A DNA stretch of 44,189 bases from Armatimonadota bacterium (GTDB taxonomy: Bacteria; Armatimonadota; UBA5829; JAUSEB01). The stretch lies in assembly GCA_030649165.1 (NCBI GenBank), contig JAUSGG010000151.1, positions 1 to 44,189 on the forward strand. Direction: 5' to 3'. Of the stretch, positions 1-44,189 are shown piece after piece. How positions within the stretch are numbered: the stretch's first letter is position 1; each line of letters starts with the position of its first letter. Below the pieces are notes generated by a model. It was not told the origin of the DNA, did not search any database, and was given only the letters and a program-made list of their open reading frames with translations. The translations under genes and the position numbers were made by a program.

Positions 1-137
1 ATACGCCGCCGGAGCGGCTACTCGTGAACGCGGAGTTATGCTTTTCCGGCACGAAAACAACAAGTCCGCGTCCCCGAGTAGGTCCTCCGGGACCGTATCG
101 AGGGGCGGTACAACGTATCATTCATGAATAATCCGGG
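1..137. other. Non-coding left edge
   Basis: No supported gene is seen. A short GC hairpin (GGTCC, four-base loop, GGACC) lies near 91-104. The stretch is the downstream flank of the minus-strand gene that ends at 138. Confidence 0.4.
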
Positions 138-2492
138 CTAACGCATCTTCAACCCCAGGAAGTCAATCGGCGGCCAGGACGGGTCATCCTTCGGCGGGTC
201 GCCATCCACGGTGAGGGATAGCTCACCCTTCCCCTCAAGCCCAGTAATATAGATGACGCCGGTTTCGCTGCTGTACCTCCATTTGCTCTTGGCCAACGCC
301 TGTCGGTTCCATAGGATGCGGTTGGGCTTTCGGAAGTGGGTAAAGATATCGACCTCATCCGAGTCAGTCATTGCGAGCCTCCATTCGCCCGTCGCGGCGT
401 CGAAACTCATGCCGGTGATCAATGACCGTTTGAACCAGTTCAACCGGATGGGCACGATGCCGCCGTAGAGTCTGGACATCTCGTCCAGGGCCACGAGCAG
501 ATAGCAGTTGGTCTCCTGAGGCCCCTCCTCCACGCTCCGATTGTTGTGCGTGGTGACGCCTTCGGGAGTGTCCCAGTAGACCATCCAAAGGGAGCGGCTG
601 AGTTGGAGATAGGCTCGTTCGGCGGTGGCCGGGGACTGCATCGCCGCCAAGCCGACGAGGTCGGTGGGAGGCGCGACGCCTTCCTCCCAGAGCGGATCGA
701 TCTCATTTCCTATCTTGTCGGCCAAATCCCACCTGCCGACGCTCCGGAGGCCCATGCACACGGCGGAACCGTCCAGCGAGTTGAACTTTTTCCCCTCCGT
801 GCGCTGTTCGAGAAGACGAGCGATCTCGGCGGCGTCTTTGCCCCGCCCATAGAGGGACAACACCCACAGCAGATAGCCCAATTCGCGGTCCCGAGCACGG
901 TCGCGCGCCGCCAGGAAGTTGTCGATCATCGTATCGACGGTATCGCGGGCTTCCTTGTCCTCAGGGAAGCGATATGAGTAGGTCGCCAGACCGAGCAGCG
1001 CGTACGTGCCGACGTAGGACAGGCTTATGTCCGCGTCTTCAAAGTCGACATCCTTGTAGTTGTCGATCTTAGGGGCGAAGCTGGTGGACCCGGCGTTCAC
1101 ATCACACAGTTTCATCGAAGTTTCCGCTCCTGGGACCAGTTCCGTCTTAAGCCCGGCCGACACGGAGGCAGACTGGATATTGCCGTCCTTGCGGGTTATC
1201 TCTAAGCCCTTAACGGCAGGTCCCGCCAACCGGACGATATTGCAATCCTCCAGTTTCGGCTGCTCCGAATAGAGGATAGCTACGTCGCCGAACTCCTTGA
1301 CGCTGTTTAGAGGCTTCTTGTAATAGCGCTCGCACTCTCGGAGGACAAACCCCGCCTCTATGTCGCTGACTTTCAGCCGTCCCTTGTTGGACACCTTGGC
1401 TTCCACAGTCGCCCGCGCGCGGAATATATCGATCGTAAACGTGGCTTTGACGGCCGAATCCTCCCCCTCCAGCGTCAGCCGCGTGTTGTTGTCCGCGGGA
1501 GTGTTGTAATCCGCCCCGAAACGCGATGGCTTGGCGAGGAGAAGCTCCCCAGCGCCGTCGGCCCCCTTATAGCTTGCGAAAAACCCGCCAAGCGAAGCAA
1601 GCAGACCGTGGGCCTCGTATACGCTGTGGTGCAGATCGACATGCGGGTTCTCCGAAAGGTTGCCGTTAACGTCGAGAAGCCCGGTGTCGAAGTGAAATTG
1701 GCCGTTCTTCAGGTATGGATTCGCGGACAGGGGCTGGTCGTTGACCCGCCGCACCGGGGCGCCGTGCCGGCAGTGATCGACAATCAGGTCGCGCAGCCCT
1801 TTGCCGTAAAGGTTCATCATCATCGGATAATTGCCGAAGCTCCAAAGCTGTTCGCCGTTATCTTCGAGCCAGTAGTTGTAATGTTCGGGATGGGTGTAAT
1901 TGCAGGCGCAGACGAACCCGCCGATCTTCGGGTTCCAGTGGGGAGTGATGCCCCGCTCCAGCGGCGTGGCCTTCTTCAGTTGCTGCCGGGCTTGTTCGTG
2001 ATCCTTGGCAAATCTGACAGGCTTGGAAGTGAGCACGGCCCAGCGCAGTATCTCCATCGTCGATTCAGGCTTTTCGGCGCGAACTCGCAGGACCATATCT
2101 ATCTGCGCCCATTTTGGCAACCCGATCTTCGACAGCTTGATCTTGTGTTTGCCGCCGCCCTTGCCTTTCAGCAGCGATAGCCAGTCCTTGCGGTTATCAA
2201 GGGGCGACGCGCCGAGTTCCCACGTCACTCCCTCTGAGACTTTGCCGAACTCGATCAGGAACTCGTCCTTCTCCAGATCCATGAAGCGAAGCCCGTGCAT
2301 AAGCTCGTGGACCTTGCCGTCGGCGGGAACGTCGACGACCGAAACGGGACCCTTGTACTTGACGCTCCTGAACAGGTCACCGCGGCAGAAATACATGTCG
2401 CGAATCTGCCAGACGACGCCGGCCTCAGCGCCGCCCACCGCGGCGAAAAGAAGCGCCGTTATCAACAGGATAATGAGGAAAAAAGGTAACAT
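138..2492 (-). CDS. Large secreted protein of unknown function (784 aa)
   Basis: The protein starts with a clear signal peptide: a hydrophobic core in residues 1-20, then small residues GGAEA, so it is probably exported. No family is recognised. The first 160 residues and the C-terminal 80 or so look beta-rich. Residues from about 180 to 300 are rich in Trp, Tyr, His and Asn (WNPKIGGF, HPEHYNYWLED), and residues from about 490 to 690 are helical with repeated short hydrophobic helices. That layout resembles polysaccharide-active or alpha/alpha-toroid enzymes, but no catalytic motif can be assigned. An AGGAG motif lies 10 bp before the ATG. The gene stands alone, divergent from cdsA. A role in processing surface or environmental glycans is only a guess. 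Confidence 0.8.
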   Translation of the reverse strand: MLPFFLIILLITALLFAAVGGAEAGVVWQIRDMYFCRGDLFRSVKYKGPVSVVDVPADGKVHELMHGLRFMDLEKDEFLIEFGKVSEGVTWELGASPLDNRKDWLSLLKGKGGGKHKIKLSKIGLPKWAQIDMVLRVRAEKPESTMEILRWAVLTSKPVRFAKDHEQARQQLKKATPLERGITPHWNPKIGGFVCACNYTHPEHYNYWLEDNGEQLWSFGNYPMMMNLYGKGLRDLIVDHCRHGAPVRRVNDQPLSANPYLKNGQFHFDTGLLDVNGNLSENPHVDLHHSVYEAHGLLASLGGFFASYKGADGAGELLLAKPSRFGADYNTPADNNTRLTLEGEDSAVKATFTIDIFRARATVEAKVSNKGRLKVSDIEAGFVLRECERYYKKPLNSVKEFGDVAILYSEQPKLEDCNIVRLAGPAVKGLEITRKDGNIQSASVSAGLKTELVPGAETSMKLCDVNAGSTSFAPKIDNYKDVDFEDADISLSYVGTYALLGLATYSYRFPEDKEARDTVDTMIDNFLAARDRARDRELGYLLWVLSLYGRGKDAAEIARLLEQRTEGKKFNSLDGSAVCMGLRSVGRWDLADKIGNEIDPLWEEGVAPPTDLVGLAAMQSPATAERAYLQLSRSLWMVYWDTPEGVTTHNNRSVEEGPQETNCYLLVALDEMSRLYGGIVPIRLNWFKRSLITGMSFDAATGEWRLAMTDSDEVDIFTHFRKPNRILWNRQALAKSKWRYSSETGVIYITGLEGKGELSLTVDGDPPKDDPSWPPIDFLGLKMR

Positions 2493-2591
2493 TTGCGGGT
2501 TGCTCCTGGATATTGTAGTTCGAGTAAAACTCTGCTGCTAGCGTAACTGCTGGGAAAGAGGTTTGTCAATCAGAGCGCAGGTAGGTCGGAA

Positions 2592-2614
2592 GAGTCGAAG
2601 GAGTCGGACGAGTC
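2592..2614. repeat. GAGTCGAAG-type tandem 9-mer
   Basis: Degenerate 9-bp units (GAGTCGAAG, GAGTCGGAC, GAGTC) form a short tandem tract. A related tract occurs in the opposite orientation at 18017-18043, so it is a dispersed simple repeat rather than gene-specific. Confidence 0.5.
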
Positions 2615-2649
2615 CCGTCCGGCCCCAACACCCATCACCCTTCGGTCCC

Positions 2650-2677
2650 ATCCGTGTTCAAGTGTCCATCTGTGGTC
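2650..2677. repeat. Dispersed ATCCGTGT..ATCTGTGGTC repeat
   Basis: The motif ATCCGTGT, a short gap and ATCTGTGGTC is shared with 23675-23694 downstream of ftsZ. It is followed by a TTTCGTGCTTTCGTG-like string that also recurs near 5877-5905, 6046-6075 and 6138-6150. These are small intergenic repeats of unknown role. Confidence 0.45.
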
Positions 2678-2719
2678 GCATTCCCTTTTCGTGCTTTCGT
2701 GATAAGGAAATCCCGCCAT

Positions 2720-2748
2720 TTCGCATCGGCCCGCTCATGCGCTATAAT
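2720..2748 (+). promoter_or_regulatory. Predicted sigma70-type promoter of cdsA
   Basis: The -10 box TATAAT (2743-2748) is perfect. It is preceded by a 17-bp spacer and a weak -35 box TTCGCA. Initiation would fall near 2755, leaving a leader of only about 11 nt before the cdsA ATG, with GAGGGG as ribosome binding site. Confidence 0.55.
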
Positions 2749-2765
2749 GCCCGAGGGGTAGACTA

Positions 2766-3626
2766 ATGGCTGTTCGGATCGCTAGCGCCGCGGTAGGCAT
2801 ACCGCTGGCTGTTCTGTTGGTCTTCGGATGGGGAGGAGTTTTGTTTGCTCCGGCGGTGTCGGCGCTGGCGCTGATCGGCTTGAATGAGTTCTACCGCGGC
2901 GCCCGGAAGCTGGGAACGGACCCGCTGGATTGGCTTGGCCGGGGATCTTGCCTCCTGCTGATAGCCTGGGCGTACTACGAACCGGATGGGCGGCTCTTAC
3001 AGCATTCCTACGTGCCTCTGATGTTCGTTTTCCTTATCGGCCTGCTGATAGAAGTACTCCGGCCTCAGCGCGCGCCAATACGCAATCTAGGCGCGACGGC
3101 GCTGGGTGTGCTCTACGTCGGCTGGCTCTTCGCTTGTCTGGTACTTCTAAGGTTCGCCGATCCGATGGACGCGCCTGTTCCTCATGCCATGAGGCCCTTG
3201 CTGCAATTGCACTGGCTGGATGTCCACTCCTACGGAGCCTGGCTGGTCCTGTTTCTGCTCCTCGTGGTCTGGGCATGTGATACGGGAGCCTATTTCACCG
3301 GCCGCCTCCTGGGTAAGCATAAGCTTGCGCCCTCGCTCAGTCCTGGGAAGACAATCGAAGGGCTTGTGGGGGGGCTTGTGGCGACGACAACCGTTTCGCT
3401 GCTGATAGGGGGATGGGTAGCTTTCCCTGTGCCGGGCCGCATCATCATAGGTTTGATTATCGGGATGTGCTGCGTCATCGGGGATCTGGCGGAAAGCGCA
3501 ATGAAAAGGGAGATCGGGATCAAGGATTTCGGGGCGATAATGCCCGGCCACGGCGGCGTTCTGGACCGGTTCGACAGCTTGCTCTTTGCAGCTCCAGTCT
3601 TGTATTTCTACGTGCTGGTCCGGTAG
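2766..3626 (+). CDS. cdsA: Phosphatidate cytidylyltransferase
   Basis: It makes CDP-diacylglycerol from CTP and phosphatidic acid, the branch point to all bacterial phospholipids, in the inner membrane. The 286-aa length fits the family. About eight hydrophobic segments are visible. The C-terminal third carries the family signature: S-x-x-K-R-E, then KDFG, then PGHGGVLDRFD, with the conserved His-Gly-Gly and paired Asp residues. An earlier SPGKTIEG segment is also typical. The ATG is preceded by GAGGGG. In many bacteria cdsA sits with uppS and dxr; here it stands alone, with its own predicted promoter, convergent with a symporter gene. Confidence 0.95.
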   Translation: MAVRIASAAVGIPLAVLLVFGWGGVLFAPAVSALALIGLNEFYRGARKLGTDPLDWLGRGSCLLLIAWAYYEPDGRLLQHSYVPLMFVFLIGLLIEVLRPQRAPIRNLGATALGVLYVGWLFACLVLLRFADPMDAPVPHAMRPLLQLHWLDVHSYGAWLVLFLLLVVWACDTGAYFTGRLLGKHKLAPSLSPGKTIEGLVGGLVATTTVSLLIGGWVAFPVPGRIIIGLIIGMCCVIGDLAESAMKREIGIKDFGAIMPGHGGVLDRFDSLLFAAPVLYFYVLVR

Positions 3627-3687
3627 AAAGCAAACGGGCGTCGGATCGGAAGCGACGCGCGTCTGGTCTCATTGCGAAGCGGTAGAC

Positions 3688-5376
3688 TCAACTTCCAATC
3701 ACTGACACCAGATACAGCAGTCCGAGGAAACAGAACGCTACCACCATCGCCACGATGAATCCACCCACATTCACCAAAACCGGATGATTCGTCTCCCACG
3801 GATGCGGCTTGCTTGCTCCTGCGTAAACCACGTCCACTCCGGCTTCCGTCAGCTTGTGCTCCTGTCCCACCGGCGTCTTCAGGAGAAGGTAGAACTTGTC
3901 TAGAACAGCTTTGGAAAGCGGTTTGCTCAGCAGACTGACTGCGATGAGCGTCACGATGCCGGCGGGGAGGTACGAGATAACCAGTTTCGCCAGATCCTTC
4001 TTCTCTCCGTAGCAGCCGAGCCACGGTATGCCTGGGAAATGAGCTTGCAGCGCAGCGCCGACGGGACCGACAAGCAGCCAGATGATCGCCATCACACCGA
4101 ATGACGACCAAGCTCCGGCGGTATTGGTCCTTCTCCACAGCACTCCGGCCCACATGAAGACACCGGTCAGCGTGTTCAACGCCCAGAAGTAGGTCAATGC
4201 GTCGGCCACGCTCGGGACGGAGAAGGCGAACATGACTCCAAGCAACACTATCACCAGCCCGGCGAATCGCGCCAGGCGGAGTATCTGCTGATCCGTGGCC
4301 GCCGGACGCACGTACTTCTTATAGAGGTTCCGTGAGAGGAGAGCGGAGCCGGCCACCATGAAAGCGCTCAGGGTAGACATCTGCGCCGCCAATATGGCCG
4401 CGAACATAAGTCCGGTGAACCCCGATGGCAGCAGCGCGCGGATGGCGGTGCCGAAGGCAGCCTCGCGCTCCGGCCCGAGCCCGGGAAGCTTCCCCGACGC
4501 GACCATGCCTATCACGATCACCCCGCTGAACGCCCATGCTATCGCGCAGAACCGTTTCACGAAATTGCCGTAAGTGAACCCCACCCTACCTTCGAACTCG
4601 GTCTTACCAGTGGAGCACACCTCCATTGTGTGTGGCTGGGAGACAATTCCGATCAGGCTCATAATCGTTCCGGCTATGATCCAGGGAATGGTCACTTCGG
4701 CCATGACCGCGGGCGCTGCAAGGTTGAACTTCGCCCCCTCGACCAGATTGTGCAGCCCGCTGAAACCTCCCACCGCGGCAAGTCCGAACGGGACCAACAG
4801 CACGGACATCACCACGATCAGCAGTCCCTGGACGGATTCGGTGACCACTGTCGCGATGAGTCCGCCCATCGTTCCATAGATGACGAATACCACGGTCATC
4901 AGCGCTATGGCCACAGGCTCCGACATCTGTCCCTGGGTGACCGCCTTCGCGATTACACCCGTCCCCTTGAGAAGTGTGCCCGTGTTCACGGCGAAGACGA
5001 GGACCCCCATCACGGTGTAGAGGGCGCCCAAGCTTCTGCCGAATCTGGCCTCAAAGAAATCCGCGGTAGTCAGGAAGCGCGAACGGCGGAACAAGGGGGC
5101 CATTAGCCAGTAGAACGGCGTGACGAACAGATACACGAATGTGTACCATATCCCGGCCAGACCGTGCTTGTACGATGCGCCGACTACACCCACAGGATCA
5201 TCAGCATGCGTGCCTGTTCCCAGCGCGTGCATCATCATCAGAAACTTGTTGAAGCCGCGGCCACCGGCGAAGAAATCGCCCGTGTTCTTGATCTTCCTGG
5301 CCTGATATAAGCCCAAGGCCAACATTGAAGCCAGGTACACAACCACAACGGCCAAATCCAAACTGGTGAAATTCAT
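3688..5376 (-). CDS. Sodium:solute symporter family transporter
   Basis: This is a 562-aa polytopic membrane protein of the SSS family (LeuT fold), which couples sodium influx to uptake of sugars, amino acids or other small solutes. The N-terminus (LDLAVVVVYLASMLALGLY, then a short basic loop and DFFAGGRG) is the typical first helix and loop, followed by about twelve further hydrophobic segments. The end of the chain is also hydrophobic. GGAGGG precedes the ATG by 11 bp. The substrate cannot be read from the sequence. The gene is convergent with cdsA. A link to the sugar-type oxidoreductases on the far side of the repeat-rich spacer is possible but unproven. Confidence 0.9.
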   Translation of the reverse strand: MNFTSLDLAVVVVYLASMLALGLYQARKIKNTGDFFAGGRGFNKFLMMMHALGTGTHADDPVGVVGASYKHGLAGIWYTFVYLFVTPFYWLMAPLFRRSRFLTTADFFEARFGRSLGALYTVMGVLVFAVNTGTLLKGTGVIAKAVTQGQMSEPVAIALMTVVFVIYGTMGGLIATVVTESVQGLLIVVMSVLLVPFGLAAVGGFSGLHNLVEGAKFNLAAPAVMAEVTIPWIIAGTIMSLIGIVSQPHTMEVCSTGKTEFEGRVGFTYGNFVKRFCAIAWAFSGVIVIGMVASGKLPGLGPEREAAFGTAIRALLPSGFTGLMFAAILAAQMSTLSAFMVAGSALLSRNLYKKYVRPAATDQQILRLARFAGLVIVLLGVMFAFSVPSVADALTYFWALNTLTGVFMWAGVLWRRTNTAGAWSSFGVMAIIWLLVGPVGAALQAHFPGIPWLGCYGEKKDLAKLVISYLPAGIVTLIAVSLLSKPLSKAVLDKFYLLLKTPVGQEHKLTEAGVDVVYAGASKPHPWETNHPVLVNVGGFIVAMVVAFCFLGLLYLVSVIGS

Positions 5377-5436
5377 ATCGAGAGGCCCTCCAGAAAGCGC
5401 TAGGAAGGGATTGGTGGAAACCTCACCCGTCGTTCA

Positions 5437-5466
5437 ATCGTACACTGCCGCGGCCCACAACGTCAA
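5437..5466 (-). promoter_or_regulatory. Possible sigma70 promoter of the symporter gene
   Basis: On the minus strand TTGACG, an 18-bp spacer and TACGAT precede the symporter gene, giving a leader of about 55 nt. The -10 box matches consensus at four of six positions, so this is a moderate prediction. Confidence 0.35.
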
Positions 5467-5510
5467 GTGGATGGTAACAGTTCTGGAATAGGAAGTACGT
5501 GGCGCCGAAT

Positions 5511-5602
5511 GTCATTTCGAGCGGAGCGCCAGCGTAGTCGAGAAATCTGCTTTTGCTGTAATGAGTTCCGGAAAAAGCAGATTCCTCGTTCCTCGGAATG
5601 AC
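5511..5602. repeat. MITE-like imperfect palindrome, copy 1
   Basis: The left arm begins GTCATTTCGAGC and runs to AAATCTGCTT. The right arm begins AAGCAGATTCCTCG and ends CGGAATGAC. Read on opposite strands the two arms match closely, so the unit is an inverted repeat with a short centre. No transposase is encoded. This form is typical of non-autonomous dispersed palindromes. Confidence 0.75.
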
Positions 5603-5654
5603 AGGTCCGGCGGGCTTGTCATGTTGCGCATTCACAAACGAGTGCTGCGAGCAC

Positions 5655-5731
5655 GTCATTTCGAGCGTAGTCGAGAAATCTGCTTCTGTAAAGTGGCCGG
5701 AAAAAGCAGATTCCTCGTTCCTCGGAATGAC
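5655..5731. repeat. MITE-like imperfect palindrome, copy 2
   Basis: This is a second copy of the 5511-5602 element with the same arm ends (GTCATTTCGAGC and CGGAATGAC) and a different, shorter centre. It lies 52 bp away in the same orientation. Confidence 0.75.
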
Positions 5732-5742
5732 GTTGCCCGGCA

Positions 5743-5780
5743 GGTACTCACCATTCCTGAACTGTTACAGTGGATGAGCC
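5743..5780. repeat. 38-bp direct repeat, copy 1
   Basis: The unit starts GGTACTCACCATTCCTGA and ends GTGGATGAGCC. An identical copy lies 71 bp downstream. A related inverted piece (GGTAACAGTTCTGGAATAGG) lies at 5473-5492, and a CGTAACAGTTC piece near 14453-14466. Confidence 0.8.
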
Positions 5781-5813
5781 CGCTTCATCATGCCTCCTCC
5801 TCACGCCGCCGCC

Positions 5814-5851
5814 GGTACTCACCATTCCTGAACTGTTACAGTGGATGAGCC
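5814..5851. repeat. 38-bp direct repeat, copy 2
   Basis: This copy is identical to 5743-5780. The 33 bp between the two copies shows no feature. Confidence 0.8.
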
Positions 5852-6086
5852 TGTTGCGGGCGCATCCCAAAATCACGAAAGGACGAAAGGACGAAAACAC
5901 GAAAGATCTGGGAGATTCACCTAAGCTGGAATGCTGAGGGGCGCTGGAACTGTTCTTAACATCAACCCGACGGCAGTTGCGTCTCGGAGGGCCATCTCAA
6001 AGTCGGCTGTTGACTGACGGTTGGCTCTGCCTTCCATATCCGTTTCGCGCTTTCCCAAGTTTCGTGTTTTCGTGGTTAAATCCGGA
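5852..6086. other. Repeat debris between symporter and oxidoreductase genes
   Basis: No gene is supported. The stretch contains ACGAAAGG/ACGAAAAC tandem strings (about 5877-5905) and a related TTTCGTGTTTTCGTGG string (about 6058-6075). Open frames here are short and made of repeat sequence. Confidence 0.5.
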
Positions 6087-6119
6087 GTGTCTTAGCGACC
6101 TCAAATATGAGACGCGCCC
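6087..6119. repeat. 33-bp direct repeat flanking the oxidoreductase operon, left copy
   Basis: It begins GTGTCTTAGCGACCT and ends GCGCCC. The partner at 8287-8319 is in the same orientation and matches at 28 of 33 positions. All five differences are transitions. The two copies bracket the gfo-like and dehydrogenase genes. Confidence 0.7.
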
Positions 6120-6165
6120 GCCCGTTGCGGGTTCGCCGTGCTTTCGTGACGGCCTCCACGGAGGA

Positions 6166-6194
6166 CTGACGCTTCCTTCGTCTAATTCTACAGT
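6166..6194 (+). promoter_or_regulatory. Possible promoter of the oxidoreductase operon
   Basis: CTGACG, a 17-bp spacer and TACAGT lie 30-58 bp before the ATG at 6225. Each box matches consensus at four of six positions. The prediction is weak but well placed. Confidence 0.3.
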
Positions 6195-6224
6195 GTTAGA
6201 CAGCCAGAAAAAGAGGTTCCCTCC

Positions 6225-7265
6225 ATGAGCGTTAAAGTCGGCATAATCGGCTGCGGATCGATTTGCGAATTCCATCTTCGCGGGTACGAAAAAGCGGATG
6301 CGGAGATTGTCTACGTCGCGGATGCCAATGAAACACGCGCCAAAGCCCGAGCTGCGGCGTACGATTGTCAATGGGCCACCGATTACCACAAGCTGCTGCA
6401 AGACCCGCGTATGGACTGTGTGTCGATCTGCCTGCCAAACCATTTGCACCGCGAGGCCGCTGAGGCCGCCATCGCCGCGGGCAAGCACGTTTTGTGCGAG
6501 AAGACGATGACCAGCAACCTGGAAGACGCCAAGGCGCTCGTCGCCGCGGTGGAGGCCGGGAACAGCATATTCCAGATCGCCTACATGAAGCGGTTTGTGC
6601 CCGCGATGCAAAAGGCCAAAGAGCTTGTCCCGAAACTCGGAAAGATCCTGAGCGGAACGGTCCGGGTGTATCATCCGTTCCCGACAGCCAACTGGGACAG
6701 GGTGGGCGGCGACATCTGGCTGCTCAATAAGGAGAAGGGCGGGGCGGGAGTCATGGTGCACTCCGGCAGCCACATGCTCGACGCGATGCGTTTCCTATGC
6801 GGCGACCCGTTGAGCGTGGAGGCCAAATGCTTCTTCCGCAAGGGGTTGGACTATTACGACACGGCCTACTTCCAAATGGAGGCCGGTCATACCGTGTTCT
6901 TCGAGTCCGGTTGGCTTGACCTGCTCAGCCTGGGGGTCCGCAACAACGGCTGGGACGAGCGAATCGAGCTGACGGGAGAGAAAGGGCGGCTGGAGGTGTT
7001 CACGATGTGGTGGACTCGGCCCGATAGCGAGGTTCCGTTCGTCCGATTCTACTCAGGCGAAGACGGCGAGACGCGCGACATCTACCCGCCGGTCAAGGAC
7101 TGCTTCGTGGAAGAGGTCGCCGCGTTCGTCGATTCCGTCAAGCAAGGCAAACAGGGAGAGCCTGACGTGTACGACGGCTATATGGCGCAGGCAATGATAG
7201 ACGCGGCGTACCGGTCCGATGAAGAAGGTCGGAGAATGCCCATAGAAAGGCTGGCGCGAAAATGA
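6225..7265 (+). CDS. Gfo/Idh/MocA family oxidoreductase
   Basis: This is an NAD(P)-dependent sugar or cyclitol dehydrogenase-like protein of 346 aa, a normal length for the family. The N-terminal Rossmann fold shows VGIIGCGSI (GxGxxG type) at residues 5-13. The position of the family EKP motif reads CEKTM (E92, K93), so the catalytic Lys is kept while Pro is replaced by Thr. The C-terminal half is the alpha/beta domain that forms the substrate pocket. GAGG lies 8 bp before the ATG. The stop overlaps the start of the next gene in an ATGA, so the two are surely co-translated. The substrate is unknown; oxidation or epimerisation of a sugar or inositol is the usual role. Confidence 0.92.
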   Translation: MSVKVGIIGCGSICEFHLRGYEKADAEIVYVADANETRAKARAAAYDCQWATDYHKLLQDPRMDCVSICLPNHLHREAAEAAIAAGKHVLCEKTMTSNLEDAKALVAAVEAGNSIFQIAYMKRFVPAMQKAKELVPKLGKILSGTVRVYHPFPTANWDRVGGDIWLLNKEKGGAGVMVHSGSHMLDAMRFLCGDPLSVEAKCFFRKGLDYYDTAYFQMEAGHTVFFESGWLDLLSLGVRNNGWDERIELTGEKGRLEVFTMWWTRPDSEVPFVRFYSGEDGETRDIYPPVKDCFVEEVAAFVDSVKQGKQGEPDVYDGYMAQAMIDAAYRSDEEGRRMPIERLARK

Positions 7266-8272
7266 AAGCGGCTTACGCTAAAGTCCCATTTCAAGTCCAG
7301 CTACGAGAAGAGCCTATCCGCGAGCCGGGGCCGAACGAGGTCCTGGTGCGAATCCGGGCCTGCGGCGTCTGCGGCACGGACCTGCACATTGCCCGGAAGA
7401 TGGCGCAGGATTGGACCCGAATTGGCCATGAGGTCGCGGGCGAAGTAGAGAAGCTCGGCCCGGGCGTGACGACCGTCAAGCCCGGCGACAAGGTGATAGT
7501 CGAGAACTGCACCTTTTGCGGAGTCTGCCGCAACTGCAAGAGCGGCCGCGTTGAACACTGCCTGTCGTGGACAACCCTCGGTCCGCAGGCCGGCGCCGCT
7601 GAGTACATTACGGTAAAAGAGAACTCTCTTTACAGCTTCGACGATCTTCCGTTCACCCACGCCGCGATCGCCGAGCCGCTCACCGTGGCCCTCGACGTAA
7701 CCGGCGTCGCCGAAGTCCCGCTCGACTCGACGGTTTGCGTGATGGGTCCGGGCCCCATTGGTCTGATGTGCGTGAAGCTCGCCAAACTGCGGGGAGCGAA
7801 GACGGTAGTGCTGGTCGGCAACTCTCATTCCACTACCAGACTTGCCGTTGGCAAAGAACTGGGTGCGGATGACATAGTTTTCGCCGATAAGGTCAACGTG
7901 GCGGAGCACATCAAGGAACGATATCCGGACGGAATCGACCGGATCATAGTCACTTCCCCGCCGAAAACGCTGCTGGACGCGGTGAAAATCGCTAACTTCG
8001 GAGCGATTATCGGGTTCATCGGGATCGACGTAGGCGGCGAGCAGATGGTCACGTTCGACGTCAACGAGGTCCACTTCAAGCGGCTGCAGATCCGCGCGTC
8101 GCACGCCGTGCCGAATCTGGGATTTCCGACCGCTCTGGATATGCTCCGGCGGAAAGTGATCGATCCCGTGAGGATGGTCACGCACGTTTTTCCGCTCGAC
8201 CGGACGGAGGAAGCCCTGCGCGTGGCGGAGACGAAGAAGGGCGAGGTTGTGAAGGTGGTTGTGGAGTGTTGA
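7262..8272 (+). CDS. Zinc-dependent medium-chain dehydrogenase
   Basis: This 336-aa protein belongs to the medium-chain alcohol/polyol dehydrogenase family (sorbitol- and threonine-dehydrogenase-like). Catalytic zinc ligands are visible as C37 in CGVCGTDLH and H56-E57 in GHE. The structural zinc lobe is intact (C86, C89, C92, C100, pattern CxxCxxCx7C). A Rossmann segment VMGPGPIGLM follows in the middle of the chain. The ATG overlaps the upstream stop by 4 bp. With its Gfo/Idh/MocA partner it probably oxidises a sugar, polyol or sugar acid. The exact substrate cannot be told. Confidence 0.92.
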   Translation: MKAAYAKVPFQVQLREEPIREPGPNEVLVRIRACGVCGTDLHIARKMAQDWTRIGHEVAGEVEKLGPGVTTVKPGDKVIVENCTFCGVCRNCKSGRVEHCLSWTTLGPQAGAAEYITVKENSLYSFDDLPFTHAAIAEPLTVALDVTGVAEVPLDSTVCVMGPGPIGLMCVKLAKLRGAKTVVLVGNSHSTTRLAVGKELGADDIVFADKVNVAEHIKERYPDGIDRIIVTSPPKTLLDAVKIANFGAIIGFIGIDVGGEQMVTFDVNEVHFKRLQIRASHAVPNLGFPTALDMLRRKVIDPVRMVTHVFPLDRTEEALRVAETKKGEVVKVVVEC

Positions 8273-8286
8273 GAGTGGAATGCTGC

Positions 8287-8319
8287 GTGTCTTGGCGACC
8301 TTGAATATGGGATGCGCCC
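8287..8319. repeat. 33-bp direct repeat flanking the oxidoreductase operon, right copy
   Basis: It begins GTGTCTTGGCGACCT and ends GCGCCC, 14 bp after the dehydrogenase stop. It pairs with 6087-6119. Confidence 0.7.
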
Positions 8320-8320
8320 A

Positions 8321-8346
8321 ACCGATCACTGGAACCGATCACTGGA
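8321..8346. repeat. Tandem 13-bp repeat just upstream of a -35 box
   Basis: Two perfect copies of ACCGATCACTGGA abut each other and end 3 bp before the -35 box at 8350. The position suits an activator or repressor operator, but it could also be chance slippage. Confidence 0.6.
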
Positions 8347-8349
8347 ACC

Positions 8350-8378
8350 TTGACACGCCGGCGCCGTTCAGTTACTAT
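8350..8378 (+). promoter_or_regulatory. Sigma70-type promoter of the glycosyltransferase operon
   Basis: A perfect TTGACA -35 box, a 17-bp spacer and TACTAT -10 box are seen. Initiation near 8385 gives a 65-nt leader to the ATG at 8450 and argues against the in-frame TTG at 8393. Confidence 0.7.
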
Positions 8379-8449
8379 GCGGCTGAGGCCGATTGAGGGC
8401 GCTCGGTTGGGGCCGGGTAAGCCTGAACAGACGGTATCGGAGACATGCG

Positions 8450-9502
8450 ATGGATAGACCAGTGTACTCGCTCGTGATCCCGGTTCTCGATGAGGAGGAA
8501 ACCCTACCCGAACTGGAGAAAAGGGCCGCTCACGTTATGGACCGCCTGGACGGTCCGAGCGAGACGATCCTCGTCGATGATGGCAGTCGGGACCGGAGCT
8601 ACGAGATGATGCTGGAAATGGGCCGGAGGGACCCTCGCTTCAAAGTGGTCCGGCTCTCGCGAAATTTCGGCCATCAGATGGCCATAACCGCCGGTATGGA
8701 TTTCGCATCCGGAGACGCCGTGATCATCATGGACGCCGATCTCCAGGATCCCCCGGAGACAGTTCTTGAAATGGCAAAGCTCTGGCGAGAGGGCTACGAA
8801 GTGGTTTACGGCGTTCGGGAACAACGACTGGGCGAAACCTGGTTCAAGAGGGCCACGGCGTCGGCGTTCTACTCCATCTTGCAGAAGCTCACCGACCTCC
8901 GTATTCCGGCCGACGCCGGCGACTTCCGGCTTGTGGACCGGAAAGCCCTGGACGCGTTCAGAAGCCTTCGCGAGCACAGCAGGTACATCCGGGGCTTGTT
9001 CACGTGGATCGGTTTCAAGCAGACGGGACTGCGCTACAAGCGCGCGGAAAGGTTCGCGGGTTGCACCAAATACCCGCTGAACAAGATGGTAAAACTGGCC
9101 ACGGACGGCATAGTCAGTTTCTCCGTGGCGCCACTGCGAATGGCGTTGAACTGCGGCTTTGTGATCGCGGGTATGTCTATACTTGCCGGAACCGCCGCCA
9201 TCGTTCTCAAACTGGCGGGGCGCCACGTAGTGCCCGGCTGGGCCTCTCTCATAGTCGTCACCTTCTTCCTCGGGGGCGTGCAATTGATAGTGTTGGGAAC
9301 GTTGGGAGAGTACATCGGAAGGATATATGAGGAGGTCCGGGGGCGTCCGCTGTACATAGTCCGGGAAGCTTATGGGATCGGACCCGATCTCCTGGAGGCG
9401 CACGCGACAGTCCGCAATTCCGCTCCGTCCGTCAGCCCGCGCAACGATTCTGGGGACCCAAGCGTCCACCGAGGTGAGCATTCCGGTCAGGACAATGAGT
9501 AA
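8450..9502 (+). CDS. Family 2 glycosyltransferase, dolichol-phosphate-mannose-synthase type, membrane-anchored
   Basis: The protein (350 aa) resembles the GtrB/ArnC/DPM1 group, which transfers a sugar from a nucleotide sugar to a polyprenyl phosphate on the cytoplasmic face of the membrane. The GT-A fold shows the opening YSLVIPVLDEEE, the DDG motif (D43, D44) and DADLQDPP (D95, D97, D100), which bind the donor and metal. Two hydrophobic segments near residues 235-290 are the usual membrane anchor. The ATG is preceded by GGAG at 7 bp; an upstream in-frame TTG at 8393 is too close to the predicted transcription start. The 40-residue polar tail (rich in Ser, Pro, Asp) looks non-conserved. Its stop overlaps the next gene. 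Confidence 0.92.
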   Translation: MDRPVYSLVIPVLDEEETLPELEKRAAHVMDRLDGPSETILVDDGSRDRSYEMMLEMGRRDPRFKVVRLSRNFGHQMAITAGMDFASGDAVIIMDADLQDPPETVLEMAKLWREGYEVVYGVREQRLGETWFKRATASAFYSILQKLTDLRIPADAGDFRLVDRKALDAFRSLREHSRYIRGLFTWIGFKQTGLRYKRAERFAGCTKYPLNKMVKLATDGIVSFSVAPLRMALNCGFVIAGMSILAGTAAIVLKLAGRHVVPGWASLIVVTFFLGGVQLIVLGTLGEYIGRIYEEVRGRPLYIVREAYGIGPDLLEAHATVRNSAPSVSPRNDSGDPSVHRGEHSGQDNE

Positions 9503-10190
9503 CCCGTCCGTGGATAGAGCGGAGGAGTACCGCCGGCAGGTCCAGAAATCCATTTGCTTCATCCGGCAGGATGTAAGCTACTTCACCGAGGTGAAAGCCA
9601 GGCGTCTGCTCAGCCTGGTCGGCGCGTTTCTCGGCGATACGACCCCGCTCCGCGCATTGGACGTCGGCTGCGGCGTAGGGCTTACGGACCAGTTTCTGAC
9701 AGGCTCTTTTGGTGAGCTGCACGGGGTCGATGTCGACGAGTCGGCCCTGACGAGCGCGGCCGAGACCAACCCCAATGCCCACTACCGGCTGTACGACGGC
9801 CGGGCGCTGCCGTACTCCGACTGCGCATTCGACCTGGTCTTCGCGATCAACGTGCTGCATCACGTGCCTCCGTCGTCGTGGCAGTGTTTTGCGCAGGAGA
9901 TGCGGCGGGTCAACAAGATAGATGGAATCACCGTGGTTTTCGAGCACAACCCCATCAACCCGCTCACCAGGCTGGCTGTCAGTCGGTGCGAATTCGATGG
10001 CGACGCGACCCTGGTTGGCCGGCGAAGGCTGGGGCAATTGCTTACGCAAGCCGGGTTGACCGTGGTAGACAGCAGCTACATACTCTTCTCCCCGTTTCGA
10101 TCCGGGCTGATGTCGAAACTGGAGTCGCGCCTGGGCTGGCTGCCTTTGGGAGCGCAACACTACGCGGCAGGCAGAAAAGACGGCGAATAG
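9495..10190 (+). CDS. Class I SAM-dependent methyltransferase
   Basis: This 231-aa protein has the Rossmann-like SAM-binding core: LDVGCGVG (residues 55-62, motif I), then GVDVDE (acidic end of strand 2), then an FDLVFAINVLHHV segment (motif post-II) typical of the methyltransf_11 type. The ATG overlaps the glycosyltransferase stop (ATGAGTAA), so the two are coupled. A longer in-frame reading into the upstream gene is unlikely. The substrate is unknown; modification of a lipid-linked sugar made by the neighbour is a reasonable inference. Confidence 0.85.
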   Translation: MSNPSVDRAEEYRRQVQKSICFIRQDVSYFTEVKARRLLSLVGAFLGDTTPLRALDVGCGVGLTDQFLTGSFGELHGVDVDESALTSAAETNPNAHYRLYDGRALPYSDCAFDLVFAINVLHHVPPSSWQCFAQEMRRVNKIDGITVVFEHNPINPLTRLAVSRCEFDGDATLVGRRRLGQLLTQAGLTVVDSSYILFSPFRSGLMSKLESRLGWLPLGAQHYAAGRKDGE

Positions 10191-10249
10191 CCGGTCGGGC
10201 GATTGGGGGGTCTTTATGCGGGCCGCGTTGAGGCGCTGAGGATGGAGTC

Positions 10250-11938
10250 TCAGGACCTTGACACAGGGAGGTCGTGTACTCCCACGGGGACCATACGGGC
10301 CTGGGATAGTTCGCGCCGCTGCTCCGACTGCGATTTCGGAATGTAGAGCAGGGAGGCCACCTCAACCATTCCCCACGCAAAGGCCGTCACGGTGATCTCC
10401 GCCTGCTGGCGCACCATCATCATTACGACGAAGGAACGCATAAGCCATCCGACGTAGTTGATCGCGAATGTTAAGGCGAAACACCTGACCCACAGTTCGT
10501 CCGCGCGCCTGTACAGGCGCAGCGCCCTGTACAGGAAAACGGCCGACAACCAGGCAAAAGCGAACAGGCCGAACGCTCCGTAATGGACCCATATATCGAG
10601 ATAGCTGTTGTGGATCATGTCGGTGGAGAACGGCACAGCGCCGCCCCGCACCCTTGTCAAGTACTCGTGTCGTATCGGACTGCCAACACCCGTCCCGAAG
10701 ATTGGGTTTTGCAGAGCGATTGTCAGCGCCTCTCGATTCTCCGTGCGCCTGTTCTTGATGCTGGGATCGTTATAGGTTTCCCGGACCGCGAAGATAGACT
10801 GTACCCTGTTGGATAATGCCTTCTGCAGGCCGGCGCCTCGACTCGGCGCCAGTACCATCAGCGTACCCAGAAACAGCCCTCCGGCGACAGTGCCAAAAAT
10901 CATACCCATTGCCAACCGCCCTTTTGCCTGTTTCGGGACTATGATGAGCATTAGACAGAAGCTGAATGCCGCTGTAATCCAGGCGTTCCGAGCGAAGCTC
11001 AGGGCCAGCCCCCCGGTGAGCACCGCGGTCAGTAACCAGTACACCTTGGCCTGCTTGCCGCTGTGGCTCACGGCCAGGAAAAACGCTGTCAGAAACATGA
11101 GAACGTTGAGCGGCACGCCGGGAGGCTGAATTCGACTCACGTCCTCTTGCTCACCTTTGATGGCGCCCATTATCAAATTCTCGGGCATGCCGAAAAAGAG
11201 CTGTGTGCTCCTCCCGACGACATATTGCACTACGACCAGAAAGGCCACAAAACAGCCTAATCCCAGAGCTATGTTGAAGAAAAGCCGGAGTTCTCGCTTG
11301 TTCCGTATCCCGAACAGTATTCCGAAGAAAAAAGCGTACGGGAACAGGGGCCTGGCCGCGTTATAGACCGTCTTGAAGTCGTAGAAGCCTCTCGGATTGG
11401 CAAGGTACTGCCTGTAACTGACCGCCAGAGACAACAGGACAGTGAAGAACAGGAAAACGACCGCGGGAGTCAGGGGACTCGGCATCTGACGTTTCTCGCT
11501 GTAGGCTTTGAGGTACGCCGTGAACAAGATGAAAATCAGCAATACCTCGCCGAAGTGCAGGCCTGCTCCGCCGAACGTTATTGGCTTAGGTATGGCGCTC
11601 GGCCAGATGAACGTCGCCGCCAGAACGACGAACAGAGCCAACGCCACGTAGAGCCGGGATACCAGCACGCCAATGATCAGTAAGCTCACTGACAACGCAA
11701 TGGCCCGCATCGGTTGCTCGCTTATGATCTGCCCCGCAACATAATAGCTGACGCCGCAAACCAGCGCGGCGGGAATCAGGCGGCCGAGAATCCTTCGGGG
11801 GTGAACATGCGCGTGATACGCGAATCGCAGCCACCGATATATAAAGACGAGCGCTCGGAGTATCCATAGAGGTATCACGCCGAGGACAGCGAGGCGGGAC
11901 AGGAGGCGTTTTAGTTTCAGGAGAAGCGCTCGGATCAT
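10250..11938 (-). CDS. O-antigen ligase/polymerase family membrane protein
   Basis: This 562-aa polytopic protein has about a dozen hydrophobic segments and one large extracytoplasmic loop. The loop contains NPIFGTGVGS and then IHNSYLDIWVHYG, the His-bearing region characteristic of WaaL/Wzy-type enzymes, which join or polymerise lipid-linked glycans on the outer face of the membrane. The start is the ATG at 11938, overlapping the EpsI stop as ATGA; the upstream in-frame extension is antisense-like Arg-rich sequence and is rejected. It is the last gene of the exopolysaccharide/exosortase operon and probably polymerises or ligates the operon's polysaccharide. Confidence 0.88.
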   Translation of the reverse strand: MIRALLLKLKRLLSRLAVLGVIPLWILRALVFIYRWLRFAYHAHVHPRRILGRLIPAALVCGVSYYVAGQIISEQPMRAIALSVSLLIIGVLVSRLYVALALFVVLAATFIWPSAIPKPITFGGAGLHFGEVLLIFILFTAYLKAYSEKRQMPSPLTPAVVFLFFTVLLSLAVSYRQYLANPRGFYDFKTVYNAARPLFPYAFFFGILFGIRNKRELRLFFNIALGLGCFVAFLVVVQYVVGRSTQLFFGMPENLIMGAIKGEQEDVSRIQPPGVPLNVLMFLTAFFLAVSHSGKQAKVYWLLTAVLTGGLALSFARNAWITAAFSFCLMLIIVPKQAKGRLAMGMIFGTVAGGLFLGTLMVLAPSRGAGLQKALSNRVQSIFAVRETYNDPSIKNRRTENREALTIALQNPIFGTGVGSPIRHEYLTRVRGGAVPFSTDMIHNSYLDIWVHYGAFGLFAFAWLSAVFLYRALRLYRRADELWVRCFALTFAINYVGWLMRSFVVMMMVRQQAEITVTAFAWGMVEVASLLYIPKSQSEQRRELSQARMVPVGVHDLPVSRS

Positions 11939-12600
11939 TGTAATAGCATGGTCTTCGGGGGCTTGGCCATCAGATCGTCGATGCAGGGGCTGATCTTTTC
12001 GGCGAACTCGACGGCCGATCGCTTGGCAATCCTTTCGTCGCCTTCGGTCAGGACCATAATGCGCACCAGAGCGACTCCTTTTACATCTTTGCCAAGCAGG
12101 CGTGACCAATAGATCTTCATCTTGTGCCACGGGAGCACCGTAGACTTGCCGACGGCGGAATCGAACCAGTATAAAGCAACGCCCTGTTGGCCCTGGGATT
12201 CGTGTTGCATCCATCCCAACACCGCCGGAAAAGACCGCTTATGCGCGGGGCGCAACGTGATCTTTGACTGTTCTCTCGTGGCCCATCCCCCGCCCCCAAG
12301 ACAATACTCCGGCTGGTGCATGTCACCCAAACTCGTGCCATACACGATTGTCAGAGAAACCTCCTCGCCATCATCATTCCTGAAAGTGCGGTCCAGTATG
12401 CTCGCCGTCGGAAGACGCGAGTCTACCTTTACGCTCGATCTGACATCATCCGACCGCCACTGACCGGCGCGAAGAGGAATAGACGTGAAACTGTCTACGA
12501 TCTTCTCATTAGCCCCGACAGGAGGTATCCTCCACGTCCAGGCAAACCAGGCGGCGCATATACAGAGGAAGATTATTGCGCTGGTTTTGGGTTTCGACAT
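11935..12600 (-). CDS. epsI: EpsI-type exosortase-associated protein (DUF3485)
   Basis: This 221-aa protein has one N-terminal hydrophobic anchor (AIIFLCICAAWFAWTW) and a periplasmic domain. HQPEYCLGGGGW, the family hallmark, is followed by a stretch ending in a WF-type pattern (ALYWFDS). EpsI proteins occur beside, or fused to, exosortases and are thought to act with them. The ATG at 12600 lies inside the 3-prime end of the exosortase gene (28-bp overlap). Nineteen residues of upstream in-frame sequence were discarded because they overprint the exosortase tail. The stop overlaps the ligase start. Confidence 0.88.
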   Translation of the reverse strand: MSKPKTSAIIFLCICAAWFAWTWRIPPVGANEKIVDSFTSIPLRAGQWRSDDVRSSVKVDSRLPTASILDRTFRNDDGEEVSLTIVYGTSLGDMHQPEYCLGGGGWATREQSKITLRPAHKRSFPAVLGWMQHESQGQQGVALYWFDSAVGKSTVLPWHKMKIYWSRLLGKDVKGVALVRIMVLTEGDERIAKRSAVEFAEKISPCIDDLMAKPPKTMLLQ

Positions 12601-13676
12601 TGTATCAATCTCGTGATCAACTCCGGCCCGAGACCGACGGCCGAGGCAACGACGCACACGGATCCGATCAGCATCACGAAGTCTTCAGTGATGCCGTTTT
12701 CGTACAACTGCCAGGTCAGCACGGCGAACAATACGGCTAACAGGCGGAACGTGACCTTTCGCAGCAGATAGCGTATGGGCATTTCGTCCCCGGTTCGGAA
12801 ACGGGCACAGCCCATCGACCTGGAGATCAACTCCAAAACAACAAAGGATACTCCTAACATAAGGTATCCGGAATAGTCGTGAAACGCATGCATTGCGTCC
12901 TCGCCAAAGAACTCACCAACCAGGGCGACAAACATAATGCGCATCGAGTTTGCCACCAAACCCAGCGGAAGAGCCGACAAGACCAAACCGACACGGCCCT
13001 GAGCAGAGCCCTCTTTCATGTGGGCGAAGAATGTCGAGAATGCAAAAAGTGAGATCAGCATTCGGAACCCGCTGCACGCCTGAGCCACCTGCACGGTTAC
13101 GTTCGACATGTGCATAAAGACTCCCGTACGTGCCACGTCGAACTGCATGATGTGCAGCATCTTCGTCGCGCAGATGGTAGACCATAGCTGGACCTGAAAC
13201 TCGATTTTAGTCAGCACGGATCCCGGCAAAGGCACCATAAACAGGAGGAATAGCAGGGGGAAAAGCAGTATCTTCGTCGGCTTGAAGCCCAAAAGCAGGA
13301 ATGACGACATCACGAGCAAGACCGGAAACGACAAGTTCTCCATACTGGGGATCTTGATGGTCCTGAAGACGACCTGCATGCCCATCGTTATCAGCAACGC
13401 CGGAATTCCCCACGCCAGATTTGGCTGGATTTTCGCCTCAGCCAGGCGTTGCCGATCGCTGTAGATGATAAAAGCGGAGATGAACGGAACCAGGATGCCG
13501 TGGGAATACCGGCTGTTTTCCGCCCACCAGATATCCCACCAGCCCGTCATCAGGCGGCCGTATGCGGCGATCATCATGGCAAGTCCGAGGCCGACCATCA
13601 CGAGCCAGGCATAGTCGTTCCGCAGGGCGACCATCGTGGCGGGAGCTTTCCTGATTGTAGAGATGTCTGTTTCCAT
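12573..13676 (-). CDS. Exosortase (PEP-CTERM processing transpeptidase-like protein)
   Basis: Exosortases are multi-pass membrane proteins thought to cleave the PEP-CTERM signal and pass the protein to a surface anchor. This 367-aa protein has about eight hydrophobic segments. It carries the three proposed catalytic residues in their normal contexts: Cys201 in ACSGFRML, Arg246 in ANSMRI, and His266 in HDYSGY. The N-terminal NSRYSHG segment is also typical. The ATG at 13676 was chosen because the open frame upstream runs into a GGGGAGGGTTGGGG-type repeat. EpsI follows with an overlap. Two PEP-CTERM proteins lie 4.5-7 kb away on the other strand, giving enzyme and candidate substrates in one locus. 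Confidence 0.93.
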   Translation of the reverse strand: METDISTIRKAPATMVALRNDYAWLVMVGLGLAMMIAAYGRLMTGWWDIWWAENSRYSHGILVPFISAFIIYSDRQRLAEAKIQPNLAWGIPALLITMGMQVVFRTIKIPSMENLSFPVLLVMSSFLLLGFKPTKILLFPLLFLLFMVPLPGSVLTKIEFQVQLWSTICATKMLHIMQFDVARTGVFMHMSNVTVQVAQACSGFRMLISLFAFSTFFAHMKEGSAQGRVGLVLSALPLGLVANSMRIMFVALVGEFFGEDAMHAFHDYSGYLMLGVSFVVLELISRSMGCARFRTGDEMPIRYLLRKVTFRLLAVLFAVLTWQLYENGITEDFVMLIGSVCVVASAVGLGPELITRLIQCRNPKPAQ

Positions 13677-13715
13677 GATCTCTCGGTACGGTAGGTATAG
13701 GATGGACTCAAGTAG

Positions 13716-13752
13716 AACCCCACCCCAACCCTCCCCCAAAGGGGGAGGGGGC
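13716..13752. repeat. CCCTCCCC palindrome (REP-like), copy 1
   Basis: A CACCCCAACCCTCCCCC head is followed by a stem with GGGGGAGGG. It sits between the sugar transferase and exosortase genes and belongs to the same family as the copies near 14481, 17971, 21991, 26513, 29297, 31850 and 39918. Confidence 0.7.
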
Positions 13753-13760
13753 GGCTGCTG

Positions 13761-14423
13761 CTAACGGGCTCCTTTGCCCAGCAGCACCGCCGGGACAGTT
13801 TGCACCAGTATTCTCAGATCCGTAAGCAACGATTGCCGCCTGATATACTCCAGGTCCAATTCCACCCAACGCTCAAACGGTATATCGCTGCGGCCGCTTA
13901 TCTGCCAGAGACAGGTCATTCCCGGCTGGACTGACAGCCGTTTCCACTCGTGCGCCGTGTACTTATCAACTTCACACGGAAGCGGCGGACGGGGGCCCAC
14001 GAGGCTCATATCACCCAGGATCACATTGATAAGCTGCGGCACCTCATCAAGACTGAACTTGCGCAGCAGGTGGCCCACCCGGGTAACTCGCGGGTCGTTC
14101 GTGATTTTGAACACAGGGCCGGAAGCTTCGTTCAGATGCATCAGCCGTTTCTTGGCCTCCTCGGCATTTTGACTCATCGAACGGAACTTGTACAGAGTAA
14201 ACTTCCTGCCCCTCTTGCCGATGCGGGCCTGAGCAAAGAAAACCGGCCCGGGGGAATCGAGCTTGATCGCAAGCCCAACGAACAGGAACAGCAGCAGGCA
14301 CACAAGCAACGCCAGCGAAGCCGCTATCAGATCGATGAGCCTTTTTACCACCAGTTTAGAGGACGAAAGCGGGGAATCCTCCCATGTCATCCGGCTGACT
14401 ACATCCATGGCAGATACTAACAT
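13761..14423 (-). CDS. Initiating sugar transferase (polyprenyl-phosphate phosphoglycosyltransferase)
   Basis: This 220-aa protein is of the small monotopic phosphoglycosyltransferase type. It puts the first sugar phosphate on undecaprenyl phosphate at the inner face of the membrane and so starts exopolysaccharide synthesis. It has an N-terminal hydrophobic re-entrant segment ([19 protein letters not shown]), then [13 protein letters not shown] and FTLYKFRSM. The catalytic Asp-Glu pair is in [11 protein letters not shown]. The conserved [10 protein letters not shown] and [13 protein letters not shown] complete the signature. GGAG lies only 2 bp before the ATG at 14423, so the second in-frame ATG (14408) could be used. 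Flanking palindromes separate it from its neighbours, but order and strand fit one operon. Confidence 0.93.
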
Positions 14424-14480
14424 TACTCCATATCTTGGATTCCAGTCAAGAACCGTAACAGTTCAGAAGTCGAGAGAGCT

Positions 14481-14544
14481 TTCACCCTCACCCCATTCGC
14501 TTCGCTCAGGGCAGGCTCTAACCCTCTCCCTCAAGGGAGAGGGG
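14481..14544. repeat. CCCTCACCCC palindrome (REP-like), copy 2
   Basis: A CACCCTCACCCC head is followed by the hairpin CCCTCTCCC-TCA-AGGGAGAGGG. A GCTTCGCTCAGGGC insert separates the two parts. It lies between the BY-kinase and sugar transferase genes. Confidence 0.65.
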
Positions 14545-14654
14545 ATTACGCTCGTCTTCTCCCGAGAGTGAGGCGACGAAAAGAATTGTGAACTCTTAAC
14601 AAGAACCCCCACGTTTGTTACCTACGGCGCAATGCGGATTCCCGCAACTCGGCG

Positions 14655-16814
14655 CTAGCTCGACTGCCCCGGACCGGAGTTGTCCACTCCGGTGGCGATT
14701 GCTTTGCGATTCCCGGCTCCGAGCAACTCTCTGCGGCGCGTAGTTGGCGGGAGAACATCCTGATAAGCCCGACGATAATGGAAGTAGCCATGACTGTCGT
14801 CAGGATGCACCATGTTAAGCACAGCGCCGATGACGTTGGCGCCGGATTGATCGAGTCGGTTTTGGAATTCAGCCTCGGCGCCTCTCGACACCCTACCGGC
14901 GGCGTGCACGATTATGACGTTCTTCACCCACGACGCCAAAACACCTGCGTCGGCGAACGCGATGCCCGCGGGGCTGTCGAAGATCACGAAATCGGCTACA
15001 GCGGTTATCTGCTCCACGAAAGTCTTCATCTGCTGCGAGCGCAGCAGCCTCACCGGATTCTCGGGAACGGGGCCCGCGGTCATCAAAAGCAGCCCGTCGA
15101 ACTTCGTGGGACGGAGCACTTCCTCGATCAACGCCCCACCACCGAGCACGTTGCTCAGACCGTACTTATTCTCCACACCAAATATCGAATGCTGCACCGG
15201 TTGTCTGAGATCGGTGTCCACGAGTATAACCCGCGCGCCGTCTCCGGCAAGAGTGACGGCCAGGTTGGAGGCCGTAATCGATCGTCCCGTATTCGGCTCG
15301 GCGCTCGCAATCAACAGGCAGGCGCCCTCTTTAACATCAAGATTGCTCCACAGGTTTGCCGAGAGAATCTGGTATATCTCGGCAAGCGCGGCCGGGTTCT
15401 TGTGCCTAACCAGCGAATGGGATTTCGCCGTGGGCACGACTGAGAACACCGGCAGGCCGAGCAATTCCTCGGCTTCGACCGGAGTCTTCACGCTGTTGTC
15501 GAGATAGTTCAGCAGGAACACTACGGCGGCGCTCAGCATGGGACTGAGCAACAACGCCAAAGCGATCTTCAAGAGCTTCTTCTGGTTTACAGGAAAATAG
15601 TTGGCCGGCTCGATAATGGTGATGGCGCTCGATGTCTTGGCCTGGTTCTCCTTTATCCTGGCTTCATCCAGCTTCTCGCTCAGCAGTCTGTAAGTGCGTT
15701 CCGCGGATTCCTCATCCACCATCAGCTTAGCGAGCTTCATCTCCTTTGCCGGGAGCGTCGCCAGAACGGGATCCACTTTGGCGATCACCTGTTGCAGCGC
15801 GTCGCGGCGCGCCTGCGCGACAACATTATTGGCTTTTGCCCGGTAGAAAGACTCGCTGAAGACGTCCCGTAACGGTTGAAGGCCTTTCCCAGAGCCGGCC
15901 TCGGCCATTGGAGTCATTTCCTTGCCGCGCAGCTTGGCCTGCATCTCCGCAATCCTCTTCTCCACGGCTATCCACGACGGGTGGTCCGGCAAGACCTCTC
16001 TGGCCTTCAGACCGTCCTTCTCCAGTTCCGCTCTCTGCAGCTCGGAAACGAGGTTGTCATAGAACGGATTGCGGGCCTCTTGAACGTTTGTCTGCCGGAA
16101 CTTCGGCATTTGTTTGACCTGCGCAAGCTGGCCTGAGATTGCGTCAAGATAGACGGAGGTTTGTCCAGCTTCCACTTCGGCGTCGGCCAGTTTGTTGTGA
16201 TAATCGGCGGAGGTGGACAATGCAATCTGACTTTGTTGGCCCAAGTGGACTATATTGTTTTGCTCTTTGAAGCGGCGCAATGCCTCGCGAACCTGGCTAA
16301 GCCGCTTGCTTGCAACAGGAAGCCGCCTCTCGATAAACTCCCGGCTCTTTGTGGTCGGGGCCTCCATAATGTCATGGTATACGCCTTGGAATTCGCTGGC
16401 GACAACGTCTGCCGCAATCTCGGCCTGGTCGGCGTCCGTCGATATGACGTCGATTTTGAGCACCTGCGATTCCGGAACGGGCTCGACTTTTACCGTGCGC
16501 AGAAGCTCTTCGGGGTCCGTGGTGATATTGAGCAACTGGAGCGTTCTCGCCGCGCTCTGCAGCACTTTGTGGCTGGTGGCGATGACGCCCAGGTCCATCA
16601 GGTGTATTTGCAGGTTTGGATCGTAACCATAGCCGCCGCCGTAAATGGGCACTCCCATTTGGGCCTGCTGCCGTTCCATCACTTTGACACGACCGATGTA
16701 TGCCTGCTTAGTGAGCCGAACGTGCGTCCAGACGGTGCCGATGCACACGGCCATTCCCAGAACAATCAACCATTTGCGCCGTCGAAGTATTCGGTAGTAA
16801 CGCCAGAGTTCCAC
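14655..16814 (-). CDS. Polysaccharide chain-length/BY-kinase-like fusion with degenerate P-loop
   Basis: This 719-aa protein fuses a Wzz-type chain-length domain to a bacterial tyrosine-kinase-like ATPase domain. There is one membrane segment near residues 15-32, a long coiled-coil periplasmic region (about 150-395), then PANYFPVNQKK and a second membrane segment (about 415-437). The cytoplasmic domain has Walker A-prime ILVDTDLRQP (D533, D535) and Walker B FVIFDSP (D613). Its Walker A reads EPNTGRS, with Arg511 where the family has the nucleotide-binding Lys. A C-terminal Tyr cluster (Y677, Y680, Y684) remains. It should control polymer length and export with the preceding export protein. 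Kinase activity is doubtful. Confidence 0.9.
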   Translation of the reverse strand: MELWRYYRILRRRKWLIVLGMAVCIGTVWTHVRLTKQAYIGRVKVMERQQAQMGVPIYGGGYGYDPNLQIHLMDLGVIATSHKVLQSAARTLQLLNITTDPEELLRTVKVEPVPESQVLKIDVISTDADQAEIAADVVASEFQGVYHDIMEAPTTKSREFIERRLPVASKRLSQVREALRRFKEQNNIVHLGQQSQIALSTSADYHNKLADAEVEAGQTSVYLDAISGQLAQVKQMPKFRQTNVQEARNPFYDNLVSELQRAELEKDGLKAREVLPDHPSWIAVEKRIAEMQAKLRGKEMTPMAEAGSGKGLQPLRDVFSESFYRAKANNVVAQARRDALQQVIAKVDPVLATLPAKEMKLAKLMVDEESAERTYRLLSEKLDEARIKENQAKTSSAITIIEPANYFPVNQKKLLKIALALLLSPMLSAAVVFLLNYLDNSVKTPVEAEELLGLPVFSVVPTAKSHSLVRHKNPAALAEIYQILSANLWSNLDVKEGACLLIASAEPNTGRSITASNLAVTLAGDGARVILVDTDLRQPVQHSIFGVENKYGLSNVLGGGALIEEVLRPTKFDGLLLMTAGPVPENPVRLLRSQQMKTFVEQITAVADFVIFDSPAGIAFADAGVLASWVKNVIIVHAAGRVSRGAEAEFQNRLDQSGANVIGAVLNMVHPDDSHGYFHYRRAYQDVLPPTTRRRELLGAGNRKAIATGVDNSGPGQSS

Positions 16815-16849
16815 TTAGATACCCATTTTCTCAAATATGTTGGAGTCGA

Positions 16850-17752
16850 TCAGCGTCGAATAAGACCCTGGGTGAGGTAACGGAAGTTGGTAAGCACGCT
16901 GAGAATTGCTGAAACATCCTGGAGCTTGGGTTTGTTCGACTTCGGAACATATACCAAATCGCCCGCCATCAGAGGAATGTCTTGGTTCAGATCTCCCTTT
17001 CCTATCATCTTGGATATATCCACTTTGATCTTCTCAGGGTTCGCGGGATCGCCGCGGACTACCATCGTGCCCTTCAAGTGCCCCCGGTCCGGTGTGGCGC
17101 CTCCGGCCTGGGAGACGGCGCTGAGAGCGGTCATGTTCTCCTTCAACGCGTACATGCCTGGTCTGAGCACTTCGCCTAAAACGTAGACCCTGCGAGTGGT
17201 TTCCTCAGGTACATATATTGTATCACCTTTTTTCAGAAGCAGGTTCTGCGTTGTATCGGCTTTGTTGTAAAGCTTGTACAGGTCAAGGCTTATGACCTCG
17301 CCGGTTTTGCGCGTGAGGGTGGCATTGGCCAGGCTGGCCGTCTCCTGATAGCTACCGGCCTGGGCAATGGCTTCCATGACGGTATCGCCCTCTTTGAACT
17401 CGAACTTGCCTGGGCGATTGACGTTGCCGAGCACGCTGATCGTCGGCCGGTGCATCTCCGTCAGCAGCAACTGGACCCTCGCGTTTCCCAGAAACTGCTT
17501 GTCTCTGAAGGCTTTTTTGATCGCCTCCGCCAACTGGTCCACCGTAAGGCCCTCGGCCTTGACGACGCCGGCCATCGGCACGTTCAGATTGCCGTCGGGG
17601 CCGACTACGAGGCGGACCTGGGTGAGCGACGGCTCGCCCCACACGCTCATGAGAAGCACGTCTTCCTGGGATATGATGTAGTCAGCGCTGTAAACCATAG
17701 ATGCGACCGCCAGCATACACACGATCGCCCCTGCGATAAGTAATAAGCGCAT
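16850..17752 (-). CDS. Polysaccharide export protein (Wza/KpsD-type, SLBB domains)
   Basis: This 300-aa protein has a signal peptide (residues 1-22, ending VYSA). The Poly_export domain follows (YIISQEDVLLMSVWGEP, then VRLVVGPDGNLNVPMAGVV), and then two SLBB-type segments near residues 107-160 and 190-245 (VLGNVNRPGKF and VLGEVLRPGMY). It would form the outer-membrane or outer-envelope exit pore for the polysaccharide. No lipobox Cys is seen at the signal cleavage region. It is the first gene of the locus; AGGGGG lies 8 bp before the ATG, and that site is part of the structured leader at 17753-17853. Confidence 0.93.
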   Translation of the reverse strand: MRLLLIAGAIVCMLAVASMVYSADYIISQEDVLLMSVWGEPSLTQVRLVVGPDGNLNVPMAGVVKAEGLTVDQLAEAIKKAFRDKQFLGNARVQLLLTEMHRPTISVLGNVNRPGKFEFKEGDTVMEAIAQAGSYQETASLANATLTRKTGEVISLDLYKLYNKADTTQNLLLKKGDTIYVPEETTRRVYVLGEVLRPGMYALKENMTALSAVSQAGGATPDRGHLKGTMVVRGDPANPEKIKVDISKMIGKGDLNQDIPLMAGDLVYVPKSNKPKLQDVSAILSVLTNFRYLTQGLIRR

Positions 17753-17853
17753 AAGAGAAACCCCCTAACCTCCGCCAGGCGAAACATACCCGTACCTATT
17801 ATTATTGCCGTCGAGTTCGGGCATCTTTAGGATTGACGGCGAGAATGCCTGGC
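17753..17853 (-). promoter_or_regulatory. Pseudoknotted leader RNA candidate of the polysaccharide export operon
   Basis: In the transcribed (minus) strand a 7-bp closing stem (GCCAGGC at 17853-17847 with GCCUGGC at 17780-17774) encloses a 6-bp stem (GCCGUC 17840-17835 with GACGGC 17812-17807). The inner loop carries AUGCCCG (17824-17818), which can pair with CGGGUAU (17792-17786) downstream. One of its seven pairs is G-U, which only works on this strand. The same loop carries UCCUAA (17832-17827), complementary to UUAGGG (17768-17763) at the ribosome binding site. The layout is that of a translational riboswitch. It matches no class that I recognise, including the c-di-GMP riboswitches. Confidence 0.5.
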
Positions 17854-17916
17854 ATCTGTTATGAATTACGCGCCTCATCCATTGGTAGTTCCCGGCTGAT
17901 TTGGTTGTTAGATGTT

Positions 17917-17937
17917 GGTTGACGGTTGACGGTTGAC
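17917..17937. repeat. Three tandem GGTTGAC units
   Basis: Three perfect 7-bp units lie about 64 bp upstream of the leader RNA candidate. Function is unknown; it may be slippage or a binding site. Confidence 0.6.
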
Positions 17938-17970
17938 GGATCCGGATGGGTGACGCAAGTACGCAGAGTT

Positions 17971-18043
17971 CCACCCTCACCCCAGCCCTCTCCCTACCAG
18001 GGAGAAGGGGTTTACGCTCGACTCGTTCGACTCCTTCGACTCC
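17971..18043. repeat. CCCTCACCCC palindrome (copy 3) with adjoining 9-mer tract
   Basis: CACCCTCACCCCAGCCCTC is followed by CTCCCTACCAGGGAGAAGG, then by a tract of CGACTCGTT/CGACTCCTT 9-mers (18017-18043), the reverse orientation of the tract at 2592-2614. It occupies the divergent region between the export operon and the PEP-CTERM gene. Confidence 0.65.
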
Positions 18044-18088
18044 CTAAACCCCGTACAAGCGCCGGTAATTCTGACGGGACAACCTCAC

Positions 18089-18104
18089 TGGCACGGTTTT
18101 TGCA
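18089..18104 (+). promoter_or_regulatory. Sigma54 (RpoN) promoter of the first PEP-CTERM gene
   Basis: TGGCACG, four bases and TTGCA match the -24/-12 consensus at every key position. The GG and GC dinucleotides are spaced exactly 12 bp apart. Initiation near 18115 gives an 82-nt leader. RpoN control of PEP-CTERM genes is known from other exosortase-bearing bacteria; the activator is not in this window. Confidence 0.8.
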
Positions 18105-18196
18105 ACTACCCCAAGTGTAACGGTTTGCAAAAGTTCTATACCGCCTGCCGCAGTCCGGCATCTCAGGCCGGCTCGGCTATTGGAGGGTGATGACAC

Positions 18197-19138
18197 TTGA
18201 GAACAGCAATGTGCGTTGCGCTGGCGATCACTATGTTTGCGGGCGTATCCGTGCGGGCCGCCGGCGTTAAGCAATCTACAACGTGCGGATCATTTCTGCG
18301 CCATCGGGCCAACAGCGCCAACGAATTGGCGTCAATGATCAAGCGCGACTCCGCGGTAGCGGCGCGCTATGCAAGACACTTCGGGACAACAAAATACGGG
18401 GTGTCCACTTATTTCGAGAAGAAGCTCAGCCTCATCCGATTGAGAAAGGCCACAACCTCATACGTCTACTATTACAACTCGCGAGGACAGGTGACGCGAG
18501 GTAGACGCGTGATGCCCGCCGGCACTCTCGTATTCGCGACGGCAATGGGGGAACCCGTGTTGGATTGGCGATGCGGAAACCCGCTGCGGACGAAACTGCC
18601 TGTGAACCGGGCGATAAAGCCCTCGGAGACGCCTGACATGGTGAAAACCAAGGGTTCCGGCATCAAGCCGGCCGCGGTCGCTGCCGCGCCTCCGGACGCC
18701 GACAAAGTCATAGAGAAGGTCCTCGGCGCTCCTCCCGCGGAGCTGGCCTCGGCCACGACGGTCACCCCGCCGACGGCATTGATCACGACGCCGATCGAAA
18801 CCACAGGCGCCGTGCCGATGGCTACAGCTCCCTCTGTGCCGACGGCAGGAGCCGCGTCGCCGCCGATAGTTGAGGTGGCGGCTCTGCCGACGATCACGGC
18901 GGTCGGCGCCGCGCCCGCGGTTGCTTCGGCCTCTCGCGGAATCGCCAATTGGCTATTGCCTCTTGCGGCAGCGGGCGGAGCGGCCGTAACGCTCGCCGGG
19001 AAAAAGGGCAACTCCGAACCGCCTCCGCCCGACGACAATCCTGTTCCAGAGCCCGCCTCGCTGCTGGCGCTCGCGACCGGCGTTGGGATACTCTGCACAT
19101 CGATTGCCGGACGGCGACGCAGGGCCGGCAGAGGATAA
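18197..19138 (+). CDS. PEP-CTERM protein with Ala/Pro/Thr-rich linker
   Basis: This 313-aa secreted protein is a likely substrate of the exosortase. It starts with a signal peptide (MRTAMCVALAITMFAGVSVRAAG). A conserved-looking domain covers residues 30-145, with an RRVMPAGTLVFATAMGEPVLDW segment split by short turns and ending WRCGNPL. A low-complexity Ala/Pro/Thr linker follows (about 150-250). Then comes a hydrophobic segment (NWLLPLAAAGGAAVTLAG) and the C-terminal sorting signal: VPEPASLL from residue 283, a hydrophobic helix and a basic RRRRAGRG end. GGAGG lies 10 bp before the TTG start; an in-frame ATG at 18209 is the alternative. Its function is unknown. It has a sigma54 promoter. Confidence 0.85.
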   Translation: MRTAMCVALAITMFAGVSVRAAGVKQSTTCGSFLRHRANSANELASMIKRDSAVAARYARHFGTTKYGVSTYFEKKLSLIRLRKATTSYVYYYNSRGQVTRGRRVMPAGTLVFATAMGEPVLDWRCGNPLRTKLPVNRAIKPSETPDMVKTKGSGIKPAAVAAAPPDADKVIEKVLGAPPAELASATTVTPPTALITTPIETTGAVPMATAPSVPTAGAASPPIVEVAALPTITAVGAAPAVASASRGIANWLLPLAAAGGAAVTLAGKKGNSEPPPPDDNPVPEPASLLALATGVGILCTSIAGRRRRAGRG

Positions 19139-19266
19139 CGTAGATTTGCAGCGCGGCGTGGGGCCGGTCAGCCCCCGCCCGCTTTCGCTTTAGAAGTCGA
19201 GCTGCCCCTCGACAGAATCCGGCCAAGTCCGAGGTGACGACTGGCCGATCTGACGGAGGGCTTTAC

Positions 19267-19881
19267 ATGCGTAAGACAGCTTTCATACTGGCAATCACGA
19301 CAATGGCCGCGGTATTCTGCTCCTCAGCTTCGGCCCAAACGTGGATTTCCTTCAAACCAGCCACTTTCACCGGAATACAACTCGACCTCACGTCGGATTT
19401 GGCAACGCAGCAGTACTGGTATACGGTCACCCTCGATCCCGGCGCCACCATAACCTTCGACAGCTCGACCTACCAAATCGCGTGGCTGGGAGGATATTTC
19501 ATCAACGGGGCTTCAGAAACGGACTTGTTCTTCGCGTCGGACGCGCTGTATTCGGACCGCTGGCAATGGGAGGCAACCCCGGTCCAGGATCCGCTTTTCA
19601 ACTCGGTGGGGTGGAAGTGCCAGGGGGACAACGACCGGCTTCATGCCGATACAGGGGGCCAGATGACCTTCTCGCTCACGAGCCCCGACATCTGGGCCGT
19701 TCCGACGAACTCAGCGTATCACGTGGGTTACTTTGACGACAAGGGCAAAGTGAAGACCGACTATTTCAACGGCCCGCCGGTCCCTGAGCCGAGCGGTCTT
19801 CAGGCCGGACTGGCGTTCCTGTCCGGAGCGACGGCTCTGATGGGACGCAGGTTCAGACGGACGAGGGCATCTCGTAGGTAG
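19267..19881 (+). CDS. PEP-CTERM protein, second
   Basis: This 204-aa secreted protein has a signal peptide (MRKTAFILAITTMAAVFCSSASA), a beta-rich domain of about 145 residues with many aromatic residues (TWISFKPATF, QYWYTVTLDPGATITFD), and a C-terminal PEP-CTERM signal. The signal begins VPEPSG at about residue 172, with a hydrophobic stretch and an RRFRRTRASRR end. GGAGGG precedes the ATG by about 8 bp; the longer in-frame GTG start at 19234 has no such site. The domain resembles the lectin-like jelly-roll modules usual in PEP-CTERM proteins but has no specific match I can name. A strong terminator follows. Confidence 0.85.
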   Translation: MRKTAFILAITTMAAVFCSSASAQTWISFKPATFTGIQLDLTSDLATQQYWYTVTLDPGATITFDSSTYQIAWLGGYFINGASETDLFFASDALYSDRWQWEATPVQDPLFNSVGWKCQGDNDRLHADTGGQMTFSLTSPDIWAVPTNSAYHVGYFDDKGKVKTDYFNGPPVPEPSGLQAGLAFLSGATALMGRRFRRTRASRR

Positions 19882-19916
19882 AATGGATTTCGCAACACAC
19901 GCATAGAGCAGTTAAG

Positions 19917-19946
19917 GCCCCACGGCGTTCGCCGCGGGGCTTTCTT
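19917..19946 (+). terminator. Rho-independent terminator after the PEP-CTERM genes
   Basis: GCCCCACGG and CCGCGGGGC form a 9-position stem with one mismatch around CGTTCG, followed directly by TTTCTT. Confidence 0.8.
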
Positions 19947-20016
19947 GTCTCGATTAGACCACGGCAAGCTCAGCCCGGGAGTAGTCGTGAAGGTGACCGC
20001 GAAGTGAATGGAGAAG

Positions 20017-20033
20017 TGGCACAGCGACTGCGA
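20017..20033 (+). promoter_or_regulatory. Sigma54-like promoter of the DUF1559-like pair
   Basis: TGGCACA, five bases and TGCGA keep the GG-to-GC spacing of 12 bp. The -24 half is strong; the -12 half (CTGCG) departs from TTGCA. Initiation near 20043 fits a GTG start at 20089 and excludes the ATG at 20008. Confidence 0.4.
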
Positions 20034-20088
20034 TCAACTTCCGTGCCCGGTTCGGGAGCTGTACCTCGATCAATGGAGGATAGACGCT

Positions 20089-20841
20089 GTGCAACGAAAA
20101 CCGTCACCCGTTCTGATCCTGCTGTTTGTTTTCGCCATCACCCTCACGGCCTTGTTCCTGTGTCCGCACTCCCTTGCGGCTCGTGAGTCCTCTCGCAAGG
20201 CCGGTTGCCAGTCGAATATGAAGGAGATCGCACTGGCGTTCAGCATGTATATGAGTGACTATGATGATACGCTGCCGTCTTCCGCAATCAGCCGCGCGCC
20301 CGAACGTACTTTCAGAAGTACCCTGGGGCGCGTGCCGCCCCCCAGGTCCAAAGGGTACAAGGCCAAGACTGTCTTCGAACTTCTGTATCCTTACAGGAGG
20401 AACAGGGACGTTTGCTTCTGCGAGTCGGATCCCACGGCCTACACAACGCGAGGATTCTGGGTGTTCAAGAAGACTATTCCGCGCAAATCCCTTCCACCCT
20501 CGACGCCCACAAGCTACGTGCTCAAGAAGGCCATCAACGACGCCTGGCTCGACCCGAAGATCAAGGCGCGGAAGGAAATAGACTTCAACTGGCCGAGCGA
20601 GCAGATTATGTTCTATGAACGCCGGAGCTTTCATTGGGGAGACCGGGCCGGAGATGTGAGCGACCCGAAGAACACCAAGCGGTTCGGCGCAAGCATCAAC
20701 TGCGTGTTTATGGACACGCATGTAAAGACGCACCGGATTACGGAGTTCGAGCCGGATTACTACAATACGAATCCGGCCACGGGAACTCCGACAAAGCGGC
20801 CCCAGATTAACCCAAGGATGTATTGCGATCGGCTTCCGTGA
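20089..20841 (+). CDS. DUF1559-like pseudopilin-type protein, paralogue 1
   Basis: This 250-aa protein has one N-terminal hydrophobic helix (VLILLFVFAITLTALFL). It is followed by SSRKAGCQSNMKEIALAFSMY, split by the usual helix, and DYDDTLPSS. This matches the ARxxARxxxCxSNMKQ region of DUF1559/prepilin-like proteins common in Armatimonadota and Planctomycetota. The prepilin peptidase motif (G-F-T-L-x-E) is absent. Further motifs are STPTSYVLKKAIN, FYERRSFHWGDR and NCVFMDTHVKT near the C-terminus, where the family has its H-x9-DG region. The GTG at 20089 has GGAGG 9 bp upstream; the longer ATG at 20008 lies upstream of the predicted promoter start. It is probably envelope-anchored; function unknown. 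Confidence 0.75.
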   Translation: MQRKPSPVLILLFVFAITLTALFLCPHSLAARESSRKAGCQSNMKEIALAFSMYMSDYDDTLPSSAISRAPERTFRSTLGRVPPPRSKGYKAKTVFELLYPYRRNRDVCFCESDPTAYTTRGFWVFKKTIPRKSLPPSTPTSYVLKKAINDAWLDPKIKARKEIDFNWPSEQIMFYERRSFHWGDRAGDVSDPKNTKRFGASINCVFMDTHVKTHRITEFEPDYYNTNPATGTPTKRPQINPRMYCDRLP

Positions 20842-20892
20842 TCGGAGAAGGGAGGGTTACAAACGCACAATAACGGTAGAGTCCTGGACATT

Positions 20893-21618
20893 GTGGTTGT
20901 TGTCTGCAGCCTGGTTATACTTGCCGCGGTTCTGGTGATGACAGGCTTCCTTATGCGGGCCTTTGTACCCGCGCGCCATAGACGACTGGGTCTCTGCCAG
21001 TCACACCTGAAGGAGCTTGGCCTGGCCTTTACCATGTATGTTAATGATAACCACGGCGGATTGCCGTCGTCGGCTATCGCGCACAACTCTGACCGAGCTT
21101 TTCGGATGACGTTGGGCGTCGTGCCTCCCACAAATCCAGGCGCATCCGGACAGACAACCGTTTTCGGGGCGCTGTATCCCTACAAGAGGAATCTAAACCT
21201 GTATTTCTGTCCCTCTGATCCGTCAGGCCCCTCAATGCGCAAGCCCTCCACACCGACGAGTTACGTCCTGAAACGGGCCATAAACCAGGCTTGGCTCAAT
21301 CCCAAGATCAAAGCGAGAAAGATGCGGGATTATAGATGGCCGGCTCAGCAGCTTCTATTCTACGAACGCAGGAGTTTCCACTGGCGCGACAGGCATGGAG
21401 ATCTGTCAGATCAGAATAATGTTGACCGGTTGGGAGCAAGGATGAACTGCGTTTTCATGGACACTCACGTGAAGACGATCCGGCTGCTCCCCTTGGATGA
21501 AAGATCGGGCGGCAATCTGCTCGGCGAACCCGATTACTACAACTGGAACATGAAAACCGACAAGCCAGTCAAACGAGGCGAGATAGATCCGAGAGTGTAC
21601 GCGGACCGGCTGGAGTAG
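20893..21618 (+). CDS. DUF1559-like pseudopilin-type protein, paralogue 2
   Basis: This close paralogue of the preceding protein has the same order of motifs: hydrophobic helix, CQSHLKELGLAFTMY, LPSSAI, CPSDP, STPTSYVLKRAIN, FYERRSFHWRDR, NCVFMDTHVKT, and an end in DPRVYADRLE. It too lacks a prepilin cleavage motif. The start is unsure. GTG at 20893 cuts off part of the basic N-terminus expected from the paralogue. The excellent site GGGAGGG at 20850-20856 points to a start near 20863, where only ACG is in frame. The gene follows its paralogue by about 50 bp and is probably in the same transcript. Confidence 0.75.
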   Translation: MVVVCSLVILAAVLVMTGFLMRAFVPARHRRLGLCQSHLKELGLAFTMYVNDNHGGLPSSAIAHNSDRAFRMTLGVVPPTNPGASGQTTVFGALYPYKRNLNLYFCPSDPSGPSMRKPSTPTSYVLKRAINQAWLNPKIKARKMRDYRWPAQQLLFYERRSFHWRDRHGDLSDQNNVDRLGARMNCVFMDTHVKTIRLLPLDERSGGNLLGEPDYYNWNMKTDKPVKRGEIDPRVYADRLE

Positions 21619-21779
21619 GTTGGCTTGCTGAGGCGCAGCGGAGGACATTGCACGTTACGTGGTTAGAATTCTTCACTTCGTAGAATGACGGTCTTCGAGG
21701 CGTTGCTCGCGGGTGGAACCGGCCCGTACCCTAAACCCACAGAACCTGGAGCCCCCTGGAACCCTAGAACCCTTTGATC

Positions 21780-23492
21780 TCAGCAAACCCCGCACAGCCT
21801 GCACGTTCCCACCGCGCACTGTGGCGTTGGTTTGCCCTGAAGCGCCTTCGCGTATTCGCGCCGAAGGAAATCCTTCGTGACGCCCAGGTCGATGTGATCC
21901 CACGGGAGTATTTCGTTGAAATCGCGCTCTCTCCGCGCGTAGAAGTCGGGATTCAGGCCAGCCTCGGCAATGCCTTTGGCGTAGCCGGCACCCCTCCCCA
22001 ACCCTCCCCCATAGGGAGAGGGGGCAACGGCAGCGAGCAGCGCCGGCGCAAGCCGCCTGTCGCCTCGCGCGAGCCAACCCTGGACGACGGACAGCCGCGG
22101 GCTTTCCGCATTCAGCCTGATCCCGCGGTTTCCGGCAAGTGATTTGCGCAAAACGGCCAGCTTCGCCGACAGTTCGCGCTCGGAAGCCATAGGGACCCAC
22201 TGGAATGGCGTCCACGGCTTTGGCACAAAACAGCTAACCGAAAGCTGTAAGGTCATCGGAGGGAACTCGGCGGCGATTCTTGAAGCAAGCGCTCCAATCG
22301 CGGCGACATCCTCGTCCGTCTCCATCGGCAGGCCGACCATGAAGTACAGCCTCGCCCGCCTGAACCCGGCGGACGAGGCGATGCGGACCGCATCCGCGAT
22401 GTCATCGTCGCTAATCGGTTTGTTGATCGCTGTCCGCATCATCTCGGTCCCAGCCTCCGGCGCAAGGGTGATCGTCTCCTGGCCGCCTCTGCGCATCATC
22501 TCGGCCAATTCGTCGGTCAGGGACTCAATTCGTATGGACGACACCGAAAACTCGCGCCCCGCGTCCGTGATCGCCTCACATATCGCCGCCGCGCCAGGGT
22601 GGTCGAACACCGCCGAGCCGACCAATCCTATACGCGTCTCGCCCTCCGTCTGGACTGTCCTGGGACGAGGCGGAAGCCCCATATAGCCCGCCGCGCAAAA
22701 CCTGCACTTTCGGCCGCACCCGCGGATCGCCTCGGCAAGCGCCAGGTCCGCGAACTCGGTGTTGGGGGTGAGCACCACGGAAGTCGCGTCGTGCGCGTCC
22801 AAATCCCTGGTAACCCGGCGGCCCACCCTCTCCGGCGCGCCGTCCGTAATCTCCAGACCTTCTATCAACCCGCTCTGTCCATATTTGTGCAAGTAAAACC
22901 GCGGAACATATACACCCGCAACCTTCGTCAGTTCGCGCAGGAGGTCCAAACGCGAGATTGGCCCGACCAGGCGCAGCGCATCGACTATCTCAGGGATTGC
23001 GTCCTCCGCCTCGCCGATGAGAAATGCGTCGATGAACTCCGCGAGCGGCTCCGGGTTGAACGTGGCGCAGGGGCCGCCCGCAATGATAAGCGGATGCGAC
23101 TCGTCCCTCTCTGAAGTGTAAAGCGGAAGTCCCGACAACTGGAGCATCCGCGGAACGTTGATGTAGTCCATCTCGAACGAGATTGAAAAGCCGAGCACAT
23201 CGAATTGGCTGACCGGCGTCTGCGATTCGAGGCTGAAAAGCGGAGTTCGGGAACGGAGCATCTGCCGCAGGATGTCGCTCTCGGGCAGAAAGACCCTTTC
23301 GCAGACCACGTCCGGGATGGCGTTCAGCATCCCATAGACCAACTGAAAACCGAGGGAGGACATGCCGAGCGCGTACGTGTTCGGGAACGCGAGCGCGAAG
23401 GCAATCCGCCCGTCGCGCTTCTTGTAGATCGTTCCGGACTCCTGCGCCAGCAGTTTGCGGACGCGCTCTGTAAGCCTGGATGGAATTGGCAC
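21780..23492 (-). CDS. Radical SAM protein with B12-binding-like N-terminal domain (TIGR03960 type)
   Basis: This 570-aa protein has an N-terminal domain (FPNTYALGMSSLGFQLVYG, and later IIAGGPCATFNPEPLA) of the cobalamin-binding-like type. A radical SAM core follows, with the iron-sulfur cluster motif C259-x3-C263-x2-C266 (CGRKCRFC), and LAPEAGTE further on. The C-terminus ends in a Cys-rich CAVGTCRLCGVC. Members of this family often sit near rng/rpmA or cell-division genes; the exact reaction is unknown. Residues about 490-502 (APSPYGGGLGRGA) are encoded by a CCCTCCCC-type palindrome inserted in frame. The start is GTG at 23492, with no ribosome binding site; the predicted promoter puts transcription start at or next to it. 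Confidence 0.88.
   Translation of the reverse strand: MPIPSRLTERVRKLLAQESGTIYKKRDGRIAFALAFPNTYALGMSSLGFQLVYGMLNAIPDVVCERVFLPESDILRQMLRSRTPLFSLESQTPVSQFDVLGFSISFEMDYINVPRMLQLSGLPLYTSERDESHPLIIAGGPCATFNPEPLAEFIDAFLIGEAEDAIPEIVDALRLVGPISRLDLLRELTKVAGVYVPRFYLHKYGQSGLIEGLEITDGAPERVGRRVTRDLDAHDATSVVLTPNTEFADLALAEAIRGCGRKCRFCAAGYMGLPPRPRTVQTEGETRIGLVGSAVFDHPGAAAICEAITDAGREFSVSSIRIESLTDELAEMMRRGGQETITLAPEAGTEMMRTAINKPISDDDIADAVRIASSAGFRRARLYFMVGLPMETDEDVAAIGALASRIAAEFPPMTLQLSVSCFVPKPWTPFQWVPMASERELSAKLAVLRKSLAGNRGIRLNAESPRLSVVQGWLARGDRRLAPALLAAVAPSPYGGGLGRGAGYAKGIAEAGLNPDFYARRERDFNEILPWDHIDLGVTKDFLRREYAKALQGKPTPQCAVGTCRLCGVC
21991..22024. repeat. CCCTCCCC palindrome inside a coding sequence
   Basis: CCCCTCCCCAACCCTCCCCC followed by AT and AGGGAGAGGGG lies inside the radical SAM gene without breaking the frame. 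It belongs to the same family as the intergenic copies. Confidence 0.7.
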
Positions 23493-23498
23493 AAGTCG

Positions 23499-23527
23499 AG
23501 TATAGTCGCGGGGGAGCGTGGATGCAA
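23499..23527 (-). promoter_or_regulatory. Predicted promoter of the radical SAM gene, likely leaderless
   Basis: TTGCAT, a 17-bp spacer and TATACT end 6 bp before the GTG start codon at 23492, so the transcript would begin at the start codon. Confidence 0.4.
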
Positions 23528-23639
23528 GCGAGGAGGGCGGGGAGTGATGAGGTATGAGTCATTCATAGCGCTGCGACGCGCCAACCAAGAGGATGAGAAC
23601 TGGTTTGTGGCGTCCCGCGGGATAGGTTCACATCACGGC

Positions 23640-23666
23640 AAAAGGGCACGGGATTTCCGTGCCCTT
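23640..23666 (-). terminator. Rho-independent terminator after ftsZ
   Basis: AAGGGCACGG and CCGTGCCCTT form a perfect 10-bp stem around a 5-base loop, followed on the minus strand by a T-run (CTTTTG). It closes the dcw cluster. A dispersed ATCCGTGTTTATCTGTGGTC repeat (23675-23694) lies between it and ftsZ. Confidence 0.8.
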
Positions 23667-23674
23667 AGTCTCAT

Positions 23675-23694
23675 ATCCGTGTTTATCTGTGGTC
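23675..23694. repeat. Dispersed ATCCGTGT..ATCTGTGGTC repeat, second copy
   Basis: It shares the ATCCGTGT and ATCTGTGGTC blocks with 2650-2677, without the extra bases between them. Confidence 0.45.
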
Positions 23695-23709
23695 TTCCCT
23701 GAACCTCAC

Positions 23710-24807
23710 CTACCGTCGCCGCAGGAACGCGGGGATGTCGATCTCGCTCTCCTGGAAGATGCGGAAGGGAGATTCGTCTTCCTGCGGGAGCGCGGTTACC
23801 GTCGGCTCCTCATTCTGAGCGACGGCCTTGGCCGTGACAAGCTCCGAGGGCCTCTTGGCGTCGAATCCGGTCGCGATGACTGTGATGTACATCTCTCCGG
23901 AAATCCGCTCGTTGATGACGGTGCCGAAGATGATATTCGCGCTTGCGTCGTCGGTGGCCTTATGAATGACTTCCGCGGCCTCGTATACTTCCGCGAGAGT
24001 GAGGTCGGGTCCGCCGGTTATGTTGAGCAGCACGCCGCGCGCGCCGTCAATGGAAGTCTCCAGCAGCGGGCTGGCCGTGGCCATCAGCGCGGCCTGTGAC
24101 GCGCGGTTGTCGCCGGAGCCGACGCCGATTCCCATCAGCGCGGAGCCCGCATCGGCCATGATGGCCTTCACGTCGGCGAAGTCCACGTTGATCATGCCGG
24201 GAATGGTTATGATGTCGGAAATGCCCTGCACGCCCTGCCGCAGAACGTCGTCGGCTATTCTGAAAGCGTCCACGAGGGTTGCGCTTTTCTCCACAACGCT
24301 GAGGAGGCGGTCGTTGGGAATGACGATCAATGTGTCAACGCTGCCCTTCAACTCCTGCAGCGATTGCTCCGCCACGGCGCCGCGTCTTGGGCCCTCAAAT
24401 GAGAAAGGCTTGGTGACGACGCCCACGGTCAATGCGCCCATTTCCCTGGACATCTTGGCGATGGCGGGCGCGGCGCCGCTTCCAGTGCCTCCACCGAGAC
24501 CGGCGGTTATGAACACCATATCAGAGCCGTCCATTGCCTTGAGGATATCCTCCTCGCTTTCCTTGGCCGCGGTCCGCCCGATCTCCGGATTGCCTCCGGC
24601 GCCGAGTCCCCTGGTGACGCCCCTGCCGAGCTGTAATTTTTCGGAAGCAGCCGAGACGCTCAAAACCTGGCTGTCGGTGTTCACCGCGAGGAATTCCACA
24701 CCGGAAATACCGGCCTCGATCATCCGGTTAACGGCGTTGCTTCCTCCTCCTCCCACGCCTATGACCTTTATTTTGGCGTAGTTGTCATCGCTCCCACTTC
24801 GTGGCAT
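23710..24807 (-). CDS. ftsZ: Cell division protein FtsZ
   Basis: The tubulin-like GTPase that forms the division ring (365 aa). Visible motifs are the N-terminal [18 protein letters not shown], the tubulin signature [10 protein letters not shown] (from about residue 105), the NDRLL segment, and the T7-loop region [12 protein letters not shown] short variable linker follows, then the C-terminal peptide DIPAFLRRR, which binds FtsA and other partners. AGGAG lies 7 bp before the ATG at 24807; a TTG two codons upstream also opens the frame but is less well placed. It is the last gene of the dcw cluster, 33 bp after ftsA. Confidence 0.98.
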
Positions 24808-24840
24808 TACCAAGCTCCTCTCTGATGGTTGTTGATTTAC

Positions 24841-26070
24841 TTAAACTCTAAACAGCTTCCGCAGCCGTCCGAAAGTGGACGATAGCAGATCGCCGTTTCG
24901 CGCTTCTTCTCTGACGGCCGCATGATTGCGGGCCGCGTATCTGATCAAGCCGACGGCCGTCGCGTACACCGGGGAACTCACGGTGTCCACGAGACCGCCG
25001 AAATTGTTGGGAGAGCCCATGCGTACGGGCATCCCCAACACCTTCTCCGCAAGCTCTATCGTGCCGGGCATCAACGATCCGCCTCCGGAAAGGACGACCC
25101 CCGCCGGGAGCATGTCCTCGAAACCGGACTTGCCGATCTCGTGTTTCACCATCTGGAATATCTCTTCCATCCGCGGCTCGATCAGTTTGACCAAGACTTC
25201 GCGTCTGGGCAGCGCGCTCGGCGCGTCCGCGCCCAGGCGCAGGATTTCGAATGACTCTTCATCATCCGCCATGTTCATAAGCGCACATCCACAGTTGATC
25301 TTGACTCTCTCGGATTCCTCTATTGAGGCGCGCAGAAGGGCCCCTATATCGAATGTGACGTGGCTTCCGCCAACCGGGACAACCGCGGAGTAGCAGACTT
25401 CGCCACCCGTGAATATGCCGATGTCCGTGCTTCCGCCGCCGACGTCCACCAGCACGACACCCATCTCTTTCTCCGCCGGGAGCACGACCGCTTCCGAGGT
25501 CGCAAGCGGCGCAAGGACCATATCATCGACTTCCAGGCCCGCCCTGCCCACACACTTGGATATGTTCTGCAGGAACGTGCTGGCTCCGGTTACAATGTGC
25601 GTCTCCACTTCCAGGCGAGATCCGCTCATCCCGACCGGGTCCCGAATGCCGTCCTGCCCATCAACCGAAAATCCCCTGGGGATCGCGTGGATGATCTCGC
25701 GCTCGGGAGGGAGCACAATGACGCGGGACTCGTCCACGACCCTGTCTACATCGTCGCGCGTGATCTCACGGTTGGGGTGCGCCACGGCAACCACGCCCCG
25801 GCTGTTCAGCGAGCTGATATGCTCGCCCGTCACGCCGACGATCACGCTGTGGATGTCGTAGCCGTACATCCGCTGCGCCTTGTCCACGGAATCTCGAATG
25901 GCCTGCGCGGTGGCTTCCATATCCACCACGACGCCCTTTCGCACACCGGAACTTGGAGTATGGCTGGCGCCCGCCACGTCGATGCGCCCGTCATCGAATA
26001 CTTCCGCAATGGCGGCGCATACTTTCGTCGTGCCTATATCGAGCCCTGCGAGGATATCGCTCTTAGACAA
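24841..26070 (-). CDS. ftsA: Cell division protein FtsA
   Basis: The actin-like protein that tethers FtsZ to the membrane and recruits later division proteins (409 aa). Nucleotide-binding motifs are visible: LAGLDIGTTKVCA (phosphate 1), VVLVDVGGGSTDIGIF (phosphate 2) and GVVLSGGGSLMPG (adenosine). The C-terminal end FGRLRKLFRV is the expected amphipathic membrane-targeting helix. The start is TTG at 26070, supported by AGGTGG 6 bp upstream. It lies 10 bp after sbp and 33 bp before ftsZ. Confidence 0.97.
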   Translation of the reverse strand: MSKSDILAGLDIGTTKVCAAIAEVFDDGRIDVAGASHTPSSGVRKGVVVDMEATAQAIRDSVDKAQRMYGYDIHSVIVGVTGEHISSLNSRGVVAVAHPNREITRDDVDRVVDESRVIVLPPEREIIHAIPRGFSVDGQDGIRDPVGMSGSRLEVETHIVTGASTFLQNISKCVGRAGLEVDDMVLAPLATSEAVVLPAEKEMGVVLVDVGGGSTDIGIFTGGEVCYSAVVPVGGSHVTFDIGALLRASIEESERVKINCGCALMNMADDEESFEILRLGADAPSALPRREVLVKLIEPRMEEIFQMVKHEIGKSGFEDMLPAGVVLSGGGSLMPGTIELAEKVLGMPVRMGSPNNFGGLVDTVSSPVYATAVGLIRYAARNHAAVREEARNGDLLSSTFGRLRKLFRV

Positions 26071-26080
26071 CTATATCCAC

Positions 26081-26443
26081 CTACGTCTCTTTGCGTTTCG
26101 AAAGCGCCGCCTGAGTCAACCAGTAGCGGCGGATTAATGATAGGTTAAGGAAAATCCGTCCGCCCAGCGCCACAACAGCCGCCAGGAACAGGTTCACTCC
26201 TATCTGATCTCCCAGATAGGCAAGACCCGCCGCCAGCAGCGTATTAACGACAAAGCCGGAGATGAAGATGTCGTCGTGGAACTTACCTTCTATCCCAGCT
26301 CTAATTCCCCCGAAAATCGCGTCGAGCCCGGCAAGCGACGCGACGGCCAGATAGTCGCCGTAGTTGCCCGACACTTCGAACGGGACCACATACACTACTA
26401 TAAACCCAATTGCCAGCCCCAGTATAGGGAGGCTTGCCAACAT
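26081..26443 (-). CDS. sbp: Small basic protein Sbp (DUF1290)
   Basis: This 120-aa membrane protein has four hydrophobic segments and the conserved block LAGLDAIFGGIRAGIEGKF in the middle, the signature of DUF1290. Sbp genes occur between ftsQ and ftsA in many Firmicutes, Actinobacteria and Armatimonadota. The molecular role is not known; the location suggests envelope or division. The AGAGG upstream is 12 bp from the ATG, so translation may be weak. A palindromic repeat separates it from the DUF881 gene. Confidence 0.93.
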   Translation of the reverse strand: MLASLPILGLAIGFIVVYVVPFEVSGNYGDYLAVASLAGLDAIFGGIRAGIEGKFHDDIFISGFVVNTLLAAGLAYLGDQIGVNLFLAAVVALGGRIFLNLSLIRRYWLTQAALSKRKET

Positions 26444-26512
26444 TGCCCGTTATTGCCTCTTGCTTTAGATTGGTTTCCAGGTTAGCCGGGGGTGGCTATG
26501 CGCGCGGTCAGT

Positions 26513-26599
26513 TCCACCCTCGCCCCAACCCGGTTTAGAGGTTAGAAGTTGGAGGTTAGAACCAACTCCACCCCAACCCTCCCCTATAGGGGAGGGGGT
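26513..26599. repeat. CCCTCCCC palindrome (copy 5) with nested inverted repeat
   Basis: CACCCTCGCCCCAACCC is followed by GGTTAGAAGTTGGAGGTTAG, then by AACCCTCCCCTATAGGGGAGG. Two element heads appear, with the second likely inserted into the first. It lies between sbp and the DUF881 gene. Confidence 0.65.
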
Positions 26600-26606
26600 T
26601 AATACC

Positions 26607-27374
26607 TTACCGCCCCTTGGAATAACGCATTTGCGTGCTGCCCGAATAGGCAGGAAGCACGACACGCTTGCTTTCTTCGGCTTTGATCATCCCCAGCGCC
26701 GTGAGTTCCGCATCGAGCAGCCCTCCACTCATGCTCAAGGCGCTCAGGATCTCCTTTGAGTTGCCTATGGCCTTTATGATGAACGGAGACGCCATCTTGA
26801 CGTCGTTCACCAGAATCGTGGGGCCGACGCACCGCACAGCCGTTCTCGACACCACTCTCTGGTCCTTGACCGCGACGCCTTCCGCTCCGGCCGCAAATAG
26901 CTCATCTATGACAAGGCGAATATCGGAATCGTGAACGAGACCCGCGCTCTTCATCTCGTCGGTGGCTTCCGGGCTGAGGTTCGGACTGATCCCCTTAAGA
27001 CCACTCTTGTTATCCTGCAGCGTAACAACGACGCCTTCGCCCTCAAGCGGCACGAGACCGGCGAACGCCCTGGCCTCGTGAAGCTCGTTCAACAGCGTCT
27101 GCGTTTCGCTCTTCCCGCCGACGAACCTCTGCTCCCACTCCGTGTTCTTCTTGCGGAGTCGCGCTATCTCATCCCGCAGCTCCTCGTTCGAGTCGGCCTG
27201 CAGCGATAGCGCGGCGACGAGTCCCCCTCTGCCCGCGGGAGTCACCCCGAAACGCGAGCGCAAGGTCCGCTGAGTCTTGAAAGACGCAGCGACCAATCCG
27301 CCCAGAACAAGACATAACGCAGTCACCCAAAGGACCCAAGTGGTCCTACTGCGCACAGTTGGGAATACGCTCAT
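26607..27374 (-). CDS. DUF881 family membrane-anchored protein
   Basis: This 255-aa protein has one N-terminal membrane segment (TTWVLWVTALCLVLGGLVAAS), a coiled coil (residues about 60-90, NEELRDEIARLRKKNTEWEQ), then the DUF881 domain with EGEGVVVTLQDN, a conserved DIRLVIDELFAAGAEGVAV block, and GPTILVNDVKMASPFIIKAIG. Genes of this family sit next to sbp and ftsQ/divIB in several Gram-positive phyla and Armatimonadota. Function is unknown; a division or envelope role is inferred from the neighbours. It follows ftsQ by 8 bp. Confidence 0.9.
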   Translation of the reverse strand: MSVFPTVRSRTTWVLWVTALCLVLGGLVAASFKTQRTLRSRFGVTPAGRGGLVAALSLQADSNEELRDEIARLRKKNTEWEQRFVGGKSETQTLLNELHEARAFAGLVPLEGEGVVVTLQDNKSGLKGISPNLSPEATDEMKSAGLVHDSDIRLVIDELFAAGAEGVAVKDQRVVSRTAVRCVGPTILVNDVKMASPFIIKAIGNSKEILSALSMSGGLLDAELTALGMIKAEESKRVVLPAYSGSTQMRYSKGR

Positions 27375-27382
27375 TCAAATTT

Positions 27383-28162
27383 CTACAGCGTCGGCGAGGT
27401 TTCTCTGCCCTTCCATGCCGGCGCTGTCATGCATCTCAGGTCTACGTACAGGGCTTGGGTCGCGATCTCAGGTTTCCGCGTCAAGACATCTTTCAGAACG
27501 ACGAGCTTTCCGTCAAGATCAAACGGTTGTCCGAGTTTGACCCATAGTCCACTCTGAATATTTAAGCACATATTATTGCCGGGGTCAACGGATATTTTCT
27601 CGACCTTAAAGCCGGTTTTGAGGGCCCTCCGCAGGCAGTCAAAGAAGGAGGAGATGAGCCTCGGGTGCGGTCTCGTCCCGATGCGAAGCCGCCCTGAGCC
27701 CGGCAGTTCGAGGGCGACGATGCCTTTTCGGACGGCGCGTGTTTCCGTGTACACAACACCTTCGCTGTCCATGAGATACGTCCTGCCCGCCGCGCTGACG
27801 GCCGCAAATGGAGTTCGCTCCTCGACACGAACCACGAGCCGGTTCAGCGGGCGGCGGTATACCTTTGCGGTTCGGACGACGGGGTTCTTGCGGACATTTC
27901 TCAGTACCGTGCGGGTATTCGCGAGAAACAGATTCTGACCTATTGCGCAGCCAGCTCTGTCACGGATATCGGATGCGGAGATGGTCTTCGCGCCGCGGAC
28001 GTCAACCCTCGCGATCCGCAGCCGCGGTGAGGTGAGGGCGAGGAAGACCAACTCGGCAAGGAGCGCGGTGACCATACAATGCAGGATGATGCGGAACCAG
28101 TTCCGCGTCCTCCGGTTGCGCCTGTGCCGCACGCTGTTTCGACTGTTCGAGCGAGGGCTCAC
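27383..28162 (-). CDS. ftsQ: Cell division protein FtsQ/DivIB
   Basis: A bitopic division protein (259 aa) that links early and late division proteins in complex with FtsL and FtsB. It has a very basic cytoplasmic N-terminus (residues 1-25), one membrane segment (about 25-46), a POTRA domain beginning RIARVDVRGAKTISASDI, and the beta domain (YLMDSEGVVYTE). AGGAGG precedes the GTG start by 8 bp and lies in the end of ddl, three bases away. Family sequence similarity is low by nature, but topology and place are decisive. Confidence 0.93.
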   Translation of the reverse strand: MSPRSNSRNSVRHRRNRRTRNWFRIILHCMVTALLAELVFLALTSPRLRIARVDVRGAKTISASDIRDRAGCAIGQNLFLANTRTVLRNVRKNPVVRTAKVYRRPLNRLVVRVEERTPFAAVSAAGRTYLMDSEGVVYTETRAVRKGIVALELPGSGRLRIGTRPHPRLISSFFDCLRRALKTGFKVEKISVDPGNNMCLNIQSGLWVKLGQPFDLDGKLVVLKDVLTRKPEIATQALYVDLRCMTAPAWKGRETSPTL

Positions 28163-28165
28163 GGT

Positions 28166-29200
28166 CTACGCCTCCTCCAATGCGAACGAGATGAGTTTGT
28201 CCAGCAAATCCGTGAACGCTATGCCCGCCGCCTGCGCCGCGCGCGGCAATAGGCTGGTGGGAGTCATACCCGGGATGGTGTTCACTTCGAGCACGTAGAG
28301 CTTGCTTTCGCTGATGATTATATCTACCCTGGACATTCCGCGGCATCCGAGGGCTATGTGCGAAAGGACGGCGATCCGCCGGGCCTCCTCGGCGATATCG
28401 TCGGGAATCCCGGCAGGGCATATTTCGTCGGTCGCGCCGGGCGTGTACTTGGCCTCATAGTCGTAGAACCCGCCGGATGGAACGATCTCTACGAGTGGAA
28501 GGACCTGCAGGTCGTCATTGCCGATAATGCCCGCCGTGATCTCCGTTCCGACGACAAATTTTTCGATCATCACCTGGCTGTCGTATTCGAACGCCGCGTC
28601 TATCGCGGCCTGTAGGTCGCTAGGGAAATCCACCCTGGCCATCCCGATAGTGGAACCCTGCCGGTTCGGCTTAACGATCACCGGGTAGCCCAGATTGGCG
28701 ACCTCCGACGCTATATCGCGGCCCGCGCGGTCTTTAGCCGAAGTGATGTCGACTGAAGGAAGCACAGGGACGCCCGCGCGATCGAGCATCCGCTTGGCCA
28801 TGATCTTGTCCATGGCAAGAGCGCTTGCAAGCACACCCGATCCGGTGTAAGGGATTCCGGCCAACTCCAGCAGGCCCTGCACGGTCCCGTCCTCGCCGTA
28901 CTTGCCGTGAAGGGCGATGAACACAACGTCCGGCCTGACGGCGGCGCCGTTGCTCTGCAGAAGCTCCGTCACAGCGCTCACCCCGCCCAGTTTCTGAAGC
29001 GTGGTTTCTGCCTGCGCCAGCGCCGAGATTTGCCGCTGGTCGCCGGCCTCGATCCGCGGCTCGCCCGCGCAGAAGAGCGCGGCGTCAACCGGAAACGCCG
29101 AATACTTCTCAGGATCGAGCGCCTGCAGGATCATCACTCCAGTGGACATGGAAACCGCCCGCTCGGACGACCGCCCGCCCATCAACACCGCAACTCTCAT
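28166..29200 (-). CDS. ddl: D-alanine--D-alanine ligase
   Basis: It makes the D-Ala-D-Ala dipeptide that MurF adds to the peptidoglycan precursor. This ATP-grasp enzyme has 344 aa. Visible are VAVLMGGRSSERAVSM at the N-terminus, LHGKYGEDGTVQGLLELAGI, the flexible-loop region KPNRQGSTIGMARV, and the metal-binding end LEVNTIPGMTPTSLLP. The ATG at 29200 gives the standard N-terminus, but the ribosome binding site AGGAG is 21 bp away. A TTG at 29209 would be only 12 bp from it and may be the true start. Confidence 0.97.
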   Translation of the reverse strand: MRVAVLMGGRSSERAVSMSTGVMILQALDPEKYSAFPVDAALFCAGEPRIEAGDQRQISALAQAETTLQKLGGVSAVTELLQSNGAAVRPDVVFIALHGKYGEDGTVQGLLELAGIPYTGSGVLASALAMDKIMAKRMLDRAGVPVLPSVDITSAKDRAGRDIASEVANLGYPVIVKPNRQGSTIGMARVDFPSDLQAAIDAAFEYDSQVMIEKFVVGTEITAGIIGNDDLQVLPLVEIVPSGGFYDYEAKYTPGATDEICPAGIPDDIAEEARRIAVLSHIALGCRGMSRVDIIISESKLYVLEVNTIPGMTPTSLLPRAAQAAGIAFTDLLDKLISFALEEA

Positions 29201-29296
29201 TCTGCCCAAGGTGTAATCGTTCTCCTTCGGGAATAGAAGCCGGGAGTTAGAAGGGTCAACTCTCGGAATAGCTGTCGTGAATGCGGTCCGGTAAGT

Positions 29297-29338
29297 TCAA
29301 CCCTCACCCCAGCCCTCTCCCTTCCAGGGAGAGGGAGT
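29297..29338. repeat. CCCTCACCCC palindrome (REP-like), copy 6
   Basis: ACCCTCACCCCAGCCCTC and CTCCCTTCCAGGGAGAGGG lie in the 188-bp gap between murB and ddl, the only feature seen there. Confidence 0.7.
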
Positions 29339-29388
29339 TTGCCCTCGGCTCTGCCGACACTCTCGACTCACTCGACTTTTTCGACCGC

Positions 29389-30306
29389 CTACCATTCTCC
29401 TACCAGCTTAACCTCGTACTCCAGCAGGACGCCGAACCTGTCCTGCACCAGCTTCCTGACCCGCTCCGCCAGCGTCCGGACCTGTTCCGCGCTGGCGCTT
29501 CCCGTGTTGACCAGGTAATTCGCGTGTTTTGGGGAGACTTCCGCGTCCCCCTCGCGCATTCCTTTTGCCCCCGCCTCGTCTATAAGACGTGACGCATGTT
29601 CCTCATCAGGATTCCTGAACACGCACCCCGCGCTCTTGCCGGCGCTCGGCTGGGTCATTGCCCGCCGACGGCGCAGCTTTTCGACAATACTCACCAGTTC
29701 CGCCTTGTCGCCGGGACGCAACTCGAATTCCGCCTCAACGACAATCCGTCCGCTGCCGTGAAGCGCGCTACTTCTATAGCTAAAGCCGACCTCATCCGGT
29801 GTCAGATCCCGCAGGCTCCCGTCGGATTTCACCACCCGAACGCGCCGCGCGATGTCCCCGACGTAGCCGTAGCGGGTGCCGGCGTTCATAACGATGGCGC
29901 CGCCGATGGTCCCCGGAACACCCGTGCAGCCCTCCAGCCCCGCCAGCGAATGGCTGACCGCTACGTCCACGGTCTTTGTCAGTTTTGCTCCCGCTCCGGC
30001 GGTGATGCGGGACCCGTCGACATGGATATAGCCCATCGCTTTGCCGATGCGGATCACCATCCCGCGAATACCTTTGTCCGCCACGAGCAGGTTTTGGCCG
30101 TCACCGATCGGCTGCCACGATATGCCGCGCCGGTCCGCCTCGGCGATTAGCGTAACGATATCGTCCGCGCAGGCGGGTTCGGCGTATAAATCCGCGGGAC
30201 CGCCGACGCCGAACGACGTGTGCTTCCACATTGGCTCGTCCGCGCGCACGATGCCGGCTATTCTCGATCGCAACTCCTGGGCTATCTCGCTGTGATCGAA
30301 TGCCAC
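29389..30306 (-). CDS. murB: UDP-N-acetylenolpyruvoylglucosamine reductase
   Basis: This FAD enzyme reduces the enolpyruvyl group to give UDP-MurNAc (305 aa). The FAD-binding PCMH domain shows KHTSFGVGGPADLY, PIGDGQNLLVAD and GCTGVPGTIGGAIVMNAGTRYG. The usual Ser of the GxGSN motif is replaced by Gln here. The substrate domain has FSYRSS and AGCVFRNP; Cys takes the place of the catalytic Ser, a variant known in part of the family. The GTG start lies 11 bp after GGAGG and directly after the murC stop. Confidence 0.97.
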   Translation of the reverse strand: MAFDHSEIAQELRSRIAGIVRADEPMWKHTSFGVGGPADLYAEPACADDIVTLIAEADRRGISWQPIGDGQNLLVADKGIRGMVIRIGKAMGYIHVDGSRITAGAGAKLTKTVDVAVSHSLAGLEGCTGVPGTIGGAIVMNAGTRYGYVGDIARRVRVVKSDGSLRDLTPDEVGFSYRSSALHGSGRIVVEAEFELRPGDKAELVSIVEKLRRRRAMTQPSAGKSAGCVFRNPDEEHASRLIDEAGAKGMREGDAEVSPKHANYLVNTGSASAEQVRTLAERVRKLVQDRFGVLLEYEVKLVGEW

Positions 30307-30307
30307 G

Positions 30308-31696
30308 TCAGCCGGCCCCTCCGGCGGTTCCCGACAACCTGGAGAGGATTTCCTCCCCTACTCCCCGAATGTCGCCCGCGCCCATAACGATGACCATATC
30401 CCCCGAACGCAGCTCCGGCAGCACGATCTCCGCGATATTAGCCTTATCCGGTATGTACTCACCGACTTTGTTCCCGTTGCGGTTCATTGCGTTCACGATC
30501 TGCTCCGCGCTCACGCCGGCGATCGGCCTCTCCCTCGCCGCATATATGTCCGTCACGATCTGACGGTCCGCCAGCTTCAGGCTTTCGGCGAAATCCCTCA
30601 GAAAGAACTTCGTCCTGGAATAGAGATGCGGCTGGAAAATCGCGACTATCCGCCTCCCGAAACCTCGCCTGGCGGCCGTCAACGTGGCCGCTATCTCAGC
30701 CGGGTGGTGAGCGTAGTCATCTACTACTAATACGCCCCGCGCCTCGCCGAGTATCTCAAATCTTCGTCCTGCCCCCCTGTGTTTGCCAAGGGCTTCGCGG
30801 ATCGCTGGGAATTCCGTGCCAAGCTCCAGTCCGACTGCGGCCGCGGCGAGCGAATTGAGTACGTTCTGCAGGCCCGGCGTAGCGAGCTGCACGCGGCCCA
30901 TTGCCTTGCCGTTGCGAACGAGGGAATAGGACGCCGCCGGCGAGTCCACGTCCACCTCGTCCGCGCGGACCTCGGCGTCGGACGCGACACCGTAGAGGAC
31001 TATCCGTCTCGTCACGAAAGGCAGAATCGAGCGGACGTTTTCATCGTCGGCGCAGGCTATGACGCAGCCGTCCTCATCCACCTGGCTCAGAAACTGGACG
31101 AACACCTGCTTGATGTTCTCCAGCGTGCCGTGATGCTCCAGATGGTCGGCGTCCACATTAGTGACCACGGCGATACTCGGATGAAGGTAGAGGAACGACG
31201 AATACGCCTCGCACGCTTCCGTTATGAACAAGTCTCCCTCGCCCAGTCTTGCGTTTCCGCCAATCGCTTTTACATCGCCGCCGATCAGTATCGTGGGGTC
31301 GAGTCCCGCGCCGAGCGCGATGAGGCTGACCATAGAGGTTGTCGTAGTCTTTCCGTGGGTTCCGGCGATTGCGATTCTGCTGCCGTACGAATCCATCAGC
31401 CGACCGAGCATTTCCGCCCGTTGGATGACCGGAATGCCTCTTTCCTTCGCGGCAGCAATCTCGGGGTTGTCCGGTGGGATCGCGGCGGAGATTACGACAA
31501 GCTCAGGATCGCCGATGTTTCCGGCCACATGCCCGATCTCGACCCGTATCCCCATCGTCCGAAGCCGGCGCGTGCTGTCACTTTCCTTCTGATCCGAGCC
31601 GGAGACCTCCGCGCCGCGGCCGCGCATAACGGCCGCCAGCGCGCTCATGCCCGCTCCTCCGATGCCGATAAAATGCGTTCGCTCGTGATCGTTCAA
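30308..31696 (-). CDS. murC: UDP-N-acetylmuramate--L-alanine ligase
   Basis: It adds L-Ala, the first stem-peptide residue, to UDP-MurNAc in the cytoplasm (462 aa). Three Mur-ligase domains are present: HFIGIGGAGMSALA at the N-terminus, the ATP-binding AGTHGKTTTTSM, the central NVDADHLEHHG, and a C-terminal DDYAHHPAEIAAT segment characteristic of MurC. murB follows immediately. A repeat-filled gap of 226 bp separates it from murG, so murC may need its own promoter or read-through. Confidence 0.98.
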   Translation of the reverse strand: MNDHERTHFIGIGGAGMSALAAVMRGRGAEVSGSDQKESDSTRRLRTMGIRVEIGHVAGNIGDPELVVISAAIPPDNPEIAAAKERGIPVIQRAEMLGRLMDSYGSRIAIAGTHGKTTTTSMVSLIALGAGLDPTILIGGDVKAIGGNARLGEGDLFITEACEAYSSFLYLHPSIAVVTNVDADHLEHHGTLENIKQVFVQFLSQVDEDGCVIACADDENVRSILPFVTRRIVLYGVASDAEVRADEVDVDSPAASYSLVRNGKAMGRVQLATPGLQNVLNSLAAAAVGLELGTEFPAIREALGKHRGAGRRFEILGEARGVLVVDDYAHHPAEIAATLTAARRGFGRRIVAIFQPHLYSRTKFFLRDFAESLKLADRQIVTDIYAARERPIAGVSAEQIVNAMNRNGNKVGEYIPDKANIAEIVLPELRSGDMVIVMGAGDIRGVGEEILSRLSGTAGGAG

Positions 31697-31711
31697 ACTC
31701 GTTTACCTTCG

Positions 31712-31810
31712 CCGGTTTCGGGATTTCCGGGTTGGGACGGGTTGGGATGAGAACCTGTTCCGTTAAGCCAATAAGTTCAGATCCCAACCCTCAAAATCCC
31801 GAAACACCGG
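31712..31810. repeat. Imperfect inverted repeat between murC and murG
   Basis: The left arm (31712-31737, CCGGTTTCGGGATTTCCGGG then TTGGGA) and right arm (31782-31810) pair almost fully. The right arm carries a few extra bases. The 44-bp centre shows no gene. Confidence 0.6.
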
Positions 31811-31815
31811 GGTAG

Positions 31816-31843
31816 GCTTCGGCTTCAAAGAACAAGCCGAAGC
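31816..31843. repeat. Perfect 10-bp hairpin
   Basis: GCTTCGGCTT and AAGCCGAAGC flank an 8-base loop. No T-run follows on either strand, so it is not an obvious terminator. Confidence 0.6.
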
Positions 31844-31849
31844 ATCGAA

Positions 31850-31922
31850 CCCCACCCCAACCCTCCCCTGAAAGGGGAGGGAGCAGGTTCCCCCCTCCTC
31901 ATAGGAGGGGGTTAGGGGGAGG
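31850..31922. repeat. CCCTCCCC palindromes (copy 7, doubled)
   Basis: Two adjoining hairpins of the same repeat family (CCCTCCCCTGAAAGGGGAGG and CCCCCTCCTCATAGGAGGGG) fill the space up to the murG stop. Confidence 0.7.
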
Positions 31923-33020
31923 TTAAACTTGACTTCTGACTAATGATTTCGCAACTCTGATTACAGCAGTGGCTGCGTCCGGTCTGGCCAGCGCCGCGGA
32001 TGCGGACGCCATTGCCCGCAGACGCTCCGGGTCCCGCGCCAGCGCCGCAATCTGATTTGCCAACTCCTCGGCCGAACTCGACGATTCCTCCATCACGATG
32101 GCGGAACCCCGTTTTTCCAAGACACTCGCGTTTTTCGCCTGATGATTCGCGTACGCGTAAGGATACGGCACGAGTATTGCCGGTAGGCCGACAGCGCATA
32201 GTTCCGCCAGCGTTGACGCTCCGCTCCGGCAAACGATCAGATCGGCCGCCCAATAGGCGTCCGAAGGATCGTCGAAATACGGCGCTATCTTATATGTCTC
32301 GATGCCGGACGGCGCGTTCGTCTTGACTTCCTCATAGTTGCGCTCGCCGGTCTGATGCAGTATTTGCACGTTCAGCGAAGCGAGCAGCGGGACCGCGCCC
32401 AATACCAGTTCGTTGATCTTCCGCGCGCCCTGACTGCCTCCGCAGACGAAAACGGTGAACAGGTCCGTCCGAAGCCCAAGCGCGGCGCGCGCGGATTCCT
32501 TTGCGCGAGGCGCCAATATTTCCGGGCGGACCGGCAGACCCGTTACCGTCACCTTCCTTGCCGGGAAGAAGCCCACGGACTCCTTGAACGTAACGCAGAC
32601 GGCTCTGACGAATCTCGACAGAAGCAGGTTGGTGCGTCCCGGCTCGACGTTCTGCTCGTGAATCAGCGACGGTCCCCGCCGCAGACACTGAGCCAGCATG
32701 ACCGCCGCGCTGGTATAGCCGCCGGTCCCGATAGCCACTTCCGGCTTTTCCGCGCGCAGGACCGACAGGGCCCGTATCGCTGCCAATGCGAGCTTCCAGA
32801 GGGCCGCCACATTGGAGAGCGAGATCGCTCCTCCGAACGGTCTGCTTGGAAGCCCGATGAAACGCAGGCCCGATTCCTTGGCCAGCCGCCCCTCAGGTCC
32901 GTGCGAGCTACCGATAAATAGTAGATCGACTTCGGGATCTTCGGCCAGCATCGCGGCCGCTATGCTGAGGGCGGGGTATATGTGACCTCCGGTCCCGCCT
33001 CCTGTCAGCACGACCTTCAT
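31923..33020 (-). CDS. murG: UDP-GlcNAc--lipid I N-acetylglucosaminyltransferase
   Basis: A GT-B glycosyltransferase (365 aa) on the cytoplasmic membrane face that turns lipid I into lipid II. The N-terminal VLTGGGTGGHIYPAL loop contacts lipid I and the donor phosphates. GTGGYTS, HEQNVEPGRTN, GGSQGARKINE and the C-terminal CRSGASTLAELCAVGLPAILVPYPYA are all in place. A GAGGAG site lies just before the ATG. The first 113 bp overlap the end of ftsW in another frame. Confidence 0.98.
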   Translation of the reverse strand: MKVVLTGGGTGGHIYPALSIAAAMLAEDPEVDLLFIGSSHGPEGRLAKESGLRFIGLPSRPFGGAISLSNVAALWKLALAAIRALSVLRAEKPEVAIGTGGYTSAAVMLAQCLRRGPSLIHEQNVEPGRTNLLLSRFVRAVCVTFKESVGFFPARKVTVTGLPVRPEILAPRAKESARAALGLRTDLFTVFVCGGSQGARKINELVLGAVPLLASLNVQILHQTGERNYEEVKTNAPSGIETYKIAPYFDDPSDAYWAADLIVCRSGASTLAELCAVGLPAILVPYPYAYANHQAKNASVLEKRGSAIVMEESSSSAEELANQIAALARDPERLRAMASASAALARPDAATAVIRVAKSLVRSQV

Positions 33021-34155
33021 CTATCTCCTCAACGCTTCTGTCAGTCGTCGCGTTCGTGTTCTGTGATATGTTGAGCAAAAGCCCGGCGGCCATAAGCGCA
33101 AACATCAGCGCCGATCCGCCATAGCTTACGAAAGGAAGAGGCACTCCCGTCGCGGGCATACTGGAAGTGACCACACAAACGTTGATAATGGCCTGCGCGG
33201 ACACCATCGCGGTTAGCCCCGCCGCCAATAATGTGTAATAAGGACTTTTCGCACGATTGGCGATGCTCAGCCCGCGATACGTGAGCAATCCGAACAGCGC
33301 CAGAACCACGAGCGATCCCAGCAGGCCGGCTTCCTCGCCGAGCGTCGAGAAAATGAAATCGGTCTGTGCCGCCGGAATATAGAACTTCTCGCGGCCTTCG
33401 CACAGCCCGCGTCCAAGCAGCCCGCCGGAACCCAGGGCCACCAGCGAGTGGACTATCTGGTATCCTTTTCCGAACTTGTCCTTCATCGGATCGAGAAAAG
33501 TTATCAGGCGAGCGAGGCGATAGGGCTCCACAACCGCCAGCGCGCCGAATCCCAAAACTCCGGCTCCGGCCAGACATGCAAGATGACGGCTGAGAGCGCC
33601 CGCCACGAACAGCATGATCAATGTATTGATGACGATGAGTGACGAGGTGCCCATATCCGGCTCGACCAAGACGAGCCCGGCAACCAGCCCGACAATCGTC
33701 AGGTGTATGAACATCCCGGACCAGAACTTGCGAACTCTGAAATTCTGTCCGGACAGCGCCGCCGCAAGATAGATCACCACCGCGAACTTGGCGAACTCCG
33801 ACGGCTGAAAGCGAAATGGCCCCACAGGCAGCCATCTGGCCGCGCCGTTGGCCCGAACCCCGATGCCGGGAATCAACACGAGCACGAGCAGGCCGATGGA
33901 CGCTATCAGCAGCGGAAGGGCCATCCGGCGAAGTGTCTCCAGCCGCAAACGCATCATCCCGAACATCATCGCCAGCCCCGCAACGCCGAAGATGAGCTGG
34001 CGTTTGACGAAATACCAACTGTCGCCGCCCGTCATCTTCATATCCGCTGCTTTAGCGAAACTGGCGTCAAATACCATAAGGATGCCGATTCCGAAAAGGC
34101 ACATCGTCGTCAGAAACAGAGTGAAATCAGCCGGCAGCTTCTTGCTTTCTCTCAT
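32908..34155 (-). CDS. ftsW: Lipid II glycosyltransferase FtsW (SEDS family)
   Basis: This polytopic SEDS protein (415 aa) polymerises septal peptidoglycan together with its partner FtsI. Ten hydrophobic segments are seen, with the family motifs PVGPFRFQPSEFAKFA, EPDMGTSS and PFVSYGGSAL. The start overlaps the murD stop by 4 bp, with GGGGGAG upstream. After the last helix a 50-residue cytoplasmic tail follows, very rich in Arg and Ser (RRRDRRS, GRRSRSRS). Its last 37 codons are read over the start of murG. Confidence 0.97.
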   Translation of the reverse strand: MRESKKLPADFTLFLTTMCLFGIGILMVFDASFAKAADMKMTGGDSWYFVKRQLIFGVAGLAMMFGMMRLRLETLRRMALPLLIASIGLLVLVLIPGIGVRANGAARWLPVGPFRFQPSEFAKFAVVIYLAAALSGQNFRVRKFWSGMFIHLTIVGLVAGLVLVEPDMGTSSLIVINTLIMLFVAGALSRHLACLAGAGVLGFGALAVVEPYRLARLITFLDPMKDKFGKGYQIVHSLVALGSGGLLGRGLCEGREKFYIPAAQTDFIFSTLGEEAGLLGSLVVLALFGLLTYRGLSIANRAKSPYYTLLAAGLTAMVSAQAIINVCVVTSSMPATGVPLPFVSYGGSALMFALMAAGLLLNISQNTNATTDRSVEEIDEGRADRRRDRRSHIPRPQHSGRDAGRRSRSRSTIYR

Positions 34156-35585
34156 TTGGCCCGCTCCCCCGATGATTTAGCTGAACCTACCACGCATCCC
34201 TGGTACTGCCTTACTATCGACTTGAAGACCCGCCCGCGGTCTTCGAATCCCTTGAACATGTCGAAGCTCGCGCAGCCGGGCGCAAGAAGGACCGCGTCTC
34301 CCGGCTCCGCCAGACCTCGCGCCGCCTCCACGGCGCGGTCCATCGACGCCGCGTTGGTAATCCGCGTGTAGCCCGCATCGCGGACAGCCGACTCGATCAG
34401 CGGCGCGCTCACTCCGATTAGAATCAACTCTTTGACACTGCGCTTGACGACCTCGGCAAAAGGAACCCAATCGCTGCCTTTGTCTTTCCCTCCGGCTATC
34501 ACCACCAGAGGCCGGTCAATCGCTTCGATGGACCTGACCACGGCGTCCACGTTCGTGCACATCGAATTGTTGATGTACAGAACTCCGTCTATCTCCTCGA
34601 CCGGCTCCAGCCTGTGCTCTATTGGAGTGAAAGCGCGGATGGCTTCCGCGACGGCCCCGGCCTCCGCGCCGAACGCCACCGCGGCCAGCGAAGCAGCCAA
34701 AGCATTTTCCACGTTGTGCTCGCCAGGGACGGGGATTTCCGACTTGCTGCAAATCCGGACCTCCCTGCCGTCCAGCCTGACAATCAGCTCCTCTCCGCGG
34801 ACGAACGCGCCTTCCCGCGGCTCCATCAGCCGGCTGAAAGGAAGAATCCGCGATTTAACTCCCCCGGTCCGCTCCATCACCAGCGGATGGTCGGCGTTCA
34901 CTATCGCGTAATCGTCCGGTCTCTGGTTCCGAAACAGGCTCGCCTTGAGGTCCGCATATTCGTCCATGTTTGTGTGGCGATCGCCGTGGTCCCGGCTGAT
35001 ATTGAGCAGCGCCCCTATCCTGGGCCTGAAGCTCTCGATCCATTCGAGCTGAAAAGTGCTGATCTCCGCGACAATTACACTCTTCTCCGTCGCCCGAACG
35101 GCCGCGGTCACGAGCGGAAGCCTGATGTCCCCGGCGACCACGTTTCCGGCGATGTAAGTGTCCCGCCCGTCGGCTTCAAGCATTTTGCCGATCATGACCG
35201 TGGTGGTCGTCTTTCCGTTCGTGCCTGTCACGGCGATAATCGGCGCGCGCGACAGGCGATATGCCAGCTCGATCTCAGACAGGACCGGAATCCCCATCTC
35301 CCGCGCTTTCACGAAAACGGGGGCCTCGCGAGGAATACCCGGACTGGGGATCACCAAGTCCGCGCCGCCAAGAGGAGGGGCGTCGATTCCCGGGCGCGCG
35401 GCGACTCCGAGCCTCGCCGCCTCGGCAAGCGAGTCTTCGAGTTCCTCCGCGGGTTTCCGGTCGTACAGCGTGACCTCCGCCCCCAGAGTCCGAAGCGCGG
35501 CGGCGACGGCCATCCCCGTGCGCGCCATGCCGATAACCGCGACTCGTTTGCCTTTGTAATCGTTCGTCACGTCGTTCACTATCAT
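34152..35585 (-). CDS. murD: UDP-N-acetylmuramoyl-L-alanine--D-glutamate ligase
   Basis: It adds D-Glu to UDP-MurNAc-L-Ala (477 aa). Motifs are VAVIGMARTGMAVA at the N-terminus, the ATP loop VTGTNGKTTTTVMIG, NISRDHGDRH, EHNVENALAA and GGKDKGSDW. The ATG overlaps the end of mraY by 4 bp, and its own stop overlaps the ftsW start, so the three are translationally coupled. Confidence 0.98.
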   Translation of the reverse strand: MIVNDVTNDYKGKRVAVIGMARTGMAVAAALRTLGAEVTLYDRKPAEELEDSLAEAARLGVAARPGIDAPPLGGADLVIPSPGIPREAPVFVKAREMGIPVLSEIELAYRLSRAPIIAVTGTNGKTTTTVMIGKMLEADGRDTYIAGNVVAGDIRLPLVTAAVRATEKSVIVAEISTFQLEWIESFRPRIGALLNISRDHGDRHTNMDEYADLKASLFRNQRPDDYAIVNADHPLVMERTGGVKSRILPFSRLMEPREGAFVRGEELIVRLDGREVRICSKSEIPVPGEHNVENALAASLAAVAFGAEAGAVAEAIRAFTPIEHRLEPVEEIDGVLYINNSMCTNVDAVVRSIEAIDRPLVVIAGGKDKGSDWVPFAEVVKRSVKELILIGVSAPLIESAVRDAGYTRITNAASMDRAVEAARGLAEPGDAVLLAPGCASFDMFKGFEDRGRVFKSIVRQYQGCVVGSAKSSGERAK

Positions 35586-36628
35586 GACCTCGCGACACCG
35601 AGCACGGCCACGCCGGCCGCGCAGGCTAGTAGTCCTGCTATCCAGAACCTCGTCACGATCTTCTCTTCCGGCCAGCCCGCGAGCTCGAAATGATGGTGTA
35701 TCGGGCTCATCCTGAAGACCCGCTTGCCCGTGGTCTTAAACGATATGACCTGGATGATCACCGACAACGCCTCTATTACGAACACCAGTCCGAAAAACAG
35801 CAGAGCGAACTCCTGCTTCGACAGAATGGCGACGGCGGCGAACCCTGCCCCAAGCGCAAGCGAGCCCGTGTCGCCCATAAACACCTTCGCCGGGTGTGCG
35901 TTGAACCACAGAAACGCCAGGCATGCCCCCGCGGTGGCGGCGCAAACGATGACCAGCGCCGGGTCTATCGCGACGCTCGCGCCGATCAGGAGAGCCGATC
36001 CCCAGGCCAGGAAAATCGCCGTCTGCGTCGACAGACCGCTGACCAACCCGTCGAGTCCGTCCGTCAGGTTTACGGCGTTCGACATCCCGACGATAAACAG
36101 GACCGCGAACGCATAGTAGATCGAACCCAATTCGATGAAACGCCCGAACGGGAGGCGAACGCTCGTCGGATACACGCTATCTCTTCCGATGTACGCAAGC
36201 CACGCGACAAATGCGATCGCCAGGATCGACTGCCCGGCCAGCTTCTGCCTTGCCTTCAACCCGAGCGCTTTTCCGCGGGAGATGATGAGATAATCGTCCA
36301 GGAATCCCAACAGCCCGTAACCGGCTATCAACATCAACACGGCGGCCAGGCCGGAAGCGCCGAACCGCAATCCATAAACCGCGCCCTCTACGTGCACCAT
36401 AAGACCCACAGCCGACGACGAGAGAATCAGCCCCGCCAGCAGGACGAGGCCGCCCATCGTCGGGGTCCCCTCCTTGGCAAGGTGGCTTTCAGGACCGTCG
36501 CGGCTGATCACCTGTCCGGCCCGCAGCGTTTTCAGCGCCTCGATAGCGCGAGGCATTGCCGCGACCGTCACCACAAAGGCGAGGCCGAAGGCGAGAAGCC
36601 CCTCGTATATCGAAGCCGCGCTAAACAC
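35582..36628 (-). CDS. mraY: Phospho-N-acetylmuramoyl-pentapeptide transferase
   Basis: An integral membrane enzyme (348 aa, about ten helices) that joins the UDP-MurNAc-pentapeptide to undecaprenyl phosphate to make lipid I. Conserved blocks are KEGTPTMGG, LDDYLIISRGKALGLKARQK, NAVNLTDGLDGL, FMGDTGSLALG and the MSPIHHHFELAGW loop. The start is GTG, 8 bp inside the end of murF, with AGAGGG 9 bp upstream. Confidence 0.98.
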   Translation of the reverse strand: MFSAASIYEGLLAFGLAFVVTVAAMPRAIEALKTLRAGQVISRDGPESHLAKEGTPTMGGLVLLAGLILSSSAVGLMVHVEGAVYGLRFGASGLAAVLMLIAGYGLLGFLDDYLIISRGKALGLKARQKLAGQSILAIAFVAWLAYIGRDSVYPTSVRLPFGRFIELGSIYYAFAVLFIVGMSNAVNLTDGLDGLVSGLSTQTAIFLAWGSALLIGASVAIDPALVIVCAATAGACLAFLWFNAHPAKVFMGDTGSLALGAGFAAVAILSKQEFALLFFGLVFVIEALSVIIQVISFKTTGKRVFRMSPIHHHFELAGWPEEKIVTRFWIAGLLACAAGVAVLGVARS

Positions 36629-37988
36629 TCAGGATGCCCTCTACGACAATCTCCATTTTCACGGCGCGCGAGCCCTTAACCAGAACCACGTCCCCGGGAC
36701 GCAGCTCCGGTCTCAAGACGTCCGACACTTCCGAACTGTTACCAAGACTTGTTATCTCAGAGGCCGGGAATCCGCTGCTTACGGCCCCGTCCGCAATTCG
36801 CCGCCCGAGTTCGCCAACGGTGATCAGCATATCTACACCCTGCTCCGCCAGCAGCGCGCCGATTTCAGCGTGCTCCGAGTCGGCATGATCTCCCAACTCC
36901 AGCATGTCTCCGAGGACCGCGATCTTTCTATCACCCTGCATCGCGGCCAGGCTGCGCACCGCCGCGGCCATCGAAGCCGGGTTGGCGTTGTAAGTGTCGT
37001 TGATGACGGTATAGCCAAGGGGCGACCGAACCACGTTCAACCGCATCGACGGAGATCCGAACACCTCCAGCGCGGCCCTGGCGTCGTCCAGATCGACTCC
37101 CATCTCTATCGCAACCGCGATCGCGGCCAGAGCGTTCCAAATGTTATGCTCGCCTATGGCCGCCAGTTCGAGCTCCATCACGCCTTTCTTCGTCGTGACC
37201 GTGGCTCCCGGCGATCCGTCCGGATGAATCCTGATATCGCTTGCCCGGACGTCGGCGGACTCGCTTGTTCCGAACGTCGCCACGCGACCGAACCGCCTGC
37301 TTCTCAGGAAGCGGTAGAACTGGTCGTCCGCCGGAAGCACGGCCAGCCCGTCGGGCGGAAGCTCGTCCAATATCTCCGCCTTCGCCGCGGCTATCGCATC
37401 GATGGACCCCAGCCTTTCGACGTGCGATAGCCCTACGTTCGTGATGACCCCAATCCGCGGGCGCGCGATGTCCGCCAGTCGCCTTATCTCCCCCGGCCCG
37501 CGCATGGCCATCTCCAGCGCCACCACGTCGTGCTCGGGGCGAAGCTGGAACAGCGTCATCGGCAGACCGATCTCGTTGTTGTAATTGCCTTCGCTTTTGA
37601 GCACGCAGTACTTGCGGTCGAGTACCGCCGCGATCATCTCCTTGGTCGTCGTCTTGCCGACGCTGCCCGTTACGCCGATGACGTGAACGGATTGCCGCAG
37701 TCTGAGCAATTTGGCCAGGTTTCCGAGCGCAAGCAGCGTGTCCGGAACGATCACAAGCGGGATGCTCGCCTCGACTTCCTTCGACACGATCGCGGCCGAC
37801 GCCCCCGCGCGCGCGGCGGCGTCTATGAAGTCGTGCCCATCCCGTTCCGCGACCAGCGCAAAGAAGAGGTCGCCCGGTTTCGCCAACCGGCTGTCGGCGC
37901 TCACCCCCGTGATTGCCGCGTCCGTTTCCCCGCGCAGAAGTCTGCCGTTCAGGATCAGCAGTATTTCCGCCAGTTTCGTGTTCAGCAT
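36621..37988 (-). CDS. murF: UDP-MurNAc-tripeptide--D-alanyl-D-alanine ligase
   Basis: It adds the D-Ala-D-Ala dipeptide made by Ddl, completing the soluble precursor (455 aa). Family features are SADSRLAKPGDLFFAL, the ATP loop VTGSVGKTTTKEMI, EMAMRGPGEI, NVGLSHVERLGS and GDMLELGDHADSEH. The ATG at 37988 gives the standard family N-terminus but has AAGGA almost touching it. A TTG at 38033, 9 bp after a perfect GAGGAGG just downstream of murE, would add 15 residues and could be the real start. Confidence 0.96.
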   Translation of the reverse strand: MLNTKLAEILLILNGRLLRGETDAAITGVSADSRLAKPGDLFFALVAERDGHDFIDAAARAGASAAIVSKEVEASIPLVIVPDTLLALGNLAKLLRLRQSVHVIGVTGSVGKTTTKEMIAAVLDRKYCVLKSEGNYNNEIGLPMTLFQLRPEHDVVALEMAMRGPGEIRRLADIARPRIGVITNVGLSHVERLGSIDAIAAAKAEILDELPPDGLAVLPADDQFYRFLRSRRFGRVATFGTSESADVRASDIRIHPDGSPGATVTTKKGVMELELAAIGEHNIWNALAAIAVAIEMGVDLDDARAALEVFGSPSMRLNVVRSPLGYTVINDTYNANPASMAAAVRSLAAMQGDRKIAVLGDMLELGDHADSEHAEIGALLAEQGVDMLITVGELGRRIADGAVSSGFPASEITSLGNSSEVSDVLRPELRPGDVVLVKGSRAVKMEIVVEGILSV

Positions 37989-38060
37989 TTCCTTATTCGC
38001 CCTGCGTACACGTGGTGTAGTTGCCAGGACCAAATTCCTCACCCTCCTCTATGATCTCGA

Positions 38061-39545
38061 CTAGCTCAACGCCTTCGAGCAAAGGATCTCCCTCACAACT
38101 TCCCTGTCGTCGAAATGGATCGTTTTATCCGCGAATATCTGGTAGTCCTCGTGTCCCTTTCCGGCTACCAATACCACGTCGCCGGAGCCCGCCATATCGA
38201 GCGCCATCCTGATGGCGTCGCGCCTGCTGGCTTCGACGCTCACCCGGCCGCGCCGCCCGCCGTCTACACCCGCCAGGATTTCCCCGATAATCGCATCCGG
38301 GTCCTCTTTGCGGGGATTGTCCGACGTGACGACACACATGTCCGCCAACTCGGAGGCGATGCGCCCCATCATGGGCCGCTTTCCCCTGTCACGATTGCCG
38401 CCGCAGCCGAAGACGACTATCAGCCGCCCGTCCGTCAGGTCCCTAGCCGCTATCAACACGTTCTCCAGGGCATCGGGCGCGTGAGCGTAATCGACGAGTA
38501 CGGCGAAGTCCTGGCCGCACTCGATCGATTCGAACCTTCCCGCGACGTTCTCGGCCGACGCCAGGCCCGCCGCGATCCGCGAAAGACCCAGCCCCTGCGA
38601 AAGGGCCGCTCCAGCCGCCGCCAGCGAGTTATAGACGTTGAACAGACCGCCCAGTCTCAGCCCCACTTCGACCCGCTCCCCCCGGTATGTCAGGAGGTAC
38701 GAAACGCCTTTGGCCGTCGCCCTTATGTCCGAAGCGGTGACATCCGCGGGCGCCTTGACACCGAACGTGATGACCCGCCCATTTGCCGCCGCGACGACCT
38801 TGGATGAGACCGGGTCGTCCAGGTTTACGACAGCGGTGAACTCCTTGCCGGAGGCCGCCGCGCAATCCTTGAAGAGAAGTAGCTTCGCGTCCAGATACTC
38901 TTCCATAGTGGAGTGATAGTCGAGGTGGTCGCGGGTCAGATTGGTGAATATGCCGCAGTCGAACTCGCAGCCGGCGACGCGGCCCTGCGCGAGGCCATGA
39001 GACGAGACCTCCATCGCCACCAGTTGCGCTTGGCTCGCCGCCATCCGCGCCAGCAGCGCCTGAAGGTCGACGGATTCAGGAGTCGTGTGCTCGCTGTCAA
39101 TGACTTCGTCCCCGACGCGGCTTCCGATCGTGCCGATGACGCCGGTCTTCCACCCGGCGGAACGGAAAATCGACGCGATCAGGTACGTGGTCGTGGTCTT
39201 GCCTTTGGTGCCGGTGACGCCGATCAGTTTGAGATTTCGAGAGGGGTAATCGTAGAACTTCGCCGCGACCGCGGCCATCGCCACCCGGGAGTCGTCCACT
39301 ACCGCCACGCTCACATCGTCCAGCGGGATTCCGGGCAGCTCTCGCTCGGCGATTATCGCCACCGCTCCGTTCTTCACCGCCGCGCCCGCGAACTGGTGAC
39401 CGTCGAAAGTCTCTCCCCCCACAGCGACAAAAAGCGACCCAGCGGTCGCCCGTCGCGAATCGTACACGATGCTCTCGACGTTTACATCCGGCCTGCCCAG
39501 CGTTCTTGCGCCCGGCAGCTCACGGACCAGATTGCTAAAAAACAT
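38061..39545 (-). CDS. murE: UDP-MurNAc-dipeptide--meso-diaminopimelate ligase
   Basis: It adds the third stem-peptide residue (494 aa). The ATP loop is VTGTKGKTTTTYL (about residues 110-122). The specificity motif reads DNPRKEDP (409-416); DNPR is the meso-diaminopimelate form, whereas lysine-adding enzymes differ here. So the wall is of the direct DAP type. Other blocks are VYDSRRATAGSLFVA, NLTRDHLDYH and DYAHAPDAL. The gene has its own predicted extended -10 promoter and is separated from ftsI by 576 bp. Confidence 0.98.
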   Translation of the reverse strand: MFFSNLVRELPGARTLGRPDVNVESIVYDSRRATAGSLFVAVGGETFDGHQFAGAAVKNGAVAIIAERELPGIPLDDVSVAVVDDSRVAMAAVAAKFYDYPSRNLKLIGVTGTKGKTTTTYLIASIFRSAGWKTGVIGTIGSRVGDEVIDSEHTTPESVDLQALLARMAASQAQLVAMEVSSHGLAQGRVAGCEFDCGIFTNLTRDHLDYHSTMEEYLDAKLLLFKDCAAASGKEFTAVVNLDDPVSSKVVAAANGRVITFGVKAPADVTASDIRATAKGVSYLLTYRGERVEVGLRLGGLFNVYNSLAAAGAALSQGLGLSRIAAGLASAENVAGRFESIECGQDFAVLVDYAHAPDALENVLIAARDLTDGRLIVVFGCGGNRDRGKRPMMGRIASELADMCVVTSDNPRKEDPDAIIGEILAGVDGGRRGRVSVEASRRDAIRMALDMAGSGDVVLVAGKGHEDYQIFADKTIHFDDREVVREILCSKALS

Positions 39546-39573
39546 CCTCGGAGCGCTCCATCATTACCACACA

Positions 39574-39582
39574 ATTATAACA
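39574..39582 (-). promoter_or_regulatory. Extended -10 promoter of murE
   Basis: TGTTATAAT is a perfect extended -10 (TGnTATAAT). Initiation near 39567 leaves a leader of about 22 nt before the ATG. The -35 region (TACGCA at 17 bp) is poor, as is common with extended -10 promoters. Confidence 0.55.
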
Positions 39583-39655
39583 CGGGTGATGGGTGTTGCG
39601 TACTGGCGCCATCCTCCATCACCCGACACCCGTCACCCAACACCCGATAAAAGAA

Positions 39656-39715
39656 GGGGTCGTGCGACGCAGAAGAGGACTCGCCCAAGTTTCCCTGTCC
39701 GGCCAACACGACCCC
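39656..39715. ncRNA. Structured repeat element, copy 1
   Basis: A 9-bp closing stem GGGGTCGTG (39656-39664) with CACGACCCC (39707-39715) encloses the invariant core, read on the minus strand as GGGAAACTTGGGCGAGTCC. The core folds as ACT/AGT and AGG/CCT pairs around a TGGGCG loop with a GAA bulge. The strand of action is not established; minus would match the dcw transcript. Confidence 0.55.
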
Positions 39716-39717
39716 AA

Positions 39718-39843
39718 GCTGATTGCCCGCCTCAAACAACAAAGCGGGTCAGCGACGGCCCCCCGACTTATCGGGGCGGCCGCTCCCGGCGAATATTCCC
39801 GCCGGAATTCCGACCACACGGAATTAGCTGGGACCGACAGGCT
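39718..39843. other. Hairpin-rich spacer between element copies 1 and 2
   Basis: Three further hairpins are seen: GCTGA..CCCGC with GCGGG..TCAGC (39718-39755), CCCCGA-CTTA-TCGGGG (39761-39776), and AATTCCG-ACCACA-CGGAATT (39807-39826). No open frame here looks real. Confidence 0.5.
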
Positions 39844-39890
39844 AGAAAAGGACTCGCCCAAGTTTCCCTCTCCCGCCGGAGCCGGTCCCA
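39829..39890. ncRNA. Structured repeat element, copy 2
   Basis: The same core is enclosed by TGGGACCG (39829-39836) and CGGTCCCA (39883-39890). Two bases (AG) next to the inner stem are missing relative to copies 1 and 3. Confidence 0.55.
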
Positions 39891-39917
39891 AACCCAAGAA
39901 ACTAATTGGTATGCTTA

Positions 39918-39990
39918 ACCTCCCCCTAACCGCCTCCCAAAGGGAGGGGGGATTTGCTCCCTCTCCTTTTAGGAGAGGGTGGGGTGAGGT
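39918..39990. repeat. CCTCCCCC palindromes (copy 8, doubled)
   Basis: Two adjoining hairpins (CGCCTCCCAAAGGGAGGGGG and CTCTCCTTTTAGGAGAG) followed by GGGTGGGGTGAGG lie between element copies 2 and 3. They belong to the window-wide repeat family. Confidence 0.7.
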
Positions 39991-40015
39991 CAAATACCTC
40001 AACTCACGATCTAGC

Positions 40016-40079
40016 TGGGACCGGCCAAGCTAGAAAAGAGGACTCGCCCAAGTTTCCCTCTCCCGCCGCACCGGTCCCA
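40016..40079. ncRNA. Structured repeat element, copy 3
   Basis: The core is enclosed by the 9-bp stem TGGGACCGG (40016-40024) and CCGGTCCCA (40071-40079). It ends 42 bp before the ftsI stop, so on the minus strand it would sit directly in the ftsI 3-prime untranslated region. Confidence 0.55.
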
Positions 40080-40121
40080 AATCGAAACGCCTTCGGTTTT
40101 CAATGTTCTACGCCCGGCGGT

Positions 40122-41912
40122 CTACGCCGAGACGGTCTTCCTCGCGACTCGTGTGTTAGGCTGCGTCGGGACCTGGTCCCGCGGAGTGCGCAGATACCAC
40201 ATGGCTTTCGTCGCAATGTCTTTGAACGCCGGGGCCGCGACCGTCGCGCCCCAGTGCGTGCCTTTCGGTTCGTCCACCATGACCAGGATCACCAGCCTCG
40301 GATTAGACGCGGGCAGGAAGCCTATGAAAGAGGCTACGTACTTCCCCGGCTCATAACCTCGCCCGTCCTTGCGTACCTTCTGAGCGCTTCCTGTCTTGCC
40401 GCCTATTGAATAGCCTTCAACCTGCGCCGATTTGCCGGTTCCGTCCGCCACGCAGGCGACCAAAGCCCTCTTGACCTGCGCCGCGGTCGAATCTGACACC
40501 ACCCGCCGCACCATCTTCGGAGAAAACTCGCGGCAGACCGATCCATCCTTGCTTCGTAGCTCTCTGATGATCATAGGCCGCATCATAACGCCGCCGTTCG
40601 CGATCACCGAATAGGCACAGGTTATCTGCAGCGGCGTTATCGCAATCCCCTGGCCGAATGCGACGTTCGCGCACTTGATCGTCGGCCATGCCGAGGGCCG
40701 GTCCAACCGACCGGTCACTTCTCCGGGCAGTCCGGAGCGCGGCTTCGACAGCAGTCCGAACGCCTTCTCGTATTTGTAAAGCCGGTCCGCTCTCAGTTTC
40801 ATCCCCAGTTCGCTGGCGCCGATGTTACAGGAATACTGGATCATCTTGGTCAGATCGACCGCGGCGTGCCCGTTGTTGAATGGGTGATGCAAGACGCACC
40901 GAACCCTCCGCCTGCCGACCGCAATGCTGCCGGAACAGTGGGCGAAAATCGAGTGTGAGTCGATTATCCCCTCCTCCAACGCTGCCGCCGCGGTGATCGT
41001 CTTGAGGGTGGAGCCGGGCTCATAGAGGTCCGTTACCGCCCTGTTGCGCCACTGGTCCGCGGAACTGCCCGTCAGGCCGTTCGAGTTGAACGTCGGCATA
41101 TTCGCCATTGCCAGAATCTCGCCGGTCTCAGGGTCCATGACGATGGCGCAGGCGCCCAGGGCCTTGCTGGCTTCGAATGTCTTCCTCAACGCTTCCTCAG
41201 CCACGTGCTGGATGTATGCATCGATGGTCAGGACCACATCCAGACCGTCGTGCGCCTTCACAGTCTTCCGCCTCGTCTCGGGAATGATCCGTCCGTCCTT
41301 GTCCACCTCCGCGGCGACAAATCCGTTCGCGCCCTTCAGGTATCGGTCAGCGACCTTCTCCACCCCTTGGCGGCCTTTGCCGTCGACGTCCGTGAAACCC
41401 ACGACCTGCGCCGCAACGCTTGAAGGCGTCAGGCTGCCGCTCGGGTCTACGCCCGAGGGGTAGATACGCTTCTGCTCCTTGGTCGCGTAGACTCCCGGCA
41501 ACTCGGCGTCGCAGATCTTCTCGCCTATGTCGTCGCTCGCGCCGCGTTTCAGCCAAACGAAACTCTTGTCAACCGCGAGCTTCTGAGCCAGAGTGTCCTG
41601 CTCGCATCCCAGGAGGCTCGCGAGATGGAAACTCACCTGGTCGATGTTCCTGACCGACCGCGGGTGAGCGTAGACTGATGACCCTCTGAGGTTCATCGCC
41701 AGCTCGCGGCCGACACGGTCGTAGATCACTCCGCGCTGAGCCACGATATCGAGCCTGCGATTTCGGATTTCCTTGCCAAATGCTTCGTAACGGTCGGCCT
41801 TCCAATACTGGACGTAAGTGAGCCGCAGCGCGACCAGCGCGTATGCCGCCACGAACAGGAAGAACAGAATCTCAGATCGCCTTCGAACTACCGTCCGATA
41901 TGTAAGGCGCAC
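40122..41912 (-). CDS. ftsI: Septal penicillin-binding protein (FtsI/PBP2-type transpeptidase)
   Basis: This class B penicillin-binding protein (596 aa) cross-links septal peptidoglycan with FtsW. It has a short basic cytoplasmic N-terminus, one membrane segment (about residues 14-30), a dimerisation/pedestal domain (RRGVIYDRVGREL-like segment AQRGVIYDRVGRELA), then the transpeptidase domain. Active-site motifs are S301-T-L-K304, S361-C-N363 and K506-T-G508. No PASTA repeat follows. The GTG start at 41912 has GAGG 7 bp upstream and lies 10 bp after the ftsL stop; the open frame runs further upstream through ftsL and was trimmed. Confidence 0.97.
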   Translation of the reverse strand: MRLTYRTVVRRRSEILFFLFVAAYALVALRLTYVQYWKADRYEAFGKEIRNRRLDIVAQRGVIYDRVGRELAMNLRGSSVYAHPRSVRNIDQVSFHLASLLGCEQDTLAQKLAVDKSFVWLKRGASDDIGEKICDAELPGVYATKEQKRIYPSGVDPSGSLTPSSVAAQVVGFTDVDGKGRQGVEKVADRYLKGANGFVAAEVDKDGRIIPETRRKTVKAHDGLDVVLTIDAYIQHVAEEALRKTFEASKALGACAIVMDPETGEILAMANMPTFNSNGLTGSSADQWRNRAVTDLYEPGSTLKTITAAAALEEGIIDSHSIFAHCSGSIAVGRRRVRCVLHHPFNNGHAAVDLTKMIQYSCNIGASELGMKLRADRLYKYEKAFGLLSKPRSGLPGEVTGRLDRPSAWPTIKCANVAFGQGIAITPLQITCAYSVIANGGVMMRPMIIRELRSKDGSVCREFSPKMVRRVVSDSTAAQVKRALVACVADGTGKSAQVEGYSIGGKTGSAQKVRKDGRGYEPGKYVASFIGFLPASNPRLVILVMVDEPKGTHWGATVAAPAFKDIATKAMWYLRTPRDQVPTQPNTRVARKTVSA

Positions 41913-41922
41913 GGTTCGACCT

Positions 41923-42291
41923 CTAATCCTCTCCGGCTTCCGCCACGACCATCGTCTGGCTGCCCGGCTCAAGATAATCAACCTGACTGCAAACCTGCAT
42001 TCCCGACTCCATCGCAACCTGTCCGAGCCGCTCCGGGCTGGACAGCGCCTGGATATCCGCGCGCAGCCGAACGTTTTGCACTCGGGCCTCTCTCAACTGC
42101 GCGACAAGATGCGCTCGGTAGTAGCCGTTCTTGGTGACTTTGGCGTAGACGCCGATGTAGGACAGCATAACGGCCAGGACCGTCAACGTCACGACCACTG
42201 CCAGGCTCATTCTGTCTCTGGCGATCCGACGCGGGATTGACCGCAATATACCTTTGCTTTGACCCTTTTCTCTTCGACCGCGCTTTTGCAC
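41923..42291 (-). CDS. ftsL: Cell division protein FtsL
   Basis: A small bitopic protein (122 aa) that pairs with FtsQ and a DivIC/FtsB-like partner and activates FtsW/FtsI. It has a basic cytoplasmic N-terminus, one membrane segment (about residues 29-48, SLAVVVTLTVLAVMLSYIGV), a coiled coil (HLVAQLREARVQNVRLRADI), and the PERLGQVAMESGM box seen in FtsL proteins. AGGAGG lies 5 bp before the GTG start and contains the rsmH stop codon. Confidence 0.9.
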   Translation of the reverse strand: MQKRGRREKGQSKGILRSIPRRIARDRMSLAVVVTLTVLAVMLSYIGVYAKVTKNGYYRAHLVAQLREARVQNVRLRADIQALSSPERLGQVAMESGMQVCSQVDYLEPGSQTMVVAEAGED

Positions 42292-42300
42292 TGTAACCTC

Positions 42301-43257
42301 CTAGCCTCCGTTCTGGTTTCCTGCGACCTTCTCCGCGGCCCGCAGCCTGGCGCTTCGCGCCCGCGGGTTGTCTTTTATCTCTTCCGGCGATGGAACGACC
42401 GGCTTCTTTGTCAGTATCTTTATGAGCTTTTTCGCTCCACACGCGCACTCCGGCAGGGCCGGCGGACATTCGCAATGTCCGCTCATCAGGCGGAACGTCC
42501 GCTTGACGATTCTGTCCTCTCCGGAATGGTAAGAGACCACTACCGCTCTCCCTCCGATGGACAGAGCCTCGATCCCCTCACGGAGACTTTTCTCCAGGGC
42601 CTCGGTCTCGGTGTTCACCGCGATCCTCAGCGCCTGAAACGTCCTGGTCGCCGGGTGCCTCCCAGGAGGCCACGCGGCTCTCGGAATGGCGCCGGCCACC
42701 AGGTCCGCAAGTTGCTTCGTCGTGCTAATCGGACCGCGGGCCCGGGTCTCCGCTATGCGCCTGGCGATCCGTCTTGCCCACCTCTCATCGGAGTGGGTCT
42801 TGATCAGATCCGCCAACTCCCTTTCCGGCAAGCGGCTGACCAGGTCCGCCGCGGTAAGCTCCTGGCTGCGATCCATTCGCATGTCAAGAGGAGCGTCAAG
42901 CATCAGGCTGAAACCCCGCTCCCCCGTCTCGAGCTGGTATCCGGAAACTCCAAGGTCGTAGGCCACTCCATCCAGCTTTGAAACGCCCAGGCTGTCCAGA
43001 ATGGTCCTCAAATCGCGGAAATCCGCCCTTACCAGCTTCGCCCGCTGGCCGTACTTCGACAGGACACGCGAAGCCTGTTCTATCGCCGCTTCGTCACGGT
43101 CGATCCCGATCAATACTCCGTCGGGACCGCCGCGGCTCAGGATTTCCTCAGCGTAACCCCCGCCGCCCAAAGTGCAATCGGCGTAAACGCCGCCGGGCTT
43201 GGGGGCGAGATATCCGATTACCTCATTCAGCAGGACCGGTTTGTGAAACACCGGCAT
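42301..43257 (-). CDS. rsmH: 16S rRNA (cytosine-1402-N4)-methyltransferase
   Basis: Also called MraW, this SAM-dependent enzyme (318 aa) methylates C1402 in the decoding centre of the small ribosomal subunit. Visible motifs are HKPVLLNEVIGYL, the SAM loop DCTLGGGGYAEEIL, IGIDRDEAAI, DLGVSGYQLE, GERGFSLMLDAPLDMRMD and RTFQALRIAVNTE. In the DLGVSS-P motif the second Ser is Gly. The ATG overlaps the end of mraZ by 35 bp. Confidence 0.98.
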   Translation of the reverse strand: MPVFHKPVLLNEVIGYLAPKPGGVYADCTLGGGGYAEEILSRGGPDGVLIGIDRDEAAIEQASRVLSKYGQRAKLVRADFRDLRTILDSLGVSKLDGVAYDLGVSGYQLETGERGFSLMLDAPLDMRMDRSQELTAADLVSRLPERELADLIKTHSDERWARRIARRIAETRARGPISTTKQLADLVAGAIPRAAWPPGRHPATRTFQALRIAVNTETEALEKSLREGIEALSIGGRAVVVSYHSGEDRIVKRTFRLMSGHCECPPALPECACGAKKLIKILTKKPVVPSPEEIKDNPRARSARLRAAEKVAGNQNGG

Positions 43258-43744
43258 CGCCGCCGCTCCGGATTACCGCGCTCGGGTCCTTGAATATATT
43301 GCCGCCCGCGCCGGTCAGCTTTTCCTCGGTCAGTTCGCGCTCTTCGTATTCCTTCCAGTTTTCAGGGTTCCAAATCTCGATCCAGTTTCCGGTTCCGACA
43401 AGGACCACGTTGTCCTTGATTTCCGCATACTCTCGCAGCCGCGGAGGGATCAAAACCCTCCCCTGGCCATCAGTCTTCGTCTCGTCTACATGGCTGAAGA
43501 CCTGGCGATACACCCTCAGCGCATCGGGATCGAAAAGGACCGAAAGTGGCGTGCCGAGCTGATCGGCATACGCCTTGATTGCGTGCAACGTATCCTCCGT
43601 AAAGATGCGTACGCACTTCTCGTAGCCCCTGGCCATGTAGAACGGTTCTCCCAGTTGCATTCGCATCTTCCGCGGTATAATCACGCGCCCATTGGGGTCG
43701 AGTGTGTTTTCCGAGAATCCGTATAGCATCTCTGTTTTTAACAT
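43223..43744 (-). CDS. mraZ: Transcriptional regulator MraZ
   Basis: This dcw-cluster regulator of the AbrB/SpoVT fold (173 aa) has two tandem domains, each with the D-x-x-G-R-V/L-x-I-P motif: ENTLDPNGRVIIPRKMR and ETKTDGQGRVLIPPRLR. The C-terminus carries about 25 extra residues beyond the usual end. MraZ normally binds repeats upstream of its own gene and represses the cluster. The ATG at 43744 directly follows an 11-bp leader stem. A second ATG at 43729 (MLYGFSENTLD) gives the canonical family start. Neither has a clear ribosome binding site. Confidence 0.94.
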   Translation of the reverse strand: MLKTEMLYGFSENTLDPNGRVIIPRKMRMQLGEPFYMARGYEKCVRIFTEDTLHAIKAYADQLGTPLSVLFDPDALRVYRQVFSHVDETKTDGQGRVLIPPRLREYAEIKDNVVLVGTGNWIEIWNPENWKEYEERELTEEKLTGAGGNIFKDPSAVIRSGGDAGVSQTGPAE

Positions 43745-43799
43745 CTGGCATCCAAACCGATTCCTTTTTAGTGTTCTTTTGCTGGTAATTGGATGCCAG
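43745..43799 (-). promoter_or_regulatory. Long stem-loop in the mraZ leader
   Basis: CTGGCATCCAA (43799-43789 on the minus strand) and TTGGATGCCAG (43755-43745) are perfect 11-bp complements with a 33-base A-rich loop. The stem starts at the predicted transcription start and ends right before the ATG. The loop holds AAGGAA. It may control translation or be a protein-binding palindrome. Confidence 0.6.
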
Positions 43800-43807
43800 T
43801 TCGCCTC

Positions 43808-43836
43808 ACTATACCAAGCAAGTAGGCGCGTGTCAA
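43808..43836 (-). promoter_or_regulatory. Sigma70 promoter of the dcw cluster
   Basis: TTGACA, a 17-bp spacer and TATAGT make a near-consensus promoter. Initiation is expected near 43801, about 57 nt before the mraZ ATG. Confidence 0.85.
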
Positions 43837-43849
43837 GAGGGATTTGCAA

Positions 43850-43935
43850 ATCGGGCAGATTTTTTTTTTGGAGCCCAGATACGACGGTCTCGGGCCTCCG
43901 GCCCTACTACCTAACACCCGCCAGTGTTATTGCCG
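43850..43935. other. Spacer right of the dcw promoter
   Basis: AAATC-GGGCA-GATTT followed by T9 (about 43847-43869) could be a weak plus-strand terminator, but the stem is only 5 bp of mostly A-T. CTCGGGCCTCCGGCCC lies further on. No gene is supported. Confidence 0.35.
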
Positions 43936-44189
43936 AGCGATTATGTCCCCTCTATTGCAGAGGGAAAATGTCCCCTTAATGTCTGTCAAGCTATCCAAGT
44001 TGCGCCGAGCCTGGATCCGTTTCCGGCTCGCCGAGCTGTTCCTTTTGCGGTCCGCGCTGTTGCGTGGTATGTTTCGTCTTGCCGTGGCTGCGCAGACGAG
44101 AGATACACCCAGTTAGAGTCGTGAGCGGCCTTGACGCCTTTCCGCCGGTTTCTGGTTCGGATGGGCTCCACGATCTCAGTTGGTGGGGC
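43936..44189. mobile_element. Possible insertion-sequence end or remnant
   Basis: The stretch contains a doubled ATGTCCCC motif (TTATGTCCCCTCTATTGC and AAAATGTCCCCTTAATGTC) of the kind seen at the ends of some DDE-transposase elements in environmental bacteria. The adjoining minus-strand frame (43986-44171) is not recognisable as a transposase, and the sequence is cut by the window edge. This rests on pattern memory only. Confidence 0.25.

Follow-up and report, generated by a model that had tools for sequence, protein, structure and literature searches.

Three copies of an element between ftsI and murE

The window analysed here is a 44,189-nucleotide stretch of an Armatimonadota genome (GenBank assembly GCA_030649165.1, contig JAUSGG010000151.1, positions 1 to 44,189). 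Its dcw genes are encoded on the minus strand, and the following features lie between and around ftsI and murE, given here in the direction of transcription.

40122..42017, minus strand: ftsI, PBP transpeptidase (Pfam Transpeptidase, PBP_dimer), the upstream gene; its stop codon lies about 40 nt before copy 3
40016..40079, minus strand: copy 3 (ftsI-proximal); closing stem P1 TGGGACCGG/CCGGTCCCA; loop UGGGCGA at 40044-40050; no U-run
39960..39989, no strand assigned: repeat hairpin CCTCTCCTTTTAGGAGAGGGTGGGGTGAGG between copies 2 and 3, outside the motif; three copies in the genome at up to three mismatches
39829..39890, minus strand: copy 2; P1 TGGGACCG/CGGTCCCA; loop UGGGCGA at 39854-39860; no U-run
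39656..39715, minus strand: copy 1 (murE-proximal), about 60 nt, of terminator form; P1 39656-39664/39707-39715; loop UGGGCGA at 39681-39687; followed by TTCTTTTAT on the sense strand
39647..39655, minus strand: U-run (TTCTTTTAT) immediately 3' of copy 1, which gives this copy an intrinsic-terminator-like hairpin
39574..39579, minus strand: TATAAT, the -10 box of a presumed murE promoter; each of the three copies lies upstream of it
38061..39545, minus strand: murE, UDP-MurNAc-tripeptide synthetase (Pfam Mur_ligase_M, Mur_ligase_C, Mur_ligase), the next downstream gene

The original prediction of three copies between ftsI and murE was borne out, each copy being about 60 nt long. Their core GGACTCGCCCAAGTTTCCCT occurs exactly at 39677, 39850, and 40040 of the plus strand (GGGAAACTTGGGCGAGTCC on the minus strand), compared with zero copies expected from 100 dinucleotide shuffles, and a repeat finder returned the same three-copy family with spacings of 173 and 190. 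The closing stems read as predicted, i.e., GGGGTCGTG/CACGACCCC in copy 1 and TGGGACCG(G)/(C)CGGTCCCA in copies 2 and 3, and thus differ between copies while remaining paired. On the minus strand, each copy was predicted by RNA folding to form a long hairpin with the closing stem present in all three (z = -0.8, -2.4, and -3.7 versus dinucleotide shuffles), and the elements folded better there than on the plus strand. The position upstream of a murE promoter agrees with the TATAAT at 39574-39579. Of the extra hairpins that had been placed between copies 1 and 2, the one at 39960-39989 is present, but it lies between copies 2 and 3. A G-rich repeat similar to this dispersed sequence is also found near the array of another class genome (G001, locus L009).

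Distribution and conserved structure

An initial core search of 61 genomes detected the element in four relatives, always between ftsI and murE. A covariance model, built from ten copies and refined in two successive rounds, then raised the count to 26 copies, distributed over 18 of the 28 genomes from the Armatimonadota class that contains the analysed genome, every one of them at this junction; no match to the model was obtained elsewhere in the class genomes, so that each carrier has a single locus. In a nineteenth genome (G011), the array is degenerate and similarly laid out. No copy was found by the model in the other 263 of the 291 Armatimonadota genomes, in phylum-wide scans that scored only the best first-look candidates per genome and that very diverged copies could escape. 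The motif is spread over four families of the class, with one to three hairpins sharing the same loop per array; family f4 includes genomes with a single copy, and in family f2 the array comprises a larger set of hairpins. In class genomes that lack the element, ftsI abuts murE or no hairpin terminator is visible between the two genes.

Among the matches listed for public genomes, the core pattern was present at 43 loci, 5 of which belong to Armatimonadota. The remaining loci scored at most 32 bits, mostly 16 to 25, versus at least 49.7 for true copies. They were rejected as members, since 16 to 25 bits is what the preselected core alone yields and the stems are absent; core occurrences outside the phylum are at chance level. 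A transposon end, REP sequence, or other dispersed repeat was likewise rejected: at up to two mismatches, the core matches in the whole 5.48-Mb genome are exactly the three copies at this one locus, and every other genome also has one locus.

Each copy consists of P1, an asymmetric internal loop, a second stem (P2), a 2-nt bulge, and an apical loop with the motif UGGGCRA. All 23 tabulated copies share the loop UGGGCGA, whereas P1 and P2 differ in sequence yet stay paired; among a few further copies from genus g3, the loop reads UGGGCAA or, in the terminator copy, the motif has been lost. The ends of P1 are invariant (GG/CC) and the remainder of this stem varies. The bulge had been predicted as a fixed GAA. 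Across relatives, it is better read as two nucleotides (AW) below CUU/GAG, and the R-Y pair beneath it covaries (A-U in 10, G-C in 8, and G-U in 3 cases).

The covariation expected of a structured RNA is strong among the relatives. In an alignment of 24 copies, 16 pairs hold in 88% of cells and 11 pairs have changed on both sides, and both-side changes affect 48 cells compared with 14 expected, a count that leans towards the structure because the alignment had been adjusted to a previous form of it. The covariation score was 0.41 versus 0.23 and exceeded all 500 shuffles and all slid versions. An R-scape-like test, in which Fitch substitutions were reshuffled on a FastTree phylogeny and evaluated with the G statistic and APC, lacked power, given 24 sequences in which P1 was imperfectly aligned; none of the 16 pairs reached an E value of <0.05 over all pairs, and structure pairs made up three of the top five, including the first. 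After this phylogeny-aware test had failed, an arm-swap test independent of any stem alignment was chosen. The copies' own arms paired better than shuffled arms, and none of 2,000 permutations was as good, for P1 (taken without the invariant GGG/CCC) as well as for P2; the result also holds in a reduced set of 15.

The element had been proposed to be a structured RNA, or a structured single-stranded DNA substrate, of an unrecognised family, and the covariation in relatives and the lack of an Rfam match agree with this proposal. RNA of the dcw-sense strand is favoured over DNA: G-U pairs occur on this strand in both stems and below the bulge, and the RNA read together with the dcw genes is likely the functional one because these pairs become A-C mismatches on the other strand. 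Overall, stems that change in step around a fixed loop indicate that the element is very probably a real regulatory RNA.

Transcript boundaries at the junction

The last copy before murE is followed by 5 to 8 T residues within nine positions, compared with 2 to 5 for the earlier copies, and has the form of an intrinsic terminator. A simple terminator scan did not list it because the scan is limited to loops of up to 8 nt. In most class genomes, a TATAAT lies within about 100 nt upstream of murE and downstream of the elements, whereby all promoter calls are consensus matches and not measured starts. In several genomes, e.g., at the family f2 loci L031, L032, L033, and others, this box is located at -13 of the murE ATG, which suggests an almost leaderless mRNA. 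No consistent sigma70 consensus promoter precedes the first copy in the class genomes.

Family f3 has the stop codon of ftsI inside the first copy (copy a), in both of its genomes. In genome G004, a peptidase-like gene (L017, 1816-3063) separates the array from murE and the array still adjoins ftsI. The mraZ gene of the window is preceded by TTGACA-17-TATAGT, as read directly from the sequence. Taken together, the U-run rule, the murE promoter, the f3 stop codon, the G004 layout, and the mraZ promoter indicate that the elements most likely form the 3' end of an mraZ-rsmH-ftsL-ftsI transcript and not a murE leader. This assignment to the ftsI transcript and the terminator form of the murE-proximal copy both go beyond the original prediction. 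UGGGC has been lost from the terminator copies of G002 and G004 and kept in their upstream copies; the loop is thus not always required in the terminator copy itself. In genus g3 (loci L026 [minus strand], L016, L017, and L018), an additional hairpin CTCCTCG..TCTGGGCGA..CGAGGAG and a linker hairpin with the loop GCCGA accompany the element, and TGTTTCGGGAATT..TCCCGAAAC hairpin repeats are located near the array in L017 and L018.

Possible functions and relation to known RNAs

With respect to novelty, the dcw cluster is among the most conserved bacterial gene clusters, and neither Rfam nor the open-access papers searched yielded a structured RNA for the junction of ftsI and murE. Rfam 15 gave no match at gathering score in the window or in 10 related loci, and only chance-level matches far below gathering appeared at E values of up to 10; the motif itself was not found in any report in the open-access literature. 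The element is therefore a candidate for a new structured-RNA family. The kind of element is known, i.e., a cis-acting RNA at a transcription-unit boundary, and, as far as could be found, the sequence, the locus, and the repeated loops ending in a terminator are new. A structured RNA tied to the dcw cluster is also known from Actinomycetales, the mraW motif (RF01746; PMC2864571), but identity with it was rejected on the grounds of the missing Rfam match, the different phylum, and the location between ftsI and murE. The T-box bulge UGGNACCGCG is similar to certain P1 strands (GGGACCGCG); a T-box leader was rejected, since P1 is a continuous helix here, the resemblance is lost in other copies, and no T-box model matched.

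The explanation that we favour, albeit tentatively, is an array of protein-binding sites in the 3' untranslated region (UTR) that tunes either termination into murE or the lifetime of the ftsI mRNA. In this view, the first dcw transcript, which starts at mraZ, would carry the three copies at its 3' end as a cis-encoded structured RNA, the murE-proximal copy would act as its intrinsic terminator, and murE would begin a new transcript from its own promoter. The repeated loops may be bound by a factor acting in trans, which is most likely an RNA-binding protein, and its occupancy might set the readthrough into murE-murF or the stability of the ftsI mRNA end. This proposal builds on what the sequence shows, namely, a covarying structure, its strand and location, the U-run rule, and a -10 box of murE's own. 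The earlier copies, which have no U-run, look like binding sites rather than separate switches. An array of sites for a trans-acting factor fits better than independent riboswitches because the nonterminating copies share the loop and the terminators of two genomes have lost it, whereas each riboswitch copy would need its own expression platform. The invariance of the loop across four families suggests that UGGGCRA is recognised by a factor through which septal wall synthesis and precursor supply are coordinated.

A trans-acting small RNA, processed from the ftsI 3' UTR or transcribed from its own promoter, is a possible alternative of lower probability and would act as a multihairpin sponge or antisense RNA via its UGGGCRA loops, ending at the terminator copy. 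One to three same-loop hairpins that end in an intrinsic-terminator-like hairpin at one locus per genome are compatible with it, as is the larger hairpin set of family f2. The missing consistent promoter ahead of the first copy and the overlap of that copy with the ftsI stop codon in family f3 argue against it, and in the single-copy genomes of family f4, the sponge would consist of one hairpin. Protein-titrating RNAs of the CsrB/RsmZ type likewise combine several hairpins that share one loop motif (GGA) and end in a terminator. The present element resembles them in its same-loop hairpins and terminator form, but it has one to three copies only, and the loop is not GGA (UGGGCGA in 23 of 23 tabulated copies). 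CsrA is encoded in 24 of the 28 class genomes, including 5 without the element. Co-occurrence across the class genomes was not discriminating for any of the candidate partners CsrA, Hfq, and MraZ, because none of these families tracks the presence of the element. The loop complement UCGCCCA was also considered as an antisense target (16S rRNA 1400 region and tRNA 3' ends) and dropped for lack of supporting evidence.

A small-molecule riboswitch with an aptamer inside the terminator hairpin, whose ligand might be a wall precursor, ranks below the small RNA and is rather unlikely. Features of the kind that led to the HMP-PP (thiS motif) riboswitch (PMC6478431) are present here: the loop of a terminator is abnormally conserved, the gene association is exclusive, and copies occur in tandem. 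HMP-PP also carries a conserved loop within an intrinsic terminator stem with a U-run behind it, is tightly associated with its genes, and occurs in tandem with other elements. The murE-proximal copy shows the same combination of terminator and conserved loop, except in G002 and G004. Sequence and genes differ, however, as HMP-PP is associated with thiamin precursor genes and all copies of the present element lie between ftsI and murE. Switching could be achieved if the invariant CCC(A) on the 3' side of P1 is contested by the loop UGGG and by the P1 5' strand, which likewise reads UGGG in the upstream copies, and the invariance of the P1 ends as well as the CCCA that follows in all upstream copies listed would be in line with this idea. 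In HMP-PP, ligand binding goes with a mutually exclusive fold that contains a pseudoknot, for which this alternative pairing would be a possible counterpart. The pairing comprises only 3 to 5 bp and is invariant, so it cannot show covariation. Moreover, the upstream copies lack a U-run and hence a visible expression platform, and murE is preceded by a promoter of its own, with hardly any leader in many genomes.

A broader proposal, which we regard as unlikely but slightly less so than the riboswitch, is a new regulatory RNA class. Its recognition loop, embedded in a terminator and present one to three times per 3' UTR, would sense either a cell wall signal or a dedicated protein and would link the division half of the cluster (ftsI) with the precursor half (murE onward). 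An ordinary terminator with 3'-end-protecting hairpins, whose loop is conserved for folding stability only, appears improbable. The last copy looks like a good terminator and the stems are strong, but termination does not need a 7-nt loop that is identical across four families, and the upstream nonterminating copies keep the loop as well. Even more remote is a DNA element, be it an MraZ operator, a transposon end, or a REP-like repeat. TGGG is found in the loop and at the start of P1, and MraZ is encoded by the first gene of the operon; the copies are, however, restricted to three at a single locus, and their stems covary with G-U pairs. MraZ boxes are direct TGGGN repeats with a periodicity of about 10 nt, and an operator was rejected since no such repeats are present in the elements or upstream of mraZ.

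Armatimonadota represent a phylum with little experimental biology, and the motif is small enough to be tested in vitro and with reporters. Many genomes of the class encode a second MraZ/AbrB-like protein outside the dcw cluster.
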